DNA of 64,000 nt, from positions 1-64,000 of the forward strand of contig NZ_BOMZ01000088.1 in the NCBI RefSeq assembly GCF_016862455.1, written 5' to 3'. The notes beneath the pieces are model-generated. The model did not search any database. It saw only the letters and a list, made by a program, of their open reading frames with translations, and had not been told where the DNA came from. The DNA comes from Actinoplanes utahensis (GTDB taxonomy: Bacteria > Actinomycetota > Actinomycetes > Mycobacteriales > Micromonosporaceae). Within the stretch, counting starts at the first letter, position 1, and every line of letters starts with the position of its first letter. The translations under genes were made by a program, and so were the position numbers. Shown in pieces: positions 1 to 64,000 of this stretch.

Positions 1-24
1 GTGAGAACCAGCCGGGGTGACCTC

Positions 25-1620
25 TCAGCGGGTGATCTCGAAGCGGCGGACCGCGCCGGTCAGATCGCCGGCCATGCCGGCCAGCTCGTGGGCGGCGGTG
101 CGGGAACTGTTCAGTCCGGAGGTGGTGGCCCGGGCGGCGTCGGCGACCTCGCTGATGTTGCGGGCGATCTCCTCGGCGCCGGTGGCGGCCTCGGTGACGC
201 TGCGGCTGATCTCGGCGGTGGTCGCGGTCTGCTCCTCGACGGCGGAGGCGATGGTGGTCTGGTAGTCGCTGATCCGCATGATCACCTCGGAGATCCGTTC
301 GATCGCGGTGACCGCGCTCGCGGTGTCCGCCTGGATCATCTCGACCCGCTGGCTGATCGTCTCGGTGGCCTTCGCGGTCTCCTGCGCCAGCTCCTTCACC
401 TCGCCCGCCACCACGGCGAAGCCCTTGCCCGCGGCGCCGGCCCGGGCCGCCTCGATCGTCGCGTTCAGAGCCAGCAGGTTGGTCTGCTCGGCGATCGCAT
501 TGATCACCTTGATGATGTTGCCGATCTCGTCGCTGGACTCGCCCAGCTTGCCGACGATCCCGCTGGTCTCCTGCGCGACCATGACCGCCTCGGCCGCCAC
601 CCCGGCCGCCTGCGAGGCGTTCTGCGAGATCTCCCGGATCGACACGCCCATCTCCTCGGCCGCGGCGCTCAGCGTGCCCACGTGCCGGGCCACCTCGGCC
701 GCCGCCTGCTGCGCCGCCGCGGCCCGGCCCGCCGCGGTGTCCGCGCCGGTGGCCAGGTGGTCGTTGACCGTGTTCAGGTTCCGCGACGAGTCCAGCACCG
801 TCGCCGCACTGTTGTTGATCACGGCGACGGCGTCCCGCATGCTCGCCGTCGCCCGATCCAGGGCCTCCGCCATCTGGCCGACCTCGTCACGGCTGGCGAC
901 GTCCGGCCGCCGGGTCAGGTCACCGCCCGCCACCGCCTGCAGCACCGCGGTGACCCGCCGGACCGGCCGCACCACCGCCCGTACCGTGAGCAGCGCGACC
1001 GCCATCCCGATCACGAACCCGAGCAGGCCGATCACCAGCACCTGCGTGGTCACCGTGCCCTTGGCGTCGGACACCTCCTGGTTGGCCGCGACCGCCGTCT
1101 CGGCGTGCCGGTCCTCCAGCGTCACGAACGCCTCGTCCAGCCGCTGGAACACGGTCGTCGCCTCGTTCCAGCCGTTCCAGAAGTCCTGCAGCGCGCCCTT
1201 GGACGCCGCCGGCAGCATCTCCTCGTCCCGCAGCCGCACGAACTCCCGGTAGTCGGTCCACAGCGCGCCGGCGGTCTTCTGGTCCGCGGTCAGCGGCAGG
1301 TACTCCTCCCAGACCTCGGCGACGTTCGCGTCCAGGTCACCCAGCTGAGTGGTGATCTTGGCCCGGAAGGTGGCGTTCGACATGTAGAAGTTCAGCGTCA
1401 GCATCCGTGTCCGCAACACGTCCTGATGCAGGCTGGCGAGATGCTGGATCGGTGTCACGCCGTGCTGGTAGACAGCGTTCGACCGGGTCTCCACCAGCCT
1501 GAGCCCACCCACGGCGATGCCGATGACAGCCGCGCACGCGACCGCGAACACCGCCACCGAACAGAACATCTTCACGCCCAGCGGCAGATCGGCAAGCCGC
1601 TGCCAAGGCGATCGAGACAT
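25..1620 (-). CDS. Methyl-accepting chemotaxis protein, membrane-bound
   Basis: A 531-residue transmembrane chemoreceptor that would pass an extracellular signal to CheA/CheW. I see a first membrane helix at about 16-41, a roughly 150-residue four-helix-bundle sensor region, a second helix at about 191-213, a HAMP segment at about 214-266 and a long MCP signalling domain. The conserved hairpin tip reads [18 protein letters not shown]. The open frame extends upstream to 2037, but I place the start at the ATG at 1620: GGAGGG lies about 8 bases before it, and the residues just after it give the expected short basic N terminus and first membrane helix. No che genes adjoin it, so it is an orphan receptor. 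The ligand cannot be read from the sequence. Confidence 0.93.
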
Positions 1621-1697
1621 GCGCGCACCCTCCGGGCCCGGCCGCCCCTCCCCACTCCCTGTTCGGCAGATCCGCCGTCGGCCTGAGGCGACCCGGG

Positions 1698-4691
1698 TCA
1701 GTCTCCGCTGAGCCGCCGCTCCAACTCCTCCGCGAAACCCTCGGGAAGGTCCGGATCGGCCCAGGCGGCGTTCAGCAGGAGCGTGACGTACGCGGTACGG
1801 GCCTTGGTGTCCCAGGAGGGGAAGTCCTCGTGGGTCACCGAGGCACAGGCCGTGTAGGCCGCCGTCCTGCCGGCCGGATCGATCTCGGAGACCGGCAGCA
1901 ACCACACCCGGAGCAACAGTTGCAACGCCGATGCGCTCACCCCCGCCGACTGGACGGCGAACATGTGGGCCGCCGGGGCGAGCGGCGACTCCAGGATCGG
2001 CTGAGCCATCCGCCAGAGGAACTCGGCCCGTGCACACCCGTGGAACCGCGCATACCGCTCGAGTTTCTCCGGACTCGAACTCGCCGTGAGGTACTGCTCG
2101 TTCAGCGGAACGGAGTCGTTGCTGAACAACCAGAGCACATCGCTACGCGACATCGCCGTACCATCCGCGACGAATCTGAGGTCGACGTCGCGCTCACCGT
2201 CCGGTCCGAACACCTGGTCCGCGGCGAGTACCAGCGTGAGGGCGTTCGCACCGTCCCCGCGTCCCAGCTGTGCATGCCAGAGCAGGCTCTGATCATGCCA
2301 GTGGTGGCTGAGGAGCCCGTCCGGCTCCGCCAGCACGCTGTACCGCAGAGTTCCGCCCGCGACGAGGACGGCCAGCAGAACCAGGTTGGCGCTGTACGCC
2401 GCGTAGCGAACCGGCATCCGCACCGTCGCCGGGCGATAGTCGCCGGACTGCAGCCCCCAGCTCAGATATTGGCTGCGCCGGTACATTTCGGCGATCACGG
2501 CGGTCCACTCCGCCCGCTGCGTCTCGGACAGCGCCGACGCCGACTCGGCGAGGAAGCGAAGGATCGGTGACCGGACCGCCAGCGGCACGAACGACAGCAG
2601 CCGGGCCGGCAGGCCGTCGTCGCCGGCCCAGGCGGGGAGGACCGAGACGGACCGCCGGGACACCGCCTCCTCGAACAATTGCCACGTGAGACGTGCGATG
2701 AGGTATTCGCCGAAGGTCGCGTGCAGGAACTCGTACGTCGCGAAGGTGGTGGCCCCTGCGATGGCCTGCGTCCGGTGCACGAAGAAGAACCGCCCCAGCA
2801 GCAGTCCGGCGGTGTCGATGCCGCCGGCGGAGACGCCGCCCGGCGGCTCGCCGAAGACGGCCACCAGATCACGCTCCAGCTCTCGCTCGGTGACCCATTG
2901 AGCGGAGCGGTTGAGCATGGCGAAGGCGACGATGGAGAGACGGCGCAATTCGAGTTCGACCGCGGCCTCACACTGCCCGGCCGACAGATGCGCCCCGGAC
3001 TTGCGGACCTCGCGACGGGCGAAGCTGGTGAGCAGACGCTCGTAGAGATCGCTGGAGGACAGCTCGGCGGTGTCCTGCAACGCGTTGGCGTCGGCATCAT
3101 AGAGGGCCAGGAGCAGCAACAGCAGCGGCTGCCCGGCCAGGTCCGGGAAGCGCAAGGCGACCTCAGCGGGCAGCGTACGGAGGCCGCGTTCCGCGAGAAG
3201 GGCCTCGTTCGTCGCGTGCCACGTCGCCAGCCAGGCCCTCACCCGCCGGGCGTCGAACGGCTCCAGCCGCAACAGCAGGGTGCCGGGCGGCGGGGACGCC
3301 CGGTCGGCGACGCTGCTACGGGTGGTGACCACCACCGCCACCGCCCGGCCGAGGTCCCGTTCCCGTTGCTGGAACTCGGCGAGCCGATGCAGATAGTCGC
3401 TCTGGTTGATGGCCGTGGCCTGCAACAGCTCGTCGAAGCCGTCCAGGAGCACGACCGGGAGCCGGCCGGCGGCCGCCTCCGCCAGGCGGGGCCACGGCAC
3501 CTCCTCGCCGGTGGCGTCCCGCACCGCCAGCTCGATCTGGCGTTGCAGACCCGTCGAGGTGTCCACATCGCGCAGCGGAACCCGGACCGGGACGAACCCG
3601 CCCTCGGCGAGCTCCGCGGCGAGGACCTTGGTGAGCACCGACTTCCCGGCGCCCGGCTGGCCGAGCACCACGAGCGGGGCGTGCTGCGCACGAGGCGAGG
3701 TGAGGTAACCGGCCAGATAGTCGTGCAGGTCGCCACGAACCGGTTCGCCGGCCCAGAAGCCCTCCTCGTCGGGCGGCCGGTCGGGTTCCGCCTCCGTCAC
3801 CCGGAACAGCGACGGCAGATAGGCCTCCCGCAAGGACGGCATGTCCAGGTCGGCGGGCCGTTCCGCCGTTCCGGCGACCGGCCGGTCCAGGAGTCCGGCA
3901 TAGGCACGGGCCAGCAAGGACGGGATCCCGTCCGGGACGAGGGGCCCGGCGAGCCTCCGCATCAGGCCGTGCATGTCCCGCAGCGATTCCAGCATGGCCG
4001 TGGTGTCCCACTCGCGGACCCACAGGTCGGCCTCCGGGCAGTCGGCCCGCAGATCGAGGAGCATACGGTCGTAGCGGTCGAGCGCCCGGTCCGGCAGGGC
4101 CGCCAGCTGATGATCGGCGCGGCTCTCCTCGCCGGGACTCAGCCCGTCCCACAGGGCCAGGCCCCGCAGGAAGGCGCCTGCCGTGGTGGACAGCCGCTGG
4201 TAGGTGCCACGGAGCCGGGCGCGGTGATCCTCCCGTGATCCGTGCGGCTCGGGCAGGTGGACACCGGCCTGCAACAGCGTGCCGGCCAGCTCGCCGGCCC
4301 GCACGGTCGCGGCCTCGGTCCCGGCCGCCCCGGCCAGCCGGATCTGGTCGGCGGTGGTGAGTTCGGCCCCGGCGGGATCGAAGGGGAGATCAGCGCCGTC
4401 GAAGGCCCCGAACCAGGCCGCGATCACGATGACCGTGTGCGCGGCGGCGACCCGATCGGTCCGGTCGAGGCGGTGCGCGCCGGTGAGCCGCTGCCCCACG
4501 GTCCCGGCCAGTTGCTGCGACAGCCGGGCGAACACCGCGTGCGCATCGAACCAGCCCAGCACGGCGGGAGTGGTGACCGTCGCGCCGAGCAGCAGGCCGC
4601 CGGTCAGATCGTTGAGCCGCCGCGTCCACTCGGAACCCGGCCCTTTGCCGAGAATGCGCAACGCCTCGGCATAGCTGAGAGCTTTCGGCAC
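1698..4691 (-). CDS. NACHT-domain STAND NTPase
   Basis: A 997-residue signal-transducing NTPase. The first 100 residues ([14 protein letters not shown], then [12 protein letters not shown]) resemble the helical N-terminal domain common on actinobacterial NACHT proteins. Walker A GQPGAGKS is near 344-351, Walker [11 protein letters not shown] near 413-422, and a sensor-like VVVTTRSS near 453. The C-terminal half is helical, has one possible membrane stretch ([16 protein letters not shown]), and shows no recognisable repeat sensor. I chose the GTG at 4691, where the conserved N terminus begins; the frame also has an upstream ATG at 4760. Bacterial NACHT proteins include anti-phage sensors, but no effector or partner gene adjoins this one, so a defence role is inference from the family. 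Confidence 0.88.
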
Positions 4692-4727
4692 CCACCCATC
4701 GTCCCGCCGGCGGTCAATCGCACAAGT

Positions 4728-4768
4728 GATGTGGGGAGTGCGGCCCGAACGCGGCCGCACTCCACATC
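4728..4768 (-). terminator. Hairpin terminator after the GH35 gene
   Basis: An inverted repeat with arms 4728-4745 and 4753-4768 (GTGCGGCC against GGCCGCAC at the core, a two-G bulge in the longer arm) lies directly downstream of the beta-galactosidase stop and before the NACHT start. There is no U-tract, as is usual in high-GC actinobacteria. Confidence 0.6.
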
Positions 4769-4775
4769 GTCGGGG

Positions 4776-7028
4776 TCAGGGAATGGTGGCGACGGAGCGG
4801 GCGATCACCTCGACGGTGTCCAGGGCGAGGAGCTGGGTGTCGGTGGAGCGGAGGCGGGTGCGGGCCTCGTCCGGGACGGAGACCGGGGAGCCGGCGGCCA
4901 GAGGCAGCAGGTGCAGGGTGACCTGGGCGCCGGGCCGGTAACCGGCGTCGGTCAGGTTGACCAGCCAGGCGGAGCCGTCCCAGTAGCGGTCGGTGACGGC
5001 ACGGCCGTCGACGCGCAGTTCGCCGATGTCGCCGGCCCAGGTGATGCGCAGCAGCGGGTCGCGGGACGGGTCGGCGGCGATGCCGGGCAGGCGCAGGCGG
5101 TAGACGGCGGCCAGCTCGTCGAACACGTCGGCGGCGGGGGCGGACGGGCGGCCCTCGTGTTTGCCGTAGGCGACCGGGACGGTGGGGGCGGCGGGGCGCA
5201 GCTGCTCGACGATCACCGGCTCGGTGACGGGCGGGACCGGATGGGGGACGGTCAGGTCGGTGAAGGCGCGGGTGGCCGGGTCGTAAACCCGTACCGAAGC
5301 GGGTCTCACGGCTTTGACCGTGATCCGGCCGGACGCGTCCCACTGCAGCTCGTCGTCGCTGAGGAGCAGACGGCGGCCGCCGTCCTCGACGACCCACACC
5401 GAGGCGGCCAGGGCGGCGGGGAGGACGAGCACGTCGAGGTCGCCGAACCGGAGCGGCTCCAGCCCGGGCGTGACCGCCTGAACGGAACCGGACACGGCGA
5501 TCTCCGGGTCGATGCCGGGGTCGGCCACCAGGACGAGGGTGGGGACGTCGCCGGGGAGCAGGGTCAGGGCGGAGGCGGTGGCGTACGTGACGGTGGTGCC
5601 GCCGGCGGTGAGGTGGACCGGCCAGCGGGCCAGGGTGCCGGCCGGGATGTCGATCGGCGCGGACGGGAAGGTGATCTCGCGGTCGCCGAGGACGGTGGTG
5701 AAACGGGCGCCTCGACAGGACGGCAGCGGGACGTGCGGCTGGTGCCAGGAGACGAACACGAATCCGCTGGAGCCGTCGCTGCGCAACGCCCATCGCAGGG
5801 TGGACGAGTCCTCGACGCCGGTGGGGCGTACGTCCGGCAGGCTGGACGGCATCTCGGCCAGCGACCCGCCGAAAGCGGACAGGAAGGCGTGCTGCCGGCG
5901 CAGTTCGGCGTGGCTGGGCGCCAGCGTCCCGGCCTCGCCGACGGGGGCGTGGAAGTCGTAGCCGAGGGGGGCGATGTCGTTGGGGTAGCCGGTGGCGTGT
6001 GACTCCTGCAGGTCCGGGCCGGGGTTGGTGCCGCCGGCGTACATGTAGTAGCCCTGCCAGGCCGAACCGTTGCCGATCTTGCAGTGGGCGATGGCCGCGA
6101 CGTCGAGCGCCGCCGGCCGTGGGCGCCGGTGATATGCCGTCGCCATCCCGCCGCCGAGTTCGCAGGTGGCCGCCGGGAATTCCTCGGACGGGGTGCGCGG
6201 CCCGCCGGACGCGGCCTCGATCGCCTGGGCGCGCCGGACGTCGGCGCCGATGCCCGCGTCGTCCCAGACGTGGGAGAAGAAGTAGTGGTCGCGGAAGGTG
6301 GGGTCCCAGGGCGCGTCGGCGTCGACCCAGAAGCCGTCGCCGTACCCGCCGTACAGCGGCAGGACCTCCTCGGCCGGTAGGTCGGCGCCGCCCCACGCGG
6401 TGGCGGTCCACAGTGGCGCGGACAGGCCGGCTTCCCGGGCCAGTCGCTTCAGGGTGACCAGGTGCTGCGGCTGGTCGTACAGCTCGTTCTCCAGCTGGAT
6501 GCCGAGCAGCTTCTCCCCCGACCGGCCGAGGGCGGCGCTGATCTGCCCGAACCACTCGGTGACCATCTCCAGATACGTCGGGTCGTCGGTGCGGTGCCGG
6601 ACCGGCGCCTGCTGCACCCAGTCGGGGAAGCCGCCGTTGCGGGCCTCGCCGTGGCACCACGGACCGATCCTGAGCACCATGTCGAGGCCGGTCTCGCCGA
6701 CCAGGTCGACGAAGGCGGCGACGTCGAGGCCGCCGTCGAAGCGGGCCTCGCCGCGCGCCGGGCTGTGGTGCAGCCAGAAGACGTAGCTGGCGACGACGGT
6801 GACGCCGCCGGCCTTCATCTGGCGCAGGCGCTCCGCCCACCGATCCCGCGGCACCCGGCTGTAGTGCAGCTCGCCGGAGACCGGGATGACCGGGACCCCG
6901 TCACGGCTGAGGTAGCGGTTGGTCAGCGACAGCCCGGGACGCGCGTCCTCGACGTTGCTCATCCGCGGCCGGCGAAGCGGGATCGCCCAGGCTTGATGGC
7001 GAACGGAGAGCGGCTCGTGCCCCGACAT
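4776..7028 (-). CDS. Beta-galactosidase, glycoside hydrolase family 35
   Basis: A 750-residue GH35 enzyme that would remove terminal beta-galactosyl residues from oligosaccharides. The catalytic barrel is at the N terminus (SGELHYSR, SYVFWLHH, RIGPWCHGEARNGGFPDW). The acid/base is probably E182 in GIQLENELYD and the nucleophile probably E290 in ATCELGGGM, by family pattern. The C-terminal 300 residues are beta-sandwich-like. There is no signal peptide, so it acts inside the cell on imported galactosides. The start at 7028 has GGAG 7 bases upstream; the internal Met23 is an alternative. It diverges from the sugar transporter at 7227, and an operator sits 22 bases upstream of its start codon. 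With the GH53 gene at 11525 this points to galactan breakdown. Confidence 0.93.
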   Translation of the reverse strand: MSGHEPLSVRHQAWAIPLRRPRMSNVEDARPGLSLTNRYLSRDGVPVIPVSGELHYSRVPRDRWAERLRQMKAGGVTVVASYVFWLHHSPARGEARFDGGLDVAAFVDLVGETGLDMVLRIGPWCHGEARNGGFPDWVQQAPVRHRTDDPTYLEMVTEWFGQISAALGRSGEKLLGIQLENELYDQPQHLVTLKRLAREAGLSAPLWTATAWGGADLPAEEVLPLYGGYGDGFWVDADAPWDPTFRDHYFFSHVWDDAGIGADVRRAQAIEAASGGPRTPSEEFPAATCELGGGMATAYHRRPRPAALDVAAIAHCKIGNGSAWQGYYMYAGGTNPGPDLQESHATGYPNDIAPLGYDFHAPVGEAGTLAPSHAELRRQHAFLSAFGGSLAEMPSSLPDVRPTGVEDSSTLRWALRSDGSSGFVFVSWHQPHVPLPSCRGARFTTVLGDREITFPSAPIDIPAGTLARWPVHLTAGGTTVTYATASALTLLPGDVPTLVLVADPGIDPEIAVSGSVQAVTPGLEPLRFGDLDVLVLPAALAASVWVVEDGGRRLLLSDDELQWDASGRITVKAVRPASVRVYDPATRAFTDLTVPHPVPPVTEPVIVEQLRPAAPTVPVAYGKHEGRPSAPAADVFDELAAVYRLRLPGIAADPSRDPLLRITWAGDIGELRVDGRAVTDRYWDGSAWLVNLTDAGYRPGAQVTLHLLPLAAGSPVSVPDEARTRLRSTDTQLLALDTVEVIARSVATIP

Positions 7029-7050
7029 GGATCAGCTCCTTGCGACTTGA

Positions 7051-7066
7051 CTGTAACCGGTCACAG
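7051..7066. promoter_or_regulatory. LacI-type operator, GH35-proximal
   Basis: CTGTAACCGGTCACAG, a near-perfect palindrome with one mismatched pair and a central CCGG. It lies just upstream of the beta-galactosidase start and is identical to the site at 7141. It is probably bound by the LacI regulator at 10406. Confidence 0.75.
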
Positions 7067-7140
7067 CCCGGCAAGCCCGAACGATACACCGGAATAACGG
7101 GTCGGAAGCAAGGGCTTGACACACGGCCGTAACACCAGCA

Positions 7141-7156
7141 CTGTAACCGGTCACAG
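7141..7156. promoter_or_regulatory. LacI-type operator, transporter-proximal
   Basis: A second exact copy of CTGTAACCGGTCACAG, 90 bases from the first. A TTGACA box at 7116-7121 precedes it, so the operator would cover the -10 region of the rightward promoter. Such an arrangement fits repression of both divergent units by one regulator. Confidence 0.75.
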
Positions 7157-7226
7157 GGATCGACCCAGATGAAGCGCTCCCTTCCCCGGCTCCCCCGCCA
7201 CCGGCGAAGCCGATCAAGGAGGATCG

Positions 7227-8537
7227 ATGAAGACCACATACACCCCGCTCATGGCGGTTCTGACCGCGGCAGTCCTCTTCACCGGCGCCGCGTGCAGCAG
7301 CTCCGACTCGCCGGAGCAGGCCACCGACCCCGACGAGAAGGTCTCGCTGACCTACTGGACCTGGGCGCCGAACATGGACGAGGTCACCGCCGCCTGGAAC
7401 GCGAAGAACCCGAACATCCAGGTCACGGTCAACAAGCAGGACGGCGGCGACCCGGCCGTCACCAAGCTGCTCACCGCGATCAAGGCGGGCTCCGGCGCGC
7501 CGGACATCATGCAGGCCGAGTACCAGAAGATCCCCACCCTGGTCTCCTCGGACGCGCTCGCCGACATCGCCGGCGAGGTGGGCTCGGTCAAGGACAGATT
7601 CCCGGCGGGTACGTGGAACGGCGTCACCCTGGGCTCGGAGGCCGTCTACGCCGTCCCGCAGGACTCCGGCCCGCTGATGTTCTTCTACCGCTCGGACGTG
7701 TTCGAGAAGAACGGCCTGCAGGCCCCGAAGACGTGGGACGACTACGCGGCCGCCGCCGAGAAGATCCACAAGGCGAATCCGAAGCAGTACCTCGGCACCT
7801 TCTCGGCGACCGACGCGGGCCTGTTCACCGGTCTCGCGCAGCAGGCCGGCGCGTCCTGGTGGGGTGTGAACGGCGACGCCTGGAGCGTCAAGATCGACGA
7901 GCCGGCCACCCGGAAGGTCGCCTCCTACTGGGGTGGCCTGGTGGAGAAGGGCGTCATCGACAACAAGCCGATGTACACCCCGGAGTGGAACGCCGCCCTC
8001 AACGACGGCACGCAGGTCGGCTGGGTCAGCGCGGTGTGGGCGCCGGGCGTCCTGGAGGGCTCCGCGAAGGACACCAAGGGCAAGTGGAAGGCCGCTGCCA
8101 TGCCGCAGTGGGACGCCGCCGCCCCGAAGACCGGGGCGTGGGGCGGCTCGGCGGTCGGCGTGACGACCCAGTCGAAGCACAAGAAGCAGGCCGCCCAGTT
8201 CATCGCGTGGCTCAACAGCGACCCGGACGCGCTGAAGCTGCTCGCCACCGAGGCCAACGTCTACCCGGCCGCGAACGACGCCGCCGGCGTCCTGACCAGC
8301 CCGCCGGCGTTCTTCTCGGACCAGCCGGACTTCTACGCCATCGCCGGTGAGGCGTCGAAGCAGCTCGCGCCGTTCACCTACGGCCCGAACGTCAACGTCG
8401 CGTACAGCGCGTTCAACGACGCCTTCGGCAAGGCCGCCGAGTCGAAGAAGGCCGCCGCCTTCACCGAGTCGCTGACCACCATGCAGAAGACGACCGTGGA
8501 CGACCTGAAGAACACCGGGTTCACCGTCGCCGGATGA
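7227..8537 (+). CDS. Sugar ABC transporter substrate-binding lipoprotein
   Basis: A 436-residue solute-binding protein of the maltose/oligosaccharide class. A signal peptide ends at a lipobox-like GAAC with Cys23, followed by SSSD, so it should be lipid-anchored outside the membrane. The body carries family features such as LTYWTWAPN and an acidic/aromatic ligand-binding pattern. AAGGAGG lies 5 bases before the ATG. It is the first gene of binding protein, permease, permease, regulator. Between the two glycoside hydrolases its likely cargo is a galacto-oligosaccharide. No ATPase gene is nearby; in actinobacteria such systems often share an MsiK-type ATPase encoded elsewhere. Confidence 0.92.
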   Translation: MKTTYTPLMAVLTAAVLFTGAACSSSDSPEQATDPDEKVSLTYWTWAPNMDEVTAAWNAKNPNIQVTVNKQDGGDPAVTKLLTAIKAGSGAPDIMQAEYQKIPTLVSSDALADIAGEVGSVKDRFPAGTWNGVTLGSEAVYAVPQDSGPLMFFYRSDVFEKNGLQAPKTWDDYAAAAEKIHKANPKQYLGTFSATDAGLFTGLAQQAGASWWGVNGDAWSVKIDEPATRKVASYWGGLVEKGVIDNKPMYTPEWNAALNDGTQVGWVSAVWAPGVLEGSAKDTKGKWKAAAMPQWDAAAPKTGAWGGSAVGVTTQSKHKKQAAQFIAWLNSDPDALKLLATEANVYPAANDAAGVLTSPPAFFSDQPDFYAIAGEASKQLAPFTYGPNVNVAYSAFNDAFGKAAESKKAAAFTESLTTMQKTTVDDLKNTGFTVAG

Positions 8538-8543
8538 GTACGA

Positions 8544-8572
8544 GCTCCGGGCGGGCACGGCCCGCCCGGAGC
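8544..8572 (+). promoter_or_regulatory. Intra-operon hairpin after the binding-protein gene
   Basis: A perfect 13-bp stem, GCTCCGGGCGGGC with its complement, around an ACG loop, between the binding-protein stop and the first permease. It probably trims or protects mRNA so that binding protein is made in excess over permeases. A similar hairpin with the same ACG loop follows the other binding-protein gene at 33722-33756. Confidence 0.65.
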
Positions 8573-8598
8573 GCTCCTTGGAATGGAGAGTCGGCGAA

Positions 8599-9567
8599 AT
8601 GTCGCTGATCACCGAGGCGGCCCCGGTCGAGGTCGCCACCCCGAAACCCCCCGCACCACGCCGCCGGAAGGCCGGCGGGACCCCGTACGCCTTCCTGGCC
8701 CCCGCCCTGATCCTGTTCGCGGCGTTCCTGGCCGCGCCGATCGTCTACGCCGGCTACCTGAGCCTGCGCAAGGTCAAGGTGAGCGGGCTGGGCCTGGGCT
8801 CGAAGGCGCGGACCGAGGTCTGGGCCGGGTTCGACAACTACGCCCGGTCGCTGTCCGACCCGGACTTCCTGCCGAGCGTCGGGCGGATCGGCGCGTACGG
8901 CCTGATCGTGGTCCCCACCATGCTCGGCCTGGCGCTGCTGTTCGCGCTGCTGCTGGACGCGAACCGGACCCGGGCGGGCATCAGCCGGGTCGCCCGCGTC
9001 TCGATCTTCCTGCCGTACGCGGTGCCGGCCGTGGTCGCCTCACTGCTCTGGGGCTTCCTCTACCTGCCCCGGGTCAGCCCGATCACCGACGCCTTCGAGG
9101 CCGTCGGCCTCACCGCGCCGAACCTGCTCTCCAGCGACCTGACGCTGTGGGCGGTCGCGAACATCGCGATCTGGGGCGGCACCGGCTTCAACATGATCGT
9201 CATCTACACCGCGCTGAAGGCCGTCCCGAGCAGCCTGTACGAGTCGGCGCGGATCGACGGCGCGTCGGAGCTGTCGATCGCCTGGCGCATCAAGATCCCG
9301 ATCGTGATGCCGTCGCTGGTGATGACGTTCGTCTTCTCGCTGATCGCGACGCTGCAGGTGTTCGCCGAGCCGATGACGCTGCGCCCGCTCGCCAACACGA
9401 TCTCGACGACGTGGACGCCGCTGATGAAGGTCTACCGGGACGCGTTCGCCCGCAACGACCTGTACGCGGCCGCCGCCACCTCGGTGGTCATCGCCCTCGC
9501 CACGTTCATCCTGTCCTTCGGCTTCCTGAAGCTCGTCGGGCGCCGCGCCTTCGACCAGGAGGACTGA
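8599..9567 (+). CDS. Sugar ABC transporter permease (MalF type)
   Basis: A 322-residue inner-membrane permease with about six membrane helices and the EAA-type loop YESARIDGASELSIAWRI that docks the ATPase. A TTG at 8578 in the same frame is possible, but the ATG at 8599 has GGAGAG upstream and gives the usual short polar N terminus. Its stop overlaps the next start by one base (TGATG). It forms the membrane channel with the following permease for the sugar delivered by the 7227 lipoprotein. Confidence 0.92.
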   Translation: MSLITEAAPVEVATPKPPAPRRRKAGGTPYAFLAPALILFAAFLAAPIVYAGYLSLRKVKVSGLGLGSKARTEVWAGFDNYARSLSDPDFLPSVGRIGAYGLIVVPTMLGLALLFALLLDANRTRAGISRVARVSIFLPYAVPAVVASLLWGFLYLPRVSPITDAFEAVGLTAPNLLSSDLTLWAVANIAIWGGTGFNMIVIYTALKAVPSSLYESARIDGASELSIAWRIKIPIVMPSLVMTFVFSLIATLQVFAEPMTLRPLANTISTTWTPLMKVYRDAFARNDLYAAAATSVVIALATFILSFGFLKLVGRRAFDQED

Positions 9568-10403
9568 TGCAGAAGTCCAAGCGCAGTGTGTCGGCGACGA
9601 TCCTGCTCGTCCTCGGGGCCGTGTACTGCCTGATCCCGGTGCTCTGGGTGCTGATCGCCTCCAGCAAGAGCTCGAGCGAGCTGTTCTCCACGTTCACGCT
9701 GGCCCCGAGCACCCATCTCTGGGACAACATCGTCGACCTGAACGACTACCGGGACGGCCTGTACTGGCGCTGGATGGCCAACACCGCCCTGTACGCCGGG
9801 GTCGGCGCGGCCGCGTCGACGCTGGTCTCGGCGATGGCCGGCTACGCCCTGGCGAAGTTCGACTTCCGGGGCAAGTCGTTCGTCTTCAACCTGATCCTGG
9901 CCGGTGTCCTGGTGCCCGGTGTGCTGCTGGCCATCCCGCAGTACCTGCTGCTGGCCGAGGCCGGCATGACCAACACGTACTGGGCGGTGCTGCTGCCCAG
10001 CTTCATCAGCCCGTACGGCATCTATCTCGCCCGGATCTTCGCGGCCGCCTCGATCCCCACCGAGATCCTGGAGGCGTCCCGGATCGACGGGTCCAGCGAA
10101 TGGCGGACCTTCGCCGCGGTGGTGCTGCCGATGATGCGGACCGGCCTGGTGACGGTGTTCCTGTTCCAGTTCGTCGCGGTGTGGAACAACTTCATGCTGC
10201 CGTACATCATGCTCGGCGACGACCGGCTCTACCCGATCACCGTCGGGCTGAACGGCCTGCTGAACCAGGGCGCGAACCAGCCGTCCATGTACACCTCGGT
10301 GGTGACCGGCGCGCTGATCTCGATCGTCCCGCTGATCGCCCTGTTCCTCACGTTGCAGCGCTACTGGCAGGTCGACCTGGCCGCCGGCGGCGTCAAGGCG
10401 TGA
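9567..10403 (+). CDS. Sugar ABC transporter permease (MalG type)
   Basis: A 278-residue permease with six membrane helices. Its EAA-type loop reads LEASRIDGSSEWRTFAAVVLPMM. The ATG at 9567 shares one base with the stop of the upstream permease, so the pair is translationally coupled. It pairs with the 8599 product. The stop lies next to the start of the LacI regulator. Confidence 0.92.
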   Translation: MQKSKRSVSATILLVLGAVYCLIPVLWVLIASSKSSSELFSTFTLAPSTHLWDNIVDLNDYRDGLYWRWMANTALYAGVGAAASTLVSAMAGYALAKFDFRGKSFVFNLILAGVLVPGVLLAIPQYLLLAEAGMTNTYWAVLLPSFISPYGIYLARIFAAASIPTEILEASRIDGSSEWRTFAAVVLPMMRTGLVTVFLFQFVAVWNNFMLPYIMLGDDRLYPITVGLNGLLNQGANQPSMYTSVVTGALISIVPLIALFLTLQRYWQVDLAAGGVKA

Positions 10404-10405
10404 CT

Positions 10406-11437
10406 ATGATCCCGAAGGTGTCGCGTAAACGCCCCACCATCCGCGATGTCGCGGCCGAGGCCGGGGTTTCCTACGCGACCGTCTCCCGCGTGCTCAACGG
10501 CCGCGACTGGGTCAGCCCGGAGGCGGTCCGGGCGGTCCGCGACGCCATCGCCCGGACCGGGTACACCGCGAACCCGCACGCCCGGTCGCTGGCCACCGGC
10601 AAGTCCGGTTCGATCGCGTTCCTGCTCACCGAGCCGCAACACCTGCTGTTCGAGGACCCGAACTTCTCGGTGCTGCTGCGCGGGGTCGCGCAGGCGCTCT
10701 CCGACCGGGAGCTGACGCTGATCCTGATGATCGCGTCGACGCCGGAGGAACGGGCGCGGACCCTGACGTACCTCTCCGGCGGTCACGTCGACGGGGTGCT
10801 GCTGGTGTCACCGCACTCCGGTGACCCGTTGTTGTCGCAGTTGGTCCAGGCGGAGATCCCGATCGTCGCCTGTGGGCAGGTGCTCGGCTTCGAGGACTCG
10901 ATCAGCTCGGTGTCGGCCGACGACTGGGGTGGCGCCCGGGCGGGCGTCGAGCACCTGATCGCCGCCGGCTGCCGGCGGATCGCCACCATCACCGGGCCGC
11001 AGGACCAGTTCGGCGGCGTGTTCCGGCTGCGGGGCTACGCCGACGCGCTGACCGCGCACGGGATCACCGTCGATCCGGCGTACATCGAGCACGGCGACTG
11101 GAGCCGGGAGAGCGGCACGGCCGGGATGCGTGCGCTGCTGGACCGGGTGCCCGACCTCGACGGGGTCTTCGCGGCGTCGGACGCGATGGCCGCGGCGACC
11201 CTGCCGGTGCTGCGCGAGGCCGGCCGGGACGTGCCCGGCGGTGTCCGGGTCGTCGGCTTCGACGACTCGGTGCTGGCGGTCACCACCGAACCGACGCTCA
11301 CCACCGTTCGCAACCCGATGGAACGGATCAGTGAAGAGATGGTCCGGCTGCTCACGGATGTGATCGCCGGGCGTACCCCGCTCTCCATCACGGTGCCCAC
11401 CAGCCTGGTGGTCCGGGCCTCCTCGCCCGCCCTCTAG
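10406..11437 (+). CDS. LacI-family transcriptional regulator of the galactan locus
   Basis: A 343-residue repressor. The helix-turn-helix at the N terminus reads TIRDVAAEAGVSYATVSRVL, followed by a hinge (NPHARSLATG) and a periplasmic-binding-type sugar domain ending GVRVVGFDDSVLA. The ATG at 10406 has AAGG 7 bases upstream; a GTG at 10400 overlapping the permease stop is an alternative. It is the last gene of the transporter operon and probably binds the paired CTGTAACCGGTCACAG sites at 7051 and 7141, releasing them when a galactose-type sugar binds. The operator assignment is inference from proximity. Confidence 0.92.
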   Translation: MIPKVSRKRPTIRDVAAEAGVSYATVSRVLNGRDWVSPEAVRAVRDAIARTGYTANPHARSLATGKSGSIAFLLTEPQHLLFEDPNFSVLLRGVAQALSDRELTLILMIASTPEERARTLTYLSGGHVDGVLLVSPHSGDPLLSQLVQAEIPIVACGQVLGFEDSISSVSADDWGGARAGVEHLIAAGCRRIATITGPQDQFGGVFRLRGYADALTAHGITVDPAYIEHGDWSRESGTAGMRALLDRVPDLDGVFAASDAMAAATLPVLREAGRDVPGGVRVVGFDDSVLAVTTEPTLTTVRNPMERISEEMVRLLTDVIAGRTPLSITVPTSLVVRASSPAL

Positions 11438-11442
11438 AACCG

Positions 11443-11476
11443 GCCGGCCTTGACACCCCCCTCGATCGAGGCCGGC
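11443..11476 (+). terminator. Weak hairpin between lacI-type gene and GH53 gene
   Basis: GCCGGCCT and AGGCCGGC form an 8-bp stem around an 18-base loop just after the regulator stop. There is no U-tract. It may end or attenuate the transporter operon before the galactanase gene. Confidence 0.4.
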
Positions 11477-11524
11477 CCCCCTCTCTGAAACGCCCCTTTT
11501 GTCACGGAAGACCCAAGGAGTGTC

Positions 11525-12625
11525 GTGAAGAAGATCCCCCTCGCCGTCGCCGCGATCCTCGCGGTGACGCTCCTCCCCCCACCCGCCGCGGCCGGTGAGA
11601 AGACCGGTCTCAGCATGCGCGGCGCCGACGTCTCCACCCTCCAGCGCTCGCAGGAGCTCGGACAGCGGTTCTACGACGTCCGCGGGCGCCGGGCCGACCC
11701 GTACGAGATCCTCGAAGACGCCGGCGTCAACTACGTGCGGCTGCGCATCTGGAACGACCCCACCAGCGGCTACTCCAACCAGGAGAAGGTGCTCCAGCAG
11801 GCGCGCGCGGCGAAGAGGGCCGGGCACAAGCTGCTGATCGACTTCCACTACTCCGACACCTGGGCCGACCCGGGCAAGCAGTTCGTCCCGAAGGCCTGGG
11901 AGGGACACGACCTCGAACGACTGCGGCAGGACGTGTACGACTACACGTACGACGTCTGCACCAGCCTGAAGCGGCAGGGCACCACCCCCGACAGCGTGCA
12001 GATCGGCAACGAGATCAACACCGGCATGCTGTGGCCCACCGGCTATGTGGACGACAGCGACTTCGGGCCGCTGGCGAAACTGCTCAACGCCGGGTACGAC
12101 GCGACGAAGGCATGCCACCGGAAGACGCGGGTGCTGGTGCACACCGCGCTCGCCGAGAACATCGGGGCGGCGCACTGGTTCTACGACGGGATCACCGCGG
12201 CCGGGGCGAAGTGGGACATCACCGCCCTGTCGTACTACTGCATGTGGCACGGCTCGCCGGCGAACCTGGCGACGGTGATCGGCGACGTGAAGGCCCGGTA
12301 CGGCAAGCCGGTGGTGATCGCCGAGACGGCGTACCCGTACACCACCGAGAACTTCGACCACCTCGAGAACATCATCCTGTCCGAGGCTCCCTGCGACGGC
12401 ATCCCCGCCACGCAGCGGGGCCAGGCGCAGCAGTTCGCCGCCGTGCAGACCACCGCACGCGACGCCGGCGCCATCGGTGTCTTCTACTGGGAACCCACCT
12501 GGACCGCGATCGACGGCAACGGCTGGGACACCGAGGACATCGAGAACTCCGGCAACGCCTGGGAGAACATGGCGACCTTCGACGACGCCGGCCGCATCAA
12601 CCCCTACATCAAGTGGTCCGCGTGA
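11525..12625 (+). CDS. Secreted arabinogalactan endo-beta-1,4-galactanase, GH53
   Basis: A 366-residue endo-galactanase that cuts beta-1,4-galactan, such as the side chains of pectic arabinogalactan I, into short oligosaccharides outside the cell. The signal peptide covers residues 1-23 (KKIPLAVAAILAVTLL, ending AAA). The mature protein is a single GH53 barrel. The acid/base is probably E163 in QIGNEINTG and the nucleophile probably E267 in VVIAETAYPY. The GTG start has AAGGAG 4 bases upstream. It lies just downstream of the transporter and regulator, so the locus forms a route: secreted cleavage, uptake, then cytoplasmic hydrolysis by the GH35 enzyme. I saw no copy of the twin operator in front of it. 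Confidence 0.95.
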   Translation: MKKIPLAVAAILAVTLLPPPAAAGEKTGLSMRGADVSTLQRSQELGQRFYDVRGRRADPYEILEDAGVNYVRLRIWNDPTSGYSNQEKVLQQARAAKRAGHKLLIDFHYSDTWADPGKQFVPKAWEGHDLERLRQDVYDYTYDVCTSLKRQGTTPDSVQIGNEINTGMLWPTGYVDDSDFGPLAKLLNAGYDATKACHRKTRVLVHTALAENIGAAHWFYDGITAAGAKWDITALSYYCMWHGSPANLATVIGDVKARYGKPVVIAETAYPYTTENFDHLENIILSEAPCDGIPATQRGQAQQFAAVQTTARDAGAIGVFYWEPTWTAIDGNGWDTEDIENSGNAWENMATFDDAGRINPYIKWSA

Positions 12626-12638
12626 CAGACGGTCAGCG

Positions 12639-12666
12639 GCCCGGCCCGGGTCTCCCCGGGCCGGGC
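12639..12666 (+). terminator. Strong hairpin terminator after the GH53 gene
   Basis: GCCCGGCCCGGG and CCCGGGCCGGGC form a perfect 12-bp stem around a TCTC loop, 14 bases after the galactanase stop. It closes the galactan locus; the next genes run on the opposite strand. Confidence 0.75.
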
Positions 12667-12768
12667 TTCACGCTTCTCCGGTACGGGCCACGCAGGGTCC
12701 CGTGTCGGTCCACGCGGGGCCGGCGGTCCGTCACGGCCGACCCGCGGCCTGCGGGCCGGAGCCCGCCG

Positions 12769-13905
12769 TCACCGTCCGATCCACTCCAGACCGGACGGCT
12801 CGATCTCGGCCCCCTCGGCGATCCGCTTCAGCCCGTCCAGCGTGGTCCCCTGGCTGACCAGCGTCATCAACCGTCCCCCACCGAGCTCCACGACCAGGTA
12901 GGTCAGGCTCTGGCCGGGCAGATCGGTGCGCACCGGGTTCCGGGCCCGCCAGCCGTTGACGGTGAGGATCGTCCCGCCGGCCGGGGCGAGGGATGTCGTC
13001 CCCACCGTGATGTTCACGTCCCCGCCGGTGGACACCTTGCCCTCCTTCGCCTCCTTGCCCTGCACGTCGCTGCTCACCCCGGTCATCGGTGTGCCGGCGA
13101 GGATCTCGCTGTGCCAGCCGGCCGCGGAACGGCCGCCGACGAGCGCCGCCTGGCTCACCCAGCCGTCCGGCAGCCAGGTCAGCCGAACCGGGTTCGTGGC
13201 GACACCGGTGTCCGGTCGCACCGAGCGGGCCATCTTCAGCAGGTCGCTCTCGCTGATCCTCACCCGGCTCGCATCGATGCTCAGGACGGTGCCCTCACCC
13301 GGGGACCAGCTCACCGAGGACTTGCCATCGCGCGCCCCGGAGAGGAAGCCGGGCGCCCCGTTGATGTCGACCCGCTCACCGGACGTGTCCTGGATGTTCG
13401 CGGGGTCCTCGACCCCGGTGCTCACCGAGAGGCTCAATCCACCGCCCTTCGTGGGGTCGGCCGCATCGGGGACACCGGTCTTCCACACCCGCAACAGGGT
13501 CGGGTCGGCGCCGTCATCCGCGCCGAGCATCACGTGCCGGAGGTGCTCCCTGAACCCGGACGGCACCCAGTGCGGCCGGAAGCCGAGAGCGACCTCCAGC
13601 GAGCGCTGCGGCGCCGCGGACGTGGCCGGGGCCGCGGATTTCGCCGGGCCGCTCGGGGAACCCGCCGGTCCGGCCGGCTGGACCACCGCCGGCGGCGTGC
13701 GGTCACCCAGCGCCAGCGACGGCACCACTGCCGCGGCCGTCACCGCCGCGGCGGCCACCACGGCGCCGGCCAGGCCGTACCGCCGCTGGTTCCGCACCTT
13801 CGCGGCCCGCCGCGGCAGACCGGCCCGGATCCGCTCGGCCGACGGGGCCTGCTCGGCACGGCGGCTCTGCGCCGCCCGGATGACATCTTCGATTTCCCTG
13901 GTCAC
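12769..13905 (-). CDS. Membrane protein coupled to a SigE-type sigma factor (possible anti-sigma factor)
   Basis: A 378-residue protein with a short basic cytoplasmic N terminus (MTREIEDVIRAA), one membrane helix at about 43-66, then a Pro/Ala/Ser-rich linker and a roughly 290-residue exported domain that I do not recognise. Its ATG overlaps the sigma factor stop by 4 bases, so the two are translationally coupled. In actinobacteria such single-pass partners of SigE-type factors usually hold or release the sigma factor. No zinc-binding HxxxCxxC motif is present, so an anti-sigma role rests on gene order only. Confidence 0.75.
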   Translation of the reverse strand: MTREIEDVIRAAQSRRAEQAPSAERIRAGLPRRAAKVRNQRRYGLAGAVVAAAAVTAAAVVPSLALGDRTPPAVVQPAGPAGSPSGPAKSAAPATSAAPQRSLEVALGFRPHWVPSGFREHLRHVMLGADDGADPTLLRVWKTGVPDAADPTKGGGLSLSVSTGVEDPANIQDTSGERVDINGAPGFLSGARDGKSSVSWSPGEGTVLSIDASRVRISESDLLKMARSVRPDTGVATNPVRLTWLPDGWVSQAALVGGRSAAGWHSEILAGTPMTGVSSDVQGKEAKEGKVSTGGDVNITVGTTSLAPAGGTILTVNGWRARNPVRTDLPGQSLTYLVVELGGGRLMTLVSQGTTLDGLKRIAEGAEIEPSGLEWIGR

Positions 13906-14447
13906 GATGGCTCCCCGGTGGTCACGAGCGTGGCCGGCAGGGCGTTCTGCAGAGACGCCAGCGCACGCGAGAGGTGAGTACGGACAGTGACCGTTCGACA
14001 GCCGAGGATCTCCGCGATCTGATCGACCGTCAGATCCTCGTAGAAGCGCAACGCGATCACCGCCCGCTGCCGGGGCGGCAGGGTCGCGATCAGCCGGAGC
14101 ATCGCGTCCCGATCGTCGCGTTGCACGATGTGGTCGGGCGCCGACGGCAGGAACCCGTCCAGCACCTCACCGGTGAGCGGAACCGTCCGGGCCGCCCGGC
14201 GCCGCCGCCAGGACAGGAACTCGTTGACGACCATCCGCTTCACGTAGAGTTCCGGCGCCTCCATGCGGCTGATCCGCGGCCAGCGCGACTGTGCCCGCAC
14301 CAGCACGTTCTGGATGATGTCCTCGGCCAGATGCGGATCCCAGGTGACCACGGTCGCATAGCGCACCAGCACCCCGAGCCGCGCGGAAACAAACTCTTCG
14401 AACGTCACGCCCTCGGAAACGCCCCCGCCCCCGCCCATTGATGACAC
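13902..14447 (-). CDS. SigE-family RNA polymerase sigma factor (ECF-like)
   Basis: A 181-residue alternative sigma factor with only regions 2 and 4. Region 2 is seen as LAEDIIQNVLVRAQSRWPRI, region 4 as LPPRQRAVIALRFYEDLTVDQIAEILGCRTVTVRTHLSRAL. It would direct polymerase to a small stress or envelope regulon. The start is uncertain: the annotated ATG gives a glycine-rich leader, and the GTG before TFEEFVSARLG would also fit the family. It overlaps the downstream membrane protein by 4 bases. Confidence 0.9.
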   Translation of the reverse strand: MSSMGGGGGVSEGVTFEEFVSARLGVLVRYATVVTWDPHLAEDIIQNVLVRAQSRWPRISRMEAPELYVKRMVVNEFLSWRRRRAARTVPLTGEVLDGFLPSAPDHIVQRDDRDAMLRLIATLPPRQRAVIALRFYEDLTVDQIAEILGCRTVTVRTHLSRALASLQNALPATLVTTGEPS

Positions 14448-14550
14448 CCACCCCGAACTTTCTCGAAAGCAACCGCCCCCGCACCTCGTTCAGGGCGCGG
14501 GGGCGGGCGGGGCTACAGCTACGTGCCGACCTACGGTTCGCAGCACGCCA

Positions 14551-14592
14551 CAGGTCACCACGCGAACAGCGTCGAGCGTGCGTGGTGACCTG
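14551..14592. repeat. Dispersed hairpin element, single copy
   Basis: A perfect 13-bp inverted repeat, CAGGTCACCACGC and GCGTGGTGACCTG, around a 16-base loop, in the gap between the sigma factor start and the MMPL stop. The same stem core appears in the tandem array at 40292-40510. It may also serve as the terminator of the MMPL gene. Confidence 0.75.
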
Positions 14593-14616
14593 CGGCGCGG
14601 CCACGCCGGAGTCGGT

Positions 14617-16788
14617 TCAGTGGGCGTGGAGGAGGTCGCTGTCGGGGCGGGTGGGGCGGCGTTCCAGGGCGGCGCCCTCGACGTCGAGCTCCGGCAGCCA
14701 GCGCAGCCAGGACGGCAGCCACCAGGCGGAGCGCCCGAGCAGGGCCAGGGCCGCCGGGACGGCGATCATGCGGACGATGAACGCGTCGAAGGCGATGCCG
14801 ACGGCCAGGGCGAACGCGATCGGCTTGATCGTGTCGTTGCCCTCCGGGACGAAGGCCGCGAACACCGCGAACATGATGGTCGCCGCGGCGATGACGACCG
14901 GGGCCGCCTGGCGGAAACCGGTGACGACGGCGTCCTTCGGGGAGGCCCCGTGGGCGTGCGCCTCGTGCATCCGGGACACCAGGAAGACCTGGTAGTCCAT
15001 GGCCAGGCCGAAGAGGATGCCGACGATGATGATCGGGGCGAGGCTCAGGATCGGGCCGGTGGAACCGGCGTTGACCGCGTCGGCGGCCCAGCCCCACTGG
15101 AACACCGCGACGGTGGCACCGAACGCGGCGCCGATGGTCAGCAGGAAGCCGAGCACGCCGACGACCGGGACCAGCAGGGACCGGAAGACCAGCACGAGCA
15201 GCACGAACGCCAGACCGACGACCAGGGCCAGGTAGACCGGCAGGGCGTCGTTGAGCTTCTGCGACACGTCGATGCTGACCGCGGTGTTGCCGGTGACGTA
15301 GACCGCGGCGCCGTCGGCGTCGGCGACCTGGTCGCGGATGGCGTGGACCAGGTCGACGGTCTTCTGGTCCTCGGGCCCGGACGCCGGGATGATCGTGATC
15401 AGCGCGGCGGCCTGGTCCTGACTCGGGGTGGCGGGCAGGGCGAGGGCGACGTCGGGCAGCTTCGCGACCTGCTTCTGCACGGCGGTGGCGTGGGTGACCG
15501 CGTTCGGGCCGTCGACCAGGACCAGCAGCGGGCTGCTGACGCCGGGGCCGAAGCGGCTGTCGATGATCGCCTGGGCGCGGGCCTGGGTGGTGCCCTCGGC
15601 GGCGCGCTGGGCCAGGGTGGTCTTCATCGAGAAGAACGGGATCGCGATGACGGCGAGGGCGGCGACCGCGGCGAGCAGGCTCAGCCAGCGCTGCTCGGTG
15701 ACGAGCCGGGCCCAGCCCTTGATGAAGCCGCGGCCGTCCGGGATGTCCGCCGAGAGCTGCACGTCGCGCTGCTTGCGCGGCAGCGCCCGGAGGCCGATGA
15801 ACCCGAGGATGGCCGGGACCAGGGTGATCGCGACGAGCACGGCGATCACGATCGTGGCGGCGGCCGCGATGCCCATCTCGGACAGGAACGGGATGCCGAC
15901 GACGGACAGGCCGGCCAGGGCGATGACCACGGTCAGGCCGGCGGTGACGACGGCCGAGCCGGCGGTGCCGACGGCCATCGCGGCGGCGGCCTCCACGGAC
16001 CGGCCGTGCCGCAGCTCGTGCCGGAACCGGGTGACGATGAACAGCGCGTAGTCGATGCCGACCGCGAGGCCGAGCATGACGGCCAGGATCGGGGTGGTGG
16101 ACTGCAGCTCGGTGAAACCGCTGAGGGTGACGATGCCGGCCGCGCCGATGCCGACGCCGACGATCGCGGTCAGCAGGTTCATCCCGGCGGCGACCAGTGA
16201 GCCGTAGGTGAGGGCGAGCACGATCAGGGCCACCACGACGCCGAGGATCTCGGAGGCGCCGCCGATGTCGGCCGGGTTGCTCAGCGCCTCACCGCGGGCC
16301 TCGACGGTCAGTCCGGCGGCGCGGGCCCGCTCGACGGCTGCGGTGATCGCCTCCCGCTGCTCGTCGGTGACCTCGGACGGCTGCACCGGGTATTTGATCG
16401 AGCTGTACGCGGCCACCTGGTCCCGGGACACCGAGGGCGCCTTCGGGTCGAGCGGGTTGGAGGCGCTGACCGCGCCGGGCAGCTTGCCGAGCGTGGCGAC
16501 GATCTGGGCGACCTTCGCCGCGTTCGCCGGGGCGGTGATCTTCTGGCCGGCCGGGGCCTCGAGGACCACCTGGACGGTCGCGCCGGCCGACGCATCGCCG
16601 AACTTCTCCTTCATCAGGGAGAGCGCGGTGGTGGACTCCTGGCCGGGGATGCTGAAGGTGTTGGCGGTGGTGCCGGCGAGGGTGCCGGCGCCGACACCGA
16701 CGGCGATCAGGGCCACCAGCCAGGCGATGGTGACGAGTAACCGGTGCCGTACTGACGCCAGCCCGAGCCGGTGCAGCAGCGTTGCCAT
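14617..16788 (-). CDS. MMPL-family RND transporter
   Basis: A 723-residue inner-membrane exporter of the MMPL class, with about twelve membrane helices in two halves and two large extracytoplasmic loops (after helix 1 and after helix 7). The second half of each repeat shows the family's GxxxDY pattern: AVGIDYALFIVTRF in the first half and LAMDYQVFLVSRMHEAHA in the second. Family members export lipids or drugs using proton motive force. The TetR regulator gene lies immediately upstream on the same strand, so this is probably an inducible efflux unit. The substrate is not evident. Confidence 0.92.
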   Translation of the reverse strand: MATLLHRLGLASVRHRLLVTIAWLVALIAVGVGAGTLAGTTANTFSIPGQESTTALSLMKEKFGDASAGATVQVVLEAPAGQKITAPANAAKVAQIVATLGKLPGAVSASNPLDPKAPSVSRDQVAAYSSIKYPVQPSEVTDEQREAITAAVERARAAGLTVEARGEALSNPADIGGASEILGVVVALIVLALTYGSLVAAGMNLLTAIVGVGIGAAGIVTLSGFTELQSTTPILAVMLGLAVGIDYALFIVTRFRHELRHGRSVEAAAAMAVGTAGSAVVTAGLTVVIALAGLSVVGIPFLSEMGIAAAATIVIAVLVAITLVPAILGFIGLRALPRKQRDVQLSADIPDGRGFIKGWARLVTEQRWLSLLAAVAALAVIAIPFFSMKTTLAQRAAEGTTQARAQAIIDSRFGPGVSSPLLVLVDGPNAVTHATAVQKQVAKLPDVALALPATPSQDQAAALITIIPASGPEDQKTVDLVHAIRDQVADADGAAVYVTGNTAVSIDVSQKLNDALPVYLALVVGLAFVLLVLVFRSLLVPVVGVLGFLLTIGAAFGATVAVFQWGWAADAVNAGSTGPILSLAPIIIVGILFGLAMDYQVFLVSRMHEAHAHGASPKDAVVTGFRQAAPVVIAAATIMFAVFAAFVPEGNDTIKPIAFALAVGIAFDAFIVRMIAVPAALALLGRSAWWLPSWLRWLPELDVEGAALERRPTRPDSDLLHAH

Positions 16789-16806
16789 GAGGGGTTCTCT
16801 TTCCGG

Positions 16807-16822
16807 TAAAAGCTGACTTTTA
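16807..16822 (-). promoter_or_regulatory. AT-rich inverted repeat upstream of the MMPL gene
   Basis: TAAAAG-CTGA-CTTTTA, a 6-4-6 inverted repeat in an unusually AT-rich gap 19 bases upstream of the transporter start. It probably marks an operator or promoter. It does not match the repeats upstream of the TetR gene. Confidence 0.45.
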
Positions 16823-16870
16823 TCAATATTTCGACTACAGGGAACTGCACTTCTCGGTACGCCGACGGCG

Positions 16871-17431
16871 TCAGGACATGGGGTGGCCGAGCGCGTCGTA
16901 CCCGATCTCGGCGAGCCGGGCCGGAGCGTCGGCGGTGGTGAGCCGGTCGCAGAGGGCGATGCTCGCGACGGCGACGGCGCCGAGGGCCCCGGTGACCCGC
17001 AGAGCCCGGGGGGTGTCGGTGTGCAGGTCGTCGCCGAACGCCTCGGCGAGCGCCTGGCCGATCACCTGGAGGGCCTGGCCGATCTCACTGTCCGGTTCGC
17101 TGAGCAGCGAGGACAGCAGCAGGGCGACCATGCCGGGCTGGCCGGCGGCGAGGGTGGCCATGCCGGTGAGCACGGCCCTGTCCCGCTCCGGGCCGGCCGG
17201 GAGGCCGGACACGCCGGAGCCGGTGTCGCGGATCTGCTCCACGCACCTGTCGATCACCGCGGACTGCAGCGCCTCCTTGGTCGGGAAGCGGTGCAGCAGG
17301 CCGGTCTTGGAATAGCCGACCGTGTCCGCGATCCGCTGGATCGAGGTCTCCTTGAACCCGTGCCGGGCGAACAGATGCGCCGCGGCCTCGAGGATCTCGT
17401 CGTCGATCTGCTGTTTGGTGGGACGGGGCAT
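16871..17431 (-). CDS. TetR-family regulator of the MMPL transporter
   Basis: A 186-residue TetR regulator. The N-terminal helix-turn-helix is clear (ILEAAAHLFARHGFKETSIQRIADTVGYSKTGLLHRFPTKE, split here by helix). The C-terminal ligand domain is helical and diverged as usual. I chose the ATG at 17431, with GGTGG upstream; a GTG at 17440 is possible. Palindromic sites lie 23 bases upstream. It precedes the MMPL gene on the same strand, so it likely represses itself and possibly the transporter. Confidence 0.9.
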   Translation of the reverse strand: MPRPTKQQIDDEILEAAAHLFARHGFKETSIQRIADTVGYSKTGLLHRFPTKEALQSAVIDRCVEQIRDTGSGVSGLPAGPERDRAVLTGMATLAAGQPGMVALLLSSLLSEPDSEIGQALQVIGQALAEAFGDDLHTDTPRALRVTGALGAVAVASIALCDRLTTADAPARLAEIGYDALGHPMS

Positions 17432-17453
17432 GCGGACCACCGTAGACCGTTAT

Positions 17454-17489
17454 GGACCATCCTGGTCCGTCAGGGACCGTGGTGGTCCC
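17454..17489 (-). promoter_or_regulatory. Two tandem inverted repeats, probable TetR operators
   Basis: GGACCA-TCC-TGGTCC at 17454-17468 and GGGACC-GTGGT-GGTCCC at 17473-17489 share the half-site GGACC. They sit upstream of the TetR gene and run into the 3' end of the next gene. This spacing suits binding of two TetR dimers. Confidence 0.65.
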
Positions 17490-18240
17490 CACACTGCGGA
17501 AGGTGAGATTCCGGTTCCCCAGCGCAATCACGATAAACCTGCAAAAGGTACGGATCGGGCCCGTCCACGGCCCACCCGAAGACCACTGGATCGCCCTCGC
17601 ACTCGACCAGATAGACCGGCAGCCACACCGGCCGCGGCGCCGGCTCGGCCACCTCCACCGGCACCGCGGGCCCCGTGAACTCCTCGACATCCGCCCTGCT
17701 CAACAGCTGCTCCACGGCGCCGGCGGGCAGCGGCGACGGTTCACCGACCGCGGTGAAGACGGTCCCGTCCGGCAGGGTCAGCGCGGGCGCGGGCAGCCAC
17801 CCCGAGTGGGTGGTGTGCGGGTACGGCACCGGCCGCGCCACGCCGCCGTCGAACCGCAGGGTCAGCCGCCGGCCCGGGGACAGCACGTAGCGCCGGCCGT
17901 CCGCGTTCGATCGGCGCCCCAGATCGGTCAGCACCAGCGCGCCGGACTCCCGGCGCACGTGCCCGATCGTCTCCAGGAACCGCGCCGCCCGCTCCACCAG
18001 CGCCGGCTCCACCCCGAAGAACGCCGCCAACTCGCCGATCCCGGACAGCCCGGCCTCGGCCAGCGCCCGGGTCAGATAGCGGTCGAAGACGTCGTAGGAG
18101 GACGCCTCCCGGACCGTGGCCACCACCTCCACCGCCCACATCGGCAGCAGCAGCGGCACGAACCGCACCGGGCGCACGTCCGACAGCGCCCCCGCTCGCC
18201 GGATCACCTCCCGCATCGGCAGGTGCGCGGCCTCGGTCAC
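17470..18240 (-). CDS. Unrecognised winged-helix-like protein coupled to a degenerate helicase
   Basis: A 256-residue soluble protein that I do not recognise by name. Residues up to about 125 look like a winged-helix region (IGELAAFFGVEPALVERAARFLETIGHV, then VLTDLGRR). The remainder is beta-rich and ends in an acidic, Cys/His-bearing tail. The GTG start at 18240 overlaps the stop of the upstream gene (GTGA), so it is translationally coupled to the degenerate helicase. The open frame continues far upstream as a shadow. The partner arrangement suggests the two proteins act together, but I can assign no reaction. Confidence 0.7.
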   Translation of the reverse strand: MTEAAHLPMREVIRRAGALSDVRPVRFVPLLLPMWAVEVVATVREASSYDVFDRYLTRALAEAGLSGIGELAAFFGVEPALVERAARFLETIGHVRRESGALVLTDLGRRSNADGRRYVLSPGRRLTLRFDGGVARPVPYPHTTHSGWLPAPALTLPDGTVFTAVGEPSPLPAGAVEQLLSRADVEEFTGPAVPVEVAEPAPRPVWLPVYLVECEGDPVVFGWAVDGPDPYLLQVYRDCAGEPESHLPQCGDHHGP

Positions 18241-19799
18241 CGGCCCGCCTCCGCCCGGTTCCCCTCCGGCGCACGGACCGCGATCCGCTCGAACACACTG
18301 GCGGTGAGCAGCCCGGTCAGCTCCTCCGGGTCGGCGCCGGACGGGCAGCGGGTGGCCACCCAGGCGCGCACCACCGCGGGGTCGCGCAGCGGCGGCCGGC
18401 CGGTCTCGCCGAGCAGCACCGCCCGGCGGGCCCGGACCAGCGCCGCCAGCGCGTCCGGCACCGGCACCCGGGCCGCGTCGGCCAGCACCAGCAGGTCGAA
18501 GTCCAGGTCGCCGTATTCCGGGCGGCCGGCGTCCAGGCACGAGGTGGAGACCACGTCGGCGTACCGCAACAGTTCGGCGTGCAGCTGACGGGTCGGCCGG
18601 GCGGCCCGCTGGCGCCACTCGCGCAGCAGCCCGGCCCGGCCGCGCAGCACCGGCTCCATCGCCTGACAGTGCTCGGCGAGAGCGGACAGACCGGCCGGAT
18701 CGGCGTCCCACGGCGGGGCCTCGCTCACCCCGGAGAGCAGGCGGGTCAGGTGGTGGGCGGAGCGCTCCGCGGACTCCAGCGCGCGCAGGGCGGCGACGTC
18801 GGCGAACGCGGCCCGGTCGGCGGCGGCCCGGACGACGCCGTCCTGCTCCACCTCCCGGTCGAGGCGGCGGGCGCTCTCCTCGTACCCCGCCCGGGTCTGC
18901 AGGAACGCCGCGCGGGCAGCCCCCGCGCGCCGGACCGCCTCGCTCAGCTCGCGCCGCAGCCGGTCCGCGCGCCACCGGCGCAGCCGGGAACCCTCGGCCC
19001 GGCGCAGCGCGGAGGTGAGCCGCTCCACCTCGCCCTCCGCCGTGGCCGCCGCCCGCTCGGCCGCGTCCCGGGCCCGGGCCCGCGCGCGCACGTCCGCGCC
19101 GAGCCGCCCGCGGGCCTCGCGCACCGTCAGCTCCCGGTGTGCCGCGGCCCGGCCGGCGCGCTCCCGGGCCTCGGCCGCCTCGGTCAGCGCGGTGGTCAGC
19201 CGGCGCAGCCAGCCCATCGCCGGGGACGGCTCGCCGAGCCACGGCTCCAGCGACCGGGCGGCGGCCTGCGACCGGGCCAGGACCCGCCGCTGGACACCGG
19301 CCGCCACCGTGACGATGCCGCCCGGCCCCTCGGGGTCGTGCCCGGCGCGGACGACCGCGGCGCCCTCCGGCAGCCGGGCCACGATCGCGTCCACCGGCGG
19401 CGCCACCGGAGCGGCGAGCAGCACCCGTTCCCCCCGCTGCGCGGCCGCACGGACGATCTCCAGCAGGGCGAGAGTGTGGGCGGCGCCGGGCGGGGCGGCG
19501 AGACAGAACAGATCCGGTACGGCGAGCGCGCGGCGCACCGCGGCATCCTCCACGGTCGCCGCCGCCGGCAGATCCGCGAAGCGGCCCTCGGCCAGCAGTG
19601 CGAGCAGCCCGGGATTGGCCGTCGCGCCGGCGCGCAGCCGCCGGATCGCCTCCCGCCGGCTCCGGTCGGCGGGACCGGGATCCGCGGCGCCGTCGATCGG
19701 CCCCAGCTCCCGCCCGGCGGCGACGGCCAGCTCCAGAGCGGCGCAGAACCCCTCGTTCCGGTACGACCGATCCTCTAGATCGACAAGGGTCGACGCCAT
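18237..19799 (-). CDS. Truncated, catalytically degenerate SF1 (Upf1-like) helicase homologue
   Basis: A 520-residue protein whose layout follows the first RecA half of Upf1-like helicases. The Walker A position reads APPGAAHT instead of GPPGTGKT, so the key lysine is missing. Motif Ia is recognisable as VLLAAPVAPPVDAIVARL. A coiled 1A/1B-like insertion (about residues 190-350) follows. Motif II reads FDLLVLADAAR where family members have DEAxQ, and motif III reads LLGETGRPP in place of GDxxQLPP. The protein ends shortly after SVFERI, where the second RecA domain would begin. ATP hydrolysis is therefore unlikely. Codon use stays GC-rich and the frame is intact, which argues for a retained non-catalytic role. 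The start is the ATG at 19799; it overlaps the 17470 gene at its 3' end. Confidence 0.75.
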   Translation of the reverse strand: MASTLVDLEDRSYRNEGFCAALELAVAAGRELGPIDGAADPGPADRSRREAIRRLRAGATANPGLLALLAEGRFADLPAAATVEDAAVRRALAVPDLFCLAAPPGAAHTLALLEIVRAAAQRGERVLLAAPVAPPVDAIVARLPEGAAVVRAGHDPEGPGGIVTVAAGVQRRVLARSQAAARSLEPWLGEPSPAMGWLRRLTTALTEAAEARERAGRAAAHRELTVREARGRLGADVRARARARDAAERAAATAEGEVERLTSALRRAEGSRLRRWRADRLRRELSEAVRRAGAARAAFLQTRAGYEESARRLDREVEQDGVVRAAADRAAFADVAALRALESAERSAHHLTRLLSGVSEAPPWDADPAGLSALAEHCQAMEPVLRGRAGLLREWRQRAARPTRQLHAELLRYADVVSTSCLDAGRPEYGDLDFDLLVLADAARVPVPDALAALVRARRAVLLGETGRPPLRDPAVVRAWVATRCPSGADPEELTGLLTASVFERIAVRAPEGNRAEAGR

Positions 19800-19890
19800 C
19801 CGACCACCATAGTTGCGCCCCGTGCGGCCGGCCAATCCGAACACGGTTGAATGAGTCCGTCGCCAGACCCGCACCGGAAGAGAGCCGCCG

Positions 19891-21519
19891 ATGTCCAGTC
19901 CGCACGCTGACCTGCTCTTCACCGGGGGGCCGGTGTTCACGGCCGGCGGCGGCCCGGCGACCTCGGTCGCGGTGCGCGGCGGCCGGATCCTCGCGGTCGG
20001 CGACGACCTGCGCGAGCTGACCGGCCCGGGCACCGAGGTGATCGACCTGGCCGGGCGGTTGCTGCTGCCCGGTTTCCAGGACGCGCACGTGCACGCCGTG
20101 ATGGGCGGCGTCGAGCTGAACCAGTGCGACCTGACCGGGACCACCGACCCGGAGGAGTATCTGGACCGGGTCGCCGCCTACGCCGCCGCGAACCCGTCCC
20201 ACGAGTGGATCGTCGGCGGCGGGTGGTCGATGGAGAGCTTCCCCGGCGGGGTGCCGGCGAAGGAGCTGCTGGACCGGGCCGTGCCGGACCGGCCGGTCTA
20301 CCTGATCAACCGGGACCACCACGGCGCCTGGGTGAACAGCCGCGCGTGCGAACTGGCCGGGATCACCGCGGACACCCCGGACCCGTCCGACGGCCGGATC
20401 GACCGGGCCGCCGACGGCTCCCCCGCCGGCGGCCTCCAGGAGGGCGCGATGGAGCTGGTCGCCGCGCTGGTGCCGGAGGTGACCACGGCCGACCGGATCG
20501 CCGGGCTGCGGCGGGCGCAGGCGCTGCTGCACTCGTACGGGATCACCGCCTGGCAGGACGCCATGGTCTGCGCGTCCAACGGCTACCCGGACGTGGCCGA
20601 CGCCTACCACGCGGCGGCGTCCGAGGGCTGGCTGACCGCGACGGTGGTCGGGGCGCTCTGGTGGGACCGGGAACGCGGCGCCGAGCAGATCCCCGAACTG
20701 CTCGCCAAGCGGGAGCGGTTCACCCTGGGACGGCTGCGCTGCGACAGCGTCAAGCTGATGCTGGACGGGGTGGCGGAGAACTTCACGGCCGCGATGACCG
20801 AGCCGTACCGGGACGGGTGCGGCTGCGCGACCGCCAACCGGGGGCTGTCGTTCATCGACCCGGCGGCGCTGCCCGGCTACGTCACCGAGCTGGACGCGCA
20901 CGGGTTCCAGGTGCACTTCCACGCGCTCGGCGACCGGGCGGTCCGCGACGGCCTGGACGCGGTGGCGGCGGCCCGGGCGGCCAACGGGTTCCGGGACACC
21001 CGGCCGCACCTGGCGCATCTCCAGGTGGTGCACCCGGACGACGTGCCCCGGTTCCGGCGGCTCGGGGCGACGGCGAACCTCCAGGCGTACTGGGCAGCGC
21101 ACGAACCGCAGATGGACGATCTGACCATCCCGTTCCTGGACCCGGCGCTGGCCCGGCGGCAGTACCCGTTCGGCGACCTGTGGCGGGCCGGGGCGCACCT
21201 GGCCGCCGGCAGCGACTGGCCGGTCAGCACGCCGGACCCGATGCAGGCGATCCACGTCGCGGTCAACCGGATCCACCACCGGGAGGATCATCCGGCGTTC
21301 CTGCCGGAGCAGCGGCTCGGCCTGGTGACGGCCCTGACCGCCTACACGGCCGGTTCGGCGTACGTGAACCGGCTCGACGACACCGGCACGATCCGTCCCG
21401 GCAACCGGGCCGACCTGGTGGTGCTGGACCGGGACCCGTTCCTCGAGCCGGTCACCGAGATCGCCGCGACCGGGGTGGCGATGACGTTCGTCGACGGCAC
21501 CCCGGTCCACGGAGCCTGA
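19891..21519 (+). CDS. Amidohydrolase, YtcJ-like
   Basis: A 542-residue metal-dependent amidohydrolase of the YtcJ group. The N-terminal metal motif is QDAHVH, with later HFHALGDRAV, HLAHLQVVH and AAGSDWPVSTPDP supplying further metal and catalytic residues. The C terminus returns to the small beta domain (TIRPGNRADLVVLDRDPF). It lacks a signal peptide. Family members hydrolyse amides, formamides or N-acyl compounds, and the substrate here is unknown. The start at 19891 follows GAAGAGA. It diverges from the degenerate helicase, and its stop codon directly abuts the stop of the next gene. Confidence 0.92.
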   Translation: MSSPHADLLFTGGPVFTAGGGPATSVAVRGGRILAVGDDLRELTGPGTEVIDLAGRLLLPGFQDAHVHAVMGGVELNQCDLTGTTDPEEYLDRVAAYAAANPSHEWIVGGGWSMESFPGGVPAKELLDRAVPDRPVYLINRDHHGAWVNSRACELAGITADTPDPSDGRIDRAADGSPAGGLQEGAMELVAALVPEVTTADRIAGLRRAQALLHSYGITAWQDAMVCASNGYPDVADAYHAAASEGWLTATVVGALWWDRERGAEQIPELLAKRERFTLGRLRCDSVKLMLDGVAENFTAAMTEPYRDGCGCATANRGLSFIDPAALPGYVTELDAHGFQVHFHALGDRAVRDGLDAVAAARAANGFRDTRPHLAHLQVVHPDDVPRFRRLGATANLQAYWAAHEPQMDDLTIPFLDPALARRQYPFGDLWRAGAHLAAGSDWPVSTPDPMQAIHVAVNRIHHREDHPAFLPEQRLGLVTALTAYTAGSAYVNRLDDTGTIRPGNRADLVVLDRDPFLEPVTEIAATGVAMTFVDGTPVHGA

Positions 21520-22206
21520 CTACTCGTCGTCGTCCTCGGCCTCGTCGCCCTGCTCGCCGCCGGCCTGCGCGTGCCGGGCGGACGGGGCCGGGGCGGCCTC
21601 GAGGACCTCGGCGACCGGCTCCTCCTCGACGTACTCGTTCATCTGCGGCGCGTCCACCCACAGGGCACGCAGCTGGCTCTGCATGAACGCGGTGAGCCGG
21701 CCGCGGTACTCCCGGTCGAACTGCTCGAGGGCCTCGATCTGCTGCTGCAGCGACTCCCGCTTGGCGCCCAGGCTGCCGACCACGTCGTCGTAGCGCTGCT
21801 GGGCCTGCTGCCGCAGCTGCTCGGCGCCGGCCACCGCGTCCGCGTTGATCGTCTCGGCACGGGCGCGGGCGTCGGCGACGATCTTCTCGGCGGTACGGCG
21901 GGCGTCCTCACCGTGGGCCTGGGCGTCCCGGCCGATCTGCTCGGCGGCGGCGCGGGCCTCGGCCAGCACCCGGTCGGCCTCGCGGCGCACGTTGCCGGCG
22001 TGCGCCTGGGCGTCCCGGGCGATCTGCTCGGCGGCGGCCAGCGCGTCCGTACGGATCTTGTCCGCGTGGTGCTGGGCGCTCGCGACATGCTCCTCGGCGG
22101 TGCGCTGGGCCAGGGCAAGCACCTGAAGCGCCTGGTTGGGCAGGCCGGGGTTGGGAGCGATCACCGCATGCTCCGAGGTCTCGCCGTTCGTCCCGTTGAG
22201 CAGCAC
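21520..22206 (-). CDS. Long coiled-coil protein with 29-residue repeats
   Basis: A 228-residue protein, almost wholly helical and Ala/Glu/Arg/Gln-rich. Two adjacent 29-residue repeats begin AAAEQIARDAQAHAG and AAAEQIGRDAQAHGE, with a weaker third. The pattern fits a continuous coiled coil, as in actinobacterial DivIVA-associated or FilP/Scy-like cytoskeletal proteins. The tail is acidic (QGDEAEDDDE). There is no membrane helix or signal peptide. The GTG start at 22206 follows AAGGATCG. Its stop codon abuts the amidohydrolase stop with no spacer. A structural or scaffold role is inference. Confidence 0.72.
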   Translation of the reverse strand: MLLNGTNGETSEHAVIAPNPGLPNQALQVLALAQRTAEEHVASAQHHADKIRTDALAAAEQIARDAQAHAGNVRREADRVLAEARAAAEQIGRDAQAHGEDARRTAEKIVADARARAETINADAVAGAEQLRQQAQQRYDDVVGSLGAKRESLQQQIEALEQFDREYRGRLTAFMQSQLRALWVDAPQMNEYVEEEPVAEVLEAAPAPSARHAQAGGEQGDEAEDDDE

Positions 22207-22405
22207 TTCGACACGATCCTTACGTCAGGAGGGGTCCGGCGGGCCCGGGCACACCGCGGCGCCGGCCATGATCGGCGGATGCTACCAAGCAGAACGGGCT
22301 GGGGGCGAGGCTCGTCCGGGGCAGTTTTCCATGATCGCCGAGAACCCTCTTAAATCGCACATTAGGGTTATATTCTTCTCCCCCTCCGACACTCGAGGAC
22401 GAGCC

Positions 22406-23113
22406 ATGGGAAAACCCCGCACACTGGCTGCCGCCACCGCGCTGACCTGCCTTCTCACCGCTGTGGCCGGCCCGGCGCGGGCGGCGGCGGACCACGTGAT
22501 GGCGGTCTGGCCGATGGACGAGTCGCCCGGCGACACCTGGATGGCCGACGCCGGCGGGCGCGGTCACCACGGGCGGATCGGGCCGGAGGTCGGCACGGGT
22601 CTGACCGCCGGGCCCACGGTCGGGTACCGGTTCGACCGCCTGGAACCGGACACTCCGCCCACCCGGCCCGGCCATCTGGTCGTCGTCGCCGACCATCCGG
22701 ACCTCGACCCGGCGGAGCGGGACTTCGCCGTGACGGTCCGGCTCCGGACCAGCCGGAAGTTCGGCAACGTCATCCAGAAGGGCCAGGCCACCGTGCCCGG
22801 CGGGAGCTGGAAGGTGCAGCTGCCGAACGGGCGGGCCACCTGCACGTACCGCGGGTCCAGGGGGACGATCGAGCTGATCGCGCCGTACCGGATCAACGAC
22901 GGGGCCTGGCACGTGGTCCGCTGCGTGCGGCTGCGCGCGGGAGTGTTCCTCAGCATCGACGGGCGGCAGGCGGCGGCCCGGCTCGGCTGGACCGGGACGA
23001 TCGACAACGACTGGCCGGTGTCCATCGGCGGCAAACTGGACTGTGACCAGGTCAAGGTGGGTTGCGACTACTACGCCGGTGACCTGGACTGGATCACCGT
23101 CGAGGCGGTCTGA
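22406..23113 (+). CDS. Secreted LamG/concanavalin-like protein
   Basis: A 235-residue exported protein. A signal peptide covers about residues 1-26 (RTLAAATALTCLLTAVAG, then ARAAA). The mature part begins VMAVWPMDES and continues as a single jelly-roll of the LamG type (FAVTVRLRTSRKFGNVIQKG, DGAWHVVRCVR, LSIDGRQ). Two cysteines near the C terminus (LDCDQVKVGCDYY) probably pair. GAGG lies 8 bases before the ATG. Such domains usually bind carbohydrate, but no catalytic domain is attached. It sits just before the Cys-rich peptide cluster on the other strand, convergent with it. Confidence 0.8.
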   Translation: MGKPRTLAAATALTCLLTAVAGPARAAADHVMAVWPMDESPGDTWMADAGGRGHHGRIGPEVGTGLTAGPTVGYRFDRLEPDTPPTRPGHLVVVADHPDLDPAERDFAVTVRLRTSRKFGNVIQKGQATVPGGSWKVQLPNGRATCTYRGSRGTIELIAPYRINDGAWHVVRCVRLRAGVFLSIDGRQAAARLGWTGTIDNDWPVSIGGKLDCDQVKVGCDYYAGDLDWITVEAV

Positions 23114-23162
23114 GGTCGTCGGCGGGGACCCCTCGCGGCGCGCGGGGCCCCCGTCGCCGGGC

Positions 23163-23384
23163 TCAGCAGCAGCCCGAGTACTTCCGGAAGTAGCTGTAGC
23201 AGGAGGGCGCCTGCTCACCGACGTAGCAGGTCCGGCCCCACTGGTAGTAGTAGTAACAACGGCCGCCGGAGCAACCGTGCTTCACATAGGTGCAGTCGCC
23301 CGGGTAGGTACAGGCCGCGGCCTGGCGGCTCGGCACGAGCGCGCCGAGCAGCCGGTCGCCGGCCGCCTTGAGCAGGGTCGTCAT
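23163..23384 (-). CDS. Small Cys/Tyr-rich peptide precursor
   Basis: A 73-residue protein. A polar 24-residue leader (MTTLLKAAGDRLLGALVP, then SRQAAA) precedes a 49-residue core with eight cysteines at 25, 31, 38, 43, 53, 62, 72 and 73, ten tyrosines and a single Trp49. The leader ends AAA just before Cys25, a possible signal-peptidase cut site, although the leader lacks a typical hydrophobic core. I chose the ATG at 23384 because GGAGG lies 6 bases upstream; an in-frame ATG at 23399 is closer to the SARP gene but lacks that site. It is the last gene of a cluster with an ABC exporter, TlpA-like and MauE-like redox proteins and a signal peptidase, so it is probably the exported, disulfide-bonded product. 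I do not recognise the peptide family. Confidence 0.78.
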   Translation of the reverse strand: MTTLLKAAGDRLLGALVPSRQAAACTYPGDCTYVKHGCSGGRCYYYYQWGRTCYVGEQAPSCYSYFRKYSGCC

Positions 23385-23432
23385 GGTGGGCCTCCTCATC
23401 GCTTCGGTAACACCCGACGGTGCCGGACGGCG

Positions 23433-24164
23433 CTAACGCGCCGCTAACGGCATCTCCAGGCGGGCGGCCAGGGCCCGGAGTTGCCGGCCGGGTGCGGCGC
23501 CGAGCTCGGCGCCGAGCAGGCGGGACACCCGGTGGTACGTGGCGAGCGCGGCAGCGGTGTCCCGGCGCGCGATGTGACAGCGCATGATCATCTCCCAGGC
23601 GTACTCCCGGAACGGCTGCTCCAGCACCAGAGCGTGCATGTCGTCGAGCGCCACGTCGACGTCGCCCAGCTCCAGCCGGACCCCGGCGAGGTTCTCCCGG
23701 ACCCGGGCCCGCCGCTCGTCGAGGGTGGCCGCGGCCGCGGCCACCAGGCTGCTGCGCACGTCGGAGCAGGCGGGGCCGCGCCACAACCGCAGCGCCCGGT
23801 CCAGCACCGCCGCCCGGACGGCCGGGTCCGGCGCGCGGCTCCCCTCCCCTACCAGGCGCTCGAACTCGGCGAGGTCGGTGCTGACCAGGCCGTCGCAGAG
23901 CAGATAACCGGGCGGCGTGGTACGGATCGCCGGCTGCCCCAGCTCCCGCCGCAGCGCGCAGATGTGGCCCTGCAGCTTGGTGACGGCGGTCATCGGCGGC
24001 TCCTCACCCCACAGGCCGTCGATCAACCGGTCCACGCTGACCACCGTGCCCGCCCGCAGCGCGAGCATCGCCACCACGGTGCGGCGTCCCTGGCCGCCCA
24101 GCCGCACCTCCTGGCCGTTCGCGGTCAGCCGCAACGGGCCGAGCAGCGCCACCACGACGCTCAT
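23433..24164 (-). CDS. SARP/BTAD-family transcriptional activator
   Basis: A 243-residue regulator with an OmpR-like winged helix at the N terminus (LLGPLRLTANGQEVRLGG, RTVVAMLALRAGTVVSVDRLIDGLWG) and a bacterial transcriptional activator domain after about residue 95. This is the small-SARP type that commonly switches on natural-product clusters. The ATG at 24164 overlaps the ABC transporter stop by 4 bases. Its place between exporter and peptide gene suggests it drives this cluster. Confidence 0.9.
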   Translation of the reverse strand: MSVVVALLGPLRLTANGQEVRLGGQGRRTVVAMLALRAGTVVSVDRLIDGLWGEEPPMTAVTKLQGHICALRRELGQPAIRTTPPGYLLCDGLVSTDLAEFERLVGEGSRAPDPAVRAAVLDRALRLWRGPACSDVRSSLVAAAAATLDERRARVRENLAGVRLELGDVDVALDDMHALVLEQPFREYAWEMIMRCHIARRDTAAALATYHRVSRLLGAELGAAPGRQLRALAARLEMPLAAR

Positions 24165-25987
24165 GACGACACCGCCTCCTCGGCGAATCCGGCCGCCTGC
24201 AGCCGGAACAGCTCCGCGTACACCCCGCCGGCCGCCATCAGCGCGGCGTGATCGCCGCGTTCGGCGACCACGCCGTCGCGCAGCACCACGATGACGTCGG
24301 CGTCGCGGACCGTGTTGAGACGGTGCGAGATCAGCAGAGAGGTACGCCCGTCGCGCAACTCCGCCAGCCGGCGGTGGATCTCGTGCTCCGCGCGGACGTC
24401 GAGCCCCGACGACGGTTCGTCGAGGATGAGCAGGTCGGCGGAGGCGCGCAGGACCGCGCGGGCGAGCGCGAGCCGCTGCCACTGCCCGCCGGACAGCACC
24501 ACCCCCGGTGTGGGCCGGCGCTCGGCGTCCCGGGCGCCGTCGCTGAAGGTGCGGCTGAGCAACGTGTCGTACCCGTTCGGCAGGCCGGCCAGGGTCTCGC
24601 CGATACCGGCCCAGTCCGCGGCGCGCGCCACGGCCGGCCGGTCGTGACGCCCGTCGATGTCGCCGACCGCGATGTTGTCGGCCGCGGACAGCTCGTAGGT
24701 CATGAAGTCCTGGAAGGTGGCCCGGATCCGGCGGCGCAGCTCGGCCGGTTCGATGTCGGCGAGGTCGACGCCGTCCCAGGTGATCCGCCCCCGAGTCGGG
24801 GTGTAGAAGCCGCAGAGCAGCTTGACGATTGTCGACTTGCCGGCGCCGTTCGCGCCGACCAGCGCGACCGCCTGCCCCCGTTCGACGACCAGGTCCAGCC
24901 CGCGCAGCGCCCAGTCGTGGCCGGGCGCGTACCGGAACCAGACGCCGGAGAACTCGATCCGGCCGGTCAGCGCCGGCAACCCGGTGACCGGACGCGGCCG
25001 GGGACGGGCCGCCGCCGTCAGGTCGAGGTAGTGGCCGAAGGTGGTGATCAGCTCGCCCATCGTGGCCACGTCGAGGACCGCCGAGGTGAGCGCCGACTGC
25101 ACCGCGGCCAGCGCCGCGATCAGCACCACCAGATCGCCGGCGGTGCCGTACCCGGCGGCGATCCGGCCCGCGATCCAGGCCAGCGCCACCCCGCTGAGGA
25201 CGCTTGTCATCGCCGACAGCGCCAGGTCGACGCGCAGCGTCCGGACGTCCTGGGCGCGTTCCTCGGCCTGGCCCGCGTGGATCTCCCGGGCCATCCGGGT
25301 CCGCAGGTGCGTGGCCAGCCCGAACAGCCGGATCTCCTTGGCCGCCCGCGGGTCGAGCAGCAGCGCGGCATAGAACGCCTGCCGCCGCCAGAACGGGCTG
25401 GCCCGGACGATCATCTCGCCGTGCCGGCGGGCCAGCCGGATCTGCGCCCACAGCGTCGGGCACGCCGACAGCAGGACCAGGCCGGCCAGCCACGGCCCGG
25501 CCAGCCACAGGGTGTACCCGAAGCCGGCGAGCGTGATCACCGACGAGGAGAAGGTGAACAGCGACGACAGGATCTGGACCGGCGCGAACCCGCTGGCGTC
25601 CTGGGCGATGCGGAGCCGGTCGTGGAACGCGCTGTCCTCGATCTCCGCGAGCCCCTCGTACGCCGACACGGCGGTGAACAGCTCGACCTGGGTGCGCACC
25701 TTGACCCGGCGGGACAGCTCCTGATCGCAGTAGCGGCGCACGTGCGACAGCAGGGCGGTCAGCACACCGAGGACGACGAGTCCGGCCACGCCGGCGTTGC
25801 GCCGGGCCGGGTCGTGCCCGGCGATGCCGTCCAGCAGCAGCTTCGTCGACCAGGCCAGACCCACCGGGGTGGCCCCGCCGGCGAACGTCATCACCACCGA
25901 GAGCGCGAGGGTGCCGGGCGCGGCCCGGACCCCGAGCGCGACCGCCGCGCGGACGACCCGAAGGCCGCCGGTGGTCACGGGATCCAT
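24161..25987 (-). CDS. ABC exporter, fused membrane and ATPase domains
   Basis: A 608-residue half-transporter. Residues up to about 330 form the six-helix membrane domain, and the remainder is the nucleotide-binding domain with Walker A GANGAGKST, signature LSGGQWQRLALARA and Walker B LLILDEPSSGLD. It lacks the N-terminal C39 peptidase found in double-glycine peptide exporters. It probably moves the small peptide or a related substrate outward as a homodimer. The ATG at 25987 overlaps the upstream gene by 13 bases; a GTG at 25978 giving a GTGA overlap is equally possible. Confidence 0.9.
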   Translation of the reverse strand: MDPVTTGGLRVVRAAVALGVRAAPGTLALSVVMTFAGGATPVGLAWSTKLLLDGIAGHDPARRNAGVAGLVVLGVLTALLSHVRRYCDQELSRRVKVRTQVELFTAVSAYEGLAEIEDSAFHDRLRIAQDASGFAPVQILSSLFTFSSSVITLAGFGYTLWLAGPWLAGLVLLSACPTLWAQIRLARRHGEMIVRASPFWRRQAFYAALLLDPRAAKEIRLFGLATHLRTRMAREIHAGQAEERAQDVRTLRVDLALSAMTSVLSGVALAWIAGRIAAGYGTAGDLVVLIAALAAVQSALTSAVLDVATMGELITTFGHYLDLTAAARPRPRPVTGLPALTGRIEFSGVWFRYAPGHDWALRGLDLVVERGQAVALVGANGAGKSTIVKLLCGFYTPTRGRITWDGVDLADIEPAELRRRIRATFQDFMTYELSAADNIAVGDIDGRHDRPAVARAADWAGIGETLAGLPNGYDTLLSRTFSDGARDAERRPTPGVVLSGGQWQRLALARAVLRASADLLILDEPSSGLDVRAEHEIHRRLAELRDGRTSLLISHRLNTVRDADVIVVLRDGVVAERGDHAALMAAGGVYAELFRLQAAGFAEEAVSS

Positions 25988-26508
25988 CGCTCCATCACCT
26001 CGTGGATCGAGTTGCCCGAGCCCAGCAGGGTGCCGGTGCGGTCGTACAGCAGGAAGGTCGGGGTGCCGGTCACCGAGAACGTCGCCATCAGGCCGCCCGG
26101 CCCGTGCTCGGTCACCACCGCCCCGGACTTCTCCAAGGTCGGCGTCAGGTCGTCGGGCGCCGCGTCGTCGAGCACGGTCAGCACCGAGACGACCCGGATG
26201 CCGTGCCCGTCGATCTCGGCCTTGCGGTGGGCGAGCTGTTCGGCCTGGGTCGGGCAGTACCGGCATCCGGTGGCGAAGAAGGCGAGCAGCAACGGGACAT
26301 CCGTCACGCCGGCGCGGGTGAACGTTCCGGCGGCGTCGCTGAAGTCCGGCATGGCGGTGCCGTTCATCAGGCCGGGACGGGCCGACGGGGTGATCTCGTC
26401 GAGACGGGCCTCGGTGTCCCGCAACCGCCTGATGATCGCCGCGCTGAGCAGCAGGTCGATCAGGACGAAGACGGTCAGGGCGATGACGGCCGCGGTGAGC
26501 AGCAGCAT
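25975..26508 (-). CDS. TlpA/MauD-like thioredoxin-fold protein, membrane anchored
   Basis: A 177-residue protein with an N-terminal membrane helix at about 4-26 and an extracytoplasmic thioredoxin fold. The redox motif is FFATGCRYCPTQ with Cys82 and Cys85, and the cis-proline loop is GTPTF. It would oxidise, reduce or shuffle disulfides on the outer face of the membrane. It lies between the MauE-like gene and the exporter. In methylamine dehydrogenase systems MauE and MauD together are needed for a light chain rich in disulfides; here the Cys-rich peptide may be the client. Confidence 0.87.
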   Translation of the reverse strand: MLLLTAAVIALTVFVLIDLLLSAAIIRRLRDTEARLDEITPSARPGLMNGTAMPDFSDAAGTFTRAGVTDVPLLLAFFATGCRYCPTQAEQLAHRKAEIDGHGIRVVSVLTVLDDAAPDDLTPTLEKSGAVVTEHGPGGLMATFSVTGTPTFLLYDRTGTLLGSGNSIHEVMERWIP

Positions 26509-26533
26509 GAAGGGGACCTCTTCCGAAAGGGGC

Positions 26534-27109
26534 TCAGCGGGTGGGGCGTCCGAACAGCCAGACGATCTCGTCGAGGTAGACGACCGTCGCGACGACCAGG
26601 GCGGCGACGGCGACGGCCGCGACGGTGGCGGGTGCGGCGGTCCACGGGTCCGGCGCCGGGGCGGTCACGCCGACGGCGCCGCCGGCGAAGGCGAGCAGTG
26701 CCAGGAAGCCGGTCCGGACGACGTGGCGCACCGCGACGGTCTCGGTGGTGGCGCCGAAGCAGTGGCAGCCGGTCGCCGCGCCCCGGGTGACCGCCCGCGC
26801 CAGCACCACCGCGAAGACGGTGAACACCACACCGGCGGCGAGCAACCCGGCGGCGGCGGTGACCGGGACGGCGACGAGGCCCAGCGTGGCCGTCTCGCCG
26901 GCGATCGCGGCGACGGCCGTGATGCCGGCCGACCGGGCGGGGACGGCGCCGAGCTCGGCGACGCCGTCGCGGAAACGCCGGTACGCCTCGGCCGACCGGA
27001 GCTTCGACGCGACGGAGACGATCAGAACACTCGCGACGGTGAGTACGGCGACGGCGAGAACGAGCACGATGGAACCCCCGTTCCTGTTCGTTTTGCGTGG
27101 GGGTTTCAT
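26534..27109 (-). CDS. MauE/DoxX-like redox membrane protein
   Basis: A 191-residue membrane protein with four to five helices and the family motif TGCHCFG (Cys115, Cys117). MauE-like proteins are thought to carry electrons through the membrane to or from a MauD/TlpA-like partner. A consensus promoter lies about 30 bases upstream. The ATG at 27109 gives a basic N terminus (KPPRKTNRN); a GTG at 27067 with a G-rich site upstream would give a 177-residue form. It is the first gene of the five-gene minus-strand cluster. Confidence 0.85.
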   Translation of the reverse strand: MKPPRKTNRNGGSIVLVLAVAVLTVASVLIVSVASKLRSAEAYRRFRDGVAELGAVPARSAGITAVAAIAGETATLGLVAVPVTAAAGLLAAGVVFTVFAVVLARAVTRGAATGCHCFGATTETVAVRHVVRTGFLALLAFAGGAVGVTAPAPDPWTAAPATVAAVAVAALVVATVVYLDEIVWLFGRPTR

Positions 27110-27147
27110 CGAGCCGTGGAAACGTGGACCACCCCCGCGGTCAACGC

Positions 27148-27176
27148 AAAGTAAACCGGGCTGTTACAGATGTCAA
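27148..27176 (-). promoter_or_regulatory. Consensus promoter of the peptide cluster
   Basis: On the minus strand TTGACA (27176-27171) and TACTTT (27153-27148) are separated by exactly 17 bases, 39 bases ahead of the MauE-like start. A near -35 consensus like this is unusual in high-GC genomes and suggests a vegetative promoter for the cluster, possibly with the SARP acting elsewhere. Confidence 0.65.
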
Positions 27177-27184
27177 TACTTGAA

Positions 27185-27193
27185 TGTTAGCGC
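27185..27193. promoter_or_regulatory. Half operator GTTAGCGCT before the signal peptidase
   Basis: GTTAGCGCT matches the left part of the araD palindrome at 39304. A related GTTAACGCTAAC spans the peptidase stop codon at 27635-27646. Whether these bind the same regulator is unknown. Confidence 0.3.
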
Positions 27194-27216
27194 TCTCTAT
27201 TGCACGCTCGCGACTG

Positions 27217-27639
27217 ATGAAGCGCTATGCCTTTTACCTGATCGGCACCCTGGCCCCGGTTCTGCTCGGCGTGCTGGCGCTGCGCCGTGCGCTGCTCGTC
27301 GTCGAGGTCACCGGCGCCAGCATGGAGCCCACCCACCGCAGCGGCGACCGCCTGCTCGCCGTCCGTGGCGGCCGGCCGGGCCGCGGTGACGTGGTCCTGC
27401 TCCGGCACCCGGAGGCGGCCTCCCGACCCGCCGGGGCCAGCGAATATCTGGTCAAGCGGGTGGCCGCGATGCCGGGCGACCCGGTCCCGGACACCGTCGC
27501 GCCGGTCGCCGGGGCCGGCGTCGTGCCGCCCGGCTCCTGCGTGGTGCTCGGCGACAGCCCGGACAGTGTGGATTCCCGGACCTGGGGATTCGTGCCGTGC
27601 TCCGACGTAGCAGGCCGCGTGTTGCGTAGCCTTGGTTAA
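27217..27639 (+). CDS. Type I signal peptidase (S26 family)
   Basis: A 140-residue membrane-bound serine protease that removes signal or leader peptides outside the membrane. One N-terminal helix at about 6-22 is followed by box B GASMEPTHRSGD with catalytic Ser36, box D YLVKRVAAMPGD with general base Lys80, and box E VLGDSPDSVDSR. It is short for the family, so it is a minimal form. I start at the ATG at 27217, which gives MKRYAFYLIG; an upstream ATG at 27184 is possible. It diverges from the MauE-led cluster and likely matures its peptide. Confidence 0.88.
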   Translation: MKRYAFYLIGTLAPVLLGVLALRRALLVVEVTGASMEPTHRSGDRLLAVRGGRPGRGDVVLLRHPEAASRPAGASEYLVKRVAAMPGDPVPDTVAPVAGAGVVPPGSCVVLGDSPDSVDSRTWGFVPCSDVAGRVLRSLG

Positions 27640-27707
27640 CGCTAACTGAAGCGCGATTCACGACGGATACCGAAATAGAATGCGCGACGATATACGGAAT
27701 TGACCGT

Positions 27708-27728
27708 GCCGGGCCGCTTCAGCCCGGC
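27708..27728 (+). terminator. Hairpin between convergent signal peptidase and ZIP genes
   Basis: GCCGGGC and GCCCGGC form a 7-bp stem around CGCTTCA. It lies in the 176-base gap between the two convergent stops. Confidence 0.45.
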
Positions 27729-27815
27729 GGCCGCGGATCGGCTCGAACGGGCCGACTGCCTCGCGTGGACGGGCACGGGACCTTTCGTGGCCCGTACGAA
27801 ATCAGGCCCCGGCTC

Positions 27816-28559
27816 TCAGCCCGCGTGGGACAGGGCGAAGGAGAGCAGGAAACCCGCCACCGTGATCAGGCCGATCAGCAGGTGCGCGTCGTCGAACGCC
27901 TCCGGGATCATGGTGTCCGCGACCATGGTCAGGATGGCGCCGCCGGCCAGCGCGGTGATCCAGCCGAGCAGGACCGCCGGCGCGGAGGCGAGCACCGTGA
28001 AACCGGCGATCGAGGAGAGCGCGCTGATAGCGGCGATGCCGCCCCACAGGGTGAAGACGTAGGCGCGGCCGCGGCCGGCGGCACGCAGACCGGCCGCGCT
28101 GGAGAGACCCTCCGGGACATTGCTGACGAAGACGGCGACGACCGTGGCGACGCTGACGCCGCCACCGGCCAGCAGGCTGGTGCCGATGACGATCGATTCG
28201 GGGATGCCGTCGAGGAGGGCGCCGGTGGCCAAGGCCAGGCCGGAGCCGTCGTCGGAGCGGTCGTCGCCGCCGGAACGCTTGCGGTTGCGGGCGCCGCGGC
28301 GGGCCAGCAGGACGTTGCAGCCGGTATAGATCAGGGCGCCGGCGATCGCGCCGGACGCGGTCCACGACATGCCGGCCTGGTCGTAGGCCTCACCGACCAA
28401 CTCGAAGGCGACGGCGGAGAGCAGCACGCCGGCGCCGAACGCCATGATCGACGCGATGGCACGGCGCGGAATGCGGACGAAGAAGCCGACCGCGGCGCCC
28501 AGCAGCAGCGCGGAACCGGCGAGGAGTCCCCAGCCGCCCGCCTCCAACCAACCCGGCAT
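27816..28559 (-). CDS. ZIP-family metal transporter
   Basis: A 247-residue membrane protein with about eight helices. The paired metal-path motifs appear as ALLDGIPESIVIG and SNVPEGLSSAAGL, both typical of ZIP carriers; here the usual HN(x)PEG position reads VSNVPEG. A short charged loop (RNRKRSGGDDRSDDGSG) lies between helices 3 and 4. It would import zinc or another divalent ion. It is separated from the arabinose operon by a terminator and runs in the same direction. Confidence 0.88.
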   Translation of the reverse strand: MPGWLEAGGWGLLAGSALLLGAAVGFFVRIPRRAIASIMAFGAGVLLSAVAFELVGEAYDQAGMSWTASGAIAGALIYTGCNVLLARRGARNRKRSGGDDRSDDGSGLALATGALLDGIPESIVIGTSLLAGGGVSVATVVAVFVSNVPEGLSSAAGLRAAGRGRAYVFTLWGGIAAISALSSIAGFTVLASAPAVLLGWITALAGGAILTMVADTMIPEAFDDAHLLIGLITVAGFLLSFALSHAG

Positions 28560-28577
28560 ACGGCGGACAGTGCCCGG

Positions 28578-28611
28578 TCACCCCGCCCGGCACACCATCC
28601 GGGCGGGGTGA
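28578..28611 (-). terminator. Terminator of the arabinose operon
   Basis: TCACCCCGCCCGG and CCGGGCGGGGTGA form a perfect 13-bp stem around an 8-base loop, 11 bases past the araA stop. It separates araA from the ZIP gene. Confidence 0.75.
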
Positions 28612-28621
28612 TCCACGCGAC

Positions 28622-30103
28622 TCAGCGGAAGCCGCGGGCCAGGCGGTGGTACGCCTGGTTCCAGCGCACCTCCTTGGCGAACGAACGGGTCGTCGTCGCC
28701 TCGTCGATGACCAGCAGTTCGGTGCCGACCATCTCGGCCAGGTCGGCCAGTTCCTCGGCGCCCACCGCCGAGGACAGCACGGTGTGGTGCGGGCCGCCCG
28801 CGGTCAGCCAGCACTCGGCCGACGTGGACAGCGACGGGGCCGGCTTCCAGACCGCCCGGGCGACCGGCAGCTTCGGCAGCGGCGCGGTCGGCGGGACCAC
28901 CTCGATCTCGTTGGCGACCAGGCGGAACCGCTCGCCCAGGTCGGCCAGGCCGAGCACGACCGCCTTGCCCGGCCGGGCGTCGAAGACCAGGCGGACCGGG
29001 TCCTCCCGGCCGCCGATGCCGAGCGGGTGGATCTCCAGCTTCGGCTTCTCCGCCGCGATCGACGGGCACACCTCGAGCATGTGGGCGCCGAGGATGACCT
29101 CGTTGCCCGGGGTCAGGTCGTACGTGTAGTCCTCCATGAAGGACGTGCCGCCGCCCGGGGCCATCGCCTTGAGCGTGTGCACCAGCACCGAGGTCTTCCA
29201 GTCCCCCTCGCCGCCGAAGCCGTAGCCGTCGGCCATCAGCCGCTGCACCGCCAGGCCGGGCAGCTGGCGCAGCCCGCCGAGGTCCTCGAAGTTCGAGGTG
29301 AACGCGCGGAAGCCGCCCTCGGTGAGGAACTGCCGCAGGCCCAGCTCGATCCGGGCGCCGTAGCGCAGCGACTCGAGCCGCTCGCCGAGCAGCTCGGGCG
29401 CCACCTCGTAGGTGTCCCGGTACTCCTCGACCAGCTTGTCGATGTCCGCGTCCGACTGCTGGTCGACGACGGCGACCAGGTCGTTGACCCCGTACGTGTT
29501 GACCGAGACGCCGAACCGCAGCTGCGCCTCGACCTTGTCGCCCTCGGTGACCGCCACGTCCCGCATGTTGTCGCCGAAACGCGCCAGCTTGAGGTTGCGC
29601 ATCGCGGAGTAGCCGCGGGCCGCCTTCACCCAGGTGGCGATCCGGGCCACCACGGCCGGGTTGCTGACGTGCCCGGCCACGGTCTTGCGGGGCACGCCCA
29701 GCCGCGTCTCGATGAACCCGAACTCCCGGTCGCCGTGCGCGGCCTGGTTGAGGTTCATGAAGTCCATGTCGATCTCGCCCCAGGGCAGCTCGACGTTGTG
29801 CTGGGTGTGCAGGTGCAGCAGCGGGGCCCGCAGCGCGTCCAGGCCGGCGATCCACATCTTGGCCGGCGAGAACGTGTGCATCCAGGTGACGACGCCGAGC
29901 ACGCCCGGCGTCGACGAGGCCCGGCGGCAGATCTCCAGGATCTGCTCGGCGCTGGTCAGCACCGGCTGCCAGATCACGTCCGCGTCGAGCTGGGTGTCCA
30001 GCTGGATCGCGATCTCCCGGGACTGCGAGGCGACCTGCTCCAGGGTCTCCGGTCCGTAGAGTCCCTGACTGCCGGTCAGGAACCAGATTTCCCCGTTGCT
30101 CAT
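28622..30103 (-). CDS. araA: L-arabinose isomerase
   Basis: A 493-residue cytoplasmic isomerase converting L-arabinose to L-ribulose. It is collinear with the E. coli enzyme. Metal and catalytic residues are seen as E299 in [11 protein letters not shown]324 in SFMEDYTYD and H341 in GAHMLEV. The start [13 protein letters not shown] is the conserved N terminus. It is the last gene of a five-gene minus-strand operon after two permeases, with a 39-base gap and a terminator behind it. No ribulokinase (araB) is in the window; araD lies 9 kb away. Confidence 0.97.
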
Positions 30104-30142
30104 GTGCGGTCGCCCTTCTCGTACTTTTCTGTGGTCATGCGG

Positions 30143-31165
30143 CTATCTCGCTTTTCTCGTGACGAGTCGCTGCATCACGATGAAGCTGAACAGGAGCACA
30201 CCGACGATGATCTGACTCCAGGCCACGTTCAGGTCGCCCTGGAAGTTGATGAGCGTCCGGATCAGGCCGGTGACCAGGACGCCGAGCAGCGTGCCCCAGA
30301 CGAAACCGGAGCCGCCGGTGAGCAGCACGCCGCCGATGACACACGCGGCGATCGCGTCCAGTTCGATGCCGTTGCCCTGACCGGCCCAGCCGGAGGTGGA
30401 GTTGATGCTGAACAGCACGCCGCCGAGCGCCGCGCAGAATCCGCTCAGCGTGTAGACGGCGATCTTGGTGCGGCCCACCGGGAGGCCCATCAGCAGCGCC
30501 GAGTCGGCGTTGCCGCCGATCGCGTAGACGTTACGGCCGAACCGGGTCCACGCCAGCACGACGGCGGCGATGAGCAGCGTGAGCAGCGCGACGATGGCGA
30601 TCGGCTTGGTGCTGACGCCGTCGGCCAGCGGGATCCGGAAGTCCGACAGCTCCCGCCACATGTCGTTGCGGATCGGGATGGAGTCCTCGTTGATGAACAG
30701 CGCCAGGCCGCGGGCGAGGAAGAGGCCCGCCAACGTGGCGATGAACGGCTCCACCTTGAAGTAGTGGATCACCGCGCCCTGGCCGGCGCCGATCAGCGCG
30801 CCCAGCACCAGCACCGCCGGCAGCACCACGAGCGGCGGCCAGTCGGCCTTGAGCAGCGTCGCGGTCAGCACGGTGGTCAGCGAGATGACCGCGCCGACCG
30901 ACAGGTCGATGCCGCCGGTGAGGATCACGAAGGTCATGCCGACCGCGACCACCAGCAGCACCGCGTTGTCACGGAACAGGTTGACGACGACCATCGGGTT
31001 GTCGAACCTGGGGTAGTTCGCCAGGCCACTGACGTACATCGCCACGAGCAGGCCGAGGGTGGCCAGGATCGGGACGTGCTTGGTGTTCGGCCTGAAGCTC
31101 CGGTGCCGCTTGTTGAGCTGCGGACCGTCGCCCTTCACAACGGGGCTCGTCTGCATGGTGGTCAT
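30143..31165 (-). CDS. Sugar ABC transporter permease (YjfF/RbsC type)
   Basis: A 340-residue permease of the ribose/galactofuranose class, with about nine to ten membrane helices. The family stretch DLSVGAVISLTTVLTATLL and the C-terminal TGGSGFVWGTLLGV block are clear. Its ATG overlaps the upstream permease stop by 4 bases. It forms the channel with the 31162 product. Confidence 0.93.
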   Translation of the reverse strand: MTTMQTSPVVKGDGPQLNKRHRSFRPNTKHVPILATLGLLVAMYVSGLANYPRFDNPMVVVNLFRDNAVLLVVAVGMTFVILTGGIDLSVGAVISLTTVLTATLLKADWPPLVVLPAVLVLGALIGAGQGAVIHYFKVEPFIATLAGLFLARGLALFINEDSIPIRNDMWRELSDFRIPLADGVSTKPIAIVALLTLLIAAVVLAWTRFGRNVYAIGGNADSALLMGLPVGRTKIAVYTLSGFCAALGGVLFSINSTSGWAGQGNGIELDAIAACVIGGVLLTGGSGFVWGTLLGVLVTGLIRTLINFQGDLNVAWSQIIVGVLLFSFIVMQRLVTRKAR

Positions 31166-32178
31166 GCTGCAACCTTCTCAACGGCGGGACGGCGCTTGAA
31201 GCGCCCGAAGACCTTGGCCCGGAACTCCGGGGACTGGGACAGGCAGAGCGCCACCACCACGACGGCCTTGAACAGCAGGTTCGCCTTGTCCGGGATGTCG
31301 AGGGCGACCACGGTGATCCGCAGCGTCTGGATGATGACCGCGCCGAGCACGGTGCCGATGATCGAGAACCGGCCGCCGATCAGCGCCGTGCCACCGATGA
31401 CCACGGCCAGGATGGCGTCGAGCTCGATGAGGTTACCGGCGGAGATGCTGTCCGCGCTCTTGATGTCGGCGCTGTAGATCAGGCCCGCCAGACCGGCGAA
31501 CCCACCCGCCACCACGTAGACCATGACGGTGATCCGGCGGGCGCTGATACCGGCCAGCCGGCTCGCCGTCGGGCTGCCGCCGACCGACTCCAGCAGCAGG
31601 CCCAGCGCGGTGCGCCGGGTCAGCAGGATGGTCAGCACGACAGCCGCCACGGCGATCAGGAACGCCACCGGCAGAGACAGGAAGAAACCCGAGGCGAGGG
31701 TCGAGTACGGCCCGGACTGCACGTTGATGATCTGGCCGTCGGTGACCAGCTGCGCCAGGCCACGGCCGGCCACCATCAGGATCAGCGTCGCGATGATCGG
31801 CTGAATACCGACGACCGCGACCAGCGTGCCGTTCCACAGCCCGAGCACCAGCGCGACGGCGATCGCGATCCCGATGATCAGCAGCACCGAGGCGACGCTG
31901 TTCTGGTTGCCGAGGTCCTGGATCAGCAGACACGCGACGGCGCCGGAGATCGCCATGACGGCGCCCACCGACAGGTCGATGCCGCCGGTGGCGATGACGA
32001 GCGTCATGCCGACCGACACCAGGACGAGCGGCGCGCTGCCGCGCAGGATGTCGATCAGGGTGCCGAAGAGGTGGCCGTCCTGGATCGTGAGGAACTGGTT
32101 GGAGGTGAAGACGTTGATGCCCAGCATCACTACCAGGATCAACGACGGCCAGAACAGCCGCTTCTTGACGATGCTCAT
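31162..32178 (-). CDS. Sugar ABC transporter permease (YtfT/RbsC type)
   Basis: A 338-residue permease of the same family as its neighbour, with GGIDLSVGAVMAISGAVAC and IGGRFSIIGTVLGAVI as family marks. It is joined by 4-base overlaps on both sides, to the ATPase upstream and the second permease downstream, so the operon is tightly coupled. Confidence 0.93.
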   Translation of the reverse strand: MSIVKKRLFWPSLILVVMLGINVFTSNQFLTIQDGHLFGTLIDILRGSAPLVLVSVGMTLVIATGGIDLSVGAVMAISGAVACLLIQDLGNQNSVASVLLIIGIAIAVALVLGLWNGTLVAVVGIQPIIATLILMVAGRGLAQLVTDGQIINVQSGPYSTLASGFFLSLPVAFLIAVAAVVLTILLTRRTALGLLLESVGGSPTASRLAGISARRITVMVYVVAGGFAGLAGLIYSADIKSADSISAGNLIELDAILAVVIGGTALIGGRFSIIGTVLGAVIIQTLRITVVALDIPDKANLLFKAVVVVALCLSQSPEFRAKVFGRFKRRPAVEKVAA

Positions 32179-33701
32179 GAGCTTGCTCCGCTGGCGATGG
32201 TCTGCATGATGCGGTCGGCGTCGACGTCCGCGCTGTTCTCCAGCTCCTCGACCAGGCGCCGGTCACGCAGCACCGCGATCTTGTGACTGAGCCGCAGCAC
32301 CTCCTCCAGCTCGGCGCTGACGAAGAGCACCGCCATACCGCCGGTGGACAGCTCGGCCACCAGCTTCTGGATCTCGGCCTTGGCGCCGACGTCGATGCCG
32401 CGGGTCGGCTCGTCGATGATCAGCAGGCGGGGTTCGGTGATCAGCCACCGGGCCAGCAGGACCTTCTGCTGGTTGCCGCCGCTGAGGTTGCGCACCGGGC
32501 GCTCCGGATCGGCCGGCCGGATCTGCAACGCCTTGATGTACTTGTCGACGATCTCGTCCTGCTTCTTGCGCGGGATGGGTCGGGCCCACCCGCGGCTGGC
32601 CTGCAACGCCAGGATGATGTTCTCCCGGACGCTGAGGTCGCCGATGATGCCCTCGGTGCGCCGGTTCTCCGACGAGAAGGCGATCCGGTGCTTCATGGCC
32701 GCCTGCGGGTCGCGCAGGCTGACCTTCTTACCGTCGACGCGTACCTCGCCCTGGTCCGCCTTGTCGGCGCCGAAGAGCAGACGGGCCAATTCGGTACGGC
32801 CGGACCCGAGCAGACCGGCCAGGCCCACCACCTCACCCTCGTGGATGGTCAGGTTGTACGGGGCGATCGCGCCGGTCCGGCCCAGCCCCTCGGCCTCCAG
32901 GAGCGGTTTGGCCCCGGCCGCCCGCTCCCGGTTGCTCTGCGCCTTGTCCTCGACGTCCTCGAGCGCGGCGAGCTCCTTGCCGATCATCTTCTCGACCAGC
33001 TGCACCTGGGACAGCTCCTCGACGCGGTGCTCGCTGATCAGCTGGCCGTTGCGCAGAATGGTGAGCCGGTCGGAGATCTCGTAGATCTGGTCCAGGAAGT
33101 GCGAGACGAACAGGATCGCCACGCCGGATTCCTTGAGCCGGCGCATGACCCGGAACAGCTGCTCCACCTCGGCGGTGTCCAGGCTGGAGGTGGGCTCGTC
33201 GAGGATGAGCACCCGGGCGTCGACGTCGATCGCGCGGGCGATGGCGACCATCTGCTGGATCGCCAGGGAGTAGGTGCTCAGCGGCGCGGACACGTCGAGG
33301 TCGAGGTCGAGCCGGGCGAGCAGCTCCGCGGCCCGGCGCCGCATCCGGCCCCACTGGATCTTGCCGAATCGACGGGGCTCGCGGCCGATGAAGATGTTCT
33401 CCGCGATGGAGAGGTTGGTGCAGAGGTTGACCTCTTGGTAGACCGTGCTGATGCCGGCCTGCTGGGCCTGCAGCGGCCCGGAGATCCGCACCGGCTTGCC
33501 GCCGAGCGTGATCTCGCCACCGTCGATCTCGTAGACGCCGGTCAGCGTCTTGATCAGGGTGGATTTTCCGGCGCCGTTCTCACCCATCAGGGCGTGAACC
33601 TCACCCGGGAACATACGGAAATCGACGCCGTCGAGGGCGACGACGCCGGGGAAGACTTTTCGGATCCCGGTCATCTCGAGGACCGGAGACTGCTCGCCCA
33701 T
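32175..33701 (-). CDS. Sugar ABC transporter ATP-binding protein, two ATPase domains
   Basis: A 508-residue double ATPase of the RbsA/AraG/YtfR type. The first half carries Walker A GENGAGKST and Walker B LILDEPTSSLD. The second half has a degenerate Walker A (GLLGSGRTE), typical of the class, with the signature NLSGGNQQKVLLARWL. GGAG lies 5 bases before the ATG at 33701. Unlike the galactan locus, this system carries its own ATPase. Context with araA points to L-arabinose as cargo. Confidence 0.95.
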   Translation of the reverse strand: MGEQSPVLEMTGIRKVFPGVVALDGVDFRMFPGEVHALMGENGAGKSTLIKTLTGVYEIDGGEITLGGKPVRISGPLQAQQAGISTVYQEVNLCTNLSIAENIFIGREPRRFGKIQWGRMRRRAAELLARLDLDLDVSAPLSTYSLAIQQMVAIARAIDVDARVLILDEPTSSLDTAEVEQLFRVMRRLKESGVAILFVSHFLDQIYEISDRLTILRNGQLISEHRVEELSQVQLVEKMIGKELAALEDVEDKAQSNRERAAGAKPLLEAEGLGRTGAIAPYNLTIHEGEVVGLAGLLGSGRTELARLLFGADKADQGEVRVDGKKVSLRDPQAAMKHRIAFSSENRRTEGIIGDLSVRENIILALQASRGWARPIPRKKQDEIVDKYIKALQIRPADPERPVRNLSGGNQQKVLLARWLITEPRLLIIDEPTRGIDVGAKAEIQKLVAELSTGGMAVLFVSAELEEVLRLSHKIAVLRDRRLVEELENSADVDADRIMQTIASGASS

Positions 33702-33721
33702 TGTGGCTCCGTTTCGCGCGC

Positions 33722-33756
33722 CGTAGGTCGCCCCGGCACGGCCGGGGCGACCTACG
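33722..33756 (-). promoter_or_regulatory. Intra-operon hairpin after the binding-protein gene
   Basis: A perfect 16-bp stem (CGTAGGTCGCCCCGGC and its complement) around an ACG loop, between the binding-protein stop and the ATPase start. It probably partly terminates transcription or stabilises upstream mRNA. It matches in placement and loop the hairpin at 8544-8572. Confidence 0.7.
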
Positions 33757-33766
33757 AGCGGATCGA

Positions 33767-34756
33767 TCAGTACTTGCGGGTGGGGAGCGCTTCCTTGGCC
33801 TGCTCCTGGGTGAAGGTGGTCTCCTCGGTGACGATGCGCTGCTCCACCGACTCGCCGGCCTTGACCTTCTTGACGGTCTGCATCAGCTGGTCGCCGAGGA
33901 GCGGCGAGCACTCCACGATGAAGTTGATCTCGCCGGCGGCCAGCGCGGTCATGCCGTCCTTGACCGCGTCGACGGTGATGATCTTGATGTCGGTGCCGGG
34001 CTTCTTGCCGGCCGCCTTGATCGCCTCGATGGCGCCCAGGCCCATGTCGTCGTTGTGGGCGTAGAGCACGTCGATGTCCTTCTCGGACTGCAGGAAGGCC
34101 TCCATGACCGTCTTGCCGTCGGCGCGCTTGAAGTCACCGGTCTGCGACTTCACGATCTTCAGGTTGGGGTTGGCCTTGATGGCCTCCTGGAAGCCCGACT
34201 GGCGGTCCAGGGCCGGGGCCGAGCCCGTGGTGCCCTGCAGCTCGACGATGTTGACCGGCTCGTTCTTGCCCTCGTACTGCTTGAGCAGCCACTCGCCGGC
34301 CTTCTTGCCCTCGAGCTTGAAGTCGGAGCCGATGAAGGACTTGTAGAGGCTGGTGTCCTGCGAGTCGACGGCGCGGTCGGTCAGGACGACCGGGATGTCG
34401 GCGTCCTTGGCCTCCTTGAGCACCGCGTCCCAGCCGGAGGTGACCACCGGCGAGAAGGCGATCACGTCGACGCCCTGGGTGATGAAGCTGCGGATGTCAG
34501 CGATCTGCTGCTCCTGCTTGCCGTTCGCGTTGGCGAACTTCAGCGTGATGCCGGCCGCGTCGGCCGACGCCTTGATCGACTCGGTGTTGGCGGTACGCCA
34601 GCCACTCTCCGCGCCGACCTGCGAGAAGCCCAGGACGATCTTGTCGCCGCTGCCGCCGTCGCCGCCCTTCGCGGAATCGTCGCTGGAACCACAACCGGCG
34701 AGCGCGGACACGGCCAGCAGGCCCCCGAACACCGCCACAGACAAGGTCTTACGCAC
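33767..34756 (-). CDS. Sugar-binding lipoprotein of the arabinose-type ABC system
   Basis: A 329-residue periplasmic-binding-type protein. The signal peptide ends at the lipobox LAGC with Cys22, followed by GSSDDS. The mature protein begins KIVLGFSQVGAESGWRTANT, which resembles YtfQ-type galactofuranose-binding proteins. The start is GTG, with GGAGG 6 bases upstream. It is the first gene of the operon through araA. Two operator-like sites lie in its upstream gap, and its linkage to araA suggests arabinose as ligand, though galactofuranose cannot be excluded. Confidence 0.93.
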   Translation of the reverse strand: MRKTLSVAVFGGLLAVSALAGCGSSDDSAKGGDGGSGDKIVLGFSQVGAESGWRTANTESIKASADAAGITLKFANANGKQEQQIADIRSFITQGVDVIAFSPVVTSGWDAVLKEAKDADIPVVLTDRAVDSQDTSLYKSFIGSDFKLEGKKAGEWLLKQYEGKNEPVNIVELQGTTGSAPALDRQSGFQEAIKANPNLKIVKSQTGDFKRADGKTVMEAFLQSEKDIDVLYAHNDDMGLGAIEAIKAAGKKPGTDIKIITVDAVKDGMTALAAGEINFIVECSPLLGDQLMQTVKKVKAGESVEQRIVTEETTFTQEQAKEALPTRKY

Positions 34757-34772
34757 TGCAAACCTCCAGAAC

Positions 34773-34786
34773 TGTTACCGTTCACA
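34773..34786. promoter_or_regulatory. LacI-type operator, proximal to the binding-protein gene
   Basis: TGTTACCGTTCACA, an imperfect palindrome 16 bases upstream of the GTG start of the binding protein. It is closely related to the sites at 34872, 37888 and 39303. Confidence 0.6.
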
Positions 34787-34871
34787 AATAAGCAGCGACT
34801 ACGGCTACCAGCCGAAACCGCAGAGATCGGCGTCTCACTGCGACCGCCGTCACAGGTTGTCGTTTCGAGAG

Positions 34872-34885
34872 TGTTACCGTTCTCA
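34872..34885. promoter_or_regulatory. LacI-type operator, second copy
   Basis: TGTTACCGTTCTCA, differing from the 34773 site at one base, 99 bases away and nearer the divergent LacI-type regulator. The pair probably controls both directions. Confidence 0.55.
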
Positions 34886-34983
34886 TCGCGCTCGTCAAGA
34901 GACTTGGATCGCTGTTTCGGATCTGTTGCAATAGCCCTCATCTCACACGCGGTGATCGACCGGAAGCAACTAGGAATCATCCA

Positions 34984-36075
34984 ATGCCGACATCTGATGA
35001 GGCGGCGGGGCAACCCGAAACCGCTACTGACCTGCACGTACCCGCGCCCCGGGCGCGAACCGGCAAGGAGCGCGGCAGCGTCATGCGCGACGTGGCCAAG
35101 CTGGCCGGCGTCTCGCACCAGACGGTGTCCCGGGTGATCAACGAGCATCCCAACGTGCGCGCCGAGACCCGGGAACGCGTCCTGGCCGCCATGCGATCGC
35201 TCAACTACCGGCGCAACCTGGCAGCGCGCACCCTCGCCACCCGGGAGTCGCACACCCTCGGCATCGTCGGCTTCGAGACCACGTTGTTCGGCCCCGAATC
35301 GATGCTCTACGGCATCGAAAGCGCCGCCCGCGCCGCCGGATACCTGGTCAGCGTCGCCACCGTCCGCGACCTGTCACACCAGCCCGTCCTGGAAGCCGTC
35401 GACCGGCTCGTCCAGCACGGCGTCGACGGGATCATCGCGATCGCCCCGAAACCCGCCGTCACCACAGCGCTGACTCACGCCCCCGCGGGCATCCCCTGCG
35501 TCGCGGTCGGCGGCGACAAACAAGCCGGCTTCCCGACCGTACGGGTCGACAACTCCGCCGGAGCCGGCCTCGTCACCCAGCACCTGCTCGACCTCGGGCA
35601 CGCCACCGTGCACCACGTCGCCGGCCCGCTCGACTGGCCCGAGGCACAAGCCCGCGTCGACGGCTGGCGCCGCACCCTGTACGCCGCCGGCGCCGTCGTC
35701 CCACCCGTCACCGCCGGCTGGTGGGACGCCGCCGCCGGCTACGAACAAGGCCGCCGCCTCGCCGAAGACCCGACAGTGACCGCGGTGTTCTGCGCCAACG
35801 ACCGGATCGCCCTCGGCGTACTCCGCGCCATGCACGAATCCGGCCGCCGCGTCCCCGACGACGTGAGCGTCGCCGGCTTCGACGACATGCCCGACTCCGG
35901 CTACTTCCTGCCCCCGCTCACCACCGTCCACCAGGACTTCGCCGAACTCGGCCGGCGCGCCCTGTCCCTGCTGCTGCGCCACATGGCCGTCCCCGACGGC
36001 GACGCCCCACCCGAGGACGTGGTGGTGGCGCCCCGAATGACGCCACGGGTCAGCGCCGCCCCACCACGTCCCTGA
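34984..36075 (+). CDS. LacI-family regulator divergent from the arabinose operon
   Basis: A 363-residue repressor with an unusually long N-terminal extension of about 32 residues before the helix-turn-helix (VMRDVAKLAGVSHQTVSRVI). The sugar-binding core ends VSVAGFDDMPDSGYFLPPLTTV, as in family members. AGGA lies 9 bases before the ATG. It diverges from the arabinose-type transporter and probably binds the paired TGTTACCGTTC sites in the shared gap, and perhaps the related site before araD. Confidence 0.92.
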   Translation: MPTSDEAAGQPETATDLHVPAPRARTGKERGSVMRDVAKLAGVSHQTVSRVINEHPNVRAETRERVLAAMRSLNYRRNLAARTLATRESHTLGIVGFETTLFGPESMLYGIESAARAAGYLVSVATVRDLSHQPVLEAVDRLVQHGVDGIIAIAPKPAVTTALTHAPAGIPCVAVGGDKQAGFPTVRVDNSAGAGLVTQHLLDLGHATVHHVAGPLDWPEAQARVDGWRRTLYAAGAVVPPVTAGWWDAAAGYEQGRRLAEDPTVTAVFCANDRIALGVLRAMHESGRRVPDDVSVAGFDDMPDSGYFLPPLTTVHQDFAELGRRALSLLLRHMAVPDGDAPPEDVVVAPRMTPRVSAAPPRP

Positions 36076-36177
36076 CCACCCCGGCCCAGCGCCGCCCCGC
36101 CGCATCCCCGACCACCCCGGCCCGGCGCCACCCCGCCGCATCCCCGACCACCCCGGCCCAGCGCCGCCCCACCGCGC
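36070..36177. repeat. Three tandem 36-bp repeats
   Basis: Units at 36070-36105, 36106-36141 and 36142-36177 share the core GACCACCCCGGCCC. They begin in the last codons of the LacI gene and extend past its stop. The rest of the gap up to 36535 is C-rich and shows no supported gene. Confidence 0.75.
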
Positions 36178-36535
36178 CGTCGACGACCACACGAAGCCAC
36201 GCTCCCATCGCACAGACCCCGCCCCTGGACCGGCGCCAGCACCCCGGTCCGGGGGCGGCCCCATGTGCGGGCCGTCACACTCCACCACCTGCCAGCCGGC
36301 CTGCCGCTCCCCCGACCGGCCAGCTCTCCACCCCGCACAGCACCCTCCCCTCGCCGCTCCGGCCACCCCGCCGCCGCCGTCCATGATCGGACCGCTTCAC
36401 TTCCTGCGGTCGCCACCCGAGCGCCGCAGTATTTCGGCGTTCGTGAAACGCCTTCAACGCGTCGTTCCACCGCGAAATCACCCGCATCAGTGACGGGGCG
36501 TTGCGAAATGGCCTCACACCGCTACAGTCCAGGGG

Positions 36536-36973
36536 GTGCTCAACGACGACGCACGACGGTCCTCGACGACAGCGGCCCGCTGGTCGCGGTCACGCCGCAG
36601 AACCCCGCGGCTCTCCGGAACCCTGCACATCCGCGATGCCGACGGCCACGAGATGGCCGTCCCCTTGCGCGGCCGGGCATCACTGCTGACCTGCGGTGGC
36701 ACCGGACTTCGCGGCCACGGCGAGGTGTGGGCTGTGCAGACCGACGACACCGGAACCAGCCTGATGATCGTTTACGGCCGGACCGAGTCCGCCGACGATC
36801 GGCAAGCGGGCCTCTGCGCCGCCGGCCAGACGATCACCCTGAGTGAGGTCACCTTCACCTGGCGGACAGTTGTCGCGCCACAGGCTCGGGTTCCACAGCC
36901 GCGAACCGCTATCACCGGTGTCCCCCGCACCCTGCGCCTGCCCCCTCCCCGCGCCACCAACACCCGAACCTGA
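36536..36973 (+). CDS. Small protein of unknown function
   Basis: A 145-residue protein from a GTG start. It has an Arg/Ser-rich first 25 residues and a central beta-rich block (GTLHIRDADGHEMAVPLRG, then TLSEVTFTWRTVV). The tail is Pro/Arg-rich. Third codon positions in the middle section are strongly GC-rich in this frame only, which supports coding; the ends are less convincing. I recognise no family. It stands alone in a gene-poor region. Confidence 0.45.
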   Translation: MLNDDARRSSTTAARWSRSRRRTPRLSGTLHIRDADGHEMAVPLRGRASLLTCGGTGLRGHGEVWAVQTDDTGTSLMIVYGRTESADDRQAGLCAAGQTITLSEVTFTWRTVVAPQARVPQPRTAITGVPRTLRLPPPRATNTRT

Positions 36974-38069
36974 GACTCGAGCCCGCGGATTACTTCCGGC
37001 CCACGCCTTTCCTCTTAACCATCCTTCCAGTACGCGTCACGCACCGTCCCCCCGTTGCGCCATGTGGGCTGCGTGCCGACGGGCGGGCAAGACTGGAGCC
37101 GGTTCCATTGCCGGTCACCGGTGCCGCCTCGGAGCCGGCGAGACAGCACTGGTGACCAGCCGGAGATGCCAGCCGGTTCGCACGAGTGTCTTCCGCCGGC
37201 TGAGACAGCCCTCCCTGTCCCGGCGACGCCCGTGCCGCGCGTGAGAGTCGGCCGCTGGGCGCCGTTGACATACATTTTCGATCAGGGCACGAGCTGCGGT
37301 GATGGCCGACTTTCGATTCGGCAGCAAGAACCAGCCGAGCAAGATCCGCCGGCGCGGACGGTCCCGGGTGAAGGGGTCCCGCGGCGAAGGCCAGGGGTAA
37401 CGGCATGGGCCTGAACCGTCAGGAGAGCCGGACCACGGCTGACGGCAGGACCTGCCCGCCCGACGGCCGAACCGACCAACGGCCGCACCCCACCACCATC
37501 GCCCATCCCCTGGTCATGCCGATAACGGGATGGGGTTCTTTCGGCAGAAAGCCGAAGCAGGACCGACAGTGTGAGAGGCGAGGTCCGGCGGCGGGATGCG
37601 CGGCGTCCGCCGGTAGGACCAGCCTGCGCCGGCAGCGGGGCGGAGCGGAACGACAGTGGGACGGAGCGCGACACGGGGTCTTCACCCGGAAAGGCGAGGG
37701 GCACTGAGAATGGGCCCGACGAAGGGAACCACACGGGGTGAGCGCCGCAGAGCCGACCCGGATGCGGCCGACGGCGCCGAGCCCGAGGGCCGAGTCCCGA
37801 TCCTCGACGGGTTCACCGGTCGCTCCGGGGACCGCCGCACCGGCCCGCGGCCGCTCACCCCTCCCGGACTCCACTGCGCGACGCGGCGTTAGCGTTCACA
37901 GTAGCCCGGTAACTTCCCGCATATTGAGACACATCACATAGACGATCATGCGCTGGCCTGCATGAAAGCGCCCGCTTATCAAAACGAGGAAAGAAGGGGC
38001 GACGCATGGCCCGACCCTTGCTAGAGTCACCCGCAGAAACCGATATCCATCAAACGAACGGGGATATTC
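36974..38069. other. Gene-poor stretch
   Basis: About 1.1 kb in which overlapping open frames on both strands have no family resemblance, poor codon bias and no convincing ribosome site. Base composition is less GC-biased than in neighbouring genes. It contains an operator-like GTTAGCGTTCACA at 37888-37900. I see no supported gene. Confidence 0.6.
37888..37900. promoter_or_regulatory. Operator-like site related to the arabinose operators
   Basis: GTTAGCGTTCACA differs by one base from the corresponding part of the site at 34773. It lies 170 bases upstream of the secreted protein at 38070. Function is inferred from similarity only. Confidence 0.4.
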
Positions 38070-38441
38070 GTGGCTTCTTCCGCGCGTAAAAAAGGTGTAG
38101 CAGTCGCGGCAGTGGTGGGCGCAACTGCCACATTGGCCATCAGCTCGCCCGCCCTCGCGGTCACCGACAGCTGCAATACCGGAAACGGTAGCAGCTGCAA
38201 CACCTTCTACATCAACGCAAATTACTCGAGCCACCGGATCTATTACAACGTCTGCGCCGGGAACGGCACGATCGGCGCGCGATTCCGGATCCGTGACCAG
38301 GCCAACGGCGTGGTGGTCAAGACGGGTAGCGTCTCCTCCTGCATCACGTCCTACGTCGGCGGGCTCTACTCGCTCTACCGGCTGGAACTGTACAACGCCG
38401 CGCCGTCCTCCCGCGGCACGATCGGCAGCACCGCCGTCTAG
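38070..38441 (+). CDS. Small secreted four-cysteine protein
   Basis: A 123-residue exported protein. The signal peptide is ARKKGVAVAAVVGATATLA, with cleavage probably after SPALA at about residue 30. The mature part is about 93 residues, Ser/Asn/Tyr/Gly-rich, with four cysteines that could form two disulfides, and looks beta-rich (FYINANYSSHRIYYNVCAG). The GTG start has GGGGAT upstream. I recognise no family. It stands alone between two gene-poor stretches. Confidence 0.75.
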   Translation: MASSARKKGVAVAAVVGATATLAISSPALAVTDSCNTGNGSSCNTFYINANYSSHRIYYNVCAGNGTIGARFRIRDQANGVVVKTGSVSSCITSYVGGLYSLYRLELYNAAPSSRGTIGSTAV

Positions 38442-39341
38442 GCACGAGGTCCATCGGTGACTCCACCAGAGTGATCTCGCATCACGGCGTCAATGCACGA
38501 CGGCGGTCGTCCGGACGAACTCCTCCGCAACACCGGTCGGAGTTCCGCGCCGGACGACCGCCACCTGCCGTTGAACGAACATGTCGTCGACGAAATCGTT
38601 GTCGAACGATTCTCATCCCGGAATACCGTTTCCCCTCAGCTTCACAAGAGGCGCATCGCCCGGCGATTCCCTAGAGATCCTGCCGGTCCTATCAGCCGGG
38701 CTGCCGCGATTCGCACCCGGCGACGTTCGGACCATTTATCAGTAGCAGTGATGTTCCGCCGGGCAGCGATGGCGAACCATTACATGGATGTGCTGGTACT
38801 ACATGCTGGTTTGGCCGGACGCCATGAGACGTTAACAACACGGCGGATGAAACGGAACAGCGCCGAACGGCACCGCTCGCACGGGATGCCACCGATCACG
38901 AGACCCGGCGGCTCCACCGGGGATCACGCCGCATCGCCGGCCTCGGGGGCACACCGCGCCGGCCTCGGGGTGGCGCACGGCACCCGGCCTGGGATGACAC
39001 ACGGCTCCGGGAACCGGCGCAGTCGCCCCGCACACGGCGATGCCCGGCCAGTACACCACGCTGACGATTCGCTCCGACCTCCGTGGCGTATCCACTCCGA
39101 CTCCTGCTACCACGTCCGCCCGGATTCCCGACCCACGGCGGACGTCCGGGCCGCAGGTCGCGGCGGCGCAACTCCCGGGCCGCAGGGAACTGCCACCGGC
39201 GGCTGACAATCGCACGGTTCCCGCTGACGGACCGCCCCGTCGCCGTCTACTGATCACGTCCAGGCGTTACGGCCTTGTGTCGGGGCATAGGGGCTCCGCT
39301 ATGGTTAGCGCTAACATCCTGCGGGTCGAGGAGAAGACGAC
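38442..39341. other. Gene-poor stretch before araD
   Basis: About 900 bases with lower GC bias. A 237-codon open frame from 38493 exists but has poor codon bias, no family resemblance and repetitive Gly/His/Arg-rich composition. Nothing here is supported as a gene except the regulatory palindrome at 39303. Confidence 0.55.
39303..39316 (+). promoter_or_regulatory. Perfect palindromic operator upstream of araD
   Basis: GGTTAGCGCTAACA contains the perfect 12-bp palindrome GTTAGCGCTAAC, 26 bases upstream of the araD start. It is probably bound by a LacI-type arabinose regulator. Confidence 0.7.
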
Positions 39342-40052
39342 GTGACTTACGGTTCGACGGCCCTGCGCCGGGCCGTGCTGCTGGCCAACCAGATGATCCC
39401 CAAGGCTGGGCTCGCCCAGCTGACCTGGGGAAACGTCAGTGGAGTCGACCGGGAGGCCGGGCTCTACGTGATCAAGCCGTCCGGCGTCGCGTATGACGAC
39501 CTGACCGAGGATCACCTCGTTCCCGTCGACCTGGAGACCGGCAAGGTCCTCGACGGGGATCTGCGGCCGTCGGTGGACAGTGAGAGCCACCGCGCGTTCT
39601 ACCTGGCCTGGCCGTCGATCGGCGGGGTCACCCACACGCACTCGACCCATGCGGTCGCGTTCGCCCAGGCCAACCGGGATGTTCCGGTTCTCGGCACCAC
39701 GCATGCGGACACGTTCGACGGCCCGGTGCCGGTGACCCGCACCCTCACCCCTGAGGAGTGCGCGACCGACTACGAGCTGAACACCGGCCGCGTCATCGTC
39801 GAGCGTATCGGTGACGACGAGGCGGCCGCCGGGATGCCCGCCGCCCTGGTCGCCAACCACGGCCCGTTCACCTGGGGCGCCACCCCGCTGAAGTCGGTCG
39901 AGCACGGCATCATCCTGGAGGCCGTCGCCGAGATGGCGCTCAAGACGCTCGCGCTCAACCCCGGCGCGAGCACGCCGGCGCACCTGCAGGAACGTCACTT
40001 CAAGCGCAAGCACGGCCCGGGCGCCTACTACGGCAACGCGCCGCGCAAGTAA
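39342..40052 (+). CDS. araD: L-ribulose-5-phosphate 4-epimerase
   Basis: A 236-residue class II aldolase-fold epimerase that converts L-ribulose 5-phosphate to D-xylulose 5-phosphate. It is collinear with the E. coli enzyme. Zinc ligands are seen in GGVTHTHSTHA (His98, His100) and in VANHGPFTWG, with GNVSG and GTTHADTFDG as further marks. The GTG start has GAGGAG 8 bases upstream. It stands alone, 9 kb from araA, with its own palindromic operator and a terminator. No araB is in the window. Confidence 0.96.
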   Translation: MTYGSTALRRAVLLANQMIPKAGLAQLTWGNVSGVDREAGLYVIKPSGVAYDDLTEDHLVPVDLETGKVLDGDLRPSVDSESHRAFYLAWPSIGGVTHTHSTHAVAFAQANRDVPVLGTTHADTFDGPVPVTRTLTPEECATDYELNTGRVIVERIGDDEAAAGMPAALVANHGPFTWGATPLKSVEHGIILEAVAEMALKTLALNPGASTPAHLQERHFKRKHGPGAYYGNAPRK

Positions 40053-40072
40053 GACCCTCCACCCCGCCCGAA

Positions 40073-40116
40073 GATCCCGGGTGACCGACTTCCCCCTTGG
40101 CCGGTCACCCGGGATC
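40073..40116 (+). terminator. Rho-independent-like terminator of araD
   Basis: GATCCCGGGTGACCG and CGGTCACCCGGGATC form a perfect 15-bp stem around a 14-base loop, followed by CCCTTTTCC. It begins 21 bases after the araD stop. Confidence 0.8.
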
Positions 40117-40291
40117 GCCCTTTTCCGCGGCGGAATCTGGTGAGCCTGTCGTGGCGCCTCCACCGAGGCGAGCCGGGTCGCCGGGCACGGGAAGGGCATG
40201 AGCGCACAGCTTCGCTGTAGAGGAACGGACCGCCGAATCCACCGCTGACCGGGCGGTCCCTCGACTCTCCCCCGGCCGATCGCCCGCGGCA

Positions 40292-40510
40292 AAGCGCGTG
40301 GTGAACTACGGCGCGAATCCGGCCACAGGTCACCACGCAGCGCACCCCGACGAACGCGTGGTGACCAACGGCGCGAATCCAGCCACAGGTCACCACGCAG
40401 CACACCCCGGCGAACGCGTGGTGACCAACGGCGTGGATTCGGCCGCGAGTCGCCACGCTGGGCACCGCGGCGGAGTGCGGTGGTGGCCTGTGGGGTGGAT
40501 CGGCCGGGAC
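40292..40510. repeat. Tandem 60-bp hairpin repeat array
   Basis: About 3.6 units with an exact 60-base period. Within the array GCGTGGTGACC and GGTCACCACGC alternate as inverted repeats, for example 40328-40338 with 40356-40366 around a 17-base loop. The last unit is degenerate. The same stem occurs once more at 14551-14592. The array lies between the araD terminator and the pstS-like gene and shows no coding signal. It is not a CRISPR: no separate repeats and unique spacers. Confidence 0.85.
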
Positions 40511-40614
40511 GAGGTGTGTGGGTGACATGCGGTGAGCGGTTCATGGCGGGTGGTGCCGGGGCCGGCATGCCGGTGACGGTGAGCGGTGTCAGCGAGGAGA
40601 TCCGGGCAGGGCCG

Positions 40615-41679
40615 TCAGCGGAGGCCTGCGATGGCCTGGGCGACCTGCGAGCGCAACGCCGCGGGCAGTGGGGCGAACCCGGCCCGCTGGGCGGCCTCCT
40701 GGCCGCGGTCGCTCGCGGCGTAGGCGAGGAAGCTCCGGGCCGCCTCCGGCACGGATCCGCGGCACACCACCTGGTACGTGACCGAGACGATCGGGTAGCC
40801 GCGGCCGGTCGTCGTGGCCGGGTCGATCCGCAGGCGCAGGTCGCCGCCGGTTCCGGACACCTGGGCGGCGGCGACGGTGAGGCCGGCCGCGTCGTCGGTG
40901 GGGGTGACGAAGTCGCCGCCGGCGGTTCCGACGGCGACGGCCGGCAGGTCGGTGACCCGGGCGTACGACGCCTCGACGTAGCCGATGGCCCCGTCCGTCC
41001 GGCCGATCGCGGCGACGACCCGGTGGCTGCCGCGCTGGCCGAGTCCGCCGGGCAGGGGCCAGGTGCTGCCGTCGCCGTGCGCCCATCCGGAGTCGGTGCC
41101 GGTGAGGAAGGCGAGGAAGTTGGCGGTGGTCCCGGACCCGTCGGACCGGTGCACGATCCGGATCCTGGTGGCGGGCAACGCCGTACCCTCGTTGTCGGCG
41201 GCGATCGCCGGGTCGTTCCAGACCGTGACCTGACCGCTGAAGATCCTGGCGATGGTCCGCGGCGTCAGCCGCAGGCCGTCGATGCCGGCGACGTTGTAGG
41301 CGAGCGCGATCGGCCCGGTGACCAGCGGCAGGTGGACGGCCCGGCCGGTGCCGCAGCGCGCGTCGGCCCGCTGCTGGTCGGCGGTGCTGAGCGGGGTGTC
41401 GGTGCCGGCGAAGTCGCCGTCGCCGGCCAGGAAGGCGCGGACGCCGGCCCCGGAGCCGGAGCTGGTGTACTCGACGGACGCGTCCGGGCAGGCGATCTGA
41501 TACGCCTTGATCCAGGCGTTGACGGCGTTGGTCTGCGCCGAGGAGCCCTGCCCGGACACGGCGCCCCGGGCGCAGGAGATCGGCGGCGTGGCCGGCGCGG
41601 GCGCGGCGGAGCATCCGGTGAGCGCGAGGATTCCGGCTGCCGCGAAGGGGAGGAACCGGGAGGCGGGGGCGGTGGTCAT
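40615..41679 (-). CDS. PstS-like phosphate-binding lipoprotein
   Basis: A 354-residue phosphate-binding-type protein. Its signal peptide ends at the lipobox LTGC. The PstS pattern is clear: GQGSSAQTNAVNAWI, YTSSGSGAGVRAFLAGDGDFAGTDTPLS, VVHRSDGSGTTANFLAFL. It would capture phosphate at the outer face. No pstC, pstA or pstB is adjacent. Its ATG overlaps the stop of the membrane protein upstream by 4 bases, so it works with that partner, possibly as a sensor rather than a plain transporter. That reading is inference. Confidence 0.92.
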   Translation of the reverse strand: MTTAPASRFLPFAAAGILALTGCSAAPAPATPPISCARGAVSGQGSSAQTNAVNAWIKAYQIACPDASVEYTSSGSGAGVRAFLAGDGDFAGTDTPLSTADQQRADARCGTGRAVHLPLVTGPIALAYNVAGIDGLRLTPRTIARIFSGQVTVWNDPAIAADNEGTALPATRIRIVHRSDGSGTTANFLAFLTGTDSGWAHGDGSTWPLPGGLGQRGSHRVVAAIGRTDGAIGYVEASYARVTDLPAVAVGTAGGDFVTPTDDAAGLTVAAAQVSGTGGDLRLRIDPATTTGRGYPIVSVTYQVVCRGSVPEAARSFLAYAASDRGQEAAQRAGFAPLPAALRSQVAQAIAGLR

Positions 41680-43043
41680 CGGTACTCCTCCAGGCGTTTG
41701 CGGACGCTCAGCGGGATGAGCGCGATGACCGCGGCCAGCAGCACGATCGGCAGGAGCACCCAGCCGGTCAGGGTGCGTTCGGCGGCGGCGAGGTCCTGAT
41801 CGAAGGTGGCCTTCCGCTCGTCGGTGACCGCGCTGACCGAGGCGTCGAAGTAGGCGAAGTCGAATGCCGCGTCGCCGCGCCGGATCCCGGTGAGCCGCTG
41901 GACCGCCTCCTCGGTCCGGCCGGCGGCGGCGAGCGTGAGGATCCGTTCGTGGCCGGTGCGGTACGCGTCCCACCGGCTCAGCACGTCCGCCCCGGTGAGC
42001 CGGGGCAGCCCGCCCCGCGCCGACGCCGCGTCGGTGACCGGGTCGCCCGACAGGTCGGGCGCCCAGCCGTCGGCGTCGAGCCGGGGTGTGGTGCAGGCCG
42101 GGTCGCCGGTGAGGCAGGCGGATTTGCCGGTGAAGTCGTCGCGGTAGTAGGTGAGGTTGGCGCTGATCACGTACCGCCCGGTGTCGGCGGCGGCGTCGTA
42201 GCCGAGCGCCCGCATCTCGGACAGCGCCAGGTAGGGCCCGAGTCCTCGCTCGAGTCCGTGGGAGAGATGGCTCGACTGCACGTTCAGCACCAGGATCGCG
42301 GCGGCCGGGAGCACCGCGCCGATGACTGTCGCGACGATCAGCGCCGGGTTCCAGGTGCGGCGGAACCGGCGGGCCAGCCAGATCTGCAGGCCGATGAGCA
42401 GCGCCAGCAGGAGGCCGCCGAGGAGCACGGCGAGGGTGACTCCGAGGGACGCGGTCGCGTCCTTGCGCACGTACGCGTCGTCGAGCCGGGCGGTGCCCGC
42501 GTCCCGCAGCGCCCGCGCGTCCGGCAGCAGCCGCTGGTGCAGCAGGTTGGCGGCCTGGGTGTAGTAGCCGAGCGCGTCGGTGGCGGAGCCGGCGGCGAGG
42601 GCCTGCCCGACCCGCTGCCGGTAGACGGCGAGCCCGTCCATCAGCCGCAGGACGATGACCCGGTCCACCTCGGCGGCGCCCGCGTTCAGCGACTGGTGCA
42701 GGTCCCGGTCGACCTGGTGTCCCCGGTCCCGGTAGGCGCCGAGCGCGTCGACCCGGCTGCCGGCCAGCTCGTCACTGTCGCCGGCCAGCAGGATCCGGGT
42801 GACCTGGGCGTCCAGGTCGCTGAGGGCGAAGTAGAGGTCGGACGCGGTGGCGGCCTGCGGGGCGGCCTCCCGGCCGATCACCCGCACCTGCCCCTGCACG
42901 CTGGACATGATCAGGCTGAGGGCGGCGAGCAGCAGGGCGGCGGCGCTCACGGTGAGGGCGGACCAGAGCCGCAGCCGTACGGGTGTCTCGTTCCGGAACA
43001 ATGCCGAAATCGTCGCGGGCACGCCACCACGGTAATTCACCAT
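41676..43043 (-). CDS. Membrane protein with two extracytoplasmic helical domains, coupled to the PstS-like gene
   Basis: A 455-residue protein with membrane helices at about 24-48, 196-219, 235-255 and 427-447. The first outside domain is a four-helix-bundle type as in chemoreceptors, and the second includes a Cys pair (SACLTGDPACTTP). The C terminus is short and basic, so no kinase or signalling domain is attached. Related genes often lie beside Ser/Thr kinases in actinobacteria, but none adjoins this one. It overlaps the PstS-like gene by 4 bases and probably receives its signal. A PHO-box-like repeat lies upstream. Confidence 0.72.
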   Translation of the reverse strand: MVNYRGGVPATISALFRNETPVRLRLWSALTVSAAALLLAALSLIMSSVQGQVRVIGREAAPQAATASDLYFALSDLDAQVTRILLAGDSDELAGSRVDALGAYRDRGHQVDRDLHQSLNAGAAEVDRVIVLRLMDGLAVYRQRVGQALAAGSATDALGYYTQAANLLHQRLLPDARALRDAGTARLDDAYVRKDATASLGVTLAVLLGGLLLALLIGLQIWLARRFRRTWNPALIVATVIGAVLPAAAILVLNVQSSHLSHGLERGLGPYLALSEMRALGYDAAADTGRYVISANLTYYRDDFTGKSACLTGDPACTTPRLDADGWAPDLSGDPVTDAASARGGLPRLTGADVLSRWDAYRTGHERILTLAAAGRTEEAVQRLTGIRRGDAAFDFAYFDASVSAVTDERKATFDQDLAAAERTLTGWVLLPIVLLAAVIALIPLSVRKRLEEYR

Positions 43044-43081
43044 CGCAATTACGTGATGACGCGCCCACCCGTTTCCGAGCC

Positions 43082-43103
43082 GTTCATGAACCGTTTATAT
43101 ACC
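43082..43103. promoter_or_regulatory. PHO-box-like direct repeat
   Basis: GTTCATGAACC and GTTTATATACC are adjacent 11-base units, 39 bases upstream of the membrane protein start. Actinobacterial PhoP boxes are direct repeats of this 11-base type starting GTTCA. The second unit is weak, so the call is tentative. Confidence 0.45.
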
Positions 43104-43168
43104 GGCCTTGACCTGGAAAGACGTGATTATCCGGGACGGCGAGGCCAGCTCGACAATGACCTTCCGGC

Positions 43169-46100
43169 TCAGGCGCGGACCCGTTTCGCCGGCGCCTTCG
43201 CGGCGGAGTGACGCGGCAGCGACAGCGGGTCCGGCAGGTCGTGGGCGGCACTCAGGCCGTCCTCCCGCCGGGTCAGCCGGCCCTCGGCGACCAGGTCGGC
43301 GATCAGCCCGGTGAGCCTGCCGTCCAGTTCGGTGGACCGGCGGGCCGCCCAGCCGAACAGCTTCCCGGTGGCGGCGAGCAGTCCGTCCACGTCGATCGCG
43401 CCGGCGTCCATGGCCAGGTGCTCGATCGCCACCCGCAGTTCGGTGTCGGCGATCTGGTCGGCCTTGCGGGCCACCCCGGGGGCTTTCAGCCGGACCGGCG
43501 GCACGATCTGACCGGGATCGCCGAGGAACTCGTCCGCCCAGGTCACCCGGTGTTTCTTGACCTGCGCCTCGATCTCGGCGTCGATCACGGCACGGGCCTG
43601 CCTGGTGATCCGGGCGAGCGCCCACTCCTCGCGCATCCGCTGCAGGACGAGGCTGATGTGCACCGGGCCCTCGCTCGCGGCGATCCGCCGGATCGCCTCC
43701 GCGATCTTGGTGCGGCTCTCCGGATCGGTCACGGTGGCGCCGTGGGGCAGGGCGGGCAACTTCGCTTTCCGGTACGGGTGAGCCCACTCCTGCGGCCCGT
43801 GGTGCGCCGCCGCCGGGGTCTTCTTCCGGGCCGTGCTCTTCCTACCGGCGGCGCCGGGCGTACCGGCGGAAGCCTTGACGCTCTTGCGGGCCGGCGTCTC
43901 GGGAACCTCCTCGACGGCGGCCGCGGGCGACGGCTCCGCCACCACGACCGGCACGACAGCGGCGACCGGCACGACGGGGGCGACCGGAGCGACCGGAGCG
44001 ACCGCCACGACCGGCGGCGTGACGGGGGCGACCGGGGCGACGAACACCGGGTCGGCGGTCGGCAGCCCCTCCACCGAACGGCTCACCCGTTCGAAGGCCG
44101 CCGGAGCCACCCGCGGCTCCTCGACGATCTCGGTCGTCTCCCGGGTGACCCGCTCGAACACCGCCCGGGTCACCCGCGGCTCCTCGGTGATCTCGGTGGT
44201 CGTCTCGGTACGGGTGATCCGCTCGAAGACCGCCGGCCGCACCCGGGAATCGTCCTCGTCGTACTCCTCCAGCAGTTCGTTGCGGGTGATCCGCTCGAAC
44301 GTAGCCGGCCGCACCCGCGGCTCCTCGTCGTCGAGGTCGGCGAGCAGGTTGTTGCGGCCGACCCGCTCGAACAGGGCCGGGCGAACGTGCGGCTCCGCCA
44401 CCTCGGGCTCCGGCGTCCGATACTCCTCGGCCCACTCCTGCGGCACGCCCGGCCACTTCTCGGCGGTGTGCTGCTCGAAGTCCCCGGCGCCGGCGAGGTA
44501 GGCGTCCGTCTCCTCGGCCGCGATCTCCTCCTCGAGCAGGTGCGCCTCCTCCTCGAGCAGGTCGTCGTCGAGCGCGATCGCCTCAGCGGCCTCCTCCTCG
44601 AGGTCGGCGATCGCGTCCACCGGGACGTACTCCTCCTCGGCGGCGGCCTCCACCGGGACGTACTCCTCCTCGGCGGCGGCCTCCACCGGGGCGTACTCGG
44701 GTTCGGCGACGTCCATGATGTCGGCGATGACGGCCGCGGCGAAGGCGGGCGAGGACTCCTCTTCGATGGCGGGCTCCGCGGCCGCGTACCCCTCGAAGGT
44801 CTCGACGATCGTCACCGGCTCGCGTTCCTCGGCCACCTCCGCGGTCACCGCGGGCTGTTCCACGGGCGCCGCCGGCACGGCGCCGCCGTCCAGTTCCGGA
44901 ACCTGCTCCTCCGGCGGGAACTGGGCGAGCGCCGCCTCGATCGCGTCCCGCAGCCGCTGTTCCTCCCGTTCCCGGTCCAGGTACCAGGCGGTCCCCCAGA
45001 TCCGGTGCAGCCGCCAGCCGAGGCTCTGCAGCACCTGCTCGCGCAGCCGGTCCCGGTCCCGGGCGGCGGGCGCCGAGTCGTACGTCGTCCCGTCGCACTC
45101 GATGCCGAGCGCGAACGGCGCGTTGCGCCGCGGCGACCGGCGCACCGCCAGGTCGATCCGGAAGGCGCCGGTGCCCACCCGGGTACGCACCCGGTAGCCC
45201 CAGGACCGGATGGTGTCGCGGACCGAGTCCTCGAACGGGGTCTGCGCCTCGGGACGCGGATCCTCCAGCCCCAGCGCCGTCTCACCGCGGGTGGCGTAGT
45301 CGAGGTAGCCGGCGAGCGGCCGCAGTTCCTCGGTGTCCGGCAGGTCACGGGCCCGGACCGAGGAGACCACCTCGATCCGGCGGCAGGCCCGGGTGGACGC
45401 CACGTTGAGCCGGCGCCAGCCGTCCGGCCCGTCGAATCCGCCCAGGTCGGCGCCGACGGCCAGGATGATCACGTCGCGTTCGTCGCCCTGCACGGTCTCG
45501 ACGTCCTTGACGAAGAACCCGCGCAGTCGGTCGTCGTCCGGCGGCACCACCATGTCGGCGACCGCCATCTCGATCAGGGCGGCCAGGCCGGGCGTCCCGG
45601 CGATGACGCCGAGGCTGAGTTCGGGCCGGGTGACGAAGTGGTGGGCGACCCGGCCGGCGACCATGGCCGCCAGGCCGTCGTCGCCGTGTCCCGGTTCGGC
45701 GGGGAACATCTGCACGCCGGTGTCCGGCCCGGCCGGGCCGGCGGGCGGGAACGTGTTGAGCTGCCCCTGGTAGAAGCTGTGGTTGGCGAACGCGATGAGC
45801 GACTCGTGCCGGCTGCGATAGTGCGTGCCCAGATCCAGCACCGGGAACGCGGCGCAGCTCATCGCCAGGTCCAGGATGGACCGCTCGTCGCCGGGGGTGG
45901 GCAGCGCGGTGAGCTGCCGGTCGTCGCCAACCACCACGAACGAGGCGCCGCGGTAGACACAGGTGATCGCGTCCGCGATCGGCACCCGGGACGCCTCGTC
46001 GATGATCACCACGTCGAAGGTGAGATCGGCCGGGACGAGCCGGCTGACGTCGGCGGGCACGGTCAGGAAGCACGGCTTGACCGCGAGGGTGGCGTGCCGG

Positions 46101-49100
46101 GTCGCCCCGATCAGCTCCTGCACCGGCAGCCGGCGGCCCTGCTGGGCGGCGGACGCCCGGAGCATCGCGGCCTCGGCCGCGGCGGCGCCGCTCGGCTGCA
46201 TCTCGTCGACGGCGTTCATCACGTCGGCGGCCGAGGCGCGCTGCAGCCGGGCGTCCCAGACCCGGAACTCCTCGACCAGGTGGTCGCGGGCGTCGGCGTC
46301 GAGGGGGGCGAGCCGGGCGTCCTCGCGGATCACGGTGTCCGCCCAGGACCGGAACAGCGACCGGCCGAGCACCGGCAGGATCTGCTCGACGGCCAGATCA
46401 TGCTCGGCGCAGAAGTCCACGACCTCGCCCAGCCCGTGCTCGGCGAGCACGGCGCGGGCCTCCTGGTACTCGAACCACTCCTGCTGGCCCTCGCCGTCGT
46501 CGAGCAGCGCCTGGATCAGCTCCCGGGCGTGGCCGTAGTCGTCCAGCGCGGTGGTGAGCGCCGCGTGCCGGCGCGGCGCGAACGCGCGCAGGATCCAGTC
46601 GCGGGCGGCCTGCCATTCGGCGACCCGGGTCGGCAGGACGTCGGTGGGCCGGGCCGTGCGCAGCGCCTGGACCTGGCCGGCGGTGAGCGCGGTGTCCACC
46701 CCGACCCGGATGCGCCGGGCCTCGGAGGTCCACGCCATCGCGGTGGCCAGCGCCTCCACGTCGGTCTGGGTGCCCCGGTACGCGTCCCCGAGCACCTTGG
46801 CGTATTCGGCGTTGTTGGCCGACAGGGCCGCCGCGGCGTCGGCGGCGCTCTCCCGCAGCAGCCCGATGGCCGCCGACTCGGCGAGCGTGAAGTCCCGCCC
46901 GCCCGCCGCGCTGTACGCCTGCACCAGTTCCGACGCCGCCGTGAGCGGCTCCACGTGGGCCCGCAGCCAGGTGACCGCGTCGTGGATCGGCCCGGCCGCC
47001 AGTTGGGGGCGCGGCGCCGGCTCGGGTGGCGGCCGCAGGGCGGCGGTCCACCTGTCGAACTCCTTGCGGGCCTCGGTGACGATCCGGATGATCGCGCTGT
47101 TCGGGGTGGCGGCGCTGGCCCGTTCGATGACCGCGGGCAGGGCCTCCGGCGGGGTCACCCGCAGCACCTCGTCGGCGGTGCCGAGGGCCCGCCGGATGGC
47201 GTCGAAGTCGGTGTCCAGGTGCTGCCAGTGCCGGCCCAGGGCGCGGGCGTGCCGACGCTCGGCCTCCTCGAGCTCGTTCAGCGCCTTCTTCCACGCGGCG
47301 GCGCTGGCCAGGTTCGCCACCGCCTGCTTGCGCTTGACGTCCGGCCGGGCGATCTCGGCGGCCGCCTTCCGGTCCCGCCGGTACGGCGCCCGCAGTTTCC
47401 GGACCCCCTTGTGCACGTTGGCGAACCGGTCCGCCAGCTCGTCCACCGGATGGGCCAGCGCCGCCTCGTTGAAGTGCTCCCGCGCCTTCGCCTCGGCGAT
47501 CTTGACGACCTCGACGGCCCGTTGCAGCACCCGGGCGGCGGTGTGCGCGGCGGCCATCCCGGCGGCGTCGAACCAGGCCGCCTCCGGTTTGTCCCCCCGG
47601 GACAGCAGGTCCACGATGGCGGCGACCCGGCCGATGTCGGAGAACGCCACCACGTTCGGCAGCCCGAGCCGGGCGGTGACCCGGTCCAGGCTGTGCTGGT
47701 GCTGTTCCAGCCGGTCGGCCTCCTCGGCGAACCGCCGGGCCAGCCCCCGGGACTGGGCCGCGGTCAGGGGCAGCATCTCCACCGGAGGCGGGTCCAGGTG
47801 CGCCAGGTTCGGCACGATCGGCAGCTTGGCCGGTGACGGCAGCGCCGACCAGCTGACCCCGGCCCGGGCGCGGACCGCCTCCTCGGCCTGGTTCAGCGAC
47901 GTGAGGTGACGCAGCAGCCCTTCGGCGGCGCGGGCCACCGGTTCCAGGCTGTCCAGCAGCAGCCACGCGTCGGCGGCCTCGGCCGGGCGGCGGGCGGCAT
48001 GCCCGATCAGCGTGGTCAGCGCGATCGCGTCGGCCAGGTGCCGGATCCGGAACGCCGCCGCGACCGGGTCCTGGGTGGACGCCTCGACCAGGTTCTCCAG
48101 CGACGTCCGCGCCTGGTGCAGGCGGGCGTCGAGCCGGTTGCGGTCGATCACGTCGCGCCACAGGAAGTCGTCGCCGCGCAGCGCCGGGCGCCAGGCACGG
48201 CCGAGCCGGTCGGCGGCGTCGCGCACCTGCTGCAGCGACTGGGTGGTCAGCGGGATCGGCAGCACCTGCGGCACCGGCGCGGCCGGCACGTCGGTCATCT
48301 GCGCGCACATGCCGAGCACGTCGTGCAGCCGGTGGCCGAGCGGCTCGCGTACCTCGTTCATCGCCTCGGCGTACGCGTTCAGCCGTTCCCGGTGCTCGCG
48401 CAACTCCTGCCGCTCGTCGGTGGACAGTCCCGGCGGGGGCAGCGGAATGAAGTCGAGGGCCGCCGCCAGGGTGGCCGCGACCTGGTCCCGGCCGATCCGG
48501 TCACCGTGCAGTTCGAGCAGGTAGTCGTCGAGGCCCGCATGCGCCAGCCGGTCCTTGACCACGTCCAGGGAGGCGGCCTTCTCGGAGACCAGCAGCACCC
48601 GTTTCCCGGCATGGATCAGCGCCGCGATCATGTTGGCGACGGTCTGCGACTTGCCGGTGCCCGGCGCGCCTCGCATCACGAAACTGCGCCCCGCCAGCAC
48701 CGCTGACACGCAGGCCCGCTGGGCGGCGTCCGCGTCCAGGACCAGCGGCACGTCGTCGGGCGACGCCACGTCGTCGATCCGGCGGGGCGTCACCGGCTCG
48801 AACTTGAACGCGTCGATCTGTGACCGCGCCTCGGTGGCGAGGGCCCGCACGACCGGATGCGCGAGGATCTGCCGCTCGTTGTCGACCAGGTCGTGGTAGA
48901 CCACCTCGCGGTGCACGGTGAACCGGGACAGCACGATCGCCTCGTCGGTCCGCCACTCCGGGTGCTCGCTGATCGCGGCGTCCAGCCGGGCCCAGAAGAC
49001 CGTGACGTCCAGTCCGGTCAGGCTCTCCACGCCGGGCAGCTCGACACCGTGCCGGCGCAGGGTCACCGAGAGGGCCGGGTTGACCATCGGGTCCTCGGCC

Positions 49101-49582
49101 CGGGCACGCAGCCGCGGGTAGTCGAGCGGATCCGAGTCGACCAGGTCGACCGGCAGCAGCAGGATCGGGCTGGCGTACTCCCGCAGGTCGTCGTGCCAGT
49201 GCAGAGTTCCCAGCGCCAGGTAGAGGGTGGACAGCCCGTACTCCAGCTGATCGCGGTGGTCGATCCGCCGCAACGCCCGCAGCGTGGTGTCCATGTCGGC
49301 ATCGGCCATCGCCGTCTGGAACGCGCTCGCCGCCCGCGGCCGCGGGCCCTCCGCCTGCTCCTCGGCGCCGAGGAAGCCGCATTCACGCCCCTGCTGCAAC
49401 GCTTCCAGGACACTGCGCGGCGACGGGCTGTCGATCGCGACCACGCCCGGCGACTCCGGATCCACATGGATCAGCGGGTTGGCGGCGGTGAGGTCCAGCA
49501 GACCGGCACGCCAGGACTCGAGCACTCCCCGGACACGCGCGTCCGGCCGTCCGGTCAGCCCGTCAGCATCATCCCACCGCAT
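43169..49582 (-). CDS. Giant DUF4011-SF1 helicase-Vsr-like nuclease protein
   Basis: A 2137-residue protein. A DUF4011-type N-terminal region (about 15-290) leads into an SF1 helicase with Walker A GAPGTGKS at 305-312 and motif II FDVVIIDEAS with Asp1195, then GDDRQLTALP. A Vsr/DUF559-like nuclease follows at about 1447-1545: FEDSVRDTIRSWG, FRIDLAV, and GIECDG with Glu1495. A low-complexity acidic linker, five FERI-type repeats (about 1727-1834) and a Pro/Val-rich stretch lead to a DUF3320-like C terminus at about 1948-2110. Proteins with DUF4011, helicase and Vsr domains have been reported as anti-phage genes (from memory, the hhe type). The start ATG is preceded directly by the palindrome TGGAACATTCCA. 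Confidence 0.88.
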   Translation of the reverse strand: MRWDDADGLTGRPDARVRGVLESWRAGLLDLTAANPLIHVDPESPGVVAIDSPSPRSVLEALQQGRECGFLGAEEQAEGPRPRAASAFQTAMADADMDTTLRALRRIDHRDQLEYGLSTLYLALGTLHWHDDLREYASPILLLPVDLVDSDPLDYPRLRARAEDPMVNPALSVTLRRHGVELPGVESLTGLDVTVFWARLDAAISEHPEWRTDEAIVLSRFTVHREVVYHDLVDNERQILAHPVVRALATEARSQIDAFKFEPVTPRRIDDVASPDDVPLVLDADAAQRACVSAVLAGRSFVMRGAPGTGKSQTVANMIAALIHAGKRVLLVSEKAASLDVVKDRLAHAGLDDYLLELHGDRIGRDQVAATLAAALDFIPLPPPGLSTDERQELREHRERLNAYAEAMNEVREPLGHRLHDVLGMCAQMTDVPAAPVPQVLPIPLTTQSLQQVRDAADRLGRAWRPALRGDDFLWRDVIDRNRLDARLHQARTSLENLVEASTQDPVAAAFRIRHLADAIALTTLIGHAARRPAEAADAWLLLDSLEPVARAAEGLLRHLTSLNQAEEAVRARAGVSWSALPSPAKLPIVPNLAHLDPPPVEMLPLTAAQSRGLARRFAEEADRLEQHQHSLDRVTARLGLPNVVAFSDIGRVAAIVDLLSRGDKPEAAWFDAAGMAAAHTAARVLQRAVEVVKIAEAKAREHFNEAALAHPVDELADRFANVHKGVRKLRAPYRRDRKAAAEIARPDVKRKQAVANLASAAAWKKALNELEEAERRHARALGRHWQHLDTDFDAIRRALGTADEVLRVTPPEALPAVIERASAATPNSAIIRIVTEARKEFDRWTAALRPPPEPAPRPQLAAGPIHDAVTWLRAHVEPLTAASELVQAYSAAGGRDFTLAESAAIGLLRESAADAAAALSANNAEYAKVLGDAYRGTQTDVEALATAMAWTSEARRIRVGVDTALTAGQVQALRTARPTDVLPTRVAEWQAARDWILRAFAPRRHAALTTALDDYGHARELIQALLDDGEGQQEWFEYQEARAVLAEHGLGEVVDFCAEHDLAVEQILPVLGRSLFRSWADTVIREDARLAPLDADARDHLVEEFRVWDARLQRASAADVMNAVDEMQPSGAAAAEAAMLRASAAQQGRRLPVQELIGATRHATLAVKPCFLTVPADVSRLVPADLTFDVVIIDEASRVPIADAITCVYRGASFVVVGDDRQLTALPTPGDERSILDLAMSCAAFPVLDLGTHYRSRHESLIAFANHSFYQGQLNTFPPAGPAGPDTGVQMFPAEPGHGDDGLAAMVAGRVAHHFVTRPELSLGVIAGTPGLAALIEMAVADMVVPPDDDRLRGFFVKDVETVQGDERDVIILAVGADLGGFDGPDGWRRLNVASTRACRRIEVVSSVRARDLPDTEELRPLAGYLDYATRGETALGLEDPRPEAQTPFEDSVRDTIRSWGYRVRTRVGTGAFRIDLAVRRSPRRNAPFALGIECDGTTYDSAPAARDRDRLREQVLQSLGWRLHRIWGTAWYLDREREEQRLRDAIEAALAQFPPEEQVPELDGGAVPAAPVEQPAVTAEVAEEREPVTIVETFEGYAAAEPAIEEESSPAFAAAVIADIMDVAEPEYAPVEAAAEEEYVPVEAAAEEEYVPVDAIADLEEEAAEAIALDDDLLEEEAHLLEEEIAAEETDAYLAGAGDFEQHTAEKWPGVPQEWAEEYRTPEPEVAEPHVRPALFERVGRNNLLADLDDEEPRVRPATFERITRNELLEEYDEDDSRVRPAVFERITRTETTTEITEEPRVTRAVFERVTRETTEIVEEPRVAPAAFERVSRSVEGLPTADPVFVAPVAPVTPPVVAVAPVAPVAPVVPVAAVVPVVVAEPSPAAAVEEVPETPARKSVKASAGTPGAAGRKSTARKKTPAAAHHGPQEWAHPYRKAKLPALPHGATVTDPESRTKIAEAIRRIAASEGPVHISLVLQRMREEWALARITRQARAVIDAEIEAQVKKHRVTWADEFLGDPGQIVPPVRLKAPGVARKADQIADTELRVAIEHLAMDAGAIDVDGLLAATGKLFGWAARRSTELDGRLTGLIADLVAEGRLTRREDGLSAAHDLPDPLSLPRHSAAKAPAKRVRA

Positions 49583-49764
49583 TGGAACATTCCAGCAAGC
49601 AGAGGGGTGTCAGCGTGGCGATTTGCCGGGTTAATCCGACCTATCCGGCCACCAAAACCCCTTTGAGCTTCCTAAAATCCCCCAAACCGGAGGAAAGCTC
49701 CTCTCCAGGCTGATCTTTCCCCCAAACCTTCCCGGGTACGCCGTACGCCGCCCCGGCACGTGGG

Positions 49765-51843
49765 TCAGTCCCAGCTGGGGACCCAGAACTGCCAGTCGGC
49801 GGGCGCCGGGGGCCAGGCGGGGTCGGGGCGCCAGCCGTCGGGCGGGTACCAGCCGGAGGGCGGAGTGGGCCAGCCGGCCGGGACCACGAACCTGATGCCG
49901 GTCGGGGCGGGCGGGATGGGCGGGTGCGGGTTCGCGGCGTCCGGGGCCCCGGAGACCGGGTTGAGGCCGGCCAGGGCGCCCGAGTTGGCTTTCACCACGG
50001 CGGCCAGGGCCGGGATCACCGTGGTCTCGGCGATGGCGTGGTCGTTGCCGACGCCGGGCGCGGGGCTCACCGGACCGGCCGGCCCGGCCGACCGGTTCAG
50101 CGGATCGGTCGCCAGGCCACCCGGGCCTTCGATCTGCGGGACCGGAGTGGTGGCGGTACCGGATGCGGCGTGCCGGCCGGAGCCGGTCGCGGCGAGCGAG
50201 CCGGCGGACGGCACGTTCGGCACGCCGCCGCTGGCCGCCGACCAGCTGGGCACCCCGCCGGTCCCTGCCCGGTTCGGCGCGTCGTCACCCGTGGCCGCCC
50301 AGCTCGGCGGGTTCTCCCCGGCGGCCGCGAGGGTCGGCGGGTTCTCGCTGGGCCCGGCCCAGGCGGGTGTGGTGTCGCCCGTGGACCAGCCGAGGCGGCC
50401 GTCAGCGGCCGCCCAGCCCGGCACGGCGGCGTCCAGCCCGGACTGACCCGGCCCGCCGCCCGCGGCGGCCCGGCCCGGACCGGAACCGGAACCGGTCGCG
50501 AACGCCCCCGACCCGGCGGAGAACGCGCCGGCGGCGGACTGACCCGAACCGGAACCGGTCGCGAACGCCCCCGACCCGGCGGAGAACGCGCCGGCGGCGG
50601 ACTGACCCGGGAACTGATCGAAGGACTGCTGCGCGGGTGCGCCGAGAGAGGAGGCGAACGTCGACGGGAAGGACGACGAACCGCCGGCGCCCGGCGGGAC
50701 GGACGTGGCCGGCGGGACCGGCGCCGACGGCGGCAGCGGGGTGGTCGCCGGGGCCGGCGTGACCGCCGGATTGGTGCTGGCCGGGGCCGCCCAGCTGGGC
50801 AGGGCGTCGCCGCTCACCCAGTTCGGCACCAGGCCACCGGAGGCGGGACCGCCGGACATCACCCCGGCGGAACCGGGACCACCCGGCAGCGCGCCACCGG
50901 AACCAGGCCCACCGGAGAACGGGGCGCCCGAGGTCGGGACCGCGGGGGCCGGGACGCCGGGGGCGCCGCCGGGAACCACCGGGCCCGGCGTGACCGGTCC
51001 CGTGGCGGCCACGCCGGGGGACGGGACACTCGCCGTGCCGCGGCCCGGGGCGCCACCGGCCGCCGGGCGCTGCGCCGGGCCCTGCCAGCTCTCCGGCAGG
51101 TCCTGGACGCGGGCCACGTAGAGCATGACCTCGCTCTTGCCGCTGTTGCCGCTGTTGCCGCGGACGATCGCGCGGGCCGCGGTGACCAGACCCTGTTCGG
51201 CCATGTGGCGCAGGGCCGGCAGCAGTTCGCCGCTCATCTTGGGGCTGAGGTCACCGACCCGGGCGTCGCCGATGCGGACCTCGACGAGGTGGTCGGCCAT
51301 CTCGTGCAGGGTGACGTAGGCCCAGCATTCGCCCTCCGGGCGCAGCAGCGGCACCAGCGTGTCCAGGTTCTGCTGCTGGCCGACGACCTGGACGGCGGAG
51401 CCGGACGGCAGCAGCCGGTGCTCCTGGACGGGGGCCGCGTTGGCCGGGACGATCATGTGCGGTTCGGCCAGGTCGAGGCGGATGGTGCTGTCGAAGGCGG
51501 CGGGCCGGCCGTCGGCCGCGCCCCATTCCCGGCCGGTGATCCGGGCGTTGACCTCGGGGACGAGGCCGCGGGCGGTGAGGTCGGAGAGGACCCCGACGTA
51601 CCGGGCGGCCTCGGCCCGGGGCAGGTGGCCGAGCAGGCTGGAGCCGGACCAGACGCCGACCGCGTTCCGGTCGTGCCGGTTGTTGCGGTCGGGGATGAGC
51701 TGGACGGGGAGGGTCATGTCGGTTCCACGCGGGTCGAAGTCGCCGCCGAAGAGAGCACGTATCGCTTTCGCGTAGTGCGTCTCGCCGACCACCTCGGCAC
51801 TTGCCCAGCCCGCTTGTCCCCAGAGGGGGAACCGATTCGCCAC
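49765..51843 (-). CDS. HIRAN-like domain protein with long disordered region
   Basis: A 692-residue protein. The first 110 residues look like a HIRAN domain (VVGETHYAKAIRALFGG, then VQLIPDRNNRHDRNAVGVW), a fold that binds DNA ends. A second beta-rich domain reaches about residue 250. About 380 residues of Gly/Ala/Pro/Ser-rich sequence follow, including a 21-residue duplication. The C terminus is a Trp/Pro-rich block, PTPPSGWYPPDGWRPDPAWP, seen on other actinobacterial proteins. It precedes the giant helicase on the same strand with a 182-base gap. The shared DNA theme is suggestive; co-function is inference. Confidence 0.78.
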   Translation of the reverse strand: MANRFPLWGQAGWASAEVVGETHYAKAIRALFGGDFDPRGTDMTLPVQLIPDRNNRHDRNAVGVWSGSSLLGHLPRAEAARYVGVLSDLTARGLVPEVNARITGREWGAADGRPAAFDSTIRLDLAEPHMIVPANAAPVQEHRLLPSGSAVQVVGQQQNLDTLVPLLRPEGECWAYVTLHEMADHLVEVRIGDARVGDLSPKMSGELLPALRHMAEQGLVTAARAIVRGNSGNSGKSEVMLYVARVQDLPESWQGPAQRPAAGGAPGRGTASVPSPGVAATGPVTPGPVVPGGAPGVPAPAVPTSGAPFSGGPGSGGALPGGPGSAGVMSGGPASGGLVPNWVSGDALPSWAAPASTNPAVTPAPATTPLPPSAPVPPATSVPPGAGGSSSFPSTFASSLGAPAQQSFDQFPGQSAAGAFSAGSGAFATGSGSGQSAAGAFSAGSGAFATGSGSGPGRAAAGGGPGQSGLDAAVPGWAAADGRLGWSTGDTTPAWAGPSENPPTLAAAGENPPSWAATGDDAPNRAGTGGVPSWSAASGGVPNVPSAGSLAATGSGRHAASGTATTPVPQIEGPGGLATDPLNRSAGPAGPVSPAPGVGNDHAIAETTVIPALAAVVKANSGALAGLNPVSGAPDAANPHPPIPPAPTGIRFVVPAGWPTPPSGWYPPDGWRPDPAWPPAPADWQFWVPSWD
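50482..50607 (-). repeat. 63-bp tandem duplication inside the HIRAN-like gene
   Basis: Two copies of a 63-base unit encode two nearly identical 21-residue blocks (AAGAFSAGSGAFATGSGSG). The period is exact at 50491 and 50554, so the frame is kept. It looks like recent slippage in the disordered linker. Confidence 0.8.
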
Positions 51844-51968
51844 ACGGGAACGCTAGTGTCTGCTTTCCGTCAGTGACCTCACCCGTACGGACGAGGGCGA
51901 TCAACCGTACGTTCCGTATCCACTCCGTTCACCTGAGCGACTGAATCGTCGTTCAGTTCCGGGCTATA

Positions 51969-51998
51969 CCCGGCGACCCGTACGAAAAGGTCGCCGGG
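51969..51998 (-). terminator. Terminator of the oxidoreductase gene
   Basis: CCCGGCGACC and GGTCGCCGGG form a perfect 10-bp stem around a 10-base loop, just past the stop at 52015. Confidence 0.65.
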
Positions 51999-52014
51999 AT
52001 GTCTTGAATCCCGG

Positions 52015-53013
52015 TTAACCCACCTTGACCACCATCTTGCCGGTGTTCTCGCCCCGCAGCAGTCCGAGGAACGCCTCGGGGGCGTTCTCCAGACCCTCGA
52101 CGACGGTCTCCCGGGCGGTGATCTTCCCGGCGCGCAGCCAGCCGCCCACCTCGGCGATGAAGTCGGGCATCCGGTGCGAGTGGTTGCCGACCAGGAACCC
52201 GCGCAGGTTGATCTCCTTGCCGATGGTGGAGGCCAGGTTGCGCGGCGCGGCCGGCGGGGCGGTGTCGTTGTACTGCGCGATGGCGCCGCACATGGCGATC
52301 CGGCCGTACTTGTTCATCACGCTGATCGCGGCTTCCAGATGGTCGCCGCCGACGTTGTCGAAGTAGACGTCGACACCGTCCGGCGCCGCGGCCTTGAGCT
52401 GCTCGCGGACCGGCGCGTCCTTGTAGTTGAAGGCCGCGTCGAAGCCGAGGTCCTCGGTGAGGTGCCGGGTCTTCTCCGCGGAGCCGGCGCTGCCGATGAC
52501 CCGCTTCGCGCCGCGCAGCCGGGCGATCTGGCCGACGACGCTGCCGACCGCGCCGGCCGCGCCGGAGACGAACACGGTCTCCCCCTCACGGAACCGGGCG
52601 ATGTCGAGCAGCCCGGCGTAGGCGGTGAGCCCGGTCATGCCGAGCAGGCCCAGGTAGGCGGAGAGGGTCGGCGCGGCGGCCGGGTCGACGACGCGCACCC
52701 GCTCGGCGTCGGACACCGCGAACTCACGCCAGCCCAGGTTGTGCACGACATGGGCGCCGACCGGGACGGCCTCGGCGTTCGACGCGACGACCTCGCCGAC
52801 CGCGCCGCCGTCGAGCGGCGCCCCCACCTGGAACGGCGGCATGTAGGACTTCACATCGTTCATCCGGCCGCGCATGTAGGGGTCGACGGACATGTAGATG
52901 TTGCGGATCAGCACCTGGCCGGGGCCGGGTTCGGGCGTCGCGGTCTCGGCGATCTCGAAGGTCTCGGCGGTGGGCCAGCCGACCGGGCGGGACGCGAGGC
53001 GGATCTCTTTCAT
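52015..53013 (-). CDS. NADP-dependent oxidoreductase, MDR family (CurA-like)
   Basis: A 332-residue medium-chain reductase without zinc ligands, of the group that reduces double bonds of enones and prostaglandin-like compounds. The N-terminal domain is seen as IRNIYMSVDPYMRGRM, and the Rossmann motif is VFVSGAAGAVGSVVGQIA. AAGGAG lies 6 bases before the ATG at 53013; an in-frame start at 53091 gives a non-conserved extension. It diverges from a TetR gene, with inverted repeats in between, so it is probably under that repressor. Confidence 0.93.
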   Translation of the reverse strand: MKEIRLASRPVGWPTAETFEIAETATPEPGPGQVLIRNIYMSVDPYMRGRMNDVKSYMPPFQVGAPLDGGAVGEVVASNAEAVPVGAHVVHNLGWREFAVSDAERVRVVDPAAAPTLSAYLGLLGMTGLTAYAGLLDIARFREGETVFVSGAAGAVGSVVGQIARLRGAKRVIGSAGSAEKTRHLTEDLGFDAAFNYKDAPVREQLKAAAPDGVDVYFDNVGGDHLEAAISVMNKYGRIAMCGAIAQYNDTAPPAAPRNLASTIGKEINLRGFLVGNHSHRMPDFIAEVGGWLRAGKITARETVVEGLENAPEAFLGLLRGENTGKMVVKVG

Positions 53014-53090
53014 GCGGTGCTCCTTCTGACCAGCGTGTGGACTTCGGCGAACGGTCCGCCCGACGTCCACACAACGCGTGGGTGACGGCA

Positions 53091-53128
53091 TGTCGTTCGC
53101 AATCGACAGTATGTCGAAAAAGTCGACA
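53091..53128. promoter_or_regulatory. Two inverted repeats, probable TetR operators
   Basis: TGTCG-N8-CGACA at 53091-53108 and TGTCGA-AAAAG-TCGACA at 53112-53128 share the half-site TGTCG. They fill the gap between the divergent oxidoreductase and TetR genes. Confidence 0.65.
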
Positions 53129-53146
53129 CCGCGTTAGTGTGTCGGT

Positions 53147-53782
53147 ATGAGCACACTCCCCGGCCGGCGTCGCGGGCCCAGCAAGGGCGACCGCCGCGAG
53201 CAGGCGATCCTGGAGACGGCCCGGGCCCTGCTCGCCCGCAAACCCCTCGCCGACATCACCATCGACGAGCTGGCCGCCGGGGCGGAGATCTCCCGGTCGA
53301 GTTTCTACTTCTACTTCGACTCCAAGCTCGCCGTCGTGGTGGCCCTGCTGCACGGCATCACCGGTGAGCTGGGGCGGGACGCCGGCCCGTGGCTCGACGG
53401 CGACGGCCCGGACGCGGAGTCGCTGCGCGCCGCGCTGTCCGCGCTGGCCGTGCTCTGGCGCGACCAGGGCCGGCTGCTGACCGGCGCGTTCGCCGCCGCG
53501 CCCGGCTGCCCGCCGCTGGCGCAGTGGCGCGACGGTCTGCGGGCCGCGCACGTGGACCGGCTGGCCGCCCGCATCGAGCGGGACCGGGCGGCCGGGCGCG
53601 CCCCGGCCGGGCCCGCGCCACGGGTGCTGGCCGGCCTGATCGACGACCTCCGGACGGCCGCGTTCGCCGGCACCGCCGATCCGGAAGCGCTGGTGGACGA
53701 CCTGGTGACCGTCGAGTTGCGGATGATCTACGGCGATTTCGGCGGATCACCACTCGGCCGGGTGATCCGGCAGGCACCCTGA
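53147..53782 (+). CDS. TetR-family regulator divergent from the oxidoreductase
   Basis: A 211-residue TetR repressor. Helix-turn-helix: ILETARALLARKPLADITIDELAA, EISRSSFYFYFDSK. The C-terminal domain is of the EthR-like length and composition. It diverges from the CurA-like reductase, and palindromes lie directly upstream. It likely senses a small electrophile or lipid-like compound; that is inference from the neighbour. The following gene starts 4 bases after its stop. Confidence 0.9.
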   Translation: MSTLPGRRRGPSKGDRREQAILETARALLARKPLADITIDELAAGAEISRSSFYFYFDSKLAVVVALLHGITGELGRDAGPWLDGDGPDAESLRAALSALAVLWRDQGRLLTGAFAAAPGCPPLAQWRDGLRAAHVDRLAARIERDRAAGRAPAGPAPRVLAGLIDDLRTAAFAGTADPEALVDDLVTVELRMIYGDFGGSPLGRVIRQAP

Positions 53783-53786
53783 GGTC

Positions 53787-54395
53787 ATGCGTATCGGTGT
53801 CATTGGGGCGGGTCGGCTCGGCGGCACTCTGGCCAGGTGGTGCGCCGAGAGCGGGCACGACGTCGCGGTCACCTCGCGGCATCCGGAGCGGCTGCGGGCG
53901 GAGTTCGGCGGCGACGGCTCGCCGCTGCGGGTCATGTCGATCCCGCAGGCGGCGGCGTTCGGCGACGTGGTGATCTTCAGCCCGAACTGGGAGTCCGCGC
54001 ACGAGGCGGTGGAGCTCACCCGCGGCGGGATCACCGACAAGGTCGTCATCGACGCGACCAACCCGGACGTCCCGGACACCGTCTCCGGGCTGGAGACGCT
54101 GATCGACTGGGCGCCGGAGGCCCACTGGGCGAAGGCGTTCAACACCGTCTCGACCGAGGTGCTGAGCCGGCGGCGCGGCCACGACCCGCTGCTCACCGAG
54201 TACGTGTGCACCGATCAGCGGGACGCCCGCGAGGCCACCACGCGGATCATCCGGGATCTCGGGTTCGCCCCGTTCTACGCCGGCGGCCCGCACGCCGCGC
54301 TGCTGACCGAGACCGGCGGCCCGCTGCGGATGCGCGAGGTGGATGTGAAGGACGCCACCGACGTGCTCGCCGAGGCGCTGACCGTCCTGCGCTGA
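53787..54395 (+). CDS. NADP-binding protein of the F420-dependent reductase type
   Basis: A 202-residue protein with a Rossmann fold at the N terminus (RIGVIGAGRLGGTLARWCAESGHDVAVTSRHPE). It matches the NADPH:F420 oxidoreductase-like group (VIDATNPDV, HWAKAFNTV). The enzyme would move hydride between NADPH and F420 or a related substrate; many relatives have unclear partners. It begins 4 bases after the TetR stop, so the two are probably cotranscribed. Confidence 0.87.
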   Translation: MRIGVIGAGRLGGTLARWCAESGHDVAVTSRHPERLRAEFGGDGSPLRVMSIPQAAAFGDVVIFSPNWESAHEAVELTRGGITDKVVIDATNPDVPDTVSGLETLIDWAPEAHWAKAFNTVSTEVLSRRRGHDPLLTEYVCTDQRDAREATTRIIRDLGFAPFYAGGPHAALLTETGGPLRMREVDVKDATDVLAEALTVLR

Positions 54396-54404
54396 CCACC
54401 CGAG

Positions 54405-54485
54405 CGTCCCGCGCCGGCCGGGCGGATCACAGCGCGGGCCGGCCGGGTCACAGCGCCGGCCGGCCGGGTCACAGCGCCGGCCGGA
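54405..54485. repeat. Short 21-bp tandem repeats
   Basis: GCCGGCCGGGTCACAGC-type units recur about three to four times with a 21-base period. The last copy includes the stop of the small minus-strand gene at 54469. Probably slippage in GC-rich spacer. Confidence 0.65.
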
Positions 54486-54648
54486 CCGGCCGGGCCGTGA
54501 TCACCGGGTCGATCGTCCCGTCCGGGGCGGGTGACGCGTCGTCACGGCGCGGGAGGCCGCGGAGCGCCTCCTCCCGCAGCCGCAACCAGGCGGTCTGGGT
54601 GTCGCGAACGGTCGGTGCGGTGGACGTGCCGATGCTGAGGGTCGTCAT
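54469..54648 (-). CDS. 59-residue protein of unknown function
   Basis: A short gene with an ATG at 54648, AAGGAGG placed 7 bases upstream, and strong GC bias at third positions. The product begins TTLSIGTSTAPTVRDTQTAW, has an Arg/Glu/Leu helix (LRLREEALRGLPRR) and ends ITARPVRPAL. It has no signal peptide, cysteine or membrane helix. It diverges from the ArsR gene at 54749. I do not recognise it. Confidence 0.55.
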   Translation of the reverse strand: MTTLSIGTSTAPTVRDTQTAWLRLREEALRGLPRRDDASPAPDGTIDPVITARPVRPAL

Positions 54649-54711
54649 ACCCGGGCCTCCTTGATCAGGACCCGCATCATCGGCGGCCCGTCACCCTTCT
54701 GAAGGATTCCC

Positions 54712-54740
54712 TTGCCCCGGGCTTCGCCGGCCGCTAACGT
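54712..54740 (+). promoter_or_regulatory. Candidate leaderless promoter of the ArsR gene
   Basis: TTGCCC at 54712-54717 and TAACGT at 54735-54740 are 17 bases apart. The ATG lies only 8 bases after the -10 box, which would make the transcript leaderless. Confidence 0.5.
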
Positions 54741-54757
54741 ACAACCACATGGTTGTA
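54740..54757. promoter_or_regulatory. Operator overlapping the ArsR start codon
   Basis: TACAACCA-CA-TGGTTGTA, a perfect 8-bp inverted repeat with a 2-base centre. The ATG at 54749 lies inside it. Binding here would block initiation of transcription directly. Confidence 0.7.
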
Positions 54758-55072
54758 GATACGGACCGCGTGTTCCACGCGCTGGCGGATGCCACCCGGC
54801 GGGACATCCTGTCCCGGGTGATCCGGTCCGGGCAGTCCGTGTCCGAGCTGGCCCGGGCCTATCCGATGAGTTTCGCCGCGGTGCAGAAACACGTCGCCGT
54901 GCTGGAGCAGGCCGCCCTGGTCAGCAAGACCAGGCGCGGGCGGGAGCAGATCGTGACCGGTGAGGTCGAGGCGCTGCGCCGGGTGTCGCTGCTGCTCGAC
55001 GAGTACGAGGAGATCTGGCGGCAGCGGGCCGCCCGGATCGAGCGGATCCTTCAGGAGGACGAGCAGGCATGA
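54749..55072 (+). CDS. ArsR-family regulator
   Basis: A 107-residue winged-helix repressor: VFHALADATRRDILSRVI, then LARAYPMSFAAVQKHVAVLEQ for the recognition helix. No metal-binding cysteines are present, so it belongs to the non-metal ArsR group that is typically paired with SRPBCC proteins. Its stop overlaps the next start by 4 bases (ATGA). A palindrome covers its own start codon, so autoregulation is likely. There is no Shine-Dalgarno site, consistent with a leaderless message. Confidence 0.92.
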   Translation: MVVDTDRVFHALADATRRDILSRVIRSGQSVSELARAYPMSFAAVQKHVAVLEQAALVSKTRRGREQIVTGEVEALRRVSLLLDEYEEIWRQRAARIERILQEDEQA

Positions 55073-55557
55073 CCGTGATCAGTTCGCACAAGGACGTCGG
55101 CACGCTGTCGCTGACCTTCGTCGCCGAGTTCGCGGCGCCGGTGGACCGGGTCTGGCAGGTCTGGGCCGATCCGCGCACGCTGGAGCGCTGGTGGGGCCCG
55201 CCGGGCTACCCGGCCACCTTCGAGCGGTACGAGTTCCAGCCCGGCGGCGAGGTCCGCTACCACATGACCACGCCCGAGGGCACGAAGCCGCGCGGCTGGT
55301 GGCTGATCACCGCGGTCGACGAGCCGGGCCGCCTGGAGTTCGACGCCGGGTTCTCCGGTGACGACGGTGAGCCGCTCGACCGGGCGGACGCCATGCACGG
55401 GGTGGTCACCCTGGAGCCGGTCGCGGCCGGGACCCGGATGACGACGGTCTTCCGGTTCCGCAGCGCCGAGCAGCTGGAACGGTCGGCCGGGATGGGCATG
55501 GCGGAGGGTGTGCGGGAGGCGATGGGCCAGATCGACGACCTGCTGACCGGCGACTGA
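55069..55557 (+). CDS. SRPBCC/AHSA1-family protein
   Basis: A 162-residue helix-grip protein of the Aha1/START type. Clear marks are VDRVWQVWADPRTLERWWGPPGYPATF and RGWWLITAVDEPGRLEF. It would bind a hydrophobic ligand. ArsR-SRPBCC pairs are common in actinobacteria, and the ATGA overlap shows they are expressed together. The exact role is unknown. Confidence 0.9.
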   Translation: MTVISSHKDVGTLSLTFVAEFAAPVDRVWQVWADPRTLERWWGPPGYPATFERYEFQPGGEVRYHMTTPEGTKPRGWWLITAVDEPGRLEFDAGFSGDDGEPLDRADAMHGVVTLEPVAAGTRMTTVFRFRSAEQLERSAGMGMAEGVREAMGQIDDLLTGD

Positions 55558-55605
55558 GGTAGCGTCGGATCATTACGACGCACCCGCCCCGGGGGTCTCT
55601 CACTG

Positions 55606-56718
55606 ATGCCGTTCTGGTCGAAGCGCGCCGGCGGGTCCCGGCCGGCCTCCGGGGGCGACCCCGCCGTCGATCCGACGATCGACGAGCTGACCGCGGCGCT
55701 GCGGGAGCGGGACGCCGAGCTCGAGCGGCTGCGCGCCGCCCTGGCCGCCCAGGAGCAGACCGCGCAGGCCCAGCAGCGGGAGCTGAACCAGCGGCTGCGG
55801 CGGCGGGCCCGAGAGGCGATCGACGACACCGCCGAGGTGATCGGCGGCAAGCTGGAGGACGTGGTCCTGCACGTGGGTGAGGCCCGCGACGCCGCGGCCG
55901 CCACCCACGAGCGGGTCTCGATCACCAGTGACGCGGCGAACGCGCTGGTCCAGCGGGCGCACAGCGCCGACGAGTCGGCCACCGCGCTGAACGCCAGCCT
56001 GCGCCAGGTCGCCGGGATCGCGAGCGTGATCTCACGGATCGCCTCGCAGACCCGGTTGCTGGCGCTGAACGCGACGATCGAGGCGGTCCGGGCCGGCGCG
56101 GCGGGCAGCGGGTTCGCGGTGGTCGCCGACGAGGTGAAGAGCCTCGCCGACACCACTGCCGACTCGACCGAGCAGATCACCAGCACGATCGCGGCCCTGG
56201 AGGCGGACGTCGCGAAGATGGGCCAGACGCTCAGCGCGATCATCGCCGACGTCGGCGACATCGAGGACGCGATGCGCCAGCTCGGCGGGATCGCCGACCA
56301 GCAGCACGACATCGTCCGGCTCCTGCATTCGAGCGTGGACGCGACGATGGCCCAGATCGGCGATCTGTCCGACGTGGCGGAGCGCCTGGAACGGCGCCGC
56401 CACGACCGGCTGCCGGTCAGCGGGTCGGTCCGGTTGCGGACCTCGACGCGGCCGGCGCCGATCGAGGCGGAGATGATGGACCTCAGCTCGGACGGTCTGG
56501 GCTGCGTCGTCCCGGCCGCGACCGCGCTTCCGGTGGGCGAGCTGGTGCAGGCCGAGTTCACCGTCGAGGGGCTGAGCGGGAAAGCGGACGCCCGGGTGGT
56601 GCGGCGGGTGCCGCGGGACGACACGGCCGAGCTGGGCCTGCAGTTCCAGGGCGTGCCGGAGCACACCCGGGCGCAGATCGACCTGTTCCTGTCGCGGGCC
56701 GCCCCCGCCGGGACTTAG
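55606..56718 (+). CDS. Soluble chemoreceptor-PilZ fusion
   Basis: A 370-residue cytoplasmic protein with no membrane helix. An N-terminal coiled coil (ERDAELERLRAALAAQEQ) precedes an MCP signalling domain at about 90-255, whose hairpin tip reads [20 protein letters not shown]-terminal PilZ domain follows at about 262-365, with the c-di-GMP motifs RRRHDR and DLSSDGLG. It would couple c-di-GMP level to the CheA/CheW array. The gene stands alone after the SRPBCC pair and converges with the DUF6766-like gene, 3 bases away. Confidence 0.92.
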   Translation: MPFWSKRAGGSRPASGGDPAVDPTIDELTAALRERDAELERLRAALAAQEQTAQAQQRELNQRLRRRAREAIDDTAEVIGGKLEDVVLHVGEARDAAAATHERVSITSDAANALVQRAHSADESATALNASLRQVAGIASVISRIASQTRLLALNATIEAVRAGAAGSGFAVVADEVKSLADTTADSTEQITSTIAALEADVAKMGQTLSAIIADVGDIEDAMRQLGGIADQQHDIVRLLHSSVDATMAQIGDLSDVAERLERRRHDRLPVSGSVRLRTSTRPAPIEAEMMDLSSDGLGCVVPAATALPVGELVQAEFTVEGLSGKADARVVRRVPRDDTAELGLQFQGVPEHTRAQIDLFLSRAAPAGT

Positions 56719-56721
56719 GCC

Positions 56722-57393
56722 CTAACCCTCGACGCCGGTGGCGTCGTGCGGGCTGCCGACCGGTTTGGACTCCGGGGAGCCACGCTGCCGCAGGTAGATC
56801 GAGAGGATCACCATCGACGCGACGGCCAGCAGCTCGGACTGCCAGTTCTGCAGGGTGCGGTTCCAGAAGTCCGGCTCGGTGAGGTATTCCGCCCAGGTCA
56901 CCGGCGCCTGCAGGCCACGCAACTGCTCCTCGTTGAAGGCGGCGGCCCCGGCGACCGACTGGGTCAGCCACGAGGCCACGAAGATCAGGCCCATCACCAG
57001 GCCCAGGGAGTTGGACAGCAGGGCCGGCCGGAACCCGCGCCGGTGCGCCCAGCTCGGCGACTCCGCGGTGGCGTACGCGCCGACCTTCTGTTTCTCGTCG
57101 GAATCGCGCCCCTGCTCACCCGGCTTCTTCGACTCCGGCGAGCCGCGCTGGACCAGCCAGACGGTGAGGAGGATGTAGAGGAAGAACTGCAGGTACTCGG
57201 ACTGCCAGTTCTCCGACACGTCGGCGGCGAACGAGGCGGACGTGAGATAGCGGCCGAGGGTGACCGGTTCCATGCCGGCGGCCATCTGCTGCTGGTTGAA
57301 GTCGGCGTGCCCGGCGAACGCCTGGCCGACCAGCACGATCAGGAACAGCAGCCCGAAGAACAGGCCGAGGGAGTTGTCGCGGATCCGTTTCAC
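56722..57393 (-). CDS. DUF6766-like membrane protein with internal duplication
   Basis: A 223-residue membrane protein made of two related halves. The first contains DNSLGLFFGLLFLIVLVGQA and ends VQRGSPESK; the second contains SNSLGLVMGLIFVASWLTQS and ends RQRGSPESK, with shared NWQSE in the middle. Each half has two membrane helices. The GTG start at 57393 overlaps the stop of the 27-residue gene (GTGA). It is the last gene of the ABC/TetR operon. No function is known to me. Confidence 0.85.
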   Translation of the reverse strand: MKRIRDNSLGLFFGLLFLIVLVGQAFAGHADFNQQQMAAGMEPVTLGRYLTSASFAADVSENWQSEYLQFFLYILLTVWLVQRGSPESKKPGEQGRDSDEKQKVGAYATAESPSWAHRRGFRPALLSNSLGLVMGLIFVASWLTQSVAGAAAFNEEQLRGLQAPVTWAEYLTEPDFWNRTLQNWQSELLAVASMVILSIYLRQRGSPESKPVGSPHDATGVEG

Positions 57394-57473
57394 CGGTGCA
57401 TCACCCCGAGCGCGGCGAAGTACAGCAGCCCGGCGGTCACCACGAGCAGGAGCAGCAGATACTGGGCACGCAC
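57390..57473 (-). CDS. 27-residue membrane peptide
   Basis: A tiny gene from a GTG at 57473, 6 bases after the lipoprotein stop. The product is one hydrophobic helix: RAQYLLLLLVVTAGLLYF, then AALGVMHR. Its stop overlaps the DUF6766-like start (GTGA), so it may also act as a coupling ORF. The ribosome site is weak. It is too short to assign a family. Confidence 0.5.
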   Translation of the reverse strand: MRAQYLLLLLVVTAGLLYFAALGVMHR

Positions 57474-57479
57474 CGCCGA

Positions 57480-57862
57480 TCACCCGCCCTGGACGGCGCA
57501 GTCGTAGGGCTGCTCACCGCGAGGCGTGCACCCGGCGGCGACGACCCGCCAGCCGTCCGGGAAGACGGCGAGGAACACCGCGTCACCGTCGAACGTCACG
57601 AGCGCGCGTTGCCCGTACACCTCGGTGGTGGCCCGGGGTGAGGGAGCCGCGAGCGACTCGCCCAGAATGCTCTCCGCACACGGCGCGTCGATCTCCTCGG
57701 CGGTCCGCGGAGCGAGGGCGCGGCAGGCGGCCTGCCCGTCCCCGTCCGCGACCGCCTGCAGGAACCGGCGCGCGGTGTCCTCCGCGGCGCCGTCCGCCCG
57801 GCGCATCCGGCCGCCAGCGACAGCAGCGCGATGATCAACGAGTAACGCACGAACTGCCGCAT
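57480..57862 (-). pseudogene. Lipoprotein gene with apparent frameshift
   Basis: The ATG at 57862 starts a good lipoprotein signal (MRQFVRYSLIIALLSLAAGC), but that frame then degenerates. A plausible mature domain, DGAAEDTARRFLQAVADGDG through to PYDCAVQGG, continues in a different frame to the stop at 57480. One extra G in the GGGCGG run at about 57797-57801 would join them as GCAGADGAAED. The mature frame is also open from an ATG at 57884 that overlaps the TetR stop, but that N terminus is not a signal peptide. It may be a sequencing error, a true mutation or programmed slippage. Confidence 0.6.
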
Positions 57863-57880
57863 GCCCCGCGGGGCCACGTT

Positions 57881-58489
57881 TCATGCGGCGAAGACGCCCG
57901 GCAACTCCTCCGTGAGATACCGCTGCACCGCCGGGCCGATGGCGGCGACGAGCGTCTCGGACGGCACCGACGCCAGCGGCTCCACCTTGACCACGTAGCG
58001 GGCCAGGGCCAGCCCGGCCAGGTGGCTGGCGGCCAGGGTGACCCGCAGATCGGCCTCCGCCGGATCGAGGTCCAGACCGGCCACGGCCCGGCGCAGGATC
58101 TGGGTGATGATGAACTCGCGGAACATCTTCGCGGTCCACTCGGTGCCGACCACCGATCGCATCAGCGCCACCGCCGCCGACCCCCGCGGGCCGTCCCACA
58201 TGCCCAGGAAGGCGCGCACGAACCGTTCGCCGATCTCGTGCCGCTCCCCCGCGCCCGCCTCGGCGATCACATCGGTCGGGTCGACCGGCGCGTTCATGGT
58301 GGCCAGGAACAGCTTGTCCTTGGTGCCGAAATAGTGGTGGACCAGGGCCGGGTCGACCCCGGCGCCGGCCGCGATGGCACGGATCGAGGCGCCGTCGAAC
58401 CCCTTCTCCGCGAACGCGCCGCGCGCGGCCGAGAGGATCGCCTCCCGCGTGTCCGGGTTGCCGGGCCGGCGTCCGGTCCGTCGCACCAT
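57881..58489 (-). CDS. TetR-family regulator of the ABC-2 operon
   Basis: A 202-residue TetR regulator: helix-turn-helix AILSAARGAFAEKGFDGASI, then IAAGAGVDPALVHHYFGTKD. It lies 26 bases after the ABC-2 permease in the same operon and probably represses the operon promoter near 60150. The C-terminal domain resembles that of regulators of ABC-2 drug exporters. Confidence 0.9.
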   Translation of the reverse strand: MVRRTGRRPGNPDTREAILSAARGAFAEKGFDGASIRAIAAGAGVDPALVHHYFGTKDKLFLATMNAPVDPTDVIAEAGAGERHEIGERFVRAFLGMWDGPRGSAAVALMRSVVGTEWTAKMFREFIITQILRRAVAGLDLDPAEADLRVTLAASHLAGLALARYVVKVEPLASVPSETLVAAIGPAVQRYLTEELPGVFAA

Positions 58490-58515
58490 CGATCAAACCC
58501 CTTCGGTCGTACGTC

Positions 58516-59244
58516 CTAAGCGGTCCTGCGCCGGAGCGTCGCCGCCCCCAGGATGAGCGCCACCACGATCGCGCCGACCACGACGGCCAGGTCCCGCCAC
58601 ATGATGCCCGTCGGCTCGGGGTGCACACCCACCTCGGTCAGCGCCTCCACGGAGTAGGACATCGGCAGCACGTCACTGATCGCCCGCAACCAGCCGGCCA
58701 TGTCCACGCGCGGCACGAACAGCCCACAGAGCAGCAGCTGCGGCGCCACCACGAGCGGCATGAACTGCACCGCCTGGAACTCGGTGCGGGCGAACGCGCT
58801 GCACAGCAGTCCGAGCGCGACCCCGAGGACCGCGTTGGCGACGGCGATCAGGATGACCAGGCCGATGCTGCCGGCGGTCCGCATGCCGAGCACCCCGTAG
58901 GAGAACCCGGCCGCCACCGCCGCCTGCGCCGCGGCCGCGAGCCCGAACGCGATGCCGTACCCGAACAGCAGGTCGAGTCGGCCGACCGGGGTGGTGAAGA
59001 GCCGTTCCAGGGTGCCGGTGGTGCGTTCCCGCAGCATGGCGATGCTGGTGATCAGGAACATCACGATGAACGGGAAGACGCCCAGCATGGTCAGGGCGAC
59101 CCGGTCGAAGACGTGCGGCTGCCCCTCGTACATGAAGTAGATCAGCGTGATCAGCACCGTCGGCACCACGATGATCATCGCAATGGTCCGCGGGTCGTGC
59201 CGCAGCTGGGTCAGGATCCGGCAGATCGTGCTCGCGAGGATCAT
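58516..59244 (-). CDS. ABC-2 type transporter permease
   Basis: A 242-residue membrane permease with six helices. Family marks are DPRTIAMIIVVPTVLITLIYF and RERTTGTLERLFTTPVGRLD. It pairs with the ATPase at 59418. The start ATG at 59244 overlaps the stop of the third mini-ORF, with GGAGG 6 bases upstream. Its likely cargo is a drug or lipid. Confidence 0.92.
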   Translation of the reverse strand: MILASTICRILTQLRHDPRTIAMIIVVPTVLITLIYFMYEGQPHVFDRVALTMLGVFPFIVMFLITSIAMLRERTTGTLERLFTTPVGRLDLLFGYGIAFGLAAAAQAAVAAGFSYGVLGMRTAGSIGLVILIAVANAVLGVALGLLCSAFARTEFQAVQFMPLVVAPQLLLCGLFVPRVDMAGWLRAISDVLPMSYSVEALTEVGVHPEPTGIMWRDLAVVVGAIVVALILGAATLRRRTA

Positions 59245-59303
59245 GCCGTGCCTCCGAACTCCCGTGAAAGAGCGCGATCATGACACTCGCTCCGCTCGGT
59301 CAT
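59241..59303 (-). CDS. Mini-ORF 3 of three, 20 residues
   Basis: Starts at the ATG whose last bases overlap mini-ORF 2 and ends in the TGA overlapping the permease ATG. The product begins MTERSECHD and ends REFGGTA. GGAGG lies 6 bases before its start. It differs from copy 2 at Gly9 to Asp and Phe12 to Leu. Confidence 0.5.
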   Translation of the reverse strand: MTERSECHDRALSREFGGTA

Positions 59304-59362
59304 GCCGTGCCTCCGAACTCCCGCGAAAAAGCGCGACCATGACACTCGCTCCGCTCGGTCAT
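59300..59362 (-). CDS. Mini-ORF 2 of three, 20 residues
   Basis: The product begins MTERSECHG and ends REFGGTA. It overlaps its neighbours by ATGA on both sides. GGAGG lies 6 bases before its start. Confidence 0.5.
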   Translation of the reverse strand: MTERSECHGRAFSREFGGTA

Positions 59363-59421
59363 GCCGTGCCTCCGAACTCCCGCGAAAAAGCGCGATCACG
59401 ACACTCGCTCCGCTCGGTCAT
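59359..59421 (-). CDS. Mini-ORF 1 of three, 20 residues
   Basis: The ATG overlaps the ATPase stop (ATGA). The product begins MTERSECRD and ends REFGGTA. It is followed by two near-identical copies. The sequence before its start lies in the ATPase 3' end and lacks the GGAGG of the later copies. Confidence 0.5.
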   Translation of the reverse strand: MTERSECRDRAFSREFGGTA

Positions 59422-60131
59422 GCCGCGACCTCCCGCCGCCGGATGAGGGTGAGGAAGGCCTGGTCCAGGTCCTCGGTCCCGGCGCTCCGCTTGACCGCTG
59501 CCGGGGCGCCGTCGGCGATCACGGCGCCCTCGCGGATCAGCAGGAGCCGGTCGCAGCGGTTCGCCTCGTCCATCACGTGGCTGGAGACGAGCACTGTCGC
59601 GCCGTCGGCGGCCAGGCGCCGGAAGTGGTCCCACAACTCGTCCCGCAGGACCGGGTCCTGCCCGACCGTGGGCTCGTCGAGCACCAGCACCTCGGGACAG
59701 CTGACGAGCGCGCACGCCAGGGAGGCCCGGCTCCGCTGGCCGCCGGACAGCTGCGACACCAACTGGCGCCGTGCCGCGCCGAGGCCGACCGCCTCGATCG
59801 CCTCGTCCGCCGCCCGGCCGCCGAGGCGGTGGAGGGAGGCGAAATAGCGGGCGTTCTCGGCGACGGTGAGGTCGGCGTAGACGCTCGGCGCCTGGGTGAG
59901 ATAGCCGATCCTGCTGCGCAGCGGCGACGAGCCGGCCGGATGGCCGAGCACGGTCACCGTGCCGGACGCGACGACCTGCACGCCGACGATCGCTCGCATC
60001 AACGTGGTCTTGCCGCTGCCGCTCGGGCCGAGCAGACCGGTGACGCCGCCCTGCGGGATGACGCAGGAGAAGCCGTCGAGGACGGTTCTCCGGCCACGCC
60101 GCACGACGAGGTCGCGGACCTCGATGGACAT
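59418..60131 (-). CDS. ABC transporter ATP-binding protein
   Basis: A 237-residue ATPase: Walker A GPSGSGKTT, signature LSGGQRSRASLA, Walker B VLVLDEPTVGQD and switch VSSHVMDEA. The ATG at 60131 has GGGGAGG 4 bases upstream; an ATG at 60155 is less likely. It heads the operon with the ABC-2 permease, TetR and downstream genes, and drives efflux through that permease. Confidence 0.93.
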   Translation of the reverse strand: MSIEVRDLVVRRGRRTVLDGFSCVIPQGGVTGLLGPSGSGKTTLMRAIVGVQVVASGTVTVLGHPAGSSPLRSRIGYLTQAPSVYADLTVAENARYFASLHRLGGRAADEAIEAVGLGAARRQLVSQLSGGQRSRASLACALVSCPEVLVLDEPTVGQDPVLRDELWDHFRRLAADGATVLVSSHVMDEANRCDRLLLIREGAVIADGAPAAVKRSAGTEDLDQAFLTLIRRREVAA

Positions 60132-60151
60132 GATTCCTCCCCGGAAACTCA

Positions 60152-60169
60152 TCAACTGTTGAACTCAAC
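60152..60169. promoter_or_regulatory. Overlapping palindromes upstream of the ATPase
   Basis: TCAACTGTTGAACTCAAC holds two overlapping inverted repeats, TCAAC-T-GTTGA and GTTGA-AC-TCAAC, 21 bases ahead of the ATPase start. It is the best candidate for the operator of the 57881 TetR protein. Confidence 0.55.
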
Positions 60170-60309
60170 GCTAGATGAGTTTCCGGCGCACGGGAAGCGA
60201 CGCTGCTCGGCGGCTTTCCGGCCGCGACCCGGAAAACCCCTCAGCAGCACCCGCACCGCACCGATGGTGAGAACGTCGAGAGCTCCATCGCCGGAGGTAG
60301 TGCCCGCAC

Positions 60310-60708
60310 ATGTCCATTCCCCGGTTGAACCCGTACCGCTCCACGATCACCCCACCCGGCGTCGTCGCCCGGCCGAACCGGGACCGGCACTCCGCCCGCG
60401 AGGACGCCGCCGCCCTCACCGAACGGGACCGCGAGCTCATCTTCCAGGCCACCGGTCAGCGGATCGCGCCCGGCGAACCGAACCAGGGCTGGATCAACTC
60501 GCTCGCCGCCGCGATCGCCGCCGACCGGACCGCGGGACGGCTCGCGCCCGGCCAGGAGATCAACGAGGTCTACCTGCGGGATCTGGCCCGCCGGTACGAC
60601 CAGAACCCCACCGGCCGCAACCCGATCGCCGGCTACCTGGACGCGGCGCTGCGGCACCTCGACCAGCACGGCCCGCGGACCATCGGCCGCTTGGACGTCA
60701 GCGCCTGA
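60310..60708 (+). CDS. Small conserved-looking protein, unknown function
   Basis: A 132-residue soluble protein, Arg/Asp-rich, with a short disordered N terminus and a helical body (EDAAALTERDRELIFQATGQRIAPGEPNQGW, shown in part by helix). No signal peptide or membrane segment. GC bias at third positions is strong. I do not recognise the family. It is flanked by the ABC operon and an ANTAR remnant. Confidence 0.7.
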   Translation: MSIPRLNPYRSTITPPGVVARPNRDRHSAREDAAALTERDRELIFQATGQRIAPGEPNQGWINSLAAAIAADRTAGRLAPGQEINEVYLRDLARRYDQNPTGRNPIAGYLDAALRHLDQHGPRTIGRLDVSA

Positions 60709-60714
60709 CCGCGC

Positions 60715-60818
60715 TGGGTACGCTCGACCAGCGCGGCGGCCACGTCGCGCGGCTTGCGGTGGGTGTCCTGGGAGATCCGGGTGAGGATTGCGAACGCCTC
60801 GTCGGCGGAGCACCGGCG
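60715..60818 (-). pseudogene. Remnant of an ANTAR RNA-binding domain
   Basis: In one minus-strand frame the stretch CSADEAFAILTRISQDTH followed by RKPRDVAAALVERT matches the second half of ANTAR domains (usually DEAFxxL, DxNRKLRDVAxxLV). There is no start codon of its own and the first half is absent. It lies directly after the STAS gene stop, in a different frame. It looks like the leftover of an ANTAR regulator gene. Confidence 0.6.
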
Positions 60819-60822
60819 CGGA

Positions 60823-61164
60823 TCACCCGGAGATGAGCAGGACCCTCTCCAGTCCGGCGATCTCCAGCACCCGGCGGGTCAGGCCGCGGACGCCGTGCAA
60901 CTCGACGCGGACGCCCCGCACGGCGGCCCGGCGGGCGACCGCGGCCAGCATGTTCACTCCGGCGGCGGCGAGGAAGGTGACGCCGCTGAGATCACAGTGG
61001 ACCAACGGGCACGTGGCGATCGAGTGGAGCAGGACGGCGCGCAGGACCGCGATGTTGTCGGCGTCGATCTCGCCCTCGACACACACCTGGGCGATGGCCA
61101 CGGGACTGTTGCGGGCCACCCGGGAGCGCACGGTCAGCACCCGGAGCGAATCGTCCACGGTCAT
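60823..61164 (-). CDS. STAS-domain protein, anti-sigma antagonist-like
   Basis: A 113-residue STAS protein: VCVEGEIDADNIAVLRAVL, then HCDLSGVTFLAAAGVNMLAAVARRA. In SpoIIAA-type antagonists this loop reads DSSG, with the phosphorylated serine; here residues 66-68 are Ala-Ala-Ala, so it cannot be switched by phosphorylation in the usual way. The ATG at 61164 has GGAGGG 7 bases upstream; the upstream frame to 61422 is not conserved-looking. No anti-sigma or PP2C gene adjoins it. Confidence 0.85.
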   Translation of the reverse strand: MTVDDSLRVLTVRSRVARNSPVAIAQVCVEGEIDADNIAVLRAVLLHSIATCPLVHCDLSGVTFLAAAGVNMLAAVARRAAVRGVRVELHGVRGLTRRVLEIAGLERVLLISG

Positions 61165-61538
61165 GGGCGCCCTCCCGCGGCACGGCTCTGGCCGGGCACC
61201 GTCTTGACCCCCCATCAGCGTAGACCCGAACGGGCGTGCCGCAAGGCCACTGCCCGCAACGGGTGACAACGCGGAGGTCCCGGCGCTTTCCGGGATCCGG
61301 GGCGCATCAGAACCGCGTGAGGTGGCGGCCGGCCTGATGGAACGGACCCGGCACCCGCGATCAGGCGATCCACCGCCTCTTGACAGCATATTTGTGATCG
61401 TTAACATACTCGCGACGACCATGGTGCATCCCCGGGCGGCGCCTGCCGGCAGTGGACCATCACGGCCTGATCCCCGAGACCGCCCGGCGCCTCACCGAGT
61501 CCTGAACCCTCGGTGGGGCGCCGGCGCGCATCCGCCGG
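61165..61538. other. Intergenic stretch with a promoter-like element
   Basis: 374 bases with no supported gene. TTGACA at 61381-61386 and TAACAT at 61403-61408, 16 bases apart, form a rightward promoter-like element in an AT-rich patch. The next supported plus-strand gene is over 2 kb away, so it may drive an unannotated RNA antisense to the PAP2-like gene. Confidence 0.4.
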
Positions 61539-63395
61539 TCAGATCCTGCGCAGGCGCACCGCGACACCGTCCCCCTGGTGGACCAGGGCGCCCTGGTAGC
61601 CCGGGGTCTTCACGACCACCTCGGCGAACCGGCCGCGGACCTTGCGGGCCTTGATCACCGGGACCGGGGAGTCGTACCGGTCGTCCTTGGCGACCTCGAT
61701 CTCCAGCACCGCGCCGGCGCCGATGGTCACGTCGTCACCGACGGTCAGCGGGGCGGCGCCGTGCGGGCGGACCGTGACCGCGAGGGTGCCCGAGCTGATC
61801 CGGGCCGCGCCACGGACGTGGGTCTTCGCCGTCGCCAGGCGCAGCGTGCCGCCGCTGACCGTGACGTCGCCGTCGCCCAGGGCCGACTTCGACGCGGCGA
61901 CCAGCGTGCCCTGCGCGACAGTGGTTCCGCCCTGGTAGGCGTTGTCGCCGGCCAGCGTCAGCGAGCCGGTGCCGAGCTTGATCAGACCGCCCCGGCCGTC
62001 GATGTCGTTACGCCAGGTGTCGGCGGCGGAGAAGCCACCGGCTGCCGCGTCGAGCGTGACGGCGACCGTCGCATCGAACGCGCCGTAACCGTCGGCGGCG
62101 GTGAACAGGTCGATCCGGCCCCACTGCTCCGGGCCGTCCAGGATCGGGTTGCCTGCGGCGAGACCGGTGGTCCGCAGCACCTCGCGGCGCTGCGCGGCGT
62201 CCAGGTAGGGCAGCCGGGTCTCCAGCAGCACCTCGGCGCCGGCCGGGACGGCGAACCTCGCGCCGGACCGGCGGCCGGGCAGGCCGTAGGTGACCTTCGG
62301 CGCCACGACGGCGGCGTTGACGTCCCGGTCGGCGTACGCGTCGGCGGCGTCCGCCCGGTGCGCCGCGGCGAAGACGTCCGGGCCGGCGTGGGCCTGGAAG
62401 TACGCCAGAGCCTGCGCGCGGGCCTCGGCCTTCAGCGTCGCGTTCGCCGGGTCGCCGAGGATCGCGGCGGCCAGCGCGGTGCCGAGGATCCGGCCGCCGA
62501 TCACGTCGACCGGGGAGTGCATGCCGGCGACGATCCGGGTGTGCGCCAGGTCGTACGCGGCCGTCACCAGCTCCTGGAACCGCTCCGGCACCGCGTAGGC
62601 GAACGCCAGCGCCGCCATGTACAGCGCGTTGGTGTGGCCGCTGACGTAGCCGCCGTCGTCGGCCGGGCTGGTGCTCCGCTGGCGCAGGAGCTGCGGGGTC
62701 ACCACGACGTCCGAGTCGTAGACCGGGTAGCCGAACTCGTCGACCGCGCCGGTCGGGACGACCTCGCTGTCGTCGGTCATCCGCCACGGGCGCGGGTACT
62801 GGAAGGAGAACTTGGCCGGGTTGCCGGACGACCAGTTGCCGCGGACCGTGTTGACCAGGGTGACGACCTTGCCGAGGGCCGACGCGGGGTTGCCGGCGCC
62901 GAGCGCCGAGCCGGCGGGGGCGCCGGCCGGGACGGCGTCGCTGACCGTGGTCGCCGGGGTCGTCGCCGGGGCCTCGGTGATGCCGGTGACGGCGAGGGCG
63001 CCGGCTTTGTAGACATCGGCGAGCGGGCCGAGGCCGGCGATCACCGAGTACGACTGGTGCTGGCGGTCGACGACGAACGAGCGGGCGGCCTCGGCGGCGG
63101 TCCGGTTCCGGGTGGTCCGCACGACGTAGCGGACGTTGGCGCGCAGGAAGGCGGCGTCCAGGACGGTGCCGGTGTTCCAGGCGGCGCCGGTGCTCCACAC
63201 CCGGTGGAAGCCGGAGAGGATCCGGACGGCGGCGTTCGTCTCGGCGGTCAGGTTCGCCGTGGTATTGGTCTTGTAGGCGTCGATGAACGAAGAGGCCGTG
63301 CTCCCGGCCGCCCGGGCGACGGTGCCAGGGCCCGCGACCAGGCTCGCCGTTCCGGCGGCGCCTGCGATCAGGAGAGTACGGCGGCTGACGTTCAC
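61539..63395 (-). CDS. Secreted PAP2/vanadium haloperoxidase-like phosphatase
   Basis: A 618-residue exported protein. The N terminus (VSRRTLLIAGAAGTASLVAG) is a twin-arginine-like signal with RR. The PAP2 catalytic blocks are GGYVSGHTNALYMAALAF and RIVAGMHSPVDVIGGRILG, which hold the conserved histidines. The C-terminal 150 residues (LIKLGTGSLTLAGDNAYQGG, TTVAQGTLVAASKSALGDGD) are autotransporter-type beta-strand repeats, an unusual partner in a Gram-positive. It would hydrolyse phosphate esters or act as a haloperoxidase outside the cell. It diverges from the truncated EEP gene. Confidence 0.88.
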   Translation of the reverse strand: MNVSRRTLLIAGAAGTASLVAGPGTVARAAGSTASSFIDAYKTNTTANLTAETNAAVRILSGFHRVWSTGAAWNTGTVLDAAFLRANVRYVVRTTRNRTAAEAARSFVVDRQHQSYSVIAGLGPLADVYKAGALAVTGITEAPATTPATTVSDAVPAGAPAGSALGAGNPASALGKVVTLVNTVRGNWSSGNPAKFSFQYPRPWRMTDDSEVVPTGAVDEFGYPVYDSDVVVTPQLLRQRSTSPADDGGYVSGHTNALYMAALAFAYAVPERFQELVTAAYDLAHTRIVAGMHSPVDVIGGRILGTALAAAILGDPANATLKAEARAQALAYFQAHAGPDVFAAAHRADAADAYADRDVNAAVVAPKVTYGLPGRRSGARFAVPAGAEVLLETRLPYLDAAQRREVLRTTGLAAGNPILDGPEQWGRIDLFTAADGYGAFDATVAVTLDAAAGGFSAADTWRNDIDGRGGLIKLGTGSLTLAGDNAYQGGTTVAQGTLVAASKSALGDGDVTVSGGTLRLATAKTHVRGAARISSGTLAVTVRPHGAAPLTVGDDVTIGAGAVLEIEVAKDDRYDSPVPVIKARKVRGRFAEVVVKTPGYQGALVHQGDGVAVRLRRI

Positions 63396-63538
63396 GGGAA
63401 CTCCACAACATGCGGGGGCGGGATCGCGTTCAGCCTTGGTGGATCAGACGACCGATTTCCCAACCGACGCTGTTGTTAACGTGAACATATCTCGAATGGC
63501 CTTCCGTTTCGGCGAGGGTCGATGGAAGGCTGCCGCCC

Positions 63539-64000
63539 ATGAAACGCGCTCTCGTGGCGTTCGCCGCCCTCGCCGGCACGCTTGTCGTCGCGCCCGCCGC
63601 CCCGGCACACGCGGCCGGCGGCTCCTTCTCCGTCCTCACCTACAACGTCGCCGGGCTCCCCGAGATCATCTCCAGCGCGGAGACCGACCGGAAGACCGCC
63701 CACACCGCGATCGGGCAGCGCCTCGGCCCCTTCGACGTGGTGCACGTCCAGGAGGACTTCAACTACCACGCCTACCTTTACGCGGCCGACACCACCCACG
63801 CCCACCGCACGCCCACCAGCGGCGGCGCGGGCATCGGCTCCGGGCTCAACACCGTGTCGCGGCTGCCCTACGACACCGACGACTTCGAGCGCGGCGACTG
63901 GGACTCCTGCCAGTTCGACTCCGGCGACTGCCTGACCCCGAAAGGCTTCACCTTCGCCCGGCACCGCGTCGCCGACGGCGTCTACGTCGACTTCTACAAC
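63539..64000 (+). CDS. Secreted endonuclease/exonuclease/phosphatase-family protein, truncated by window end
   Basis: The first 154 residues of an exported enzyme. The signal peptide is KRALVAFAALAGTLVVAP, ending AHA near residue 25. The mature part begins FSVLTYNVAGLPEI and shows the family pattern FDVVHVQEDFNYH, with catalytic Asn and Glu positions. Relatives include sphingomyelinase-like phosphodiesterases. AAGG lies 9 bases before the ATG. The gene continues past the window. It diverges from the PAP2-like phosphatase, so both may serve phosphate scavenging. Confidence 0.85.
   Translation, partial: MKRALVAFAALAGTLVVAPAAPAHAAGGSFSVLTYNVAGLPEIISSAETDRKTAHTAIGQRLGPFDVVHVQEDFNYHAYLYAADTTHAHRTPTSGGAGIGSGLNTVSRLPYDTDDFERGDWDSCQFDSGDCLTPKGFTFARHRVADGVYVDFYN

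What the first reader, a model, noticed from the sequence alone, without database searches (positions are those of the whole stretch)
23163..27639. Candidate peptide-maturation system: Cys/Tyr-rich peptide with MauE, TlpA, ABC exporter, SARP and signal peptidase
Seen: five minus-strand genes (MauE-like with C-x-CFG, TlpA-like with CxxC, exporter without C39 peptidase, SARP, 73-residue peptide with 8 Cys and 10 Tyr) plus a divergent S26 peptidase, behind one consensus promoter. Known: MauE and MauD serve methylamine dehydrogenase, whose light chain is disulfide-rich. Inference: the redox pair builds four disulfides in the peptide, the ABC protein exports it, and the peptidase cuts after AAA before Cys25. 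I know of no described system with this set.
Basis: partly seen in the sequence, partly recalled or inferred. Interest (0 to 1): 0.87.

Follow-up and report, generated by a model that had tools for sequence, protein, structure and literature searches.

The report
Secreted disulfide-rich peptide cassette of actinomycetes
This is one copy of a widespread, apparently unstudied gene set in soil actinomycetes that seems to make, export and knit together small cysteine-rich peptides whose start is alike and whose body differs from copy to copy, much like families of natural toxins or antibiotics.

Summary
MauE, TlpA, ABC exporter and SARP genes run into a 73-residue, 8-Cys peptide gene, with a divergent S26 peptidase. 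Starting from the exporter alone, 52 loci in 394 class genomes carry MauE in 49, TlpA in 52, S26 in 47 and SARP in 33; 46 hold a small Cys-rich ORF with the same leader type, none in shuffles. Across 56 core clusters the leader is conserved (0.34 identity outside the anchor residues, 0.10 shuffled) while cores are near chance (0.27 against 0.25). All 56 representatives have an even cysteine number (control ORFs 66% even). A variant genus without S26 has peptides without A-x-A. Best reading: leader-guided ABC export, S26 cleavage after A-x-A, disulfide formation outside by TlpA and MauE; the product is probably antagonistic. Prior art: decRiPPter (PMC7794033) listed three Streptomyces candidate families with mauE (one also mauD) and precursors of at least 8 Cys; I found no characterised member. 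The nearest relative has a truncated MauE.

The parts
23313..23384 (-). leader of the precursor peptide, residues 1-24 (MTTLLKAAGDRLLGALVPSRQAAA), ending in A-x-A
   Evidence: alignments A1-A3; leader profile finds 54 peptides in 46 of 52 exporter loci and 0 in shuffles; AlphaFold pLDDT under 50 for residues 1-22
23166..23312 (-). predicted mature core, residues 25-73, 49 aa, 8 Cys, ends GCC; stop codon 23163-23165
   Evidence: 7 of the 8 Cys are invariant columns in the 6-row alignment A1, the sixth being shifted; dN/dS about 0.27 against the nearest relative; four beta strands, pLDDT block means 86-89 for residues 31-70
23433..24164 (-). SARP-type regulator (Trans_reg_C + BTAD)
   Evidence: Pfam BTAD E 4e-28; SARP within 7 kb in 33 of 52 exporter loci
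24161..25978 (-). ABC exporter, MsbA-like, no C39 peptidase domain matched; defines a subfamily found by profile A5
25975..26508 (-). TlpA/thioredoxin-like protein with an N-terminal hydrophobic segment (by eye), C-x-x-C (CRYC)
   Evidence: both Cys invariant in 10 of 10 aligned rows; found at 52 of 52 exporter loci at 35 bits or more
26534..27109 (-). MauE membrane protein with C-x-CFG
   Evidence: PF07291 E 1.2e-17; CxCFG invariant in 9 of 9 aligned rows; 49 of 52 exporter loci
27148..27176 (-). promoter-like TTGACA-17-TACTTT upstream of MauE
   Evidence: 2 matches in the window against 0.08 expected; the strict sigma-70 scan is negative
27184..27639 (+). S26 signal peptidase, one N-terminal membrane helix by eye, Ser46/Lys91 dyad
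   Evidence: PF10502 E 6.3e-22; Ser46 and Lys91 invariant in 10 of 10 aligned rows; 47 of 52 exporter loci

Best explanation
The cassette makes a secreted disulfide-rich peptide of a large actinomycete class. The SARP switches on the MauE-TlpA-ABC-SARP-peptide operon (inferred). The precursor has a 24-residue leader that does not look like a normal Sec signal peptide; it addresses the precursor to the dedicated ABC exporter (inferred). Outside the membrane the S26 peptidase cuts after A-x-A (inferred; supported by a variant that lacks both). TlpA's C-x-x-C oxidises the core's cysteines pairwise and is itself re-oxidised by the membrane protein MauE, in the manner of DsbA/DsbB (inferred). The window product would be a 49-residue peptide with four disulfides. 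Cores vary while leader and machinery do not, so the products are most likely diversifying antagonistic (bacteriocin- or toxin-like) peptides; a signalling or inhibitor role is possible. Shown: gene set, leader, even cysteine numbers, conserved catalytic residues. Inferred: each biochemical step and the activity.
For: Exporter-first search: 52 loci; MauE 49, TlpA 52, S26 47, SARP 33; leader-type peptides with at least 4 Cys in 46 of 52, 53 of 54 of them within 4 kb of the exporter, 0 in three sets of shuffles, 0 in the window outside 22001-29000. Cores between clusters are near chance similarity, leaders are not. Cys parity: 96 of 97 unique cores even; 56 of 56 cluster representatives even against 160 of 242 control ORFs, about 9e-11. 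The one odd core (9 Cys) lies at L051, where tblastn found no MauE, TlpA, close exporter or S26 and the SARP frame is interrupted. S26 against A-x-A peptide: 46/1/0/5; three S26-less loci carry 8-Cys peptides without A-x-A. Leaders: maximum hydrophobicity 1.11 on average (76 leaders) against 2.21 for one Sec signal peptide in the window; amphipathic on average (46 leaders, 0.54 against 0.29 shuffled). Catalytic Cys and Ser/Lys invariant in the aligned rows. 9 of 9 opened actinomycete plasmid records carry set and peptide; the one proteobacterial exporter does not.
Against: Comparative only. In the nearest relative (L012) the peptide is intact but MauE is truncated before CxCFG, and 3 of 52 loci have no MauE within 7 kb, so MauE may be replaceable. 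The own leader's amphipathic moment (0.28) is no higher than shuffled leaders. Exporter and leader identities correlate over all pairs (r 0.48) but not among pairs below 60% exporter identity (r 0.08, p 0.15). 6 of 52 exporter loci gave no leader-type peptide. Even numbers would also suit paired metal ligation. No constant immunity gene was recognised.
Confidence: 0.72

Rival explanations
1. The peptide is an ordinary Sec-exported protein or a lipoprotein (AAA-C read as a lipobox), and the ABC and S26 genes are bystanders.
For: A-x-A is the normal signal peptidase I site (recalled); Cys follows the site in the window and in 20 of 87 precursors.
Against: Leaders are less hydrophobic than the one Sec signal peptide compared (mean maximum 1.11 against 2.21) and their longest uncharged stretch is 7 residues at the median; charged residues are common at -4 and -6, and the next residue is not Cys in 67 of 87; exporter and S26 recur with the peptide over many genera.
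Confidence: 0.07
2. The peptide is a metal-binding (metallothionein- or zinc-ribbon-like) peptide, and MauE/TlpA keep its thiols reduced.
For: Even Cys numbers also suit paired metal ligands; TlpA relatives are often reductants (recalled).
Against: Predicted export with a signal-peptidase-type cut; Tyr/Trp/Phe make up 16% of core residues and the mean charge is +1.8; no significant Pfam or NCBIfam match for the window peptide or 17 precursors; cysteine spacings vary widely.
Confidence: 0.08
3. The redox pair builds a different cross-link (thioether, Cys-Tyr, quinone-type), as the Mau genes serve the methylamine dehydrogenase light chain.
For: MauE is shared with that system; the window core has 10 Tyr.
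Against: No oxygenase, radical-SAM, P450 or MauG-like gene among the six cassette genes; among the 14 largest groups of neighbouring ORFs over 80 loci, many of them shadow frames, I recognised none by eye; even parity fits disulfides; core sequences outside Cys are near chance.
Confidence: 0.05
4. Maturation as in the best explanation, but the product is a hormone or developmental signal, or a protease inhibitor, rather than an antagonist.
For: Often SARP-linked (33 of 52); many genomes listed have a single exporter.
Against: Cores vary widely; at least 3 exporters, each with its own peptide, in the window's genome; tandem precursors (L120, L121, L125, L155, L172, L178) and copies on plasmid records fit antagonism better.
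Confidence: 0.25

Closest known systems
decRiPPter mauE / mauD candidate RiPP families, Streptomyces (Kloosterman et al. 2020, PMC7794033; section 7 read)
   Same: mauE in three families, mauD additionally in one; precursors with at least 8 Cys; clusters filtered for a transporter, a peptidase and a regulator; the authors suggest precursor modification
   Different: Prediction only, Streptomyces only, precursors not shown in the text read. Whether those precursors carry this leader could not be tested (supplement not available), but Streptomyces loci with this set do. Here one class is shown across Micromonosporaceae, Streptomycetaceae and a Nonomuraea (Streptosporangiaceae), with leader, parity rule and S26 link.
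Glycocin / sublancin cassettes (PMC12457901, passages read; sublancin's BdbA/BdbB recalled)
   Same: Leader peptide, disulfide-rich core, dedicated thioredoxin-like proteins, ABC exporter
   Different: Glycocin exporters carry a C39 peptidase that removes the leader, and a glycosyltransferase modifies the core; neither is seen in the window cassette
Actifensin, defensin-like bacteriocins of Actinomyces (PMC6989792, passages read)
   Same: Actinobacterial, leader of 32 residues, 3 disulfides, ABC genes, several precursors per operon in some strains
   Different: Subtilisin-like protease, LuxR regulator, GA-type cleavage motif; no MauE, TlpA or S26 mentioned in the passages seen
Methylamine dehydrogenase maturation (MauE, MauD; as summarised in PMC7794033)
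   Same: MauE family membrane protein; proposed role in disulfides of a client protein; a thioredoxin-like partner (recalled for MauD)
   Different: No dehydrogenase subunits seen here; the client is a small exported peptide

Membership tests
RiPP-like / bacteriocin precursor with leader and core | conserved leader followed by a variable core | tested here: met
   1485 pairs of cluster representatives: 12 non-anchor leader positions 0.34 identical (0.10 shuffled), cores 0.269 (0.247 shuffled); precursors were selected by leader profile, so part of the contrast is built in
RiPP-like / bacteriocin precursor with leader and core | dedicated exporter and leader peptidase in the cluster | tested here: met
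   ABC subfamily with S26 within 7 kb in 47 of 52 loci
RiPP-like / bacteriocin precursor with leader and core | demonstrated modified, cleaved product | not testable with these tools
   needs mass spectrometry
decRiPPter mauE candidate families | mauE beside a precursor with at least 8 Cys | tested here: met
   window 8 Cys; the class as a whole ranges from 4 to 10
decRiPPter mauE candidate families | precursor homologous to those of its S2 Table | not testable with these tools
Glycocins | C39 peptidase-containing exporter | tested here: not met
   no C39 match in the window exporter (one search shows the best 25 of 192 families)
Glycocins | glycosyltransferase in the cluster | tested here: not met
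   none among the six window cassette genes
Methylamine dehydrogenase maturation | dehydrogenase structural genes beside MauE | tested here: not met
   none among the eight proteins scanned at the window locus
Bacterial lipoprotein | Cys right after the cleavage site, no charge in the preceding stretch (recalled) | tested here: not met
   class: Cys at +1 in 20 of 87, charged residues common at -4 and -6; the window peptide has Cys at +1 but Arg at -5
Inhibitor cystine knot (for the L120/L157 group) | C-C-CC-C-C order (recalled) | tested here: met
   alignment A10, 9 of 9 rows
Inhibitor cystine knot (for the L120/L157 group) | knotted three-disulfide fold | tested here: inconclusive

The most novel reading that the evidence does not exclude
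A distinct and experimentally undescribed class of ribosomal peptides, whose only modification is enzyme-made multiple disulfides installed outside the cell by a dedicated MauE/TlpA pair after leader-guided ABC export and S26 cleavage. One fixed leader and machine serve dozens of unrelated cysteine frameworks, some knottin-like: a natural bacterial display of disulfide-rich scaffolds.
Probability: 0.55. Interest if true: 0.85.

Novelty: new variant of a known kind. Interest (0 to 1): 0.72.

Why it matters
If right, about two in five sampled genomes of the window's family (138 of 354) hold the exporter of a system for making small multi-disulfide peptides, with 56 core clusters already visible and no significant Pfam or NCBIfam match among the 17 precursors scanned. 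It would give a bacterial route to knotted, protease-resistant peptides, a role for MauE outside methylamine metabolism, and a source of antimicrobial candidates that mining rules based on C39 peptidases or modifying enzymes may miss (inference). A simple rule (leader, A-x-A, even Cys, MauE/TlpA/ABC/S26 beside) makes it directly testable.

Tried and rejected
Rejected: Sec or lipoprotein reading; glycocin or C39 route; methylamine dehydrogenase. Co-variation of exporter and leader among distant pairs was looked for and not found.

Limits of the counts: the genome search scored at most 3 to 4 exporter candidates per genome and 14 to 16 peptide candidates, so copies and peptides are lower bounds; one search's list of places was cut. 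9 of 97 unique cores lacked the P-x3-[AV]-x-A anchor and were left out of the clusters; that anchor fixes 3 of the 15 leader residues, so repeats the comparison without them. Core cuts used the first A-x-A match and were replaced. One search's TlpA count (48) became 52, which scored each family separately at 35 bits. The leader profile was trained on peptides from 33 of the same loci; the other 13 loci are independent of training. The odd core falls in a cluster with an even representative. Of 30 plasmid records with an exporter I opened 10 (9 actinomycete, 1 outgroup).
Full report
What is in the window. SARP/ABC and ABC/TlpA overlap by four bases. A promoter-like site TTGACA-17-TACTTT lies upstream of MauE; this pattern has 2 matches in the window against 0.08 expected, though the strict sigma-70 scan finds none. 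The genome has 9.4 Mb. Two genomes listed as its genus have contigs of the same lengths as Actinoplanes sandaracinus and Paractinoplanes rishiriensis contigs, so it is an Actinoplanes-type member of the Micromonosporaceae (inference).

The peptide is a real gene. It is found by sequence in 6 of 60 genomes, the own one included, and by profile in 45 of 354 genomes of the family, many of them by the leader only. Window against nearest relative: about 14 synonymous and 14 non-synonymous differences, dS 0.33, dN 0.09; in five further close pairs dN is also below dS (ratio about 0.2 to 0.45).

It travels with its neighbours. Peptide-first: all five relatives fetched first carry all six genes, MauE being partial in L012. 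Of 11 further loci with full-length relatives (L043-L053) 10 carry the full set, L051 being the exception. Of 9 with mainly the leader in common (L054-L062) 8 have exporter and S26, 6 MauE and 6 TlpA by tblastn. Exporter-first, which is independent of the peptide: 29 of 394 class genomes hold 52 exporters of this subfamily, with at most 3 scored per genome. Around the 52 are TlpA in 52, MauE in 49, S26 in 47 and SARP in 33. A leader profile finds 54 Cys-rich peptides in 46 of the 52 loci, 53 of them within 4 kb of the exporter, none in three shuffled sets and none in the window outside 22001-29000. The profile had been trained on peptides from 33 of these loci; 13 are new. In the family 138 of 354 genomes hold the exporter; in a phylum sample 2 of 296; own genome counted in each.

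Leader and core. In 88 of 97 unique precursors the leader ends P-x3-[AV]-x-A, with GDRLL or ADRLL at about -16 to -12. The 88 cores fall into 56 clusters at 45% identity, 30 to 75 residues long, with many cysteine spacings. Between cluster representatives (1485 pairs) the 12 leader positions not fixed by the anchor are 0.34 identical (0.10 when shuffled), whereas cores are 0.269 (0.247 when shuffled), that is near chance. Selection by leader profile builds in part of this contrast. One group has the C-C-CC-C-C order known from cystine knots (resemblance recalled). Leaders are less hydrophobic than the one Sec signal peptide compared and on average amphipathic, though the window's own leader is not. 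The residue after A-x-A is Cys in 20 of 87, and in 8 of 55 representatives, which does not fit a lipobox.

Disulfides. All 56 cluster representatives have 4, 6, 8 or 10 cysteines; 96 of 97 unique cores are even. Other short ORFs with at least 4 Cys in the same loci are even in 160 of 242, which makes 56 of 56 about 9e-11. The one odd core, with 9 Cys, is at L051, where tblastn found no MauE, TlpA, close exporter or S26 and the SARP reading frame is interrupted: probably a decayed locus. Even numbers fit full pairing into disulfides; they do not by themselves exclude paired metal ligands.

The peptidase. S26 was not found at 5 of 52 loci, and none of these has an A-x-A leader peptide; of the 47 with S26, 46 do (Fisher p 2.3e-6). 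Three of the five, all from one genus, carry 8-Cys peptides whose leader has no A-x-A; the other two gave no peptide. Relatedness and the use of a profile that includes A-x-A make the p value too good, but the joint absence points the same way. Ser46 and Lys91 are invariant in 10 of 10 aligned rows, TlpA's C-x-x-C in 10 of 10, MauE's C-x-CFG in 9 of 9 (L012 not among them).

Results against. In the nearest relative (L012) MauE is truncated before CxCFG while the peptide is intact. Three exporter loci have no MauE within 7 kb, one of them in the window's own genome (C112, L137). Exporter and leader identities correlate over all pairs (r 0.48) but not among distant ones (r 0.08, p 0.15). Six exporter loci gave no leader-type peptide, three of which have the variant peptide.

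Named relatives. Micromonospora lupini, four unnamed-species Micromonospora strains, Actinoplanes sandaracinus and Paractinoplanes rishiriensis; among plasmid records Streptomyces clavuligerus, S. atratus, S. nigrescens, other Streptomyces, Embleya and Nonomuraea gerenzanensis. Nine of nine opened actinomycete records carry MauE, TlpA (weak in one), exporter, S26 and at least one leader peptide; in the five annotated ones the peptides are 'hypothetical protein'. The Phyllobacterium exporter, the lowest-identity hit, has none of the other parts nearby.

Structure. AlphaFold gives the window core four strands with block pLDDT means 86-89 for residues 31-70 and a leader under 50. No solved structure stands out. 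The knottin-like group gave a weaker model (66.5) and no clear match.

What is known. decRiPPter (PMC7794033, section 7 read) reports three Streptomyces candidate families with mauE, one also with mauD, with precursors of at least 8 Cys, and proposes a role in precursor modification. I found no later or experimental description in the searches listed under Tried and rejected, which cover open-licence papers only. Glycocins (PMC12457901, passages) use thioredoxin-like proteins but a C39 exporter and a glycosyltransferase; actifensin loci (PMC6989792, passages) have a subtilisin-like protease. So the gene set is a partly predicted, uncharacterised class; the unifying leader, the parity rule, the S26 link and the breadth are what this work adds.

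Verdict. Real and conserved; mechanism well supported by comparison (0.72) and unproven at the bench; most likely an antagonistic secreted peptide. New variant of a known kind.

Noticed in passing
L170 (G000 C90), L137 (G000 C112), L093 (G000 C18): The window's genome holds at least two more exporters of this class, with different cores (8 and 6 Cys); the C112 copy has no MauE within 7 kb. A further PF07291 match lies on C18, where none of my cassette profiles matched.
   Followed up: partly
L012:6239-6600: Nearest relative of the window cassette: MauE is truncated before its CxCFG motif, while peptide, exporter, TlpA, SARP and S26 match along most of their length.
   Followed up: partly
L051:9858-10889: Probably decayed copy: peptide with an odd number of cysteines (9), interrupted SARP frame, no MauE, TlpA, close exporter or S26 found in the 19.9 kb fetched.
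   Followed up: partly
L167, L168, L169: Variant from one genus: 8-Cys peptides whose leader lacks A-x-A, with MauE, weakly matching TlpA and exporter but no S26 found; how the leader is removed is unexplained.
   Followed up: partly
L052:6909-9866 and 13 other loci: FtsX-type permease (Pfam checked in L052 only; ABC ATPase nearby in several) beside the cassette in 14 of 80 loci, 9 of them Micromonosporaceae; not found at the window locus. Possible self-protection pump.
   Followed up: partly
L120, L121, L125, L155, L172, L178: Two or three precursors with different cores in one cassette.
   Followed up: no
window 22400-23113 (+): Laminin-G-like protein gene with a signal peptide, convergent with the peptide gene; matched in the same place in the nearest relative L012 but not in the other four relatives.
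   Followed up: no
L120, L138, L145, L146, L147, L151, L157: Cores with the C-C-CC-C-C order of inhibitor cystine knots, rare in bacteria as far as I recall.
   Followed up: partly
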